This document shows positions 1-45,212 of a stretch of 45,212 nucleotides of DNA, in pieces (positions within the stretch are counted from its first letter, which is position 1; every line of letters begins with the position of its first letter). Location: NCBI GenBank assembly GCA_003152215.1, contig PLZP01000029.1, forward strand, positions 73,913-119,124, given 5' to 3'. A model generated the notes under the pieces. It did no database searches and was not told where the DNA came from. It saw only the letters and a list, made by a program, of their open reading frames with translations. Made by a program: the position numbers and the translations under genes. Origin of the DNA: Acidimicrobiaceae bacterium (GTDB taxonomy: Bacteria; Actinomycetota; Acidimicrobiia; Acidimicrobiales; RAAP-2).

Positions 1-2
1 TC

Positions 3-308
3 GTGATCTTCGCTCTCGGTGGCATTACCGGTAAGAGTGCGAAAGCCGCATGCCAGGCTGACGGTGCGACGGTTTCGACGGCCATTGCAGCGCTCGAGGT
101 TCAATACCCCGGAACAGTTGTCACCACCGCTCTTATGACCGGAGCCACCGACGGTGGCCCGTACGTACAGTCGTGGCCCAACAACGCGACGCACTACACG
201 TTCACGCTGAATGGAACCGGCAAAGACCAAACTGCCCTGCAGCTTGGAGTGGGTAGTGGGGCCGCCGCTCAGTACGTTGGACCAAGTTCCTGCAATAACG
301 TAACCTGA
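3..308 (+). CDS. Type IV pilin-like protein, C-terminal part (5' end outside window or lost)
   Basis: ORF with ACQADGATVSTAIAALEVQYPGT, resembling the post-helix region of actinobacterial prepilins; Cys near C-terminus; no N-terminal prepilin peptide in window. Confidence 0.55.
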   Translation: MIFALGGITGKSAKAACQADGATVSTAIAALEVQYPGTVVTTALMTGATDGGPYVQSWPNNATHYTFTLNGTGKDQTALQLGVGSGAAAQYVGPSSCNNVT

Positions 309-323
309 TTTAGTCTTTGCTCA

Positions 324-719
324 GTGTCGCAGAGTGCCCCGTTGAAAGGAAGTGACGGAGTGACCGATGCGCAATCACCCGAGATTGAACCCTGGCTTCA
401 GACCCTGTGGGATAGAGGGGGTTCGGACCTTCTCCTTTCGGGAGGCTCCGCACCACGTATTCGAGTTGACGGCAAGCTGCAGCCAATCGAAGGTGAGGCG
501 GTCCTCACCGGGGAAGAAATTGATGAAATCGCGAACCCACAGACCGACGCGGCCCTCTTCAGAAATGGCGTGCAATCGTGGCCAGTAACTCGCCGCACTA
601 CGCTTTCGGAATCAATGCGGGAGTGCTCTACTTAGAGATCCCTTACACGACTGGTTGGAACGCTCTGTCGGTTGCGGCCGGAGCTTTCGCCTATACCGAC
701 CCTACACAGTGCTCAACTG
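324..719 (+). pseudogene. Chimeric remnant: PilT-like ATPase N-terminus fused (with a frameshift) to a pilin C-terminus
   Basis: WLQTLWDRGGSDLLLSGGSAPRIRVDGKLQPIEGEAVLTGEEIDEI resembles the PilT/PilB-like N-domain; after ...VQSWP a different frame reads ASNSPHYAFGINAGVLYLEIPYTTGWNALSVAAGAFAYTDPTQCSTVS*, resembling the pilin C-terminus at 3-308 (VQSWPNNATHYTF...). Confidence 0.55.
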
Positions 720-757
720 TTTCGTAATCCAGTAACGATGTGAGTTGCCATGTTGTC

Positions 758-924
758 GGGCCGGTGGGGATCGAACCCACGACCGAGGGATTATGAGGTG
801 GGAGCAAACGGTCGGAGTGGTCTGATGGCGTCGGATTGGTCCGAAATTCAATGAACTCGCTGTCCGGTGGTGTTGGATTTGTCCGGTGGTGTCGGAGTGG
901 TATGTGAGATGAAACGTGGGATTT
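758..924 (-). repeat. Array repeat R1 (tRNA 3' fragment 758-797 + iteron module)
   Basis: Exact 40-bp match to tRNA 7923-7962 followed by GGTC..GGTCTGATGGCGTCGGATT..GTCCGGTGGTGTTGGATTTGTCCGGTGGTGTCGGAGTGGTATGTGAGATGAAACGTGGGATTT. Confidence 0.92.
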
Positions 925-1060
925 CTGATCGATGCGAATGTTGCTTTCGTTTCCAAATTCAGACCGACGAGGACTGGATTGTCCGCGACGATGAGGCAGG
1001 ATGACATCGATGACGACCAGGAACCAATTGCGGAACACAGAGCGCCATAAAGTGTCCTTC

Positions 1061-1645
1061 ATGAGCAAGCTTTCGTTCTCGCCGGTCCCCGATACCGGGC
1101 AAGCGAAAGCATATGAAGTGTTGGTCTCGGCGTTCACGGACGATCCTGTTGAGCGTTGGCTCTATCCAGAATTGCCGCAGTACCTCGCGCACTTCCCACA
1201 GTTCCTGGCGACATTCGGTGGTGCGGCCTTCGATACTGGGACCGTTTGGTGCCTGGGCGACTTCTCGGCTGTCGCCCTCTGGTTGCCCCCCGAAGTAGGA
1301 GCGGACGGCGACGCGATCGGTGCATTGCTAGCCGAGACAGTGTCATCGGAAAAGCACGATGACACCTTCGCTGTTCTCGAACAGATGGACGCCGCCCACC
1401 CTACGTACGCGCATTGGTACCTACCGTGGTTCGGGGTCAATCCTCCTTTGCAGGGGCAGGGGTTGGGCGGTGAATTAATGGCGCACTGTCTCGGCATCGT
1501 CAACGCAGATCATCTCCCCACCTATCTCGAGACCCCCAGTCCGCGAACCATTCCTTTTTACGAACGACACGGATTCGAGGTCACGGGCGTTGCGCAGTCA
1601 GGACGTTGTCCGCCAATCACATTCATGCTCCGAGACGCTGCCTGA
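1061..1645 (+). CDS. GNAT-family N-acetyltransferase (cassette cargo; upstream start at 1001 possible)
   Basis: MSKLSFSPVPDTGQAKAYEVLVSAFTDDPVERWLYP...GVNPPLQGQGLGGELMAHCL...TYLETPSPRTIPFYERHGFEV: GNAT motif A (QGQGLGG) and YERHGF motif. Confidence 0.85.
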   Translation: MSKLSFSPVPDTGQAKAYEVLVSAFTDDPVERWLYPELPQYLAHFPQFLATFGGAAFDTGTVWCLGDFSAVALWLPPEVGADGDAIGALLAETVSSEKHDDTFAVLEQMDAAHPTYAHWYLPWFGVNPPLQGQGLGGELMAHCLGIVNADHLPTYLETPSPRTIPFYERHGFEVTGVAQSGRCPPITFMLRDAA

Positions 1646-1720
1646 GCATCGTTCCCGTTCGTGCGTCGGCGTGAGCAGCCTTTCTTGGAGTACGAGTACA
1701 CCCTTGCAAAATGTTGCTAG

Positions 1721-1890
1721 TAGGGCCGGTGGGGATCGAACCCACGACCGAGGGATTATGAGGTGGAAGCAAACGGTTGGAATGGTCCGGTGGCGTCGGT
1801 TTGGTCCGAGTTTCACTGCCACCGTTATCCGGTGGTGTCAGATTCGTCCGGTGGTGTCAGTTTGGTTTGCGGGATGAAACGTGGGATTTT
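1721..1890 (-). repeat. Array repeat R2
   Basis: Exact 40-bp tRNA fragment at 1723-1762 followed by iteron module ending GGGATGAAACGTGGGATTTT. Confidence 0.92.
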
Positions 1891-1951
1891 CTGAACAATC
1901 GCGAGCAACAAGGACTCGTTATTCCAACTACACCATGGATCTCATTCGTGC

Positions 1952-3247
1952 TCAACCAAAATAGTTTGGTGCGGAGACTGCCGACCACAGTGAATCGTCC
2001 CAGTGCTCGATCAACGAAAGCAGGGGACCATGACCATCGTCATTGGGATACGAACCAACTGCATAGCAACTTGAGGATGTCACACAGGTGACTCCACTTA
2101 GCGAAATGTTGACCGGAGTTGTCGACAACGGGGGCTTCACATTTGTCCAGGTTGAGCCTCGCCAACTATCAATGATCGAATGTCCGCCCGAATCCAGACC
2201 ATCAAGTCCCGTGGCGAAGCAAAGTTTGGTGGTCGCGCACGACACGGAATTGAGAGAGTCATCAGGTAATGGAGCCTTGGGATCGGCCACGACGCCCCAC
2301 GTCGATCCGTTCCACTTTTCAATCAGCGAGTGGTATCCGGAAGATGAAAAAGAATCATTGTTGTAATCCCCGTCCGCAAAACACATGTGAGCATTCGCGC
2401 AACTGACGCTCGCAAGTGTGAGGTTGCCCGTTCCGGGAGAAGGTGAGGAAACCACCTTCCAAAGTGTTCCGTTCCAACGTTCGATGCCAGCGAATTGTCG
2501 GTTATTCATGAGGGCGAATTCGCCGACGGCGAAACAGTCAGTGGCAGCAAGACAAGTTACCGCGTTGAGCTCGTTGATGAATGCGTCGGTCACGGCGAAA
2601 TTTGGCGAAGGCACGATGGACCACTTCCTGCCATCCCATTGCTCGATGAGAGTACTCGTGGGACCCTTCCCAATCGCGTAGTAGCCCACGGCCGTGCAGT
2701 ATCTCGAACTCAGACAACTTACGCCTTGAAGACGAGCGAACGTTGTCGGCCAAGCGTCAACGATCTTCCAAGACTTTCCGTTCCACGCTTCGGTGATCTT
2801 CCGCCAGCCATGGCCTTCAATCAAATTTTGACCCACCGCAATGCAGAATCTCTTGGTTACGCAACTCACGGATTCGAGTTGGTTTTGGCCCGAAGAAGGG
2901 TTTGGAGAATGGACCAATGTCCAGGTAGACCCGCTTTTTTGTTCAATGAGCGTCTCTATCGTCGCGTACGAACTTGTTCTGTACGCGCCGACGGCCATAC
3001 AGAATTTAGAGCCGACACACGAGACTGAAGTGAGGTAGTTCGAATTGCAAGTGTTGCTAGTGCACGAAGACGAAGACACGTCCGGTCCAGTAGATGATCC
3101 CGCGGCCTGATCGACCAGGAAGAATCCCCACGAAAGTGACGCAACGACGACTGTGGCCACAACACTAAGGAATGTCCGGCGCCGAGCCGATTTATGGATC
3201 AGGGCCACAATTCTCCGTCCTCGATTGCGCTCGACCGTCACTCGCAA
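1952..3247 (-). CDS. Secreted protein with seven ~50-aa Cys-containing repeats (putative beta-propeller)
   Basis: Signal-like N-terminus (RRTFLSVVATVVVASLSWGFFLVDQAAG); seven repeats of LxSVSCxxxxxCxAVG...IExWNGxxWxxVxSP. Confidence 0.75.
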   Translation of the reverse strand: MRVTVERNRGRRIVALIHKSARRRTFLSVVATVVVASLSWGFFLVDQAAGSSTGPDVSSSSCTSNTCNSNYLTSVSCVGSKFCMAVGAYRTSSYATIETLIEQKSGSTWTLVHSPNPSSGQNQLESVSCVTKRFCIAVGQNLIEGHGWRKITEAWNGKSWKIVDAWPTTFARLQGVSCLSSRYCTAVGYYAIGKGPTSTLIEQWDGRKWSIVPSPNFAVTDAFINELNAVTCLAATDCFAVGEFALMNNRQFAGIERWNGTLWKVVSSPSPGTGNLTLASVSCANAHMCFADGDYNNDSFSSSGYHSLIEKWNGSTWGVVADPKAPLPDDSLNSVSCATTKLCFATGLDGLDSGGHSIIDSWRGSTWTNVKPPLSTTPVNISLSGVTCVTSSSCYAVGSYPNDDGHGPLLSLIEHWDDSLWSAVSAPNYFG

Positions 3248-3409
3248 CGCTAACGAGAATCAGGCGTCCTTAAGTTACAGCGGGTTGACCGCAACACGGG
3301 TCTTTGAGTGACATGCGCTGCATATCAAATTCAAGGTGATCGAACTGATCCTGATTTTCAACTGGAATCATGTTCGTGCACAACGCTCGTTGGGCGTAGA
3401 AGTGCTTGG

Positions 3410-3578
3410 TAGGGACGGTGGGGATCGAACCCACGACCGAGGGATTATGAGGTGGGAGCAGTCGGTCGAAGTGGTCCCGTGGCGTCGGATTGGTCCGAAA
3501 AACTCTGAGGTCTTCGTCCGGTGGTGTCGGTTTGGTCCGGTGGAGTCGGTTTGGTATGTGGGATGAAACGTGGGATTT
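3410..3578 (-). repeat. Array repeat R3
   Basis: tRNA fragment with a single mismatch (GGGACGG) at 3412-3451 plus iteron module. Confidence 0.92.
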
Positions 3579-3795
3579 CTGAGGCCAACTTGGGTCGCGC
3601 GCAGATTCAACTCGGTGAAGTGACGTCAACAATTTCCGACTGGCGCTTTGAACCCTAGCGTCCGCGGGGCGTTTGAGTGGTGGTTATTCGTCGATCGAAG
3701 CGGGCCAGTCATCGGTAGAAGCGACGTCCACTTGCGTCAGGAAGATTCGACCGGTCTGACAAGTGTCGGGCCGACCAATGACGAGCCGGTTTCGA

Positions 3796-3990
3796 TTACT
3801 TGTTCTCGTTGCTGACGACAGTGGCGTCAGACCCTGGGAAGTAAAGATCTTCACGGTCATTGTCGTCCCATCGGACGAAGAAAGGTGGCTCACCATTCTC
3901 ATGGCGAACCTCGAGAACCGTGCAGTGGCGATCAGGCTGGCCCGCCTTATTGCCATGGATCACTATTCGGTCACCAACGTTTGCATGCAT
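3796..3990 (-). CDS. DUF1918 domain protein
   Basis: MHANVGDRIVIHGNKAGQPDRHCTVLEVRHENGEPPFFVRWDDNDREDLYFPGSDATV matches the DUF1918 pattern (GD.I...G...G.PDR...I.EVR...G.PPY.VRW.D...L..PGPDA). Confidence 0.85.
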   Translation of the reverse strand: MHANVGDRIVIHGNKAGQPDRHCTVLEVRHENGEPPFFVRWDDNDREDLYFPGSDATVVSNENK

Positions 3991-4217
3991 GACTCCTCCA
4001 TTTCGAGCTACTCACTCACTGTATAGATTGCGGGAGGCGCCGGCGCTAGAGACCGAAGTCCCACATGTTTCAGCTCGTAAGTCCGAAAGACGGCACAGAC
4101 CAGACGTTTGTGGCCGGCCCAAGCAAGGGGATCCTCGTCTGGGTTGAGCCATTGGCAAGAGGGAATACTCCGGCTGCGGAGACTTAGGTGCTCGACCTAA
4201 TTGAACGTACCGTCATC

Positions 4218-4293
4218 GGGCCGAGAGGTGGGAGCAACCCGTCGGCCAGGTCCGGTGGTGTCGGATTGGTTTGTGGGATGAAACGTGGGATTT
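4218..4293 (-). repeat. Array repeat R4, degenerate (most of the tRNA fragment and part of the iterons deleted)
   Basis: GGGCCGAGAGGTGGGAGCAACCCGTCGGCCAGGTCCGGTGGTGTCGGATTGGTTTGTGGGATGAAACGTGGGATTT. Confidence 0.85.
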
Positions 4294-4461
4294 ATGTGCG
4301 CAACTTTGAAGCGTGATCGAAAATCACGCAACGTGCGAGAGATCGATTGAACTCATGACCTATTACAACCGACGGGTCTGAAGCATTGGGTCTCTGCTCG
4401 CCCAGGATCCTTCGTGGTAACACCCCTGTTGCTCGTCACGGTCGCCACGTACTATGCACCG

Positions 4462-5154
4462 ATGAGTTGGCAAGGGATTTCTTCGCGTTTGGCCGTGACT
4501 GCGCTCCTGAGCACCGCCATTTGCGCGTCCACGTTCGTTGCGACCGCTTCGGCCCAGGGTTCATTAAATGTCACGTGCGTCGCATCGAGCGCGACCCAGT
4601 GCGTTGTGACGATTCCCCTCGTTTCGAACATGAATGTAGATGTCGTTGTCACGTTGCCCGCCAACAAGGGCTTCTCGTTGAATCTTTTTGGCGGCACACC
4701 AGGCTCGGCTCCCTCGTACACAAGTCTGAACAACGGTTACTGGAGCGGAGCGGGAACTCCGTGGACGTGCTGCCTACTCCAGACAGGTGGTACCGAGCCA
4801 GCCGGTGCGGTGTCGACTCTGACCTTCGCAATCACGCCCCTGACGTCAGGTACTACCACGACCGTTCCGGCGAAGCAGCCGAAAAAACCGGCAGTGCTCA
4901 ACCTGAGTTTTACGCCAAGCAGCTTCGCGCTCAGCGCGACGGACAAGTCTCAACTCCAAGCGCTGGCGAGAGAACTCAGAACAGGGGCGAAGGTGACGAT
5001 TACGGGTTACGCACCTTCCAATCCGAGTCTCGCGCGAAATCGAGCGCTCTCAACAGCGGACTACCTCTACGCCAGAGTCAGGGTTGACTGGAGGGTTGTC
5101 GCCATAAGTACCCGTTCGCTAAACCGAGTCACGGTAACCACCACCGCGCTTTGA
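4462..5154 (+). CDS. Secreted protein with OmpA-like C-terminal domain (alternative start 4414)
   Basis: Signal peptide-like MSWQGISSRLAVTALLSTAICASTFVATASAQ; C-terminus FALSATDKSQLQALARELRTGAKVTITGYAPSNPSLARNRALSTADYLYARV resembles OmpA-like. Confidence 0.65.
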   Translation: MSWQGISSRLAVTALLSTAICASTFVATASAQGSLNVTCVASSATQCVVTIPLVSNMNVDVVVTLPANKGFSLNLFGGTPGSAPSYTSLNNGYWSGAGTPWTCCLLQTGGTEPAGAVSTLTFAITPLTSGTTTTVPAKQPKKPAVLNLSFTPSSFALSATDKSQLQALARELRTGAKVTITGYAPSNPSLARNRALSTADYLYARVRVDWRVVAISTRSLNRVTVTTTAL

Positions 5155-5182
5155 TCTTGCGTCGTTGCCTATGACATGTTGG

Positions 5183-5351
5183 TAGGGCCGGTGGGGATCG
5201 AACCCACGACCGAGGGATTATGAGGTGGATGCAATCGGTCGAAATGGTCCGGTGGTGTCGGTTTGGTCCGAGAATTGCAGAAATTCTGTCCGGTGGTGTC
5301 GGTTTGGTCCGGTGACGTCGGAATGGTATGTGGGATGAAACGTGGGATTTT
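5183..5351 (-). repeat. Array repeat R5
   Basis: Exact 40-bp tRNA fragment 5185-5224 plus iteron module. Confidence 0.92.
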
Positions 5352-5429
5352 CATGTCGCTATTCCTGCAACTACGGAGCGCGATTCACGTCAGTGACCAG
5401 AAGTCATTACGACGTGGGAGGATGCGGCG

Positions 5430-6248
5430 ATGGAATCACAAGACTCGATTGATGTGCCCGGCGCATCTCTCTATTACAAGTCGAGAGGTTCGGGCCCCGT
5501 CCTACTTATCATTCAGGGCGGTGCGGCTGATGCGGATGGGTCCGATGCCCTCGCAACTCACTTAGAAAGTGACTTCACGATAGTGAGTTATGACAGACGG
5601 GGTCTCTCGCGAAGTGTCCTCAAGCCAGGTGCGCCACCCGCTGACGTCAGAAGGCACACTCAGGATGCATCAATCATTCTGGCGACAGTCACATCAGAGC
5701 CGGCCTTCGTCTTTGGCGTCAGCATTGGTGGACTAATTGGACTTGATCTGGTCACAACCCACCCGAATCAGATACTCACGCTCGTAGCTCATGAGCCTCC
5801 GCTAAAGCAGTTGCTCCCACCGGACGAATTTGAAGAGGCGCTTCATGAGCAAGAGGAAGTTGAGGTCGCATTTAGAAACGAAGGGGTGAGAGCCGCAATG
5901 ATGAAGTTCCTTCAGCTCTCGGGCGTTGACTTTGGTGATAGAGAAGCGGATGCTCCCGCGCCCCAACTCTCGCCCCACATTGCAGACAACCTACAGTTCT
6001 TCTTGACGAACGATGCTCCAGCAGTGCGGCAGTATCAAATCGACCTGTCACTTCTTGAAGAGGTGAGGTCCAAAGTAATTCCCTCCGCAGGAGAGACTTC
6101 CACTGCCAACTGGCCCAACCACTGTGCATCAAGGTTGGCAGAGAAGATGCGTATCGATCTTGCGCGTTTCCCCGGTGGACATAATGTCTACGGAAGTCGA
6201 CCACGTGGAGTGGCGGACAAATTGCGCGTGTTACTCCGAACTGACTAA
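5430..6248 (+). CDS. Alpha/beta hydrolase
   Basis: PVLLIIQGGAADADGSDAL...IVSYDRRGLSRS...FVFGVSIGGLIGLDL (nucleophile elbow GVSIGG)...FPGGHN. Confidence 0.85.
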   Translation: MESQDSIDVPGASLYYKSRGSGPVLLIIQGGAADADGSDALATHLESDFTIVSYDRRGLSRSVLKPGAPPADVRRHTQDASIILATVTSEPAFVFGVSIGGLIGLDLVTTHPNQILTLVAHEPPLKQLLPPDEFEEALHEQEEVEVAFRNEGVRAAMMKFLQLSGVDFGDREADAPAPQLSPHIADNLQFFLTNDAPAVRQYQIDLSLLEEVRSKVIPSAGETSTANWPNHCASRLAEKMRIDLARFPGGHNVYGSRPRGVADKLRVLLRTD

Positions 6249-6337
6249 TTCAACTGCAAGACCAGTTCAGAATCAACAGATTCGCGGATTCAAAATGGCA
6301 CGAATCGGTACTAACAACTTCGGTGAGTCAATGCTGG

Positions 6338-6505
6338 TAGGGCCGGTGGGGATCGAACCCACGACCGAGGGATTATGAGGTGAGGGCAATCGGTCGGTCT
6401 GGTCCGGTGGTGTTGGATTCGTCCGGAAATCGCTGGGTTCTTCGTCCGGTGGTGTCGGATTGGTCCGGTGGTGTCGGTTTGGTCTGTGGGATGAAATGTG
6501 GGATT
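6338..6505 (-). repeat. Array repeat R6
   Basis: Exact 40-bp tRNA fragment 6340-6379 plus iteron module. Confidence 0.92.
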
Positions 6506-6571
6506 ACTGCGAAAGATTGGGCGTTCAAATCAAGCCTCAATGACGTCACATCTCACAACTACGATTTAGTC

Positions 6572-6703
6572 ATGTCACAGACTCAATCAACTCCACCCAA
6601 GAAGTCGACGGCTCTTGACGCACTCGATGAATCGGACCGTGTTTGGTTGGCTCAACGTCTGGTCGAATACCGGGAATTGCTCGACTTTCTCCACTCACAT
6701 TGA
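6572..6703 (+). CDS. Short antitoxin-like protein (43 aa) preceding a Doc-like toxin
   Basis: MSQTQSTPPKKSTALDALDESDRVWLAQRLVEYRELLDFLHSH; its TGA stop overlaps a TTG start of the downstream toxin (TTGA). Confidence 0.55.
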   Translation: MSQTQSTPPKKSTALDALDESDRVWLAQRLVEYRELLDFLHSH

Positions 6704-7110
6704 ACCTTCCTAGTCTCGAACTTATCGTTGCGTTCAACGCTTCGGTCCGCCACAATGACGAGTGGTTCGACGAGGCCGATGATCTCGACCGCATTGTGCG
6801 AATTCTCGACAACCTTCAGACTGCAATCGATCCCATAGTCGCCGCGGCAGTTGCAACGAGTCGAATCACTCGTGCGCAGGCATTCACCGAGGGAAACAAG
6901 AGAACAGCATTGCTGGTTGGTCGATGGATTCTCGATCGCAATGATTTCGATGGAGGCTCAATGATTCCTCCGGACGATTTCGAATTGGCGAACCTGCTTC
7001 TAGATGCCGCTCGAGGCGCGGATACGGATGAGAAGGTTGTTGCACTCTTCAAATTTCGCCGAGCCCCAATTGGGCCGGTGGGGATCGAACCCACGACCGA
7101 GGGATTATGA
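6700..7110 (+). CDS. Death-on-curing (Doc/Fic-family) toxin
   Basis: ITRAQAFTEGNKRTALLVGRWILDRN (Fic/Doc-type xxFxxGNKRTA motif), PPDDFELANLLLDAARG; C-terminal GPVGIEPTTEGL* comes from repeat R7. Confidence 0.75.
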   Translation: MNLPSLELIVAFNASVRHNDEWFDEADDLDRIVRILDNLQTAIDPIVAAAVATSRITRAQAFTEGNKRTALLVGRWILDRNDFDGGSMIPPDDFELANLLLDAARGADTDEKVVALFKFRRAPIGPVGIEPTTEGL

Positions 7111-7220
7111 GGTGGGAGCAAACGGTCGGACTGGTCTGTTGGCGTCGGACTGGTCCGGGATTCAATGAGCTCCCTGTCCGGTGATGTCGACATGGTATGT
7201 GGGATGAAACGTGGGATTTT
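7072..7220 (-). repeat. Array repeat R7 (module one iteron shorter)
   Basis: Exact 40-bp tRNA fragment 7072-7111 plus shortened iteron module ending GTGGGATGAAACGTGGGATTTT. Confidence 0.92.
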
Positions 7221-7278
7221 CGAGCCTAAGCAACTTGTCAAAACTCGTTGTTCAATTCCAGGCGGATCCCAAACGGAA

Positions 7279-7857
7279 TTAGTTTTCGGCAAACTTCTTT
7301 AGCGCTCGTAGATATGAATTTGTGGCACTCGTTTGTATGGACCGAGCGATCGGACCCGAGAGCCGAACCATTGAGCTACCCGGACGAGAAAATCCAGAAA
7401 CTTCAAACACAACTCTTCCCGTGGTCAATTGACTGACAACGAAGGATTCTTCTCCGCACTCTGGATGTCCAAGTAGCGTTCCATAGGCAAATCCAAACCT
7501 ATTCGGCTCTTCAATAATATGAACGATTCGACACGGCGCAGCCATTGAAATTACTCCCGGTCCTAACTCCAAAATAAGCGATTCGCCAAGACGCACGGGC
7601 GGTGCCTGCGGATAGATCTTGACCCGAGGGATGCGGTGTGCCTGCCAGGAGTGCAATCCCGCAACCGCACGGTTAAATACTTCCGTTTTTGGGGATAGTT
7701 CGATCCCATAGTGATGGATTCGAAAGCCAGTCGGAGATGTGCCTTTGATCGACGTTCCGACTTCGGGATAATTAGGTTCAAGATGAGAGATCGAGTTGAG
7801 CAAAGCTTCCATGGCGCGTGTATTTGATGGTCGAATCAATATCAAATTGGTATCCAA
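7279..7857 (-). CDS. DUF1990 family protein
   Basis: FNRAVAGLHSWQAHRIPRVKIYP...CRIVHIIEEPNRFGFAYGTLLGHPECGEESFVVSQL...VVFEVSGFSRPGSSMVRLSGPIARSIQ, DUF1990 signature. Confidence 0.85.
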   Translation of the reverse strand: MDTNLILIRPSNTRAMEALLNSISHLEPNYPEVGTSIKGTSPTGFRIHHYGIELSPKTEVFNRAVAGLHSWQAHRIPRVKIYPQAPPVRLGESLILELGPGVISMAAPCRIVHIIEEPNRFGFAYGTLLGHPECGEESFVVSQLTTGRVVFEVSGFSRPGSSMVRLSGPIARSIQTSATNSYLRALKKFAEN

Positions 7858-7920
7858 TCAGAATTCAAAGTCCCACATCGTGAATCCATGTGACATCGAG
7901 TTGAATCACTGATTGGATAG

Positions 7921-7993
7921 TAGGGCCGGTGGGGATCGAACCCACGACCGAGGGATTATGAGTCCCCTGCTCTAACCACTGAGCTACGGCCCT
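7921..7993 (-). tRNA. tRNA with CAT anticodon (Met elongator or Ile2), intact
   Basis: Reverse complement AGGGCCGTAGCTCAGTGGTTAGAGCAGGGGACTCATAATCCCTCGGTCGTGGGTTCGATCCCCACCGGCCCTA; full cloverleaf, loop CTCATAA. Confidence 0.95.
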
Positions 7994-8014
7994 TCGGGTA
8001 CCACCGTACTGAAG

Positions 8015-8087
8015 CTCCCAGAGCAGGACTCGAACCTGCAACCTAGCGATTAACAGTCGCTTGCTCTGCCAATTGAGCTATCTGGGA
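8015..8087 (-). tRNA. tRNA-Asn(GTT)
   Basis: Reverse complement TCCCAGATAGCTCAATTGGCAGAGCAAGCGACTGTTAATCGCTAGGTTGCAGGTTCGAGTCCTGCTCTGGGAG. Confidence 0.95.
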
Positions 8088-8131
8088 ATGCACCCGAAGG
8101 TAGAGCAACATTAGCACCCGTCTTTCGTGAG

Positions 8132-9010
8132 CTATTGCTGAGCAAACCACGCCAGCAACTGCTCCGCCTCCGGGCTCTCTCGCACGAGTCGTCGACATCG
8201 TTCGATGCGCTTGGTCATCCCTTGGCGCGATATTCCGTAACTTCGCGCGATTTCTTCGACGGACATTGTGCGAAACGTGAACTGCCAGAATGCGTCGAAG
8301 TCGTCGCCGCAGATGCGTCGAAGCGCGTCGATTACCCACGGTGGCGCGTCCGCTTGATCGCCGCGTGGATGCAATTCACTCTCGTCTTTCAGTTCCGAGG
8401 TGGCAAAGCGGCGTGACTGGAGTTCTCGGCTGAGTTGCATCGTCTCCTGCGCTTTCGCCTGACTAATGCCGAGCGATCGTGCGACGTCGCGCTTCGTCAG
8501 TTCTTTTTTCGTCTCAGTGCGCATCAGTTTCTGCAGTTGGAGTATGAGACGCATCTCTGAGTCACTCAATCCCACCTGCTGTTGGATCGATTGATTGACG
8601 AGTTTCATAATCCAGTAGTTCGCGTACGTTGAAAAGCGTGTTCCCTTCTCGGGGTCGAATCGCCGAAGTGCGTTGACCAGCGCTTCGACTCCGGCAGCTT
8701 CGAGCTCGTCGTTGCCGAATCGGTAACCGCGCTCCGTGACGCGTGTGCGCACCAACCCCAACGTGGCGCGCAGCAGTTGGCCTTCGGCCTCTTGGCCCGA
8801 ATGTCGTTGGCGCAGCAACCGCCGTCGCTCTGACGTGTCGGCGACCGCGCCGGTGAGTAGCGCCACCTCCGCCCGGCGACCCTGTTGAATGATCGGATAG
8901 AGAGCGCGCTCGTCGTCCACGCTCAGCGGTGCCATCATTTCGAGTCCGCCAATGAGGCCTGCGGACCTCTCGCTCACGACGACCTTGTGGTGGATCGTTC
9001 GATCAGCCAC
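8132..9010 (-). CDS. Sigma-70 family RNA polymerase sigma factor (start possibly nearer 8938)
   Basis: EAAGVEALVNALRRFDPEKGTRFSTYANYWIMKLVNQSIQQ (region 2), region 3 LTKRDVARSLGIS, region 4 MSVEEIARSYGISRQGMTKRIERCRRLV. Confidence 0.88.
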   Translation of the reverse strand: MADRTIHHKVVVSERSAGLIGGLEMMAPLSVDDERALYPIIQQGRRAEVALLTGAVADTSERRRLLRQRHSGQEAEGQLLRATLGLVRTRVTERGYRFGNDELEAAGVEALVNALRRFDPEKGTRFSTYANYWIMKLVNQSIQQQVGLSDSEMRLILQLQKLMRTETKKELTKRDVARSLGISQAKAQETMQLSRELQSRRFATSELKDESELHPRGDQADAPPWVIDALRRICGDDFDAFWQFTFRTMSVEEIARSYGISRQGMTKRIERCRRLVRESPEAEQLLAWFAQQ

Positions 9011-10818
9011 TCGCGCAGATCGTTCTCCGCAACTTCACTCGAAGGTCCCTCAAGAAGCTTCAGACGTTCCTTCACGTCGCGGACGGTCACGTCGGCAACC
9101 TCAGGAGTCATGCGCCCTTCGCGAAGGTCACGTCCGACACTCTTCAACTCCGAATTCACAGCACTTCGAATCAGTTGCGCGACGACTGCCGTCACGTCCT
9201 CGACCGTGTACTCGCGGTCGAGTTCGTCGACCGCGAGTTGACTGAGGATCTGCGACGCCTCCTCTTCTCCTCGACGCTGTAAGTCGTCGATGACGTCAGT
9301 GAGCGACTTATCACTTGAGAGTCCCTCGAAGATCTCTCGTTGCACGTCGTTCACGAAATAGGGAGCGATGAGGCGTTCCTTTACGTCGTTCGGGAAATGG
9401 ACCCGCAGGCGAAGTGCCTCGAGACCGGGACGGGGCATCGGCGATCGCTCGACCTGAAGGCGCCGCTCTTCCGGGGGCGGTGACGGTTCATTCGCCGTAC
9501 GCGACGTCGGGTTGCGGGCAAGTTCGGCGACACGCGGGCGAAGCTGCGCCGGTTCAAGACGCAGCCGGTCGGCCACCTGCATGAGGTATTCGTCGCGGAC
9601 CAGTTCGCTCGGGTGCTCGGCGAGCACACCCATGGCACGTTCGGCGGCGCGCACACGACCTTCGGCCGTTGCCAGGTTCGCGTCATCGATAACCCGGTCG
9701 AGTCGGAACCGCAAAAAGGGGACCGCGTCAGTGATCGACGCTCGAAGCGCATCGGGGTCCCTCTGCGCCAACTCCGCGGGGTCACTGCCCTTGGGGAGGC
9801 GCGCGACGTAGACGTCCACTTCGTTTGCCTTCTCCCACTGATACACCGACGCTGCAGCGCCCTGTCCCGCCTTGTCGGCGTCGTACGCGAGGACGATGCG
9901 CTTCGCGAAGTTGCGCATCGTCTTGAAATGCTCTTCGCCGAGTGCGGTACCGCACGTCGCGACGGCCCGAGGCATACCGGCACTGAAAAACGCAATGACG
10001 TCGGTGTAGCCCTCGCAGACGATGATCTCGTCAGACTTGATGATGTCGTCCTTCGCCCAGTTGAGCGCGTACAGCGTTCGACGCTTCGAGTAGATCGACG
10101 TCTCGGGGCTGTTCTTGTACTTCGCCTCGACGCGACCGTCCGGTCGCTCGCTCGGACCGAAGGGCGGCGGCAAGATTCGCCCACCGACCGCGACGGCCTT
10201 GCCACCGGGATCGAAGATCGGAAAGATGAGCCGGGCGCGCAATGCGTCCTGTTTACGGTCGCGCTTGTTGACGAAGCCAAGTCCCGTCGAGAGCAACACC
10301 TTCTCGGTAAATTTGAGCGACGATGCCAGTGCGTCCCACTCATCGGGTGCCCAGCCGAGCTTGAATTGTCGTGCGACGTCACCATTTATCCCACGGGCGC
10401 GCAGGTATTCACGGGCCGGTCGGGCATCGGGACCGTTCAAGAGTCGGTCGTGGTACCACTCGACAGCTTTCTCCATTGCGGCAAGCGTCTCCTGGCGTTC
10501 CTTGCGAGCGGGACCGGCGTTCGCGTCTTCGTGCAACTCAATGCCCGCGCGATCGGCCAACTGTCGAAGCGCGTCCATAAAGTCGAGATGTTGGATTTCG
10601 CGTACAAAGGTGATCTGATCTCCGGACACGTGACACCCGAAACAGTAGTAACGACCCTCTTCGGCGTTCACCGAGAATGACGGCGTCTTCTCACCGTGAA
10701 ACGGACACAGTCCGGTCCAGCGTCGACCGGTTTTCTTTAGGGCCACCACCTCACTAATGAGAGCCACGATGTCAGTCGCCGATCGAACCTGGGCGATCTC
10801 GCTTTCGGTAATGGCCAT
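8974..10818 (-). CDS. dnaG: DNA primase
   Basis: CPFHGEKTPSFSVNAEEGRYYCFGCHVSGDQITF zinc-binding domain; TOPRIM VCEGYTDVIAFFSAG. Confidence 0.97.
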   Translation of the reverse strand: MAITESEIAQVRSATDIVALISEVVALKKTGRRWTGLCPFHGEKTPSFSVNAEEGRYYCFGCHVSGDQITFVREIQHLDFMDALRQLADRAGIELHEDANAGPARKERQETLAAMEKAVEWYHDRLLNGPDARPAREYLRARGINGDVARQFKLGWAPDEWDALASSLKFTEKVLLSTGLGFVNKRDRKQDALRARLIFPIFDPGGKAVAVGGRILPPPFGPSERPDGRVEAKYKNSPETSIYSKRRTLYALNWAKDDIIKSDEIIVCEGYTDVIAFFSAGMPRAVATCGTALGEEHFKTMRNFAKRIVLAYDADKAGQGAAASVYQWEKANEVDVYVARLPKGSDPAELAQRDPDALRASITDAVPFLRFRLDRVIDDANLATAEGRVRAAERAMGVLAEHPSELVRDEYLMQVADRLRLEPAQLRPRVAELARNPTSRTANEPSPPPEERRLQVERSPMPRPGLEALRLRVHFPNDVKERLIAPYFVNDVQREIFEGLSSDKSLTDVIDDLQRRGEEEASQILSQLAVDELDREYTVEDVTAVVAQLIRSAVNSELKSVGRDLREGRMTPEVADVTVRDVKERLKLLEGPSSEVAENDLREWLIERSTTRSS

Positions 10819-10888
10819 AGGAAGAAGGTACCGGTTCTCTCTCGTCGCGGCATCAGGGCGCTAGCAATCTCCGCCTACACTGCTCCCC

Positions 10889-11890
10889 GTGTCTGAATTC
10901 GCCGTGGAGGCTACCGATATCGTTCGAACGTTCCACGACGGCAACTTCCGAGCCCTTGATGGTGTCACGCTGCGAGTGCCAACGGGGCAGGTCTTTGGAC
11001 TGCTTGGCCCCAACGGTTCGGGCAAGACGACCATGGTTCGCATCCTTTCGACCGTCCTGGCACCCACGTCGGGCACCGCGATTGTGAACGGACTTGATGT
11101 GGTGAAGCAGCCCGGTCGGGTGCGAAAGGTGATTGGCCTCGCGGGACAGTTCGCCGCGGTTGATGAGAACCTGACCGGCTTCGAGAACCTCCGTATGGTG
11201 AGTTTCCTCAACCACATGGAGAAATCCACTGCGATACGTCGTTCGCACGAACTGCTCGTGGACTTCGGACTCGATACTTTCGCGAACAAGCAGGCGAAGA
11301 CCTACTCCGGCGGCATGCGACGTCGCCTCGACCTTGCGGCAGCGCTGGTGGCCAATCCCCCAATCCTCTTCTTGGACGAACCAACAACCGGACTCGATCC
11401 CCAGAGTCGCCAGGACCTCTGGTCCATCATCGAACGGTTGGTGGAAGGCGGCACCACAATTCTGCTGACCACGCAGTACCTCGAGGAGGCTGACCGGCTC
11501 TGCAAACTGCTCGTCGTGCTCGATCACGGCAAAATCATTGCCGAGGGGACCTCCGCTCAATTGAAGAGTCAACTGGGCAATACGGTCCTGGTCCTGACGT
11601 TCGCGTCGACGGACGACGCTCAGCGCGCCAACGATCTGATCGCCGGCATACCGGAAAAGCCCGCGAACGTCGACGGCACTGTCATCGAGGCGACGGTGAG
11701 TAACGGCCCCGCTGCCGCGGCCGATGCGCTGCGACGCATTGACGACGCGCAGATCACCCTCGTTGGGCTCCAGTTACGCGAGCCCAGTTTGGACGACGTG
11801 TTCTTGAGTCTCACTGGGCACAAAGCCGAAGACGTCGACTCCGTCGAAGTGCCGGCCGGTCGACGTGCGAGACGAAAGGCAAAGGTATGA
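10889..11890 (+). CDS. ABC transporter ATP-binding protein (DrrA-like)
   Basis: Walker A GPNGSGKTT, YSGGMRRRLDLAAALV signature, Walker B ILFLDEPTTGLD. Confidence 0.95.
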   Translation: MSEFAVEATDIVRTFHDGNFRALDGVTLRVPTGQVFGLLGPNGSGKTTMVRILSTVLAPTSGTAIVNGLDVVKQPGRVRKVIGLAGQFAAVDENLTGFENLRMVSFLNHMEKSTAIRRSHELLVDFGLDTFANKQAKTYSGGMRRRLDLAAALVANPPILFLDEPTTGLDPQSRQDLWSIIERLVEGGTTILLTTQYLEEADRLCKLLVVLDHGKIIAEGTSAQLKSQLGNTVLVLTFASTDDAQRANDLIAGIPEKPANVDGTVIEATVSNGPAAAADALRRIDDAQITLVGLQLREPSLDDVFLSLTGHKAEDVDSVEVPAGRRARRKAKV

Positions 11891-12687
11891 CGACGACCGC
11901 GACGACATCGTCCCCACATCACTCGGCGTTGCGATGGGCCTTCAGTGATGTGTTGACGCTCGCAAAGCGCAATCTGATCGCACTCTTTCGCACGCCGACA
12001 CTGGTGGTGTTTGCCATCATCCAGCCAATCATGTTCGTCTTGTTGTTCCGCTACGTGTTCGGCGGCGCTATCTCCGTCAAGGGCGTGTCGTACGTCAACT
12101 ATCTGTTGCCGGGGATTCTGGTGCAAACGGTCATCTTCGGCTCCGTGAACACCGCGATTGGCCTCGCCGAAGACCTCCATAAAGGGCTCATCGAAAGGTT
12201 CAAGGCGCTACCGATGGCGCGAATGGCGGTACTGGGCGGTCGCACGGTCGCCGACTTATTGCGCAGCGTCGTCGTGCTCCTGATCATCACGGGCGTCGGC
12301 GTCCTCGTGGGCTTCCGGCCCGATGGCGGCATCGTCCCGTACATTGAGGCATGTCTCGTCATGTTGGTCTTCGCCTACTGCCTGTCGTGGGGATTCGCGT
12401 TTGTTGGCCTCGCCGCACCGAGTGCCGAAGCGGCGCAAGCAATGACCTTCCCGCTGATTTTCCCATTGGTGTTCGCGTCGGTGATCTTCGTACCCTTGTA
12501 CAAGTTGCCCTGGTGGCTGCAGGGATTTGCGAACAATCAGCCGATCAGTCAGGCGACCTACGCCGTACGTGGACTCATGCTGGGTACGCCGCACGGCAAC
12601 TCCGTCTGGGTCTCGCTCGCCTGGTCGATCGGACTCATTGCGCTCTTGGCGCCGCTCGCCGTGAATCGATTCCGTAAGGCGGCCTAG
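11887..12687 (+). CDS. ABC-2 type transporter permease (DrrB-like)
   Basis: Multi-TM; LFRTPTLVVFAIIQPIMFVLLFRYVFGGAI; overlaps ATPase gene by 4 bp. Confidence 0.92.
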   Translation: MTTTATTSSPHHSALRWAFSDVLTLAKRNLIALFRTPTLVVFAIIQPIMFVLLFRYVFGGAISVKGVSYVNYLLPGILVQTVIFGSVNTAIGLAEDLHKGLIERFKALPMARMAVLGGRTVADLLRSVVVLLIITGVGVLVGFRPDGGIVPYIEACLVMLVFAYCLSWGFAFVGLAAPSAEAAQAMTFPLIFPLVFASVIFVPLYKLPWWLQGFANNQPISQATYAVRGLMLGTPHGNSVWVSLAWSIGLIALLAPLAVNRFRKAA

Positions 12688-12690
12688 CCA

Positions 12691-13110
12691 ATGCCCATTC
12701 TCAGCGTCGACGAGCTGCAAGCCATTCTCCAAAGTGGCTTCCCCGACGCCGACATGCCCCACGTCGAAGAGGTCAACGACGACTTTGTCCTCGTGAGTTA
12801 CGCCATTACTGATCGTCATGGTCGCCCGGGTGGCACGGTCGCTGGACCAGTCATGATGTCCCTCGCCGACACGTCGGCGTGGGTGGTGATCATGTCCCAG
12901 ATTGGACCGATTGTCTTGGCCGTGACGACGAGCCTGCACATTGACTTTTTGCGCAAGCCCGAACTCACGGACCTCATGGCGAGGGCTCGCATCCTCAAAC
13001 TCGGAACCCGTTTGGCGGTCGTCGACGTCGAGCTGTTTTCGCGAGGTTCAACCGAACTCGTCGCCAAATCGCAAGTGACCTATTCAATACCGCCTCGGCC
13101 GACGCCATGA
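12691..13110 (+). CDS. PaaI-like hotdog thioesterase
   Basis: GGTVAGPVMMSLADTSAWVVIMSQIGPIVLAVTTSLHIDFLRKP. Confidence 0.85.
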   Translation: MPILSVDELQAILQSGFPDADMPHVEEVNDDFVLVSYAITDRHGRPGGTVAGPVMMSLADTSAWVVIMSQIGPIVLAVTTSLHIDFLRKPELTDLMARARILKLGTRLAVVDVELFSRGSTELVAKSQVTYSIPPRPTP

Positions 13111-13134
13111 TCCTTCGCCGTTAACCTCGCGTTG

Positions 13135-14337
13135 ATGAGCACGGTCAGAAAGAGCGACGTCGAGGTCCATCAACCGCTCTCCAGTCCACTGATGACGTTG
13201 ATGGCCGTCGCCATCGGCGTGATCATCGCCAATCTCTACTACTTGCAGCCCTTGCTCCATCAAGTGACCAAGGACTTTCACATCAGTGAGACCAGGGCCA
13301 CTTTGCTCGTCACCTTGATCCAAGCCGGGTACGCCGCCGGGTTGGCCTTCATTGTCCCGTTGGGCGACCTCATCTCTCGCCGACGACTGACGGTCGGCAT
13401 CTTCGCGGCCGCGGCAGTGGTCGTGATGGCTGGTGCGGCCGCCCATAACTTTGTGCTCTTCGCGGCGATCACCTTCTTGATTGGACTCGCCACGGTCGGG
13501 GGGCAGGTCATCATCACGCTCGGCGTCGACATGGCCGAGCCGTCAATGCGCGGCCGCGTCATTGGTCGCCTCATGACCGGACTGTTGATGGGCCTGTTGC
13601 TGTCGCGTTCCGTCTCGGGCGTCATTGCCCAAGCGGCCGGTTGGCGCAGCGTGTACTGGTCCGCCGGCGTCGCGCTGGCCGTCATGGCGTGTGTGCTGTA
13701 CCGAGTGCTGCCGAACGAGCCAGTTCGAAAGCGCGTGTCGTACCCATCGCTGATCACCGGAACAATTCGCTATTTCACGACACTGCCGCTCCTGCGACGT
13801 CGCTCGATCTATGCGGCGTTAATCTTCGCCGCGTTCAGCACACTGTGGACGACGCTGTCCTTTCACCTCGCCGCCGCGCCGTTCCATTACAACAATCTCG
13901 TCATTGGTCTCTTCGGACTCTTCGGCGTGGCCGGCGTGCTGGCGGCGAACTTCGCTGGTCGAAACGCCGACCGGCAGCGCACGCACATTGCGACCATCGC
14001 GTGCGGCGTCTTAATCCTTCTTTCGTTCGTCGTGCTCTATATCGGACGAAACGTCGTCGTGGTCCTCGCCATCGGCATCGTTATGCTCGACGCCGGCATG
14101 CAGGGACTGCAGATCACCAATCAATCGATCATTTTCTCGCTCGTGCCCGACGCGCGAAGTCGCGTCAACAGTGCCTATATGGTCTGCGCATTCATTGGCG
14201 CCTCACTGGGATCGTTCGCAGCCGGTCAAGCGTACGCGCACGCTGGTTGGCGCGGCGACTGCCTCTTGGGCGCCGGCATCGGCTTCGTGATCTTGGTGCT
14301 CGCACTCGTCTGGCGCGAACCGATTACTACGACCTAG
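13135..14337 (+). CDS. MFS transporter
   Basis: 12-TM-like; NLYYLQPLLHQVTKDFHISETRATLLVTLIQAGYAAGLAFIVPLGDLISRR. Confidence 0.92.
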   Translation: MSTVRKSDVEVHQPLSSPLMTLMAVAIGVIIANLYYLQPLLHQVTKDFHISETRATLLVTLIQAGYAAGLAFIVPLGDLISRRRLTVGIFAAAAVVVMAGAAAHNFVLFAAITFLIGLATVGGQVIITLGVDMAEPSMRGRVIGRLMTGLLMGLLLSRSVSGVIAQAAGWRSVYWSAGVALAVMACVLYRVLPNEPVRKRVSYPSLITGTIRYFTTLPLLRRRSIYAALIFAAFSTLWTTLSFHLAAAPFHYNNLVIGLFGLFGVAGVLAANFAGRNADRQRTHIATIACGVLILLSFVVLYIGRNVVVVLAIGIVMLDAGMQGLQITNQSIIFSLVPDARSRVNSAYMVCAFIGASLGSFAAGQAYAHAGWRGDCLLGAGIGFVILVLALVWREPITTT

Positions 14338-15077
14338 CGACGAGCCCGTCGCGTGGCAATCGTGCCGCGCACCGTCATCGGTGCCTGCACGACGCCGTTG
14401 ACCGAGATGAGCTCGAGACGTCGTCGCAACTCGGCTCGCATGTTGAGTCGGTCGTCGTCGCTCTGAATAATGGCTCCCGAGTAGGTGCCGAAGAGCGCAA
14501 TCATCTCCTCGACGGTGCGCGTCCACTCCCAATCGAGCTCCACTTGGCACTCGAGGTCGAACGGGCTGTCAGTTGAGAACTCTGCCGACCAGCCTCTCGG
14601 TCGTTTGCCCTCATCATTGGGACGCTCTCGCAACTCGGTGAGCGACGCGATCCACGGCACGTCACGACTGAAGCCGTTCCACAACACCGCGAGACGACCG
14701 TGATCACGGAGCACTCGAGCCATTTCATTCGTCGCGTCAGGCTGCTCGAACCAATGCCACGCGGACGAGACGAGCACCGTGTCGAATGAGCAATCGTCGA
14801 CCGGAAGGTTCTCCGCTGCGCCTTGGATGGCGTGGACGTGGGGACTACGTCGAACGAGGACTGCGCGCATGTCATCGTCCGGTTCGACAACGGTGACCAC
14901 GGCACCGAGTTCGAGAAGAAAACGGGTCCACTTGCCAGTACCGGCCGCCACCTCCAGCACGTCACGCCCGCTGATGGCACCGAACAGCTCCGCGGCACTG
15001 GCCGGTGGACCGGGGCGGAACTCGTCGTACTGTTCGGCGACCGAGCCGAACTTCAGACCTCGCTTGTCGTAGGCCAC
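14334..15077 (-). CDS. Class I SAM-dependent methyltransferase
   Basis: DVLEVAAGTGKWTRFLLELGAVVTVVEPDDDM; FDTVLVSSAWHWFE. Confidence 0.92.
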   Translation of the reverse strand: MAYDKRGLKFGSVAEQYDEFRPGPPASAAELFGAISGRDVLEVAAGTGKWTRFLLELGAVVTVVEPDDDMRAVLVRRSPHVHAIQGAAENLPVDDCSFDTVLVSSAWHWFEQPDATNEMARVLRDHGRLAVLWNGFSRDVPWIASLTELRERPNDEGKRPRGWSAEFSTDSPFDLECQVELDWEWTRTVEEMIALFGTYSGAIIQSDDDRLNMRAELRRRLELISVNGVVQAPMTVRGTIATRRARR

Positions 15078-15079
15078 CG

Positions 15080-16387
15080 CTAGTGCTGGTTCGTGCGCTC
15101 GCGTAGCGACGCGAGGAGGTCGCCGATCTTCACACGAACCTGCTCGGTCGTGTCGCGGTCGCGCACCGTCACCGCGCGGTCCTCGAGCGTGTCAAAGTCG
15201 ACCGTGATGCAAAAAGGCGTACCAACTTCGTCCTGTCGTCGGTAGCGGCGGCCAATTGACTGGGTGACGTCGTAGTCGCACATGAAGTGGGGCTGGAGGA
15301 TGTCGAGGACTTCGCGCGAGACGCCTTCGAGTTCGGGTTTCTTCGAAAGCGGCAACACGGCCACCTGATACGGCGCGAGGCGCCAGTCGAGGCGGAGCAC
15401 CGTTCGAATCTCGCCCTCGATCTCGTCTTCGTGATACGCCGACAGCAAGAAGGCAATCAACAAGCGAGTTGCGCCGACGGCCGGCTCGATGACGTAGGGC
15501 GTGTAGCGCTCGTTCGTCGACTGATCGAAGTAGTCCAGACTCACGCCCGACGCCTTGGCGTGCTGGGTGAGGTCGTAGTCCCCGCGATTGGCAATACCCT
15601 CGAGTTCGTCAAAACCCCAGGGGTAGGCGAACTCGACGTCCGTCGTGCCACGCGAGTAGTGCGAGAGGTCCTTTGCTTCGTGCTCGTGCAGGCGCAGTTG
15701 ATCGGCCGGAATACCGAGATCGATATACCAGTCGAGGCGGTACTGAATCCAGTAGCGATACCATTCGTCCGCGTCGGCCGGCGGGACGAAGTACTCCATT
15801 TCCATGAGTTCGAACTCGCGGGTACGAAACACGAAGTTCTGCGGAGTGATCTCGTTGCGGAACGCTTTACCTATCTGGGCAATGCCGAACGGCGGTTTCT
15901 TTCGACTGGTCGCCAGCACGTTGGCGAAGTTGGTGAACATTCCCTGGGCCGTTTCGGGACGGAGGTAGGCCGTGGCGCCCTCTCCCTCGACGGGCCCGGC
16001 CTGCGTCTTGAACATGAGGTTGAAGTCACGCGGCTCGGTGAACTCCGTGGAGCCACAGTTCGGGCAGACGCCGTCGATTTTGTCTTCTCGCCAACGTTCC
16101 TTGCACTTCTTGCAGTCGACGAGGGGGTCAGTGAATGTCGCCAGGTGTCCCGAGGCGGCCCAGACCGCCGGTGGGCCGAGGATCGCGGCGTCAATACCGA
16201 CGATGTCAGTGCGGGTTTGGACCATTGACTGCCACCAGGCCTGGCGGATGTTGCGCAGCATGTTGGCGCCCAAGGGGCCGTAGTCGTAGGTCGATCGGAA
16301 TCCTCCGTAGATCTCCGCCGAGGGGAAGATGAATCCACGCCGCTTGGCCAGATTCGTTACCTTTTCGAGGAGGTCGGGGGTTTCCAT
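15080..16387 (-). CDS. glyS: Glycyl-tRNA synthetase (alpha2 type)
   Basis: KRRGFIFPSAEIYGGFRSTYDYGPLGANMLRNI; RPETAQGMFTNF; FRNEITPQNFVFRTREFELMEMEYF. Confidence 0.97.
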   Translation of the reverse strand: METPDLLEKVTNLAKRRGFIFPSAEIYGGFRSTYDYGPLGANMLRNIRQAWWQSMVQTRTDIVGIDAAILGPPAVWAASGHLATFTDPLVDCKKCKERWREDKIDGVCPNCGSTEFTEPRDFNLMFKTQAGPVEGEGATAYLRPETAQGMFTNFANVLATSRKKPPFGIAQIGKAFRNEITPQNFVFRTREFELMEMEYFVPPADADEWYRYWIQYRLDWYIDLGIPADQLRLHEHEAKDLSHYSRGTTDVEFAYPWGFDELEGIANRGDYDLTQHAKASGVSLDYFDQSTNERYTPYVIEPAVGATRLLIAFLLSAYHEDEIEGEIRTVLRLDWRLAPYQVAVLPLSKKPELEGVSREVLDILQPHFMCDYDVTQSIGRRYRRQDEVGTPFCITVDFDTLEDRAVTVRDRDTTEQVRVKIGDLLASLRERTNQH

Positions 16388-16404
16388 CGACCCATGTTAC
16401 CGGC

Positions 16405-17502
16405 CTACTCAGCAGTGTTTAACCGGAGGATGACCTGGTTCGCGAGCAGTCGTCCTCGGGGGGCCAATGTCACACGGCCATCGCGCACCGAAACGAGGTG
16501 GCGGATTTCGTCGAGTGAGTCAAAGGCCTCTCTCGGTACGCCGCGCGACGTGCGAAGCGCGAGCGAGTCGCGTTCGAACTGTTGCGTACGATGGTCAAGC
16601 TCTTCCTCGCCCCCGAGCGGACGATTCCCGTCGCGCACCATCATGATGTAGCGATCGGGCGTGCGGACGTTCCAAAATCGTCGCCCGCGTTGGTGCGAAT
16701 GAGCGGCCGATCCAAATCCGACGTAGTCATCCTGGTCCCAGTAGACGTGATTGTGTCGACACTCGTGACCGGGCTTGGCCCAGTTCGAGATCTCTTCCCA
16801 GCGATAGCCATGCTCCTCCAACACCTCGCCCACCACGTCGTAGGCGTCGGCCGCTTCGTCTTCGTCGGGGTGTCGCAACGGGTCTTGACCGAGCGGCGTA
16901 CCGGGCTCGGGCGTCAAGACGTAACACGAGATGTGCGGCGGTGGATGCTCCAGGCTGAGCAGGTCGTTCAATGTCGCACGAACGTCGGCCAGACTCTCCG
17001 CGCGTGAACCAATGATGAGGTCCATGTTCCACGTCGCGAAGCCCGTGGCAGTGACGGCGTGCGAGACCTCTTTATGTGCCATCGTGCCGTGTCGACGTCC
17101 GAGGTCGGCGAGGACACCAGGCTGGGTCGACTGCACACCGAAACTCATCCGGTTCACTCCCCCGGCCCGGTAGGCGCGAAGTCGTTCCACGCTGGCGTCT
17201 TCGGGGTTGCACTCGACCGTCACTTCCGCATCGTCGGTTCGAGGAATCACGTCGAGGATCGCCAGGAGTTGTGCCGGCGTGAGTCGCGACGGCGTGCCAC
17301 CGCCAAAGAACACCGATGTCGCGGTCGCCAGTCCGTCCTCGCGCGCCCAGGTGATCTCCTGGATGACCGCCTCCACATAGTCCTGCATGAGATGATCGCG
17401 GTCCGAGTAGGTCGCGAAGGCGCAGTAGTCGCAGCGGTGCGCACAGAAGGGCACGTGCACGTAGACGCCGAACGACGTGGCCTCCTCAGCCATGGCTCTC
17501 AT
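16405..17502 (-). CDS. hemW: Radical SAM HemW / coproporphyrinogen III oxidase-like
   Basis: YVHVPFCAHRCDYCAFATYSD; FFGGGTPSRLTPAQL; VECNPEDA. Confidence 0.95.
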   Translation of the reverse strand: MRAMAEEATSFGVYVHVPFCAHRCDYCAFATYSDRDHLMQDYVEAVIQEITWAREDGLATATSVFFGGGTPSRLTPAQLLAILDVIPRTDDAEVTVECNPEDASVERLRAYRAGGVNRMSFGVQSTQPGVLADLGRRHGTMAHKEVSHAVTATGFATWNMDLIIGSRAESLADVRATLNDLLSLEHPPPHISCYVLTPEPGTPLGQDPLRHPDEDEAADAYDVVGEVLEEHGYRWEEISNWAKPGHECRHNHVYWDQDDYVGFGSAAHSHQRGRRFWNVRTPDRYIMMVRDGNRPLGGEEELDHRTQQFERDSLALRTSRGVPREAFDSLDEIRHLVSVRDGRVTLAPRGRLLANQVILRLNTAE

Positions 17503-18242
17503 GAACCCGCGGACGGCGCGAGTGGCGGCGTCGACCTTGACGCACGAAGACGCTTGCCGAAGTGGTCCTCAATCGCATCGAGCGCGATGGCCATCACTTC
17601 GCCCGCGCCGGCCGGCACCTCGCCGCGCAAGACACCGGCAAGGTCGCCTCCCACGATTCGTCGAATGAGCGTCAATGCGTCGCTCGACATCGACACGCCC
17701 GAACGACAGTCGCCACAGAGTGCGCCGCCCACCTGCGCGTCAAAGGCCACGAGGGGGACGTCGCGGCCGCAATTGACGCATTCGTCAACGACGGGCCCCG
17801 AGCCATCGAGCGTCAAGAGTTTGAAGTAGAAGGAGGTCGGCACCAACGTCGGGTCGAAGTAGTCGTCGTCGAGCGTGAGTAAGACCCGCGTCAGGAGGTC
17901 GAAGATCGCTTCATCGGCGACGTCATCGGAAGGTATGGCGTCCACCACCTCGACCACTGCGTAGCCCGCGTTGATCCTCGCGTACGAGGAGCGCAAGGTC
18001 GTGAGCCGCTGCGTGTGCGACACGTGGCGAGCGATGTAGAAGTCGCCTCGGGTCTTCACGAGATCGACGTTGACGTACGCGAGCGTCTCGAGATTCCCGC
18101 CCAGTCGACTGGTGGCCTTGCGAATGCCTTTCGCGAGCACCCGAACCTTGCCGTGGCTCCTCGTCCAGAGGACCACGACCCGATCGGACTCCCCGGACTT
18201 ATACGTCCGCAGGACGACGGCGTCGTCGCGAAACTCCTTCAC
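17499..18242 (-). CDS. recO: DNA repair protein RecO (GTG start proposed; provided ORF overextends 5')
   Basis: KEFRDDAVVLRTYKSGESDRVVVLWTRSHGKVRVLAKGIRK; CNCGRD / CGDCRSG Cys pairs. Confidence 0.92.
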   Translation of the reverse strand: MKEFRDDAVVLRTYKSGESDRVVVLWTRSHGKVRVLAKGIRKATSRLGGNLETLAYVNVDLVKTRGDFYIARHVSHTQRLTTLRSSYARINAGYAVVEVVDAIPSDDVADEAIFDLLTRVLLTLDDDYFDPTLVPTSFYFKLLTLDGSGPVVDECVNCGRDVPLVAFDAQVGGALCGDCRSGVSMSSDALTLIRRIVGGDLAGVLRGEVPAGAGEVMAIALDAIEDHFGKRLRASRSTPPLAPSAGS

Positions 18243-18454
18243 CGATCCGTCTCGTCGTTGGGATCGTTGAAGTGTTGTTTGCGCGGCGCGATACCCATAA
18301 AGCGGTTGAGCGCCACGCCGAGCGCGACCAACACCGCCAACACCGCCGGAATCAACAGGGGCGCGACCAGTTCGCCGTCGCCATTGGCCGCCAGCACCCA
18401 GAGCAAGACGTAGAGGAGGAAGCCGACGACGAGCATCGTCTTGGTCATGATCAT
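18239..18454 (-). CDS. Small two-TM hypothetical protein
   Basis: MIMTKTMLVVGFLLYVLLWVLAANGDGELVAPLLIPAVLAVLVALGVALNRFMG; ATGA overlap with uppS stop. Confidence 0.7.
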   Translation of the reverse strand: MIMTKTMLVVGFLLYVLLWVLAANGDGELVAPLLIPAVLAVLVALGVALNRFMGIAPRKQHFNDPNDETDR

Positions 18455-19191
18455 TTGTCGAGCCCCCCGTAACGGCGCTCGCGCTGCTGGAACTCCTCGA
18501 CCGCCTCGAAGAGATGCTCGCGACGAAAGTCCGGCCACAGGACCTCGGTGAAGACGAGCTCGGAGTAGGCCATCTCCCACAAGAGGAAGTTCGAGATTCG
18601 AAACTCACCCGAGGTGCGAATGACGAGGTCCGGGTCGGAGAGTTCAGGGTGATAGAGCCGCGAACGAATCGCCTTCTCGTCGACCTTGCTCGCGGGCACC
18701 TTGTCGGCGACCAGTCGGGCCACGGCGTCGACGATCTCGGCACGGCCGCCGTAGTTGAAGGCGATATTGAGCGTCATCACCTTGTTCTTCCGGGTCAGCT
18801 CGGATGACGCCTCCATGTTGTGGAGCACCTTTTTGGGCACGCGCCAGTCTCGACGGCCCGAGAACGTGATGCGCACACCCTGATCGTGCAGCTCGTGCGA
18901 GCGACGTTGCAACAGCCCACTGTTGAAGTTCATGAGATAGCGGACCTCGTCGACGGGTCGGCGCCAGTTCTCGGTTGAGAAGGCGTAGACGGTGAGCACC
19001 TTCACGCCGAGCGAGAGTGCGCCGTAGGTCGTGTCGAGGAGGCTCTCCTCGCCGGCGCCGTGTCCGACGGTGCGCGGGAGGCCTTGGCGCTGGGCCCAGC
19101 GGCCATTTCCGTCCATCACAATCGCGACGTGGCGAGGCACGCCGGACACGTCAATCGACGTCGGAACGGGAGTCGGACGAGGGTCGGGCAC
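18451..19191 (-). CDS. uppS: Isoprenyl transferase
   Basis: HVAIVMDGNGRWAQRQGLPRTVGHGAG; DLVIRTSGEFRISNFLLWEMAYSELVF. Confidence 0.97.
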   Translation of the reverse strand: MPDPRPTPVPTSIDVSGVPRHVAIVMDGNGRWAQRQGLPRTVGHGAGEESLLDTTYGALSLGVKVLTVYAFSTENWRRPVDEVRYLMNFNSGLLQRRSHELHDQGVRITFSGRRDWRVPKKVLHNMEASSELTRKNKVMTLNIAFNYGGRAEIVDAVARLVADKVPASKVDEKAIRSRLYHPELSDPDLVIRTSGEFRISNFLLWEMAYSELVFTEVLWPDFRREHLFEAVEEFQQRERRYGGLDK

Positions 19192-19251
19192 CTATAAAAC
19201 CTACAGGTTCCATCTCACAATCCCTCTTGTGCGAACACCTAACCTCGATAG

Positions 19252-21270
19252 GTGAAGAGTTTCGACCCTGACGAGGAGGGCGCCTACGTCGAGCCCGATC
19301 CCGACAGTGGCGTCCAACTCGACGACGACGTCGTGGCGATCGACGCTGAACGCGCTCTGGCGCTCCTCGACCTCATTACGGGTGATCTGCCCGGTGGTGG
19401 CGAGAACCGAGAGGGCCAACGCAAAATGGTCGAATCCGTCGCGGCCGCGATGTCGCGACGCCGCACGACGATTATTGAAGCGGGCACCGGCATTGGTAAG
19501 TCGCTCGCCTATCTCATTCCGGCCGTCATGTCCGGCCACCGTGTGGTTATTGCCACCGCGACGAAGAATCTCCAAGATCAGTTAGCCCAAAAAGATGCCC
19601 CGACGGTCGCGAGCCACGCGAAAGGGGTGCGCGTCGCCGTCCTCAAGGGTAAGGCGAACTACCTCTGCAAGAACCGTGCCCAGAGCGTCGGGGGCGCCGC
19701 GCAACTCAGTTTCGACGATGGGTCTGATATTCCAAGGGGAGTCGCGGAACAGATGCGCAAGATACTTCGTTGGTCGAATGAGACCGAGACGGGTGACCGC
19801 GACGAACTGCCCTTCGAGGTGGAGCAGCGCGCGTGGCGCCAACTGTCGGTAACACCCCAAGAGTGCCTGCACCGTACGAACTGCCCTCAGGGACAGAACT
19901 GCTTCGCCGAACTCGCGAAGGACCGCGCGGCAGAGTCCTCGGTGCTCATCGTCAACACCCACCTCTACGCGTCACATCTCGCCTCAGGTTCGATGCTGCT
20001 GCCGGCCCATGAGTACGTGGTCTTCGACGAGGCCCACGAGATCGTCGATATCTTCGCCTCGCTGCTCGGCACGTCACTCAACGCAACGCGACTACGTGCA
20101 CTGGCCGGCGTCGCGAGACCCATGCTCGGACCGGAGTTCAACGAGCGCGGCGTCGACCTGGTGAACGTCGCTGACCGATTCGCGGCGTCGCTGCAAATCC
20201 AGTTCGACCGCAATGAACTGACCGGACTCGACGAAGACTGCCAGCGAGAACTTGCTCGGGCCAACGAATTGGTCTTCGCGCTCGTCGAGGGTCTGCGCGC
20301 ACTCACGACGACCGGCGCCGACGAGGAGGCGCGAAAGATACGCGCGCTCGGTCCGGCGATTCATCTGAGCAACGACCTCGCGCGTGTCAACAAGGTCCGC
20401 GAAGGTGAGTTGCTGTACATTTCGAAACGTGATCGCGAGGTCGATGTTGAGATCTCGCTCGTCGACGTGGGGCCCCGACTCCAGGAAGACCTCTGGGGTT
20501 CAGTCACGGCCATCCTCACGAGCGCGACAATCCCTGACACATTGCCCAAGAGCCTTGGCCTCGACGCCACGAAGATCGAGCACTTCGACAGTCCCTTTGA
20601 CTATCAGTCGAACTCGCTGCTCTACGTACCTGATGGTTTCCCCGGGCGAAACGAGCCCGAGGCCGAGGCGTCGATCATCAAGGAGCTGATCGGACTCATC
20701 AACGCCGCCGGTGGCCGAACGCTCGCGCTCTTCACGAATCGTTCGGTGATGAACCGTGTCGCCGAAGCCGTGATGGACCAGATCGACACGACGGTGCTCG
20801 TGCAGGGCACGCTCTCACGTCAGCGCATCATTGAGGAGTTCCGCGACAACGCCGAGGCCAGCCTCTTCGCCGTCACCAGTTTCTGGCAGGGCATCGACGT
20901 GCCGGGCCACTCCTTGAGCCTCGTCACGATTGACCGTCTGCCTTTCGCCGTGCCGAACGACCCACTCGCCGAAGCGCGTCGTGCACTGTCCGATCGGCCC
21001 TTCTTTGATGTTGACCTCCCGCGCGCGACGATGCTGCTGGCCCAAGGAGTCGGACGCCTGATCCGGAATCGAAGTGACCGTGGCGTCGTGGCGGTGCTCG
21101 ACACCCGCCTCGCGGAGTCGAGTTACCGCTCAACAATGTTCAAGAAGCTGCCCCCCATGAAGCGCACCCGCGACCGCGCCCAGGTCCACGCATTCCTTCG
21201 CGAACTTCAAAGAGCCAGTCCTCGCACCGACGACGACACAGTGCCAGTACGTCGCGAGTCCGTCGAATAA
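19252..21270 (+). CDS. DinG-like ATP-dependent DNA helicase
   Basis: IIEAGTGIGKSLAYLIPAV; VVFDEAHEIVDI; four-Cys segment ECLHRTNCPQGQNCF; GVGRLIRNRSDRG. Confidence 0.95.
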   Translation: MKSFDPDEEGAYVEPDPDSGVQLDDDVVAIDAERALALLDLITGDLPGGGENREGQRKMVESVAAAMSRRRTTIIEAGTGIGKSLAYLIPAVMSGHRVVIATATKNLQDQLAQKDAPTVASHAKGVRVAVLKGKANYLCKNRAQSVGGAAQLSFDDGSDIPRGVAEQMRKILRWSNETETGDRDELPFEVEQRAWRQLSVTPQECLHRTNCPQGQNCFAELAKDRAAESSVLIVNTHLYASHLASGSMLLPAHEYVVFDEAHEIVDIFASLLGTSLNATRLRALAGVARPMLGPEFNERGVDLVNVADRFAASLQIQFDRNELTGLDEDCQRELARANELVFALVEGLRALTTTGADEEARKIRALGPAIHLSNDLARVNKVREGELLYISKRDREVDVEISLVDVGPRLQEDLWGSVTAILTSATIPDTLPKSLGLDATKIEHFDSPFDYQSNSLLYVPDGFPGRNEPEAEASIIKELIGLINAAGGRTLALFTNRSVMNRVAEAVMDQIDTTVLVQGTLSRQRIIEEFRDNAEASLFAVTSFWQGIDVPGHSLSLVTIDRLPFAVPNDPLAEARRALSDRPFFDVDLPRATMLLAQGVGRLIRNRSDRGVVAVLDTRLAESSYRSTMFKKLPPMKRTRDRAQVHAFLRELQRASPRTDDDTVPVRRESVE

Positions 21271-21308
21271 ACTAGTACTTCACTAGATATTGTCTCGTTG
21301 GAGTCGCC

Positions 21309-22247
21309 TTGCACATTGACCTCTACCTCGTACTTGGTAGCGCCGTCGTGGGACTCCTGGTCGGTTTGACGGGCATGGGCGGTGGCGCGCTGATGACCCC
21401 GATGCTCGTGTTGCTCTTTGGCATCACACCGTCGGCCGCCATTACCTCGGACCTCGTGGCCGCGCTCTTCATGAAGCCTTGCGGCGTGGCGATTCACTGG
21501 CGCCGCAAGACAATCAACAAGGACGTCGTGCGCTATCTCTGTTACGGCTCGGTGCCCGCTGCGTTTTTCGGCACGTACGTCCTCCATCTGCTGGGCCAGA
21601 GCGCCGTCGCCGAGCATCGTCTAGAGATCTTGCTCGGCTCGGCTCTCATCATTGGTGCTCTCGCGATCTTCTATCGTTCAATCTTCATCGAAGCGCCGCC
21701 CAAGGGCGCTGCACACGTACCGGTTCGACGCCTGCCCACGATTGGCATTGGCGTGGTGGGCGGCTTCATGGTCGGCCTCACGTCGGTCGGCGCCGGCTCG
21801 CTGATACTCGTCCTCTTGGTGGTGGTCTACCCGACGCTCTCCAACAAACAACTCATCGGCACTGACCTTGCCCAGTCGCTCCCCCTGACCTTCAGCGCCA
21901 CCTTGGGGACGCTGTTGTTCAATCACGTCGACTTCTCGCTGACCAGCTCGATCATCATCGGCAGCGTGCCCGCGGTAATCATCGGCTCGTTGCTCTCGTC
22001 GAAGTCCGAGGGCTACCTCCTACGCCGCGTTATCACGGGCGTCGTTCTCCTGAGCGGACTTAAGTACGTCGGTGTGGGGACGACGGCGTTGGGCATCATC
22101 GCCGGACTGATCATCGTGCTGATCACGTTCCTCACCATCCGACACTGGCGTCACGGCCAGCGAATAGTCGTGAAGGCTGACCTAGTAGCCGAACCGGTCC
22201 AGGGTGTCGTCGCGCTTCTGCCAACCTGGCTCGACGGAGACCTTTAA
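21309..22247 (+). CDS. TauE/SafE sulfite exporter family protein
   Basis: VGLLVGLTGMGGGALMTPMLVLLFG; GFMVGLTSVGAGSLIL. Confidence 0.92.
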   Translation: MHIDLYLVLGSAVVGLLVGLTGMGGGALMTPMLVLLFGITPSAAITSDLVAALFMKPCGVAIHWRRKTINKDVVRYLCYGSVPAAFFGTYVLHLLGQSAVAEHRLEILLGSALIIGALAIFYRSIFIEAPPKGAAHVPVRRLPTIGIGVVGGFMVGLTSVGAGSLILVLLVVVYPTLSNKQLIGTDLAQSLPLTFSATLGTLLFNHVDFSLTSSIIIGSVPAVIIGSLLSSKSEGYLLRRVITGVVLLSGLKYVGVGTTALGIIAGLIIVLITFLTIRHWRHGQRIVVKADLVAEPVQGVVALLPTWLDGDL

Positions 22248-23087
22248 TTCGAGGAAACAGCCTTCGGGGAGCTGTCTGCGCGCCGCAATGCCGACATCCT
22301 TCAAGAGCGCGCCGCCCTTGCCGATGACCATCCCCTTCTGGGACTCGCGTTCTACGAGAATCTCGACGAGGATGTGCGGCCACTCAAACTCAATCACGCG
22401 ACAGTGAATGGAGTGCGGAAGTTCCTGCTTCGTCTTTCGAACCAGTTGCTCGCGGACCAACTCGGCCACCCACATCGCTTCGGGCACATCGGAGACCTCG
22501 TCCTCCTCGAAGAGGAAGGGTGACTCGGGCATTGCGGTCTTCACGAAGTCGATCAATGACTGGGTACCCTCACCGGTCTTCGCCGACACTGGGAAGTACT
22601 CGACACGGTCCGCCACTTCCAACAGGTTCAGTTCCTCAGCGAGTTCGGCGACGGCGGTCGTCGCCGCGACCAACTGCGCCGCCATTGCTTCGCGACCGGA
22701 CTTGTCCATCTTGTTCACCACGACGACGGGACGCGGACCCTTGGGACTGCGGGCATTCTGCAGCATTGTGGTGAGCACGTTGCGGTCCCCGGGACCAATG
22801 GAGGAACTGGCCTCAATCACGGCCAGAATCACGTCAACGCCATCGGCCGCCGCGCGGGCGGTGTCGTTTAGCCGTCCGCCCAGCGTCGTCTTTGGCCGGT
22901 GGATACCTGGCGTGTCCACAAAGATGATCTGGACACCCTCTTCGGTGAGGATGCCGCGAATGGCGTGGCGAGTGGTGTTGGGCGACGCGGCGGTAATCGA
23001 GACCTTCGTGCCGACGACCTGATTGAGGAGCGTGGACTTGCCGACATTGGGACGACCGATGATGGCCGCGAATCCGGAGGTCGTCAT
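22182..23087 (-). CDS. era: GTPase Era
   Basis: GRPNVGKSTLLNQVVG; DTPGIH; NKMD; KH domain GMVIGKGGALLKDVGIAARRQLPEG. Confidence 0.97.
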   Translation of the reverse strand: MTTSGFAAIIGRPNVGKSTLLNQVVGTKVSITAASPNTTRHAIRGILTEEGVQIIFVDTPGIHRPKTTLGGRLNDTARAAADGVDVILAVIEASSSIGPGDRNVLTTMLQNARSPKGPRPVVVVNKMDKSGREAMAAQLVAATTAVAELAEELNLLEVADRVEYFPVSAKTGEGTQSLIDFVKTAMPESPFLFEEDEVSDVPEAMWVAELVREQLVRKTKQELPHSIHCRVIEFEWPHILVEILVERESQKGMVIGKGGALLKDVGIAARRQLPEGCFLELKVSVEPGWQKRDDTLDRFGY

Positions 23088-24367
23088 TCGGCGTCCACGA
23101 GGGGCTGGACGAGTACCTCTTCGACCCGGCGACCTTCGAGTCGCAGCACGGTTAAGCGGTAGCGATGCGTGGAGAACACCGCGCCGACCTCGGGCACACC
23201 GCCGGCTAGGTCCATCACGAGGCCACCGATGGTGTCCCAGCCGTCCTTGGGTAGCGCCAACCCGTACTCGACGTTGGCGTCGTCGATATTGAGTCGACCC
23301 GAGAGTTCCAGTCCCTGCTCGATGGTCTGTTCGTCATCGTCCTCTTCAATCGTCGGATCAGATTCGTCCGTGATCTCACCAACGAGTTCTTCGAGGATGT
23401 CCTCCAGCGTCACGAGTCCCGCCGTTCCGCCGTATTCGTCGACGACGATGTAGAGGTGGCTCTTGGATCGTCGAATCTCGGAGAGGAGCGACGCGACACG
23501 CTTCGTCTCGGGCACGAAGTTCGGCTGACCCATATGCTCGCCCAGCACTTCGTCACCGTTGCCGTTGGCGACCAGTCCGGCGAGGTGGCGCAGATTGACG
23601 ATGCCCACGACGTCGTCCACACCTTCGCCCAGTACGGGCAGACGTGACCGTCCAGATTCAACGGCGAGGTCGAGGGCTTGGCGAACGGTGGCGGTGTCGG
23701 CGATGTCGACCATATCGATGCGTGGCACCATGACTTCGCGCACAATGGTGTCGCCGAACTCGATGACGGAGTGAATGAAATTACGCTCGTCGGATTCAAT
23801 AGCCCGGTCTTCGTGCGCGACGTCGGCCATGGCGAGCACTTCGGACTCGGTCACGCGAGACGAGCGTCCGGTGGGACCAAACCAGCCGATGACCGTGTCG
23901 GCGATGGAGAGGAGGAAGGTCGAGACCCATTTGATCGGCCAGAACTTCAAAATCCTTCGCACGACCGGCGCAGCGGTCAACGCCGCCGAGTCGGGATGCT
24001 GCACCGCGTAGTTCTTTGGAATCGCCTCGAAGATGACGAAGATCACGACGACCTCGCCGACGGTTGCGACGAAGAGGCCCGCCGCGCCGAAGAGTCGTCC
24101 CGCGAGCACCCCGACCATGGTCGCCGAGACCAATTGACAGATGAGGACCAGTAGCAAGATGGTGTTCAGGAACTTTTCGGGTGACTCTGAGAGTTCGACG
24201 AGGGCCTTCGCGCCGTGGCGGCCCTGGTCGCGAAGTGAACGAGCTCGACTCTTGTTCATTCGAACCAGTGACGTCTCGGCGACGGCGAAGAACCCCGACA
24301 GGATCAAGAGCACCGCGACCGTGACACCGAGATACGTGTCACTCATCGTCCACGAAGTGGCAATCAC
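23084..24367 (-). CDS. CNNM/CorC-like transporter (HlyC/CorC family)
   Basis: DUF21 TM domain, CBS region VMVPRIDMVDI, VVDEYGGTAGLVTLEDILEELVGEI. Confidence 0.95.
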   Translation of the reverse strand: MIATSWTMSDTYLGVTVAVLLILSGFFAVAETSLVRMNKSRARSLRDQGRHGAKALVELSESPEKFLNTILLLVLICQLVSATMVGVLAGRLFGAAGLFVATVGEVVVIFVIFEAIPKNYAVQHPDSAALTAAPVVRRILKFWPIKWVSTFLLSIADTVIGWFGPTGRSSRVTESEVLAMADVAHEDRAIESDERNFIHSVIEFGDTIVREVMVPRIDMVDIADTATVRQALDLAVESGRSRLPVLGEGVDDVVGIVNLRHLAGLVANGNGDEVLGEHMGQPNFVPETKRVASLLSEIRRSKSHLYIVVDEYGGTAGLVTLEDILEELVGEITDESDPTIEEDDDEQTIEQGLELSGRLNIDDANVEYGLALPKDGWDTIGGLVMDLAGGVPEVGAVFSTHRYRLTVLRLEGRRVEEVLVQPLVDAE

Positions 24368-24870
24368 GACGGACTCTTCTGATAGTGGCGCGCCAACAAC
24401 TCACGCTCGCGGGCCTCCATCCGCTCCGCTTCCTCGTCCTCCACGTGGTCCCAACCGAGCAGGTGCAAAACTCCATGCACCACGAGGAGCGCGATCTCGT
24501 CGTTGAAGGAAACCTCGTGCTCGACTGCGTTGACGGCCGCGACGGCCGGACAGATCACGATGTCGCCAATGAGTTGAGGGATCTCGGGGAGCGGCGGCTC
24601 GCCCGGTCCGTTGCCACCGGCGTCGGGCACCCGGCCCGAGGGTTCGGGCTCGTTGTCGATGGGGAAACTCAGGACGTCGGTCGGACCTTCCTTGCCCATG
24701 AACTGTTGGTTGAGGGCCGCGATCGTGGACTCGTCCAGGAAGATCAGCGAGACCTCCGCGAGTCCGCGCACCCCCTCGTCCGTCAACGAGGCGTTGGCGA
24801 GAGCGACCCACGTTTCGAGTTCGATCGCGTGATCGTGCTGCTCGTCAGCGGCGTAAATGTCAATGGTCAT
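24364..24870 (-). CDS. ybeY: Endoribonuclease YbeY
   Basis: LNQQFMGKEGPTDVLSFPID; VVHGVLHLLGWDHVEDEEAERM. Confidence 0.95.
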   Translation of the reverse strand: MTIDIYAADEQHDHAIELETWVALANASLTDEGVRGLAEVSLIFLDESTIAALNQQFMGKEGPTDVLSFPIDNEPEPSGRVPDAGGNGPGEPPLPEIPQLIGDIVICPAVAAVNAVEHEVSFNDEIALLVVHGVLHLLGWDHVEDEEAERMEARERELLARHYQKSPS

Positions 24871-25844
24871 GAGGGAAGTTGTTCGTATGCGGCGACGATG
24901 TCCGCCACAATGCGGTGACGAACGACGTCCTTCGAGCTCAGGTGAATGAAGCTGATGCCTTCGACGTTCCAAAGGATCTTCTCGATCGTGGCGAGGCCGC
25001 TGTGCTTGCCGTTGAGGTCGACTTGGGTGACGTCGCCCGTGACAACGGCCTTGGAGTTGAAGCCAATGCGCGTGAGAAACATCTTCATCTGCTCGGGCGT
25101 CGTGTTCTGCGCTTCGTCAAGGATGATGAACGAATCGTTCAGCGTTCGCCCGCGCATGAAGGCCAGGGGCGCCACTTCGATCGTGCCGTTCGCGATCAGA
25201 CGCTGCGCGCCTTCGGGACCGACCATGTCGTAGAGGGCGTCGTAGAGCGGGCGCAGGTAGGGATCGACCTTGGCCATGAGGTCGCCGGGCAGAAAGCCCA
25301 GGTGCTCGCCCGCTTCCACGGCCGGTCGCGTCAGCACGATTCGCTGCACCTGACGACGATGCAGTGCCTGGACGGCCTGGGCGACGGCGAGGTAGCTCTT
25401 ACCCGTGCCGGCCGGTCCGATGCCAAACGTGATGATCGACGAGTCAATCGCGTCGGTGTAGCGCTTCTGTCCGGCCGTCGAGGGTCGCACCGCTTTGCCC
25501 TTGGCCCCGCGCACGACTTCGTGGCGCAGCACCTCGCTCGGGCGCAGGTCGTCCTCCACCATGTCGATGGTGCGCGAGATCTTCGCGGTGTCGAGCGCCT
25601 GGCCACTCTCGAGCACGAGGACCAATTCGTCAAAGAGGCGCAGCACCTTGGCGGCGTCCGGGCCCGACACCGAGATCTGGTTGCCCTGCACGCGGACCTT
25701 TGAGTCCGGGAAGGCCCGTTCGACGACGCGCAGGTGCTCGTCGCGGGGTCCGAGCAGTCCCGCCATCAGATGGGTGTTCGGTACGAAGGTGGTCGCCGTC
25801 AGAGCCTCTTGGGCCGGGGCATCAAAGGTCATCCTGGTGGCCAC
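24867..25844 (-). CDS. PhoH family protein
   Basis: GPAGTGKSYLAVAQAVQAL; RPAVEAGEHLGFLPGDL; FIILDEAQNTTPEQMKMFLTRIGF. Confidence 0.96.
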   Translation of the reverse strand: MATRMTFDAPAQEALTATTFVPNTHLMAGLLGPRDEHLRVVERAFPDSKVRVQGNQISVSGPDAAKVLRLFDELVLVLESGQALDTAKISRTIDMVEDDLRPSEVLRHEVVRGAKGKAVRPSTAGQKRYTDAIDSSIITFGIGPAGTGKSYLAVAQAVQALHRRQVQRIVLTRPAVEAGEHLGFLPGDLMAKVDPYLRPLYDALYDMVGPEGAQRLIANGTIEVAPLAFMRGRTLNDSFIILDEAQNTTPEQMKMFLTRIGFNSKAVVTGDVTQVDLNGKHSGLATIEKILWNVEGISFIHLSSKDVVRHRIVADIVAAYEQLPS

Positions 25845-26173
25845 TCCATTCGTCGTCCGCCGAGGACATGCAGGTGGAGGTGCGGCACGGACATCTGGGC
25901 GTCGGCCCCCACGTTGAAGACAAGACGATAGCCACTCTCGCGAACTCCCTCGAGTTCGACAACCTCTTGGGCCAGCAAGACGAGATCATCGACGATGCCG
26001 CCGTGGCTCGATGCAATTTCGTCCGCGCTCGTGATGTGTTCCTTGGGGACCACGAGCACGTGCACCGGCGCTTGGGGTGCGATGTCGTAGAACGCGTAGG
26101 CCCGTTCGCTCTGAGCAACGGGCTTGGAGGGAATCTCCCCCGCGACGATTTGGCAAAACAGGCAATCACTCAT
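25829..26173 (-). CDS. HIT family protein
   Basis: CLFCQIVAGEIPSKPV; VPHLHLHVLGGRRMEWPPG (HxHxH motif). Confidence 0.95.
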   Translation of the reverse strand: MSDCLFCQIVAGEIPSKPVAQSERAYAFYDIAPQAPVHVLVVPKEHITSADEIASSHGGIVDDLVLLAQEVVELEGVRESGYRLVFNVGADAQMSVPHLHLHVLGGRRMEWPPG

Positions 26174-26188
26174 GTGGTGCTCTCATCA

Positions 26189-26899
26189 TTACCCGATTTC
26201 GCCCGACGAAAGGGTAAATCCCCATCCACCAGCCCCGAAGGCGAGGAGCGACGCCGCGACCACCCCCGCCGTCTCGGCGCGCAGCACCGTCGGTCCGAGC
26301 GACAACTTTTGACGCGCAGTCCACTCTTCGGGCGCCCACCCGCCTTCGGGTCCAATGGCGACGGCGCGCACGTTGTCCCAATCGGCGTCGCCGTCAAAGT
26401 CCGCGACCGCAACGTTCACCGGCACGTCACGCACATGCACCGGTTCGTCGACGTGCACGAAGTGCGTGCGACGGCACTGCCCATTGGCTTCGGCGGCGAT
26501 TCGTCGCCAGCGCGCGACGATTTTCTCGCGCACCTCACCCTTGAACTTGACGACGAGCCGATCGCTCACGAGCGGTACGACGCGACTCACACCGAGTTCT
26601 GTGGCTTTCGCCACGACCCACTCGCTCCGGTCACCCTTGAGCGGCGCTAAATACAACGTCGTCTCTGGTGTGGGGGCATCAACCTCAACGGGCGTCACCC
26701 GGTGCAGTCCCACGTCCCCCACCTCACAGAGTGACCACGCTCCCTCGCCGTCGGTCACGACGATCTCCTCGCCACTGCGCGCGCGAAGGACCGTGCGCAA
26801 GTGGTGTTCGTCGTCAGAACCCAAGACCGGCATGTGGGGATCGTCGACACGGAACTGCGCGAGCGCGGCCACGCGGCGCGGCCACTCGAGGTGACTCAC
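26189..26899 (-). CDS. rsmE: 16S rRNA (uracil-1498-N3)-methyltransferase
   Basis: HHLRTVLRARSGEEIVVTDGEG; AIGPEGGWAPEE; LSLGPTVLRAETAGV. Confidence 0.93.
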   Translation of the reverse strand: MSHLEWPRRVAALAQFRVDDPHMPVLGSDDEHHLRTVLRARSGEEIVVTDGEGAWSLCEVGDVGLHRVTPVEVDAPTPETTLYLAPLKGDRSEWVVAKATELGVSRVVPLVSDRLVVKFKGEVREKIVARWRRIAAEANGQCRRTHFVHVDEPVHVRDVPVNVAVADFDGDADWDNVRAVAIGPEGGWAPEEWTARQKLSLGPTVLRAETAGVVAASLLAFGAGGWGFTLSSGEIG

Positions 26900-27996
26900 T
26901 TCTTCGCTTTTCGACGATGGAAGAGACCTCCGGTCGCCTCGAGCACCGGTTCCTTGCGGTGCTCGGCCAGCTGGCGAAGAAGTTCTTCGGATGCGTCGTC
27001 AAGCTCGGTCGGCACGTCAACCACGAGATGCACGTAGAGGTCACCGCGCCCTCGTCCGTGGAGATGTTCGACGCCCTGGTGACGAATGCGGTGCACGGTG
27101 CCGTTGGCACTACCGGCAGTGACGTCGACCACGACGCTCTCTCGAAGCGTCGGCACTTCAATGGTCGCGCCGAGCACGGCCTGCGTGAAGGCGATGTGCG
27201 CCTCGTGGTGCAGGTCGTCGCCGTGACGTTCGAATCGAGGATCGGTCTGGACCCGCAAGTGGACGAAGAGTCGACCGTTTGGACCACCGCGCGGACCGGC
27301 GGGGCCACGATCACTGAGTCGCATCGTCGATCCGTCCTCGACACCGGCGGGCACTTGCACCGTCAGCGTGGTGGTCTCGTTTCGTCGACCCTCGCCGCGA
27401 CAATCGGGGCATGGCGACTCGATGCGCGAGCCCATTCCGTTGCAACGCGAGCAGGGCATCGAGGTCACCATCTGACCGAGGATCGAGTTGCGCACCCGTC
27501 GAACTTCACCCAGTCCGGCGCACTCGACGCAGGGCACGGGCGAGGTCCCGGCCGCGCAACCCGATCCGTCGCAGGTCGTGCAACGCTGCGCCAGCGTGAG
27601 GGTGACCTCGTGCGTGGCCCCAAAGGCGGCGTCGTCCAGTGTGATGTTGAGCGAGATCTCGGCGTCGGGACCGGGCTGAGGTCCGCGTCGCTGTTGGGCG
27701 TGGCCGCCTAGGCCACCGAAGAACATGTCGAAGATGTCCTGTACCGAGCCGCCGCCGAATGGGTTGCCGCCCGCTCCGACATCAGAACCGAAACGGTCAT
27801 AGTTGGCGCGACGTTCGGGGTCCGAAAGAATCTCGTAAGCCTGCGAGACCTCTTTGAAATGAGCCTCCGCACTCGCGTCACCGGGACTGGTGTCGGGATG
27901 GTACTGACGAGCGAGACGGCGATAGGACTTCTTCAGTTCCTCTTGCGTGCAGTCCCGGCTCACTTCGAGGATGGCGTAGAGATCGGAGTTAGCCAC
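26896..27996 (-). CDS. dnaJ: Molecular chaperone DnaJ
   Basis: J-domain YRRLARQYHPDTSPGD (HPD); CxxCxGxG zinc fingers. Confidence 0.96.
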   Translation of the reverse strand: MANSDLYAILEVSRDCTQEELKKSYRRLARQYHPDTSPGDASAEAHFKEVSQAYEILSDPERRANYDRFGSDVGAGGNPFGGGSVQDIFDMFFGGLGGHAQQRRGPQPGPDAEISLNITLDDAAFGATHEVTLTLAQRCTTCDGSGCAAGTSPVPCVECAGLGEVRRVRNSILGQMVTSMPCSRCNGMGSRIESPCPDCRGEGRRNETTTLTVQVPAGVEDGSTMRLSDRGPAGPRGGPNGRLFVHLRVQTDPRFERHGDDLHHEAHIAFTQAVLGATIEVPTLRESVVVDVTAGSANGTVHRIRHQGVEHLHGRGRGDLYVHLVVDVPTELDDASEELLRQLAEHRKEPVLEATGGLFHRRKAKK

Positions 27997-29041
27997 GGTC
28001 GTCGGCTCCCGCGAAGTGTCGAGTCAGGTTCGCCGAGACGACTTCGGCCGCGGCCATCGCCTCGCGGTACTTCATGCGCGTCGGACCGAGCAGACCAACT
28101 GCTCCGGCCGGCGCTCCGTCGATGGTGACCGGGGCCACAATGAGTGCGCAGGCCAGGAGTGGCTCGTAGCCGTGCTCCGATCCAATCGCGACCGAGAGTC
28201 CTTGGTCGAGGATGTCTTGGACGAGCGACACCACGAGCAACTCCTGCTCGAGGATGGCCAAGACCTGACGAACTGTCTCGACACCGTCAAAGACCTCGGC
28301 GACCTTGGACGAGCCGCCGATGAAGACCTGTTCGCCGTCGGTGACCGGCTGTTGCGCGTGCAACGTACTGACCGCTTCACGCACCAGTGCCGCCTCGTGG
28401 TCGTGTCGGGCGGGCACCTGCACTCGCGATTCGAGGGTGGTGCCTATCAGCAGGGCATTTAACTGCTTCGAGGCCTCCATCACCTCTTTGGGCGTGGCCA
28501 CGAAACTGGGCGTGACACTGTGCTTCACCACGGAGCCGTCGGAGAAGACCGTGACCAGCAGGTGGTGTCGCGATTCGAGGTTGACGAGTTGGGCGCTTAA
28601 GACGGTGGCGTGGGCGTGACCGGCCCCGACCACGACCGACGTGTAGCTCGTGAGTTGACTCAGCAGTGTTGAGGTCTGTTCGAGCACGTCCTCGACCTCC
28701 CCGCGGACACCGGCGAAGAACTCCTTCACCTGTTGCTGCTGGACGGTGCCCAGGACGCCCGACTTCAGGTGGTCAACGAAGTACCGGTATCCCTTGTCGG
28801 TCGGGATACGTCCGGCCGAGGTGTGCGGCTGGGCGAGGTATCCCTCCCGTTCGAGGGCGACCATCTCAGAGCGGACCGTCGCCGAAGAGACGTCAAGGTC
28901 GGCACTGGCGGCAACGGCCGAGGAGCCGACGGGCTGGGCACTGTCGATGTGCTCGATGACGACGGCCTCGAGAATTAAGGCCTTTCGGGCGTCAAGGTCG
29001 GGGGCGGTGGCCGTGGGTGTACGAACTACGCGACGGGCCAT
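27989..29041 (-). CDS. hrcA: Heat-inducible transcription repressor HrcA
   Basis: ARKALILEAVVIEHIDSAQPVGSSAVAASADLDVSSATVRSEMVALEREGYLAQPHTSAGRIPTDKGYRYFVD. Confidence 0.96.
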   Translation of the reverse strand: MARRVVRTPTATAPDLDARKALILEAVVIEHIDSAQPVGSSAVAASADLDVSSATVRSEMVALEREGYLAQPHTSAGRIPTDKGYRYFVDHLKSGVLGTVQQQQVKEFFAGVRGEVEDVLEQTSTLLSQLTSYTSVVVGAGHAHATVLSAQLVNLESRHHLLVTVFSDGSVVKHSVTPSFVATPKEVMEASKQLNALLIGTTLESRVQVPARHDHEAALVREAVSTLHAQQPVTDGEQVFIGGSSKVAEVFDGVETVRQVLAILEQELLVVSLVQDILDQGLSVAIGSEHGYEPLLACALIVAPVTIDGAPAGAVGLLGPTRMKYREAMAAAEVVSANLTRHFAGADDRG

Positions 29042-29052
29042 GCCTCTCCTTG

Positions 29053-29079
29053 TTAGCACTCAATTCTACCGAGTGCCAG
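29053..29079 (-). promoter_or_regulatory. CIRCE operator upstream of hrcA-dnaJ
   Basis: TTAGCACTC-AATTCTACC-GAGTGCCAG, matching CIRCE TTAGCACTC-N9-GAGTGCTAA with two mismatches in the second arm. Confidence 0.9.
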
Positions 29080-29190
29080 CGCGAACGCACCGTCAAAGTA
29101 GGTCAGCGATGATTCGCCGCTTTGTTCATTTTGCGGACGAACACCGGACATTCTTAGCCCTGTTTGAGGTTCGTCGACCGGGAGCTGGCG

Positions 29191-30996
<1,806 letters not shown>

Positions 30997-31116
30997 GGTC
31001 CATAAAGGCTACCGTCCTCCTTGCGCGAGCTCTCGCCGCCGAAGCTAACGAATCGGGCTGCTATTATTGCAAAGCCCGCCGGAGCATTCTTCCGAGCACT
31101 GAGAACGAGGAATTCC

Positions 31117-31380
31117 GTGGCAAACATTAAGAGCCAAATCAAGCGCAACAAGCAGAACGTGGTTGCGCGCGACCGCAACAAGGCCGTCAAGTCAGAGCTG
31201 CGCACCCGCGTGAAGAACGCCGTTGCCGCTGTGGGGACCGAGGACGAGGAAACGGTACTGCGCGCGGCGATCAAGCGCATCGACAAAGCCGCCACGAAGA
31301 AGGTCATCCACAAGAACCAGGCCGCCAACAAGAAGAGTGGCCTGATGAAGCGCATTGCCACCTTGAAGGAAAACGCCTAA
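31117..31380 (+). CDS. rpsT: 30S ribosomal protein S20 (GTG start)
   Basis: [36 protein letters not shown]...[20 protein letters not shown]. Confidence 0.96.
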
Positions 31381-31412
31381 CCCACGTCGTCGTCGGGTTT
31401 CAACCGTATTGT

Positions 31413-32429
31413 CTAGCGGCGCCTCGCGCCCTGCGTCATCTTGGCGAGTCGTGCCACGAGAATCTCAATGACCGTGAGGTCCGTCACGTCCATATCGGTA
31501 TCGAGATCTTTTCCGCCGTAACTGACACCACCCTTCAGCGCGATATCGGCGTCGGTGATCCAGTGCACCGCGGTCGCAATCCGCTCCGTTCCGAGACGCT
31601 GGGACATCTGTAGTGACTTCTGCGCGGGGAAACCTTTGATGCCGAGCAGCACGCCCGCCTCCTCGGCGTTACGCACGCCGCTGCCCTCGAGTTTCGTCAT
31701 GCGCAGATAGTGACGTTGAAGCATGTTGACGATCTGCAGTCCGGCGCGGCCCTTCGAGTCGAGCATCCGACGGGCCACGACAATGGCCTTGGTCGCGTCA
31801 CCGCTGTCAATGGCGTCGGTCAGGTCCCATTCGGGCACGTCTCCGGCGTCACCCAAGTACGGCTCGATGTGCGAGAAGTTGAGCGGCGCCGTCCCGTAGA
31901 TCGCCTGGAGCGTCCGGGCCAGTGCGTCCACGCGCGCCACATCGTCGCCGAGTTGATCGGTCACCTTGAGTGCGGTGGCGTGATCGATTGTCACGCGGTA
32001 GTCCGCCATCTTCGATTCGACGAAGGTGACCCGGTCGGCCGACCTCGACGAGACGTTCACTTCGACGACTTCGCTGGCGCCCTTGACGAGCTTGTTGGCC
32101 TTCGTGCCCACGACGGCGAGCACGAGGACGACTGAAGGTGCGGGGTCGCTCATCCACGCGAGCAGTTCGGTGACCTCATCGGTCAACAACGACTGGGCGT
32201 CACGCACGACGACCACGCGGCGGTCGACGAGGAACGGCGGCGTGTTGAGCGCCTCGAGGACTCGCGGTGCCACGGATTCGCCGCCGGACGACGTCACGTC
32301 CTTGGCGGTGAAGTCCTGGAGCGCGAACGAAGGGTCGAGGTCGCCCAGGGCGCCGGCGATGACGTTGTGCACGGCGTCGTAGACCATGGTGGCGTCAGTG
32401 CCGACGACACAGACGCTGGCGCTACTCAC
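31413..32429 (-). CDS. holA: DNA polymerase III subunit delta
   Basis: Position next to rpsT; FLVDRRVVVVRDAQSL..., LDSKGRAGLQIVNMLQRHYLRMTKL. Confidence 0.88.
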   Translation of the reverse strand: MSSASVCVVGTDATMVYDAVHNVIAGALGDLDPSFALQDFTAKDVTSSGGESVAPRVLEALNTPPFLVDRRVVVVRDAQSLLTDEVTELLAWMSDPAPSVVLVLAVVGTKANKLVKGASEVVEVNVSSRSADRVTFVESKMADYRVTIDHATALKVTDQLGDDVARVDALARTLQAIYGTAPLNFSHIEPYLGDAGDVPEWDLTDAIDSGDATKAIVVARRMLDSKGRAGLQIVNMLQRHYLRMTKLEGSGVRNAEEAGVLLGIKGFPAQKSLQMSQRLGTERIATAVHWITDADIALKGGVSYGGKDLDTDMDVTDLTVIEILVARLAKMTQGARRR

Positions 32430-33286
32430 GCGTTTTCTTCAATGAGAGTCGCCAGCACGTCGCGCACTCGAACCGCACCCAGAACGTCATGAACCCGAAC
32501 GATACGACACCCTGCGCCAATGCCGAGCGCCGCCGCCGCCAGCGAGGGTTCGCGGCGTTCGGCGACCGGTAGGTCGAAGACGACGCCGAGGAAGTTCTTG
32601 TTCGACGCCGAAAGAAGCAGTGGCGATCCGAGCGACGCCAATCGGTCCGAGTCGCGCAGCAGTTGCAGCGACTGACCGGCAGTCTTTCCGAGGTCGAGGC
32701 CGGCGTCGAGGATGATCTTGTCCATGGGGATGCCTGCGTCCACGGCGCGGCGGCGGCGCTCGAGCAAGAATTCGGTCACGCTCTGTGTGACGTCGTCGTA
32801 GTGGGGATCGGGGTCGGCCACCCGTGGGCGAAGTCGAATGTGCGTGGCCACAACGGTCGCGCCCGCCTGCGCGGCGACGCTGAGGTAGTCGGGGTCGCCA
32901 AATCCGCTGATGTCGTTGCCCACGCAGGCACCTTCGGCGAAGCAGGCCTTGGCGACCGAAGCGCGCCACGTGTCAATACTTATAGGGACATCGAAACGCC
33001 TGACGAGTTGGGCCACGACGTCCACCACTCGATCGAGTTCTTCGGCTTCACCCACGTCGTCGCCCGGACCGGCCTTCACGCCCCCGAGATCAAGCAGGTC
33101 TGCACCGTCAGTGACCAAATGGTCGGCTCTCACGTACAGCGCATCCAGGTCGAATGTCGCGGCCGGCTCGAAGAACGAATCGGTCGTTCGATTCAAGATC
33201 CCCATCACGAGGGCTCTCGACGTGACGTCGTACGACGCGTCGCCCAGCGTGAGATGGAGCGGGTGCTCGGGTCGATAGACCCGCAC
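32426..33286 (-). CDS. Dihydropteroate synthase family protein, FolP2-like
   Basis: MGILNRTTDSFFEPAATFDLDALYVRADHLVTDGADLLDLGGVKAGPGDDV; SIDTWRASVA; SNKNFLGVVFDLPVAER. Confidence 0.85.
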   Translation of the reverse strand: MRVYRPEHPLHLTLGDASYDVTSRALVMGILNRTTDSFFEPAATFDLDALYVRADHLVTDGADLLDLGGVKAGPGDDVGEAEELDRVVDVVAQLVRRFDVPISIDTWRASVAKACFAEGACVGNDISGFGDPDYLSVAAQAGATVVATHIRLRPRVADPDPHYDDVTQSVTEFLLERRRRAVDAGIPMDKIILDAGLDLGKTAGQSLQLLRDSDRLASLGSPLLLSASNKNFLGVVFDLPVAERREPSLAAAALGIGAGCRIVRVHDVLGAVRVRDVLATLIEENA

Positions 33287-34002
33287 TAGTAGAGACGACT
33301 GGCGAGCTTGCGTCGATAGGAGACGTAGCGCGGGTCCTCGGGACCGAGGGCGTCGAGGATCTCAAGAAGACTGTCTTTCGCACTCCCCTCGTCCGTTGAC
33401 TGCTCCAAGAGATGATCGAGCGTGAGGTCGAGGTCGCCGTCCAGGGAGACGCCGCTGCGCTGAAGGCGGATTCGTGCGAGCACGGTCTTCGCCGCAACGA
33501 CGTTGTCGAATGGCTTCAGGACCTCGTCGGCCTCGTCGAGCCGGTCCGCTTGTCGAAGGAAGTCGCCCAAAGCGACCGCGGCATCGACACTCTTCGCGTC
33601 GAGTTCCAGCGCGGCGCGCAGCGACTCCTCGTCACCCGCCTCCACTAGTTTGTCGACCTTGCTCGCGCCTGGTGCCAACTTCTCCACAAAGTCGCGCACG
33701 GCCGATTCGGGCAGTGCGCCAACGAAGGAGTCAACGATCTTTCCCTCCGAAATCGCGAAGACCGCAGGAATCGATTGGACGCCGAACGCCTGTGACACCT
33801 GGGGATTGGCGTCGACGTCGACTTTGGCCAATTCAACGGCGCCGTTCGTCTCGTCAATGACCTTTTCAATGATGGGGCCAAGCGTCTTGCACGGCCCACA
33901 CCAGTCGGCCCAGAGGTCGACCACGACCGGCACGGTCATTGACCGCTCGATGACGGCGGTGGCGAAGGTGGCGTCAGTTACGTCGGTCACGTGCGACAGC
34001 AT
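33286..34002 (-). CDS. Thioredoxin-domain protein with C-terminal TPR-like region (CnoX/YbbN-like)
   Basis: VVDLWADWCGPCKTLGPIIEKV; C-terminal helical repeats. Confidence 0.92.
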   Translation of the reverse strand: MLSHVTDVTDATFATAVIERSMTVPVVVDLWADWCGPCKTLGPIIEKVIDETNGAVELAKVDVDANPQVSQAFGVQSIPAVFAISEGKIVDSFVGALPESAVRDFVEKLAPGASKVDKLVEAGDEESLRAALELDAKSVDAAVALGDFLRQADRLDEADEVLKPFDNVVAAKTVLARIRLQRSGVSLDGDLDLTLDHLLEQSTDEGSAKDSLLEILDALGPEDPRYVSYRRKLASRLY

Positions 34003-34057
34003 AACGGTGTCGTTCGCTCGCCGAAGGGGTCACAATGCGCTGTTAGCCTCCTCGACT

Positions 34058-35098
34058 ATGGACAGTGCGGTTATCGGAATCGACGAGGCCCACGTCGCTG
34101 CGTGGATGAGCGAACATGTCGGAGCAGTCAGGCCACTGACGTTCGAGCTCATCGCCGGCGGCCGCTCCAACCTCACGTACCGAGTAACCGACGCGACCGG
34201 TCGATCCTTTGCCTTGCGTCGTCCACCAACGAGTCACGTCCTGCCGACCGCCCACGACATGGTGCGCGAACACACCATCATCTCGGCGCTCTACCCACTG
34301 GGCATCCCCGTGGCCCAACCGCTCGCTCTCTGTGTCGACGAAGAAGTCAATGAACGGCCCTTCTACGTCATGGAGTACGTCGACGGAGCCATCCTGCGCG
34401 ACCGGTCCCAGGCTGAAGCGACCTTTGATGAGTCGATTCGTGGCGTCATTGGCAGCCACCTCGCTGCGACTCTCTCCCAACTGCACGACGTCGACGTCGA
34501 TGCGGCGGGTCTGTCGGGGTTGGCCCGTCACGACGGCTACATCGAGCGTCAACTGCGGCGCTGGCGCACTCAGTACGAGCAGATGCACGTCGAGGGCGTT
34601 GAGTACGGTGGCATCGTCGAGGCCGTGGGCGACCAATTGAGTGCCCAGATACCGGTCCAACAGAGAGTGTCCGTCGTACACGGCGATTATCGTCTCGACA
34701 ACACCGTGCTCGACGATCGCGGCGCCGTACGCGCGATTCTCGACTGGGAGATCTGCACGCTCGGTGACCCGGTCGCCGATCTCGGACTTCTTCTCGTGTA
34801 TTGGGCCGAGCCGTCGGACCCCACGGCAAATGTTTTGGGCGTGTCGCCGACGAGCGCACCAGGTTTCGAGAGTCGTGATCAGGTACTGCGCGCGTACGCG
34901 TCGCACTCTGACTTAGACCTCTCTCACGTCGCTTATTATCAGGCATTCGGCTATTGGAAGCTGGCGTGCATCATGCAAGGTGTGTACGCGCGCTACAGCG
35001 CTGGCGCCGCCGGAGGCGACCAGGGCAGCGTCGATGAATATCCGCAGTACATCGCCATGCTGGCGGAGAGTGCGAAGATGACGCTAGAGAGGAAATGA
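34058..35098 (+). CDS. Phosphotransferase family (APH/ACAD10-like)
   Basis: IAGGRSNLTYRVTDATGRSFALRRPP; VVHGDYRLDNTVLDDRGAVRAILDWEICTLGDPVADL. Confidence 0.93.
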   Translation: MDSAVIGIDEAHVAAWMSEHVGAVRPLTFELIAGGRSNLTYRVTDATGRSFALRRPPTSHVLPTAHDMVREHTIISALYPLGIPVAQPLALCVDEEVNERPFYVMEYVDGAILRDRSQAEATFDESIRGVIGSHLAATLSQLHDVDVDAAGLSGLARHDGYIERQLRRWRTQYEQMHVEGVEYGGIVEAVGDQLSAQIPVQQRVSVVHGDYRLDNTVLDDRGAVRAILDWEICTLGDPVADLGLLLVYWAEPSDPTANVLGVSPTSAPGFESRDQVLRAYASHSDLDLSHVAYYQAFGYWKLACIMQGVYARYSAGAAGGDQGSVDEYPQYIAMLAESAKMTLERK

Positions 35099-35979
35099 TG
35101 GACGACGAGATCTACGACCACATCATCTTTCTCGCGGACCCCGAGCTCAGCGAGCCCGTGCTCGTCATTGCCCTCGAAGGATGGATCGACGCGGGACTCG
35201 GTGCGAGCAACGCCATTGGCACCCTCCTCGACACCATTTACACCGAGGTGCTCGCCACCTTTGACACCGAGTACTTCATTGACCAGCGGGCCCGTCGCCC
35301 CATTGCTCGCATTATCGACGGCATCACGACGGAGTTGACGTGGCCCGAGATCCAACTGCGTTTTGGCCGCGACGGCGACGGAGCGGACGTCCTCTTTCTC
35401 GTCGGGCCCGAGCCGGACTTTCACTGGAGTGACTTTGTTGACGTCGTCACCGACGCCGCTGGCCGTTTCGACGTGCGACTCGTGGTGGGACTCGGTGCCT
35501 TCCCCGCGCCCACACCGCACACCCGTCCAGTTCGCATCATCGGCACCGCGCCGGCCACGAGCGCTCACCTCCTCGCTCGGGTCGGCACCGTCTCGGGCGA
35601 ACTCGAAGTTCCGGCCGGTATCAGTTCGGCACTCGAGCTTGGGTTTTCCGAGGTCGATATGGAGATCGTCACGCTCTGGGCCCGGGTCCCCCACTACGTC
35701 GCGTCCATGCCCTACCCCCAGGCCTCGGCCGCACTGATTGACGGACTCGCGAGCATCGCGGGACTGACTCTTGACGCCAGCGCACTTCGCCTGTCGGCCG
35801 ACGAGGCGCGCCAACGCGTGGATGACCTCGTGACGAACAATCCCGACCACACGTCAATGGTCGAGCAACTCGAGGCAGCGGCCGACGAAGTCGAGGGTGC
35901 CTCGATCAGTGAAGAGTTGCCGAGCGGTGACGAACTCGCCGCCGAGCTCGAGAAGTTCCTTCGCGGAGAGACCAGCTGA
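35095..35979 (+). CDS. PAC2 family protein
   Basis: PVLVIALEGWIDAGLGASNAIGTLL...RPIARIIDGITTELTWPEIQL. Confidence 0.9.
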   Translation: MMDDEIYDHIIFLADPELSEPVLVIALEGWIDAGLGASNAIGTLLDTIYTEVLATFDTEYFIDQRARRPIARIIDGITTELTWPEIQLRFGRDGDGADVLFLVGPEPDFHWSDFVDVVTDAAGRFDVRLVVGLGAFPAPTPHTRPVRIIGTAPATSAHLLARVGTVSGELEVPAGISSALELGFSEVDMEIVTLWARVPHYVASMPYPQASAALIDGLASIAGLTLDASALRLSADEARQRVDDLVTNNPDHTSMVEQLEAAADEVEGASISEELPSGDELAAELEKFLRGETS

Positions 35980-35999
35980 CCCTCGCTATCGTGGCGACC

Positions 36000-36749
36000 A
36001 TGAGCAAAACCATCATGATTACGGGCGCCGGTTCAGGCTTCGGACGACTGGCCGCCCTCGAACTGGCGAGCCGAGGACACCACGTGATCGCCACGACGGA
36101 GACCGAGGAACAGGCCGCCACGCTGCGTGCGGAGTCGCCACAACTACAGGTCGAAAAACTCGACATCACGACCGCTGATGTCGACAAGGTGCACGCGTGG
36201 GACATCGACGTGTTGATCGACAACGCCGGCGCGGGTCAGACCGGCCCCATTGCCGACGTTCCCCTCGAACGACTTCGCTACCTCTTCGAGGTCAATGTCT
36301 TTGGGACGATGAACGTAACGCAGGCGGTCTTGAAGGGAATGGTCGCCAAGAAGAGTGGACGCATCATCATCATGTCGTCGATTGCGGGCGTCCTGTCGGC
36401 GCCGGCCTTTGGCCCCTACTCCATGACGAAGCACGCGCTCGAGGCGATGGGCAAGGCCATGCGCGGCGAACTCGCGCCGCTCGGCATCGACGTCACGTTG
36501 ATCAACCCCGGCCCGTACCTGACCGGTTTCAACGACCGAATGGCCGACTCAATGTGGGAGTGGTTCGGCGACCAATCATTGAACGGATCCGAAGCGGAAC
36601 TCTTTCACGTGATTGGTGACTTCGTCACCACCGGACAACGTGATCCGATGGAAGTGGCGAATCGATTGGTCGAGCTCGTTGAGGCGGAGACCACCACTGA
36701 GAACAACTTCGTGCCCGAGGACATTCGCGCACAACTGGGGCTCGGTTAG
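36000..36749 (+). CDS. SDR family oxidoreductase
   Basis: MITGAGSGFGRLAALELASRGH; DNAGAG; PYSMTKHALEAM. Confidence 0.95.
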   Translation: MSKTIMITGAGSGFGRLAALELASRGHHVIATTETEEQAATLRAESPQLQVEKLDITTADVDKVHAWDIDVLIDNAGAGQTGPIADVPLERLRYLFEVNVFGTMNVTQAVLKGMVAKKSGRIIIMSSIAGVLSAPAFGPYSMTKHALEAMGKAMRGELAPLGIDVTLINPGPYLTGFNDRMADSMWEWFGDQSLNGSEAELFHVIGDFVTTGQRDPMEVANRLVELVEAETTTENNFVPEDIRAQLGLG

Positions 36750-37339
36750 TCCTCGGAGAGCACGTCGACGTCGCCTTCTTCAATGCGAAGTCCAAGGCCG
36801 AGCCCGTACCCCTCGAGGAAGAGCGCACTCTCTAGTTGTCGGGGATAGCGGTCAGCGAGTTCATTGAACTTCGCCGTGTGACCCACTTCCTGGAGATGGG
36901 CCAACTCATGGACGAGGACCGCGTCGATCACCCATTCGGGACACTGACGAAGTCGACTCGAGATGCGGATCTCTCGACTCGCCGGTGAACATGAGGCCCA
37001 GCGGGCCTGTTGATTCTTCACCCAGCGAACGGAACTGGGCACCACGCCGTCGTTGTACAGCTCGGCGAGCGCCATTGCTCGCTCCTCCAAGGCCCCATCG
37101 CCCGCCGCGTTCTGGGGACGCTGGGTCATGAGGCGTTCGACGAGGTCGTCAACAAAGGTTGTTCGCTCACGGCCCCGGATGCGCGCAGGAATCTGCACGA
37201 CGATGCGACTGCCCGACCAATGGGCCGTGCCGGTCTTCTTGCGCCGCGAGGAGGCCCGAATCTCAACTTCAGGCCGATCGAAGCGGGGCGCCTCGATCGT
37301 GACCGTCGTGTCGGCTTCTTTACTGGGATGCTTGCTCAT
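36746..37339 (-). CDS. M48/YgjP-like metal-dependent hydrolase
   Basis: VKNQQARWASCSPASREIRISSRLRQCPEWVIDAVLVHELAHLQEVGHTAKFNELADRYP. Confidence 0.92.
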   Translation of the reverse strand: MSKHPSKEADTTVTIEAPRFDRPEVEIRASSRRKKTGTAHWSGSRIVVQIPARIRGRERTTFVDDLVERLMTQRPQNAAGDGALEERAMALAELYNDGVVPSSVRWVKNQQARWASCSPASREIRISSRLRQCPEWVIDAVLVHELAHLQEVGHTAKFNELADRYPRQLESALFLEGYGLGLGLRIEEGDVDVLSED

Positions 37340-39807
37340 CAGACGATGATGTTGACCAACCGGGGTGGTCGCGACACAATCCTCTTGGGCGTCGCGCCCG
37401 CGAGCGCCACGTTGATAGCGTTGACTTCGAGCGCTTCGGTCTCGGCGTCGGCCATGGAGATATCTGGCGGCACCTCGAGACGGGCCTTGACCTTGCCGTT
37501 GATTTGAATCACCATCGTGATCGTCGAGTGCTTCACCAGTTCTGGGTCAGCGACTGGCCACGCCTGGCGGTGCACGGTCAACTTGTCGGGGTAGCGCATC
37601 TCCCAGATTTCAGCGGTGACGTGCGGCGACATTGGCGCAAGCATCTTGAGCATTGCGTCAATTGCCTCATCCAGCGTCGTGCGTTCCGCGCCGTGGTCGC
37701 TCCGCGCCCATTTCGACACCGTATTGAACAGTTCCATGAGCGCCGCCACCGCGATGTTGTGGCTCCATCCCTCGAACTCTTCGGTGACCCTCAGAATCGT
37801 TCGATGAACTGCTCGACGCACCTCCACGTCGCCTTCGTCGACACCATCGTGGAAGTTCACCTCGTGATACTGGGTAAGTCGGTAGAACCGATCAAGGAAT
37901 CGGCCACAGCCTTCAATAATCTCGTCGGTCTGGTCATTCCAGTCGAAGTCGTCGGCCGGCGGTCCTGCGAAGAGGTGGAAGAGTCGCAGGCCATCGGCCC
38001 CGACAAAGTCGTAGTACTCCTGGGGCGCGACGAGGTTGCCCTTGGATTTGGACATCTTCGATCCTGAGAGTCGGATCATGCCCTGAGAGAACAGTCGGGT
38101 GAATGGCTCACGGGGCAGTCCCGGCGCCCATCCAAGATCGTCGAGCGCCTTCAGATAGAACCGCGCATAGAGCAGGTGAAGTATCGCGTGCTCGATGCCG
38201 CCGACGTATTGATCAACCGGCATCCACTTCGCCGCTTCGGCCGGGTCGAAGGCTTTGCCGTCCGTCCACGGATCGGCGTAGCGCAGGAAGTACCACGAAG
38301 AGTCGCAGAAGGTGTCCATCGTGTCGGTCTCTCGTCGGGCCGGTCCTCCACAGATGGGACAGGTGGTATTGCGGAACGCGTCGTGGGTCGCCAACGGCGA
38401 CTGGCCGCTCTTGTCCATCACCACGTCATCGGGAGCGAGCACCGGCAACTGGTCATCAGGCACCGGCACCGTTCCGTGCACGTCGCAGTAGATAATAGGA
38501 ATTGGGCAGCCCCAGAAGCGCTGACGTGAGACGAGCCAGTCGCGCAGGCGGTAGTTCACCTTCCAGATGCCATTGGCGTGCTCGGCGAGATACTCGGCGG
38601 CCTTGGTCTTCGCTTCGGCGACGTCTAAGCCGTTCAGAAAGTCAGAATTGATGTGCGCGCCGTCACCGCTGTAGGCGCCACCTTCGAATCCTTCGGGAGG
38701 CTGGGTCGTGTGCACCACCGGCAGCCCGTAGACACTGGCGAAGGCGAAGTCGCGCTCGTCCTCCCCCGGTACCGCCATAATCGCCCCGGTGCCATAGGTA
38801 CCGAGCACGTAGTCGGCGACGTAGACCGGGACCTGTTCGTCCGTGAAGGGATTGATGACGTAACTACCGGTAAAGGCACCACGCTTCTCGAGCGCAATGC
38901 CACCTTCGGAGGTCGACGTTCGAACGACTTCGCTCTCCTTGGATGCCCGCTCGACAAGTGCCTGGACGCCGTCGCGCTGCTCGGCGGTCGTCAGTTCCTC
39001 GAGCAACGGGTGCTCGGGGGCAATGACGGCGTAGGTCACACCAAAGCCCGTGTCGGGACGCGTCGTATAAACGCGAATCGCCTTCGAACGATCGTTCGCG
39101 AAAGGTAGGTCGAACTCGACCCCTTCGCTTCGCCCAATCCAGTTACGTTGCATGGTGACCACGCGTTGTGGCCAGTCGAGCGTGTCCAGGTTGCGAAGTA
39201 GTTCTTCGGCGTAGTCCGTGATCTTGAAGAACCACTGCTCAAGGTTGCGACGCTCCACGAGATCACCTGAGCGCTCGCACGTGCCATCCGACAGGACCTG
39301 TTCGTTGGCGAGCACCGTGCCACACCCCGGACACCAGTTGACCGCGGCCTCGGCCCGGTAGGCCAGACCGGCATTGAAGAACGCGATGAATATGGCCTGG
39401 GACCATCGCATGTACTTCGGGTCGTGGCTGGTCACCTCGCGGCGCCAGTCGTAGACCGCACCGAGACGCAGTAGTGACGCCTTCAGTTCCTTCATTCGGT
39501 CTTCGGTGAAGACCCGCGGATGGCTGCCAGCCTTGATGGCGGCGTTCTCCGCCGGTAGACCAAAGGAATCAAAGCCGAAGGGTGAGAGAACGGCTTTGCC
39601 GAGCATGGTTTGGTAGCGCACGACGACGTCGCCAAAGGTGTAAATCCGGACGTGGCCCTGGTGGGCCGAGCCCGACGGATACGGGTACATCGAAAGCGCG
39701 TAGAAGCGCTCGCGGGGGTCATCGTTGTCGACTTGGTACGTGCCCTCGTCGGCCCAGCGGGCTTGCCACTTCTCTTCTATTTCCGTGACATTAAAAGGCC
39801 GCGCCAT
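37339..39807 (-). CDS. leuS: Leucyl-tRNA synthetase
   Basis: [61 protein letters not shown]. Confidence 0.97.
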
Positions 39808-39884
39808 CCATCCATTCTACGGATTTCAAGGCGACGCTCCTCTTCGCGAACGGTATCGTTATCAGCATTCCGACATACCTACTC

Positions 39885-40547
39885 GTGCACGGCGGTTGGG
39901 GCGGGGCATGGTGCTGGCAAAAACTCGCCGCTGAGTTCGACCGTCGTCGACTCAAGTGGATTGCCATCGACCTGCCAAGTTCAAGGAACGGGGCCAAACC
40001 ATCGACCGACTTGGCTGCCGACGCCGCGGCCGTCGCGGCGACGGTGCACCGAGATGGTCACTACATACTCGTCGGACACAGTTACGGCGGTGTAGTCGTC
40101 ACGGAGGTCGCGCCACGGATTCCGAACCTCGAACGAATTGTGTACGTCGCCGCATTGGTGCCGAAAGAAGGCCAAAGCGCGACTGAGACGGCGCGCACCG
40201 TGCGAGTCCCCACGAAACTCGACGAGGCGATTGAAGTGGACGGAGACTACCTGCGACTTAACCGCAACCTCGCGTCGGCCGCGCTCTACAACGACTGCCC
40301 TTCGGCCATCGCGAGTTGGGCCGTCGACAAACTCTCTACGCAAACAATTGCGAGTTTCCGATCAAAGAGGACGTCCGGTGACTCTGGCGTTGACTCGCTC
40401 TATATTCGTTGCACACTCGATCGAGCTATCGATCCACTCCTCCAGGAACACATGTCGGACCGTTGCGACATTGTGTTCGATCTCGCGAGTGACCATTCAC
40501 CGTTTCTGTCACAACCCACGAATCTCTGCGAGGCGATACTGTCGTAG
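39885..40547 (+). CDS. Alpha/beta fold hydrolase (start uncertain)
   Basis: (YLL)VHGGWGGAWCWQKLAAEFDRR...ILVGHSYGGVVVTEVAPR; conserved strand appears to start upstream of the first GTG. Confidence 0.8.
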   Translation: MHGGWGGAWCWQKLAAEFDRRRLKWIAIDLPSSRNGAKPSTDLAADAAAVAATVHRDGHYILVGHSYGGVVVTEVAPRIPNLERIVYVAALVPKEGQSATETARTVRVPTKLDEAIEVDGDYLRLNRNLASAALYNDCPSAIASWAVDKLSTQTIASFRSKRTSGDSGVDSLYIRCTLDRAIDPLLQEHMSDRCDIVFDLASDHSPFLSQPTNLCEAILS

Positions 40548-40593
40548 TCGAGAAATTGGTCGTCCCAGCGAGTGTTAGAATCGTTGGACCTTT

Positions 40594-40666
40594 GGGGGTA
40601 TAGCTCAGCTGGTAGAGCACTTGCATGGCATGCAAGGGGTCCGGGGTTCGAATCCCCGTACCTCCA
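40594..40666 (+). tRNA. tRNA-Ala(GGC)
   Basis: GGGGGTATAGCTCAGCTGGTAGAGCACTTGCATGGCATGCAAGGGGTCCGGGGTTCGAATCCCCGTACCTCCA. Confidence 0.96.
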
Positions 40667-40847
40667 CAATTGAAGTTCCTGGTAATCGGCTCACCATCTT
40701 TCTGACTGCGTGAACCCAGCTCACGTGGTTGCATGCAATTACTTGCAATGCAAGAGGTCAACCGTGAGCGAAGCCGATGCATGGATCCACGTTTCCCAAA
40801 CGAGCGTGTTCACCATTCCGTCCACCGATTCCCTCGAGATCATGAAT

Positions 40848-40868
40848 CTTCAGCAGATACTTCAGCAG
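40848..40868. repeat. Left-end paired direct repeat CTTCAGCAGATACTTCAGCAG
   Basis: CTTCAGCA-N4-CTTCAGCAG; counterpart at 44955-44975. Confidence 0.6.
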
Positions 40869-40908
40869 TTGGTCGCAAAAGATTGACTTCTGCCAGGTCA
40901 CTATCATC

Positions 40909-43398
40909 ATGGCGATGGCCGCCGATTCGTTTGTCGAGTTAGTCCAGTCAGCAGCACTTGCCGAACTAGCAGGTGGTCCGATAGGTATCCTCGAGTTGGC
41001 AACTCGTCTTCAACGCCGCGGTGTTCTCGCTCATCTTCAAGGCATTGACGATGAGCAGTTGGCACTCGAACTCGATGAGATTCTCCTTGATTGTGACGGC
41101 ATCTGGACAACCGATGACGGAACTGTTGCTTCAACCGCGGCCTTACTCGACGGGGTGAGTTTTAGTCACCGAATGACGAGTTCGGAACTCGAACGTGAGA
41201 TCATCGACGCACTTCCCGACTTGATCGCTCTTGATTTTGACATCGCCGGTTCGCTGGCCCTTGAGAGCGGAGGGCAACTCGAGTTCTCCTTCGCGGACGA
41301 TCCAGAGTTAAATGAACTCGGCTTCTTCTCCGGACCGGCGGGCTGGCTCCGCGAGATTCGCTCACCCGGGACGATTGTAGTGACTCGATCAGGAAAGGTC
41401 GTGTCGATTCAGACCGGTGGAGCGTTAGGCCGAGGTGACGCTGAAGCAGCTGCGCTACGCCAAGCATTCGATGATCGACATGTCGAAGGCATCTTGAGTG
41501 ATTCGACGGAAGTTGTACTGGACGCACTATGTCGCAACCCGTCGCTCTTTCGCTCGCCGGTCATTCCCGTGAGCGAGCTGTTCGAGCGAGCCGGAATCGA
41601 GTGTCGCGGAGAGTGGGTGGCGCGCCAAGGAGAGTCTGCAGAGCATCCGGGAGTGATATACCGCGAACGACTGATCAACGGGTTGAGCGAGGAATACGGT
41701 TTCGAGAGTTGCTGCACTGAGGCTTTTGAACACGTACTCCTCGAGTGGCTGAATTTCGTCCTAGATCAAACTGCTCTCACTGACGTTCGAGGCGTGGCCC
41801 GCGCTCTCGCGCACGGAGGGGTCGCACCGGCGTTCGTCGACTACCTCCTTAGTGACGATGACCTCGAATCAGAACTTCTGACCGAGTTCGCATCTCATCT
41901 GGTCCCATTGAGTGGGAAGCTCTCGGCCCCTGGTCACTACCTACTCGCACTTCACGCCGAGCGCGGTGGTCGCACGATCGAAGCCGAGCGAGAGCTCCAG
42001 GCCGCGCTCTCTGCCGACTCTGGTTTTGAAGCCGCACTCCTCGAACTGTCCCGGTACGCAGCGGATCGAGGTGATGCCCGCCTTGCAATCTCTCTCTTGC
42101 GACGTTCCGGCGCTTTGGAGAGTGACCCGGAACTCGAGTACTTGAGATTGCGACTTGGAGTTCCAGCCATCGGAGTCGGGCGTAACGATCCTTGCCCGTG
42201 CGGTTCGGAGAGAAAATTCAAGTTGTGTTGCGTCAACGGACGCCGCCAGTCAATTGAAGACCGCGCCGACTGGCTTTGCCACAAGGTCACGCTGTTCTCA
42301 CTTCGACCGCAGAACCAATGGCGCCTAGAAGAGCTTCTCGACATTGCAACCGACGCCGCTCGCGCGGAATCGCCCGATTCGTTCTTCTCCGTTTTGGTCA
42401 GCCTCGCAGCCTTTGACCGCGACGCGCTGGAAGAGTTCATCGAAGCGAGGGGTGTTTTGTTGGCTGAGGACGAGCTCGCACTCGCACGCACGTGGCGGGC
42501 TTCGCCGCCGACGTTGTGGCACGTCGTCGCCGTTGATCCGGGGGCGTCGGTCCAATTGTTCGACACCCGAGGCGGCGCGAGTGTGGTCGTCAAGGACCAC
42601 TCCGCGTCGCAGAGCCTGCACGTCGGCGACTACGTGTTCGTTCGAGTCGTGCCCACCGAATCGAGCTTCCTGTTCACCGGAGAGATCGTTCGAGTGCCGT
42701 TAGCGCATCGGGCATCACTGTTAGAACTTCTCGGCGCTGCAGCAGAAATGCGGGACCTTGCTGCGTGGGTTGGCAGATTGTTCGCACCGATCCAGTTAGC
42801 GAACTACGAAGGAGACGACGTCGTGCTGTGCCGCGCAGTCTTGGCTCCGGTGACGACTTCTTGGGAGGACTTCTCGGATACGTTGGATCGACTTTTTGAA
42901 GAGTCCGACGACGGCCAGTGGACAGAGTTCGTTGAGATCAGCGGCACCAACGTGGTGAGGTGCCTTCTTCGCCGCGAACTCGAGACCCTCGTGGTCGAAA
43001 CGAATTCGATCGAACGCTTTGATCGAATTCTCAAAGTCCTGCACGAAGAAGTTGGTGATCTAGAGGTCATCGACGAGGTGCGCACCGATCTCTCTTCAAC
43101 CGCCGACTTGGTGACTCGAGGTGGGCACAATACGGAGCCTTCAACAGACAGTGACGTCCCAGCCGAGGTTCTTAAAGCGGTTCGTGATCTCATGCGCGCG
43201 AAAGAGGACGCGTGGCTTGACGAGTCGATTCCGGCGCTCGGGGGCCTTACCCCTCGTCGAGCAGCGGCGGACCCCACTCGTCGTGAAGACCTCGCCGCAC
43301 TGCTCAATGAATTCGACCGCCGCGGCGCGGTCGCTCCTCCCGCGATGACCTTCGACGTAACAAGGCTCCGCGAGCAATTAGGTGTCTTCAACTCATAG
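40909..43398 (+). CDS. Large SEC-C motif protein of unknown function
   Basis: IGVGRNDPCPCGSERKFKLCC SEC-C zinc-binding motif; C-terminal ALGGLTPRRAAADPTRREDLAALL. Confidence 0.85.
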   Translation: MAMAADSFVELVQSAALAELAGGPIGILELATRLQRRGVLAHLQGIDDEQLALELDEILLDCDGIWTTDDGTVASTAALLDGVSFSHRMTSSELEREIIDALPDLIALDFDIAGSLALESGGQLEFSFADDPELNELGFFSGPAGWLREIRSPGTIVVTRSGKVVSIQTGGALGRGDAEAAALRQAFDDRHVEGILSDSTEVVLDALCRNPSLFRSPVIPVSELFERAGIECRGEWVARQGESAEHPGVIYRERLINGLSEEYGFESCCTEAFEHVLLEWLNFVLDQTALTDVRGVARALAHGGVAPAFVDYLLSDDDLESELLTEFASHLVPLSGKLSAPGHYLLALHAERGGRTIEAERELQAALSADSGFEAALLELSRYAADRGDARLAISLLRRSGALESDPELEYLRLRLGVPAIGVGRNDPCPCGSERKFKLCCVNGRRQSIEDRADWLCHKVTLFSLRPQNQWRLEELLDIATDAARAESPDSFFSVLVSLAAFDRDALEEFIEARGVLLAEDELALARTWRASPPTLWHVVAVDPGASVQLFDTRGGASVVVKDHSASQSLHVGDYVFVRVVPTESSFLFTGEIVRVPLAHRASLLELLGAAAEMRDLAAWVGRLFAPIQLANYEGDDVVLCRAVLAPVTTSWEDFSDTLDRLFEESDDGQWTEFVEISGTNVVRCLLRRELETLVVETNSIERFDRILKVLHEEVGDLEVIDEVRTDLSSTADLVTRGGHNTEPSTDSDVPAEVLKAVRDLMRAKEDAWLDESIPALGGLTPRRAAADPTRREDLAALLNEFDRRGAVAPPAMTFDVTRLREQLGVFNS

Positions 43399-43482
43399 AA
43401 CGACTATGTCCGGCACGATCAGCCTCGTGTTGCAGCTCTTCCAACGTGAAGTAGCTGCGAGTAGATCGAGGTGTTTCGCCAG

Positions 43483-44733
43483 TCACGGTCCCAGAGTGCC
43501 GACCGGTATGACCATGACACCATCGGGCCTCTGATATGCGTAGCCCGTGGCCGTCACAACCGCCAGGAACGCCGGAGCACCGCAGGTGGACTGATCAATT
43601 CGGTTAGAGAATGTGAGGAGGCTTCTCGCACCTTGGTCGATTTGATTGCTACCGAGTTTCACTTCAATGCCAGCCCAGCAGCCATCGTTCCGCTCCACGA
43701 TGGCGTCGACTTCAAGTCCGGTGTTGTCGCGGTAATGGAATATCTTGGCGTCATGGAGTTGGGCGTAGACGCGCAGATCCCTCACAACGAGGCTCTCGAA
43801 AAGGAAGCCGAGGAAGTTGAGATCGCTGAGTAGTTTCTGCGGACCGGCCCCCAATGCGGCCGCGGCTAGGCAGGGATCAATGAAGTGTCGTTTCGCAGCG
43901 ATGCGCATGCTGGAACGAGACCTGAGCCGTGGCGCCCATGCCGGCTGATCCTCGATTATCCAGAGCCGCTCAAGAGCGGATAGGTATTCTGGAACAGTCT
44001 TGCGGGCGACGGGCTCATCTTCGCCTGCCGTGTCGGCAGCAATTACGGTGGCAGCTACCTGAGTGGCGACATTGCGCGCCAACGACCTTAGGACGCGCCT
44101 CACCTTGTTGGGATCGCGGATGACTCCGTCAACTCGGTTGATGTCGGTTCGGGCTATCTCTTCGAGATAGTTGCCAAGTGCCAGTTGGGCGTCGACCACC
44201 GGAAGGTTGTGTAGGGCTGGCCATCCACCAGTGCAAATGAACTCCGCGATCTCGGAGATGGTGAAGTTGGAATTCGCCGGCGACGGCAGCTGGCCGTCCA
44301 GCAAGTTGCCTAGTGAGACTTCTCCGAAACTTCGGCCCATTTCAAAAAGCGTCATTGGTCGCAGTCTCACTCGAGCCACGCGTCCGGCACCCGTGTGTCG
44401 AGTGACGTCGTCGCTGGGAGCGGCAGAACCGGTGAGAATGAATTGGCCCGGCAGCCGGCGCTCATCAACTTCTCGGCGCACCTTGTTCCAGATTTCAGGG
44501 ACGAACTGCCACTCGTCGATCAATCGCGGCGTTGAACCAGTGAGGATTAGTGCCGGATCAATCTCAGCTGCGGTACGAGCATTCAGGTCCGAGTCGAGGT
44601 CTACTTCGCTAGCCGCCTGTTGGCGCGCCGTTTCGGTCTTTCCGACTGCTTTGGGACCTTCAAGTACGACCGCACCCATGGCCTTGAGTTGCCGTGTAAG
44701 TTCCCTGTCAACGATCCTCAATTGGTAACTCAT
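43483..44733 (-). CDS. AAA ATPase with DUF4143
   Basis: GAVVLEGPKAVGKTETARQ (P-loop), LIDEWQFVPEIWNKVRREVD, GQFILTGSA, VDAIVERNDGCWAGIEVKLG. Confidence 0.9.
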   Translation of the reverse strand: MSYQLRIVDRELTRQLKAMGAVVLEGPKAVGKTETARQQAASEVDLDSDLNARTAAEIDPALILTGSTPRLIDEWQFVPEIWNKVRREVDERRLPGQFILTGSAAPSDDVTRHTGAGRVARVRLRPMTLFEMGRSFGEVSLGNLLDGQLPSPANSNFTISEIAEFICTGGWPALHNLPVVDAQLALGNYLEEIARTDINRVDGVIRDPNKVRRVLRSLARNVATQVAATVIAADTAGEDEPVARKTVPEYLSALERLWIIEDQPAWAPRLRSRSSMRIAAKRHFIDPCLAAAALGAGPQKLLSDLNFLGFLFESLVVRDLRVYAQLHDAKIFHYRDNTGLEVDAIVERNDGCWAGIEVKLGSNQIDQGARSLLTFSNRIDQSTCGAPAFLAVVTATGYAYQRPDGVMVIPVGTLGP

Positions 44734-44954
44734 TATCACTCCATTACGGGCAAATTTAAGTTGCCACTCGGTCCGGCAACTTCCCGCAACACCCAGATTA
44801 TAGCGCTTATAACATCCAGATAGTAATCTCTATAGCACCCGTTTTACAACTGATTCAGCGGCCACTTTAGAATGCACGATTCTGAAACCTGATCTTGACT
44901 CACAACCCAGCCCGAGGCATTTTTGACTCTGGGTACGGCGCGCTGAGGGTTCAA

Positions 44955-44975
44955 CTTCAGCATTTGCTTCAGCAG
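44955..44975. repeat. Right-end paired direct repeat CTTCAGCATTTGCTTCAGCAG
   Basis: Same CTTCAGCA-N4-CTTCAGCAG architecture as 40848-40868. Confidence 0.6.
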
Positions 44976-45085
44976 ATGAGCTGAATTCGAGTGAATCTAG
45001 ATGAACGAAGATGAATTGAAGGCCCTGATAACAACTCTGATATGGACCGATTTGAACGCGTCTGAACGGGTCTTGAGCCGATGGG

Positions 45086-45123
45086 ATGCAAGGGGTCCGG
45101 GGTTCGAATCCCCGTACCTCCAC
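45086..45123 (+). repeat. Duplicated 3' end of tRNA-Ala (attR-like)
   Basis: 38-bp exact copy of 40630-40667 with no 5' tRNA half. Confidence 0.93.
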
Positions 45124-45212
45124 TTGAACATCCTTTAGTAAGATGTAGTAACTCGGCTGTTCTGTCTCACTTTGGCCTCGGGACATGTGTCTCACTACTC
45201 GGCCCGGCCTCG

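What the first reader, a model, noticed from the sequence alone, without database searches (positions are those of the whole stretch)
798..924. Module is built from 18-19 bp iterons (GGTCCGGTGGTGTCGGTTT) with variable copy number
Seen: after the tRNA fragment each module contains tandem units of the form GGTCCGGTGGTGTCGGTTT. R1, R2, R3, R5 and R6 have about three full units plus a partial one; R7 has about two; R4 about one. Unit lengths vary between 18 and 19 bp, and module lengths are not multiples of three relative to each other, so this is not a conserved reading frame. Inference: these are protein-binding sites (recombinase arm-type or directionality-factor sites), with copy number changing by slippage or recombination.
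Basis: partly seen in the sequence, partly recalled or inferred. Interest (0 to 1): 0.8.

Follow-up and report, generated by a model that had tools for sequence, protein, structure and literature searches.

The report
Recombination arms of tRNA-anchored gene cassettes
A soil actinobacterium keeps a row of small swappable gene packets behind a methionine tRNA gene, and the repeated 19-letter units are part of the shared DNA 'handle' that a site-specific recombinase most likely grips to insert each packet; the packets carry no recombinase of their own.

Summary
The iterons are real: 3 units in R1, R2, R3, R5, R6, 2 in R7, 1 in R4. They lie at fixed offsets from a tRNA-Met 3' half, not in a free tandem run. 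They form one flank ('arm') of an integration site. The window shows the right end of a ~21 kb array (16 module copies) of 0.5-3 kb gene cassettes downstream of tRNA-Met(CAT). The same module occurs in about 40% of congeners searched (peat Acidimicrobiaceae MAGs), in arrays of up to ~18. Array-free relatives mostly show one plain tRNA-Met copy. Homologous cassettes in different species carry their arms with them and change neighbours exactly at the tRNA core. Identical arms occur on a different core, tRNA-Lys. There, integrase-bearing elements place a pair of 12-bp-period direct repeats at +102 and -66 from the core. The 21-bp 'tail' after the iterons is such a pair, at +104. I therefore read module = core + iteron spacer + arm-type pair, i.e. 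half of an attP site. No integrase lies in the Met arrays examined, and none with matching arm repeats was found: the cassettes look mobilised in trans. No conserved ORF or RNA structure. Which protein binds iterons versus tail is inferred. New variant of known tRNA-targeted additive-island cassettes.

The parts
7920..7993 (-). Intact tRNA-Met(CAT): the target; its 3' half (7923-7962) is the core repeated in each module
   Evidence: ARAGORN; mostly single plain copy in array-free congeners
758..797 (.). R1 core: 40-bp tRNA-Met 3' half (anticodon loop to acceptor end, reverse strand)
   Evidence: 0 mismatches to the intact tRNA
798..924 (+). R1 arm: linker, iterons A (820), B (862), C (881), tail 903-923
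903..923 (+). R1 tail: two direct repeats TGTGAGATGAAA/CGTGGGATT, 12-bp period; proposed integrase arm-type pair
1723..1889 (+). R2: core 1723-1762, iterons 1785/1827/1846, tail 1868-1888
3412..3578 (+). R3: core 3412-3451, iterons 3474/3516/3535, tail 3557-3577
4216..4293 (+). R4: truncated module, core lost, one iteron 4250, tail 4272-4292
5185..5350 (+). R5: core 5185-5224, iterons 5247/5288/5307, tail 5329-5349
   Evidence: module plus following cassette also in G039, G029, G051 with the same edges
5430..6248 (+). Cassette gene, alpha/beta hydrolase
   Evidence: Pfam; cassette 5182-6379 shared with three other species
6340..6506 (+). R6: core 6340-6379, iterons 6402/6444/6463, tail 6485-6505
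7072..7219 (+). R7: core 7072-7111, two iterons 7134/7176, tail 7198-7218
1001..1645 (+). Cassette gene, GNAT acetyltransferase
   Evidence: Pfam
1952..3247 (-). Cassette ORF, 431 aa, no Pfam family
4414..5154 (+). Cassette ORF with weak OmpA-like C-terminus (below the Pfam cut-off)
   Evidence: Pfam
6643..7110 (+). Cassette gene, Fic/Doc family
   Evidence: Pfam
7282..7857 (-). Cassette gene next to the tRNA, DUF1990
   Evidence: Pfam

Best explanation
Each module is one arm (P arm) plus the core of an attachment site of a tyrosine-integrase system that targets tRNA genes. A circular cassette would carry attP = [tRNA-Met 3' half] + [iteron spacer] + [12-bp-period tail pair]. An integrase supplied in trans would recombine the core with the intact tRNA-Met, restoring the tRNA and pushing older cassettes outwards, so the array grows at the tRNA end. 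Steps supported by sequence: the unit boundaries, arms moving with cassettes, polarity, one arm type on two cores, and the common geometry with integrase-bearing tRNA-Lys elements. Steps inferred: the tail is bound by the integrase's N-terminal arm-binding domain; the iterons are bound by an accessory or directionality protein (or further integrase protomers) that shapes the spacer; the integrase is provided in trans by an unidentified element; the cassettes still move.
For: Array-free congeners mostly have one tRNA-Met copy with plain flanks (38 of 52 searched have a match; 35 of these have one copy), i.e. empty sites. Divergence of the tRNA half rises with distance from the intact tRNA: own array rho 0.72, p 0.002; nine loci pooled rho 0.47, p 2e-4. 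Homologous cassettes in different species start 2-3 bp outside the core and end at the end of the next core (+40) when one copy abuts the tRNA gene. The arm beside a shared cassette matches like the cassette (median 0.87), while arms beyond the next core are at background or below (0.69; background 0.77), and the 150 bp on the other side of the core are unrelated in all but two pairs. The same arms follow tRNA-Lys 3' halves in other contigs and genomes. Integrase genes of that tRNA-Lys site (PF00589, with an HTH_17 gene upstream in the own genome) abut intact tRNA-Lys(TTT) in several congeners. Their elements carry TTGGCTACAT or TGGCTAGAC pairs, period 12, at -65 to -68 and +102; cassette arms carry TGTGGGAT or ATGAGGCCT pairs, period 12, at about +104 to +108 in full-length forms. 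The tail pair is >=7/9 self-matching in 87% of 102 modules against 1% shuffled.
Against: No integrase with the GTGGGAT-type arm pair was found: none in the Met-array loci, none among 58 integrase loci of nine genomes, none by an exact pattern next to tRNA-Met in 99 congeners; two hits next to tRNA-Lys fragments have no integrase beside them. The P' side is not conserved in the cassettes. Two array-bearing genomes, 93-94% complete by estimate, have only three PF00589 genes each, two of them XerC/D-like. All genomes are draft MAGs. Nothing shows present-day excision.
Confidence: 0.77

Rival explanations
1. The iterons, not the tail, are the integrase arm-type sites, and the tail binds the directionality factor.
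For: Iterons are strongly conserved and at fixed offsets; ICEMlSymR7A integrase uses five ~10-bp arm-type sites with consensus TGKTGGTATC, all needed for integration (PMC11963761), which superficially resembles GGTGGTGTC.
Against: Iteron number falls to one in 9 of 85 modules while the tail persists. Integrase-bearing elements have a tail-like pair on both sides of the core and no GTCCGGTG iterons in the examples read.
Confidence: 0.35
2. The array is shaped by homologous recombination between ~170-bp repeats; the modules are passive relics of old insertions.
For: No integrase in the Met arrays; some cores decayed. Long direct repeats recombine readily (general knowledge).
Against: Switches coincide with the core edge rather than spreading through the 170 bp, and arms stay linked to the cassette on one side only. 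Young copies keep perfect cores and arms.
Confidence: 0.15
3. An integron-like system whose sites recombine as folded single strands (attC-like).
For: Array of mostly small cassettes, growth from one end, YoeB toxin cassettes in relatives, as in large integrons.
Against: No excess folding and no covariation; core is a tRNA fragment; no integrase found at the array.
Confidence: 0.03
4. The iterons are replication-initiator or regulator sites (plasmid-type iterons or an operator array for cassette expression).
For: Direct repeats of about two helical turns are typical of initiator and regulator sites (general knowledge).
Against: No replication initiator was identified among the own-genome cassette ORFs scanned; modules lie between cassettes whose genes point either way; linkage to tRNA cores is near constant.
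Confidence: 0.05

Closest known systems
Additive flexible genomic islands at tRNA genes (Alteromonas PMC4119200; Ca. Methylopumilus PMC10872708; Ca. Actinomarinales, also Actinobacteria, PMC7771536)
   Same: [quoted passage not shown] content varies between close relatives
   Different: The passages read describe only the tRNA repeat; here each repeat carries a conserved ~127-bp arm with iterons and a tail, shared between two tRNA targets
Tandem CIME/IME accretion at att sites and tRNA-targeted islands (Islander PMC4383910; accretion in the IME review PMC5704250)
   Same: Elements without an integrase bounded by att sites and mobilisable in trans; tandem growth
   Different: Mostly one-gene cassettes of 0.5-3 kb in arrays of up to ~18, with a standardised one-sided arm
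attP of tyrosine integrases with arm-type sites (lambda; ICEMlSymR7A, PMC11963761)
   Same: Core plus flanking short direct-repeat protein sites and directionality-factor sites
   Different: In the cassettes only one side is conserved; repeat sequence differs between classes at fixed geometry; binding untested
Integrons and superintegrons
   Same: Polar arrays of small cassettes including toxin genes
   Different: No attC folding, tRNA core, no linked intI

Membership tests
tRNA-targeted integrative elements / additive island cassettes | Intact tRNA at one end and a partial tRNA repeat at the other end of each unit | tested here: met
tRNA-targeted integrative elements / additive island cassettes | Empty site in relatives | tested here: met
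   mostly one plain tRNA-Met copy in array-free congeners
tRNA-targeted integrative elements (autonomous) | Own or linked tyrosine integrase | tested here: not met
   none in or beside the Met arrays examined; integrases only at the related tRNA-Lys sites
attP P arm of a tyrosine integrase | Arm-type direct repeats at fixed distance from the core | tested here: met
attP P arm of a tyrosine integrase | Arm-type sites on both sides of the core | tested here: not met
   no conserved P' motif in cassettes; present at -65 to -68 in integrase-bearing tRNA-Lys elements
attP P arm of a tyrosine integrase | Binding by integrase or directionality factor and need for recombination | not testable with these tools
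   needs protein
Integron attC | Imperfect inverted repeat folding into a hairpin with structure conserved over sequence | tested here: not met
Integron | intI next to the array | tested here: not met
   no tyrosine recombinase in the array; genes sampled beyond the tRNAs include DNA primase and an ABC transporter
Tycheposon | tRNA boundary with element-borne tyrosine recombinase | tested here: not met
   tRNA-Met boundary yes, recombinase no; the defining paper was not read
Plasmid replication iterons | Linked initiator gene | tested here: not met
   no initiator family in the cassette ORFs scanned

The most novel reading that the evidence does not exclude
A standardised, integron-like cassette-capture system of double-stranded sites: integrase-less one-gene cassettes share an exchangeable recombination arm that can be joined to different tRNA cores (Met, Lys) and are assembled in polar arrays by a dedicated trans-acting integrase not yet identified.
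Probability: 0.35. Interest if true: 0.8.

Novelty: new variant of a known kind. Interest (0 to 1): 0.62.

Why it matters
Arrays of tRNA-tagged cassettes are known, but how cassettes without an integrase are recognised has been unclear. Here the recognition element can be read from the sequence: a fixed-geometry arm whose repeat sequence defines classes and which is shared by two tRNA targets. That gives a searchable signature for such arrays, predicts what the missing integrase should recognise (pairs of GTGGGAT, 12-bp period), and offers a natural series of arms with one, two and three iterons for testing what the iterons do.

Tried and rejected
Structured RNA or attC-like folding. Conserved ORF. 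A gene ending in HYGK that recurs beside tRNA-Met cores looked like a candidate recombinase but is a YoeB toxin. Integrase beside tRNA-Met in congeners: none. Candidate families by co-occurrence: the 397-aa integrase of G000, G017 and G028 sits at tRNA-Ile(GAT); a ~44%-identical group sits at tRNA-Ala or tRNA-Val. Integrase with GTGGGAT pairs on the P' side: pattern search gave two tRNA-Lys relics whose neighbours are metabolic or transport genes, not integrases. Viral contigs: the only tail hit lies in an AT-rich coding region and no arm matched, so it is a chance match. Genome collection: apart from one Peribacteria hit that matches only the tail, the tail is found in Actinobacteria MAGs, nearly all labelled Acidimicrobiaceae.

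Full report
OBSERVATION. The iterons are real and far above chance: 18 matches to GTCCGGTGGTGTCGG (<=2 mismatches) against 0.23 expected, 16 of them in the modules, and one 21-bp tail TGTGGGATGAAACGTGGGATT per module, 7 against 0.01 expected. The units are not a free tandem run: unit A begins 22 bp after the tRNA fragment, a half unit and a spacer follow, B starts 41-42 bp after A, C 19 bp after B, and the tail begins 22 bp after the start of the last unit. Over 85 distinct tRNA-Met modules of the genus, A is at +22 in 78 and the tail at +103-105 (62 modules), +84-86 (10) or +43-44 (9), i.e. three, two or one unit.

CONTEXT. The window is the right end of an array on contig C23: 16 module copies from C23:60996 to 81110, ending at the intact tRNA-Met(CAT) at window 7920-7993. 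Modules are 0.6-3.1 kb apart, leaving one or a few genes each: GNAT, alpha/beta hydrolase, Fic, DUF1990, Na/Ca exchanger, MBL-like ODP, TetR, glyoxalase, a lipoprotein repeat family and unknowns. The core is the tRNA 3' half from the anticodon loop to the end. By record titles the bearers are peat Acidimicrobiaceae MAGs.

DISTRIBUTION. A sequence-only model of the arm hits 40 of 148 relatives: 38 in the same genus with E-values down to 1e-32, and two outside it only at E ~5e-4. Many arrays lie at the same tRNA-Met beside tRNA-Asn. Of 52 module-free congeners, 38 have a match to the core and 35 of these have exactly one copy; in the loci read it is a plain intact gene.

UNIT OF MOVEMENT. Among 61 cross-species alignments of array DNA, about 20 start within 5 bp outside a core in both genomes, and those in which one partner abuts the tRNA gene end at the last base of the core. 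For example the window R5 cassette (alpha/beta hydrolase) is third from the tRNA here, first in G051, and also present in G039 and G029. The arm next to a shared cassette is as similar as the cassette (median 0.87), while arms beyond the next core are not (0.69; random pairs 0.77), and sequence on the other side of the core is unrelated in all but two pairs. So the unit is arm + cassette + core. Because the core is present in all modules, alignments would tend to stop there in any case; the one-sided arm linkage is the stronger point. tRNA-half mismatches increase with distance from the tRNA (own array rho 0.72, p 0.002; pooled rho 0.47, p 2e-4), so growth is at the tRNA end.

ARMS ON TWO CORES AND THE GEOMETRY ARGUMENT. 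The own genome also holds the module on C120 behind a tRNA-Lys 3' half, directly after a tyrosine integrase gene (PF00589, with an HTH_17 gene upstream). In congeners related integrases abut intact tRNA-Lys(TTT), and the same arms recur on tRNA-Lys cores. Complete integrase-bearing tRNA-Lys elements (G037, and C120:3064-8255 here) carry a pair of direct repeats with a 12-bp period on each side: TTGGCTACAT at -66/-68 and +102. Cassette arms carry a pair of the same period at about +104 to +108 in full-length forms but of other sequence: TGTGGGAT (this finding) or ATGAGGCCT (a second class, with its own iterons). I take the pair as the integrase arm-type site and the iterons as the spacer's protein sites. 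This is inference from position; no binding was tested. In the cassettes the P' side shows no such pair (1 of 95).

MISSING INTEGRASE. The Met-array loci examined contain no tyrosine recombinase. G017 and G034, with arrays, have only three PF00589 genes each, two of them XerC/D-like and the third at tRNA-Ile or tRNA-Ala. No integrase with GTGGGAT pairs was found. Either it is supplied by an element not in these assemblies, or it is lost and some arrays are relics. MAG incompleteness limits this.

ALTERNATIVES. No conserved frame and no folding signal argue against coding, RNA and attC-like readings. Homologous recombination between repeats can contribute but does not predict one-sided arm linkage.

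RELATION TO KNOWN. Cassettes at tRNA genes tagged by partial tRNA repeats are described as additive flexible genomic islands, including in another actinobacterial order, Ca. Actinomarinales (PMC7771536; PMC4119200; PMC10872708). The passages read mention only the tRNA repeat. The paper library is partial, so prior description of such arms elsewhere is not excluded. Arm-type sites of ~10 bp needed for integration are documented for ICEMlSymR7A (PMC11963761). I call this a new variant of a known kind.

Noticed in passing
window 40594-45123: tRNA-Ala(GGC) at 40594-40667 and a 43-bp copy of its 3' end at 45081-45123 bound a second insertion without an integrase inside, carrying an 829-aa SEC-C protein and a DUF4143/AAA protein that matches candidate defence family PDC-S01.
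   Followed up: partly
L046 2903-4333 (own contig C120): The integrase reading frame runs on through the tRNA-Lys fragment and the iterons, which is probably an artefact of a neighbouring insertion.
   Followed up: no
L157, L105, L096, L118 (tRNA-Lys sites): A second arm class with its own iterons and tail ATGAGGCCTAAAATGAGGCCT is interspersed with the first at tRNA-Lys.
   Followed up: partly
L081 15223, L097 13435, L099 8793, L104 509, L116 9838: A diverged arm subclass on tRNA-Met cores (GGTCTTGTGGTGTCG-like units, tail GTGGGATTTTCCGTGGGATT).
   Followed up: no
L104 3850-4158, L190 1061-1480 and similar genes in L082, L097, L099, L116, L177: YoeB-type toxin gene ends directly against the tRNA-Met core in several genomes; two were confirmed by Pfam.
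   Followed up: partly
L177 (G020): Two tRNA-Met cores 775 bp apart, the outer one followed by a different, unclassified arm.
   Followed up: no
L047 9969-10045 (own contig C117): Isolated fragment of the arm without a tRNA core, a possible relic.
   Followed up: no
table: Integrases about 44% identical to the C120 one, several abutting tRNA-Ala or tRNA-Val; many are listed with one in-frame stop inside the aligned span, which may only be alignment past the true stop.
   Followed up: no

Follow-up and report, generated by a model that had tools for sequence, protein, structure and literature searches.

Does the gene pair that fills one cassette of a tRNA-anchored repeat array form a toxin-antitoxin (TA) module, and what does it mean that the putative toxin gene ends inside the attachment core of its own cassette? 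The question arises from a 45,212-nucleotide stretch of the genome of an uncultured Acidimicrobiaceae bacterium (hereafter the window, G000:C23:73913-119124). There, a first-pass annotation had placed a Doc-like toxin overlapping a 43-aa ORF by TTGA, reading past ALFKFRR and stopping at a TGA in a 40-nt tRNA-derived core. Its coordinates proved right almost to the base, and its reading frame was confirmed. The locus is organized as follows.

6380..6508, plus strand: left end of the toxin cassette, an accessory (arm-like) region with 19-nt iterons and a tail box at 6486-6505 (24-site alignment, model matches).
6560..6565, plus strand: -10-like hexamer TACGAT, 6 nt before the antitoxin ATG, marking a predicted leaderless promoter.
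6572..6703, plus strand: 43-aa putative antitoxin ORF, stop included (upstream ORF conserved in intact homologs).
6700..7110, plus strand: putative toxin of Doc type (clade D2), 136 aa, from a TTG start at 6700 to a TGA at 7108-7110 (PF02661, Doc-like family of PHROGs, profile match to P1 Doc structures, homologs).
6877..6903, plus strand: Fic/Doc motif QAFTEGNKR, with Gln replacing the catalytic His (12-sequence alignment, alignment to 3K33, D2 consensus).
7060..7062, plus strand: last codon (R121) of the natural C-terminus (TGA immediately after it in relatives).
7072..7111, plus strand: 40-nt att core, right end of the cassette, coding for GPVGIEPTTEGL and the toxin TGA at 7108-7110.
7112..7220, plus strand: accessory region of the next cassette, in a shorter form (24-site alignment).
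7920..7993, minus strand: tRNA-Met(CAT), anchor of the array, with an intact core at 7923-7962 (ARAGORN, Rfam).

The core at 7072-7111 corresponds to the 3' 40 nt of tRNA-Met(CAT), on the complement strand. Direct repeats of this tRNA 3' end lie at the unit borders and are anchored on the intact tRNA-Met. The array extends beyond the window (C23:61580-81874) and contains 15 cores in one orientation, spaced by 692-3103 bp and delimiting about 14 cassettes. The toxin cassette (6380-7111, 732 bp) is the second from the tRNA and is filled by the gene pair. The cores had been described as identical in all intact copies, which does not hold. Six of the seven cores in the window are identical, the one at 3412 having one mismatch; in the whole array, 7 of the 15, counting the tRNA copy itself, have the sequence of that copy, and the others differ from it by 1-4 mismatches. 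The TGA occurs in 13 of the 15. Cores farther from the tRNA have more mismatches (Spearman 0.65, p = 0.011), which is the pattern that entry of new units at the tRNA would produce.

At window positions 4213-4292, an att site has its tail box and iterons, and its core lacks about 30 internal nt (GGGCCG then AGAGGTGGGAGC); with this deletion, two cassettes seem to have merged into a single unit that can no longer move. An ORF at 324-635, which by eye resembles the N-terminal part of a PilT-type ATPase, is an apparent gene fragment in a cassette. Just left of the window, two Ns (C23:73911-73912) mark a gap across which the array was scaffolded, so that the link to its upstream half is only as sure as the assembly.

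Each core is followed on its right by a conserved accessory region, about 109-128 nt long (shorter in a few cases), with the tail box GTGGGATGAAACGTGGGATT and two or three iterons of 19 nt. Overall, 24 att sites align over 169 columns with a mean identity of 85%. RNAalifold detected no covarying stem in these 24 sites and no pair with a compensatory change, hence the site is not attC-like. A folded attC-like site, considered as a candidate, is ruled out by the absent covariation and by the core being a tRNA 3' half. With a sequence model of the att site, arrays were located at this tRNA-Met in many members of the genus; 84 of 99 genomes match, many of them weakly, and the weak matches were taken as the tRNA itself. 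The longest sibling array reaches about 40 kb (G335), and several sibling contigs end within arrays. Of the 25 genera in a first survey, this genus alone had the tail box, and no exact tail box was found in viral contigs. The literature searched yielded no tRNA-type cassette arrays in actinobacteria. Tandem insertions marked by tRNA 3'-end repeats are also found in additive genomic islands (tRNA-Lys, Ca. Methylopumilus, PMC10872708) and in tycheposons. In contrast to these, each repeat in the window carries the conserved 109-128-nt accessory region, the units mostly contain one or two genes, and the array is without an integrase.

What does the larger gene of the pair encode? The protein scores 29.4 bits against Fic (PF02661), above the curated cut-off of 24, and matches the Doc-like toxin family of PHROGs. 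Its profile matches P1 Doc structures (2e-5), and FICD structures were matched too. It falls below the curated cut-off of TIGR01550 (DOC_P1), with 26.8 bits vs 38.65. The catalytic His of the HxFx[D/E]GN[G/K]R motif is absent from the toxin and its homologs: Gln occupies this position in all 12 aligned sequences, the remaining motif being kept, and it aligns to the His of HIFNDANKR in 3K33. QAFTEGNKR in a single-domain protein of 136 aa satisfies the motif Qx[F/Y]x[D/E][G/V]NKR, which is the consensus of clade D2 of Doc proteins (45 sequences; Khater and Mohanty 2015, PMC4454073). By its motif, the putative toxin fits this known, uncharacterised clade. No experiment on clade D2 was found in the literature searched; one may exist elsewhere. 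Since the catalytic His is missing across the whole clade, the activity of the toxin is uncertain.

Toxin homologs occur in 8 of the 99 genomes of the genus (its own genome included), with a best identity of about 61%, and are sparse in other families of the order. No relative was found among the viral contigs or among the plasmids searched. In the window copy, the frame is intact and all family-invariant residues are present. Comparison with genus relatives (NG86) gives dN of 0.34-0.36 and dS of 1.8-2.3, the latter saturated, and dN/dS of about 0.15-0.19. Relatives in G335 and G366 are broken by internal stops. One broken relative (L072:7000-10030, G335:C19) adjoins a tyrosine integrase gene, a VapBC-like pair (by eye) and a tRNA-Val; this region is probably another integrated element.

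The smaller gene strengthens the case for a module. An ORF of 38-43 aa lies directly upstream of the toxin gene in every intact homolog examined, with the consensus ...DRxWLxERLxEYRELLxYLHxH. In the window, the TGA of the putative antitoxin gene and the TTG start of the toxin gene share 4 nt, TTGA, at 6700-6703; this overlap is kept in nearly all intact homologs, the small ORF and the overlap recurring at 40-61% identity. In addition, TANNNT is found exactly at -12 from the antitoxin start (ATG or GTG) in 10 of the 12 homologs, and in at most 3 homologs at any other of 115 offsets. This position fits the -10 element of a leaderless transcript, and the cassette thus seems to carry its own promoter. 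The element is known solely from comparing relatives, and a sigma-70 consensus scan of 6300-7300 gave no promoter. As in type II TA systems, there is a small conserved partner, a single operon and a shared promoter position. The conserved overlap, partner and promoter in relatives make the pair look like a genuine module, beyond chance, as judged from sequence. The toxin as a spurious ORF is ruled out by homology, partner gene and promoter.

The 43-aa ORF has no match in Pfam, NCBIfam, PHROGs or PADLOC. The arrangement resembles Phd-Doc of phage P1 in having a small antitoxin gene upstream of a Doc toxin with a profile match to 3K33/3DD7, but it differs in the His-to-Gln replacement and in the partner, which is not Phd/YefM-like by profile (Pfam, NCBIfam). 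With respect to Doc clade D2, whose single-domain organization, Gln and motif consensus it shares (PMC4454073), the window system adds, by comparison of relatives, a conserved upstream partner of about 43 aa and a leaderless promoter. The window copy also differs in sitting in a cassette array and in its 15-aa tail running into the core. In the genus relatives L103, L104 and L107, a HicA-like ORF (by eye) lies directly 3' of the pair, which suggests clusters of TA genes.

Could the two genes be a conserved module of another kind? The His-less D2 protein might be a non-toxic scaffold or regulator, with the small ORF as its subunit. Such a role would agree with the Gln found in all homologs and with the published view that His-less Doc clades may be AMPylation-inactive yet retain another function, residual or altered activity also being discussed (PMC4454073). 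However, the small size of the genes, their overlap, own promoter and patchy distribution are typical of TA modules, as are the mobile contexts near integrase, HicA-like and VapBC-like genes. We therefore regard a non-TA module as rather unlikely, and a TA function as the preferred reading of the pair.

We now turn to the 3' end of the toxin gene. The frame reads ...VVALFKFRR, then API, then the core as GPVGIEPTTEGL*. The tail had been given as 12 aa; this is the number encoded by the core, and with the 3 aa that precede the core (API) the whole tail counts 15 aa. A search for relatives with a native stop, as the first-pass annotation had advised, was successful: close relatives (59-61% identity) end ...LFNSRR-TGA or ...LFDSRR-TGA, and other relatives end ...FVSRS, ...LLRSRQS and similar. 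The tail as a family trait is thus ruled out, and the relatives' stop right after RR makes it particular to the window cassette. In the stretches read, none of these relatives lies within a cassette of the tRNA-Met type. The flank before the core of the toxin cassette is CCAATT, vs the usual GTA; at 61% identity, the exact base change behind the stop loss is not readable.

Conserved stops before the repeat in homologs had been put forward as a sign of a recent frameshift or pseudogene. The relatives do stop before the repeat, but the window gene shows no frameshift or visible decay, its invariant residues are kept and its dN/dS is about 0.15-0.19. The gene might still be a dead or dying remnant, in which loss of the boundary stop set off decay and the tail makes the protein unstable or inactive. 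The native stop at RR in close relatives and the internal stops in G335 and G366 speak for such decay; moreover, dS is saturated, so recent decay of the window copy would be compatible with the overall ratio. Against it, frame, partner, overlap, promoter and family-invariant residues are all intact, the overall dN/dS is low, and two distant homologs have natural extensions of their own at the C-terminus (about 20 aa or longer), which suggests that a 15-aa tail may be borne. We consider a decaying gene unlikely and favor a functional gene that tolerates its tail.

The position of the stop has to be weighed against the coding properties of the core itself. As had been proposed, the toxin ends on the same TGA whether it is read in the array or on the hypothetical circle. 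The core has a stop in one of its three reading frames, so chance alone would place the end of a gene deprived of its own stop there in about one case out of three, and the stop position alone is weak evidence of design. The usual GTA flank supplies a TAG in a second frame. Among cassette genes, an alpha/beta hydrolase gene of G313 and G334 also stops in the tRNA-Met core (L063:8793-9950, minus strand, and L166:8669-9838, plus strand; ends given as ...LHKVLLVGPVGIEPTTEGL and ...GPVGIEPTTEGL). Most other long ORFs stopping on the core TGA look spurious. Ending in the core happens, and it is uncommon.

These stops in two frames, together with the hydrolase, could mean that the core is selected as a translation terminator for cassette genes, ending there being a design feature of the array. 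We hold this to be very unlikely: the core sequence is fixed by tRNA identity and needs no selection as a stop, other cassette genes of the window have their stops some 30-90 nt short of the core, and the arrays scanned hold no more than two distinct real genes that end in it. The core stop of the toxin is probably a by-product of stop loss. It nevertheless illustrates plainly, on a small scale, how a recombination site can also serve as the end of a coding sequence.

Taken together, the evidence leads us to favor, with fair confidence, a mobile cassette of the tRNA-Met array that carries a self-contained, type II-like TA operon, whose native stop was replaced by the core TGA. In detail, window positions 6380-7111 would be one mobile cassette of a tRNA-Met-anchored array belonging to a system of tyrosine-recombinase type. 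It would carry a leaderless promoter, an antitoxin of about 43 aa and a translationally coupled toxin of Doc clade D2. The native stop would have been lost at the 3' boundary of the cassette, the frame entering the core in its sole stop-bearing frame, and the resulting 15-aa tail is probably tolerated. The antitoxin would neutralise the toxin, and free toxin would modify a cellular target. Loss of the cassette would then be penalised and array retention favored, which is the least certain step. Counting against this explanation are the uncertain activity of the toxin, the partner's failure to match any antitoxin family and the failure to find an array recombinase, either on the contig or among the integrases searched for a Met core.

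The stabilisation step can be set against the cargo of sibling arrays. In six arrays (145 ORFs), the cargo consists mostly of small enzymes: hydrolases, glyoxalases, SnoaL-like proteins and methyltransferases. TA-type genes were found in at least three of the six. The arrays of G313 and G335 contain mobile mystery protein A/B pairs (HTH + Fic; L156:2618-3669, L063:7551-8611), the G335 pair being the first cassette, directly beside the tRNA, and YefM-type antitoxin matches number two among the six arrays. The mobile mystery pair (TIGR02612/TIGR02613) likewise consists of two genes, one for a Fic-domain protein, and sits in a tRNA-Met array of the same kind; it is unrelated, with an HTH partner and a larger Fic protein bearing a HAFPNGNGR motif. 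TA cassettes stabilise the Vibrio cholerae integron (PMC11551772), and the recurrence of TA-type cargo makes a similar idea reasonable here. Stabilisation of the array by the pair, as the first-pass annotation had suggested, is plausible, one TA pair in about 14 cassettes lending it thin support. Both systems have single-cassette TA modules in a long cassette array. The window sites differ from those of the superintegron in consisting of a tRNA 3' half plus iterons, with no covarying fold, instead of attC, and no IntI is seen on contig C23.

A wider reading is possible but doubtful. In it, the D2 Doc protein and its leaderless partner of about 43 aa would define an uncharacterised TA type with Gln-based Fic chemistry, borne on a self-promoted cassette of a genus-specific, integron-like tRNA-Met array whose site chemistry is unrelated to that of integrons. 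Several TA kinds would stabilise this array, in convergence with superintegrons, and cassette genes could take the core as their final codons and stop. An active pair would give the His-to-Gln clade D2 a defined partner, promoter and start, and would reduce the question of its enzyme activity to simple co-expression. TA cassettes would then also be known from an array built on tRNA sites, not attC, making the array-stabilisation idea testable in a second, independent system.

How might such cassettes move? Contig C23 contains no tyrosine integrase, IntI type included. Elsewhere in the same genome, an integrase gene (L148:2900-4333, minus strand, G000:C120) runs into an att site with an accessory region of the same type, whose core resembles, by eye, the 3' half of tRNA-Lys(TTT). 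A relative in G386 runs into an att site of this kind as well, and most of its closest homologs enter the tRNA-Lys-type core. This integrase with its tRNA-Lys-type att unit is likely an autonomous element related to the tRNA-Met cassettes. Many array-bearing genomes are without an integrase of the G000:C120 type. No integrase with a tRNA-Met core was found among the strongest integrase matches of 8 sibling genomes or the other integrases of G000, and the att sites adjoining the integrases searched are of tRNA-Lys type only. In the likeliest view, the cassettes would be non-autonomous and moved in trans by visiting integrases.

Phage records match the 40-nt tRNA core only. In mycobacteriophages Yoshi and ThetaBob, a tyrosine integrase gene shares its region with a 40-nt core of 87.5% identity, which makes this tRNA-Met stretch a plausible attachment core; unlike the array, these are whole phages, with a match to the core only and no cassette array. 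The tyrosine integrase genes L151 and L168-L178 also end in a tRNA-Lys-type core, followed in some cases by an accessory region of the same kind. Finally, window positions 40594-45123 look as though they hold a separate element of about 4.4 kb inserted at tRNA-Ala(GGC): the last 43 nt of this tRNA recur at 45081-45123 (98%).
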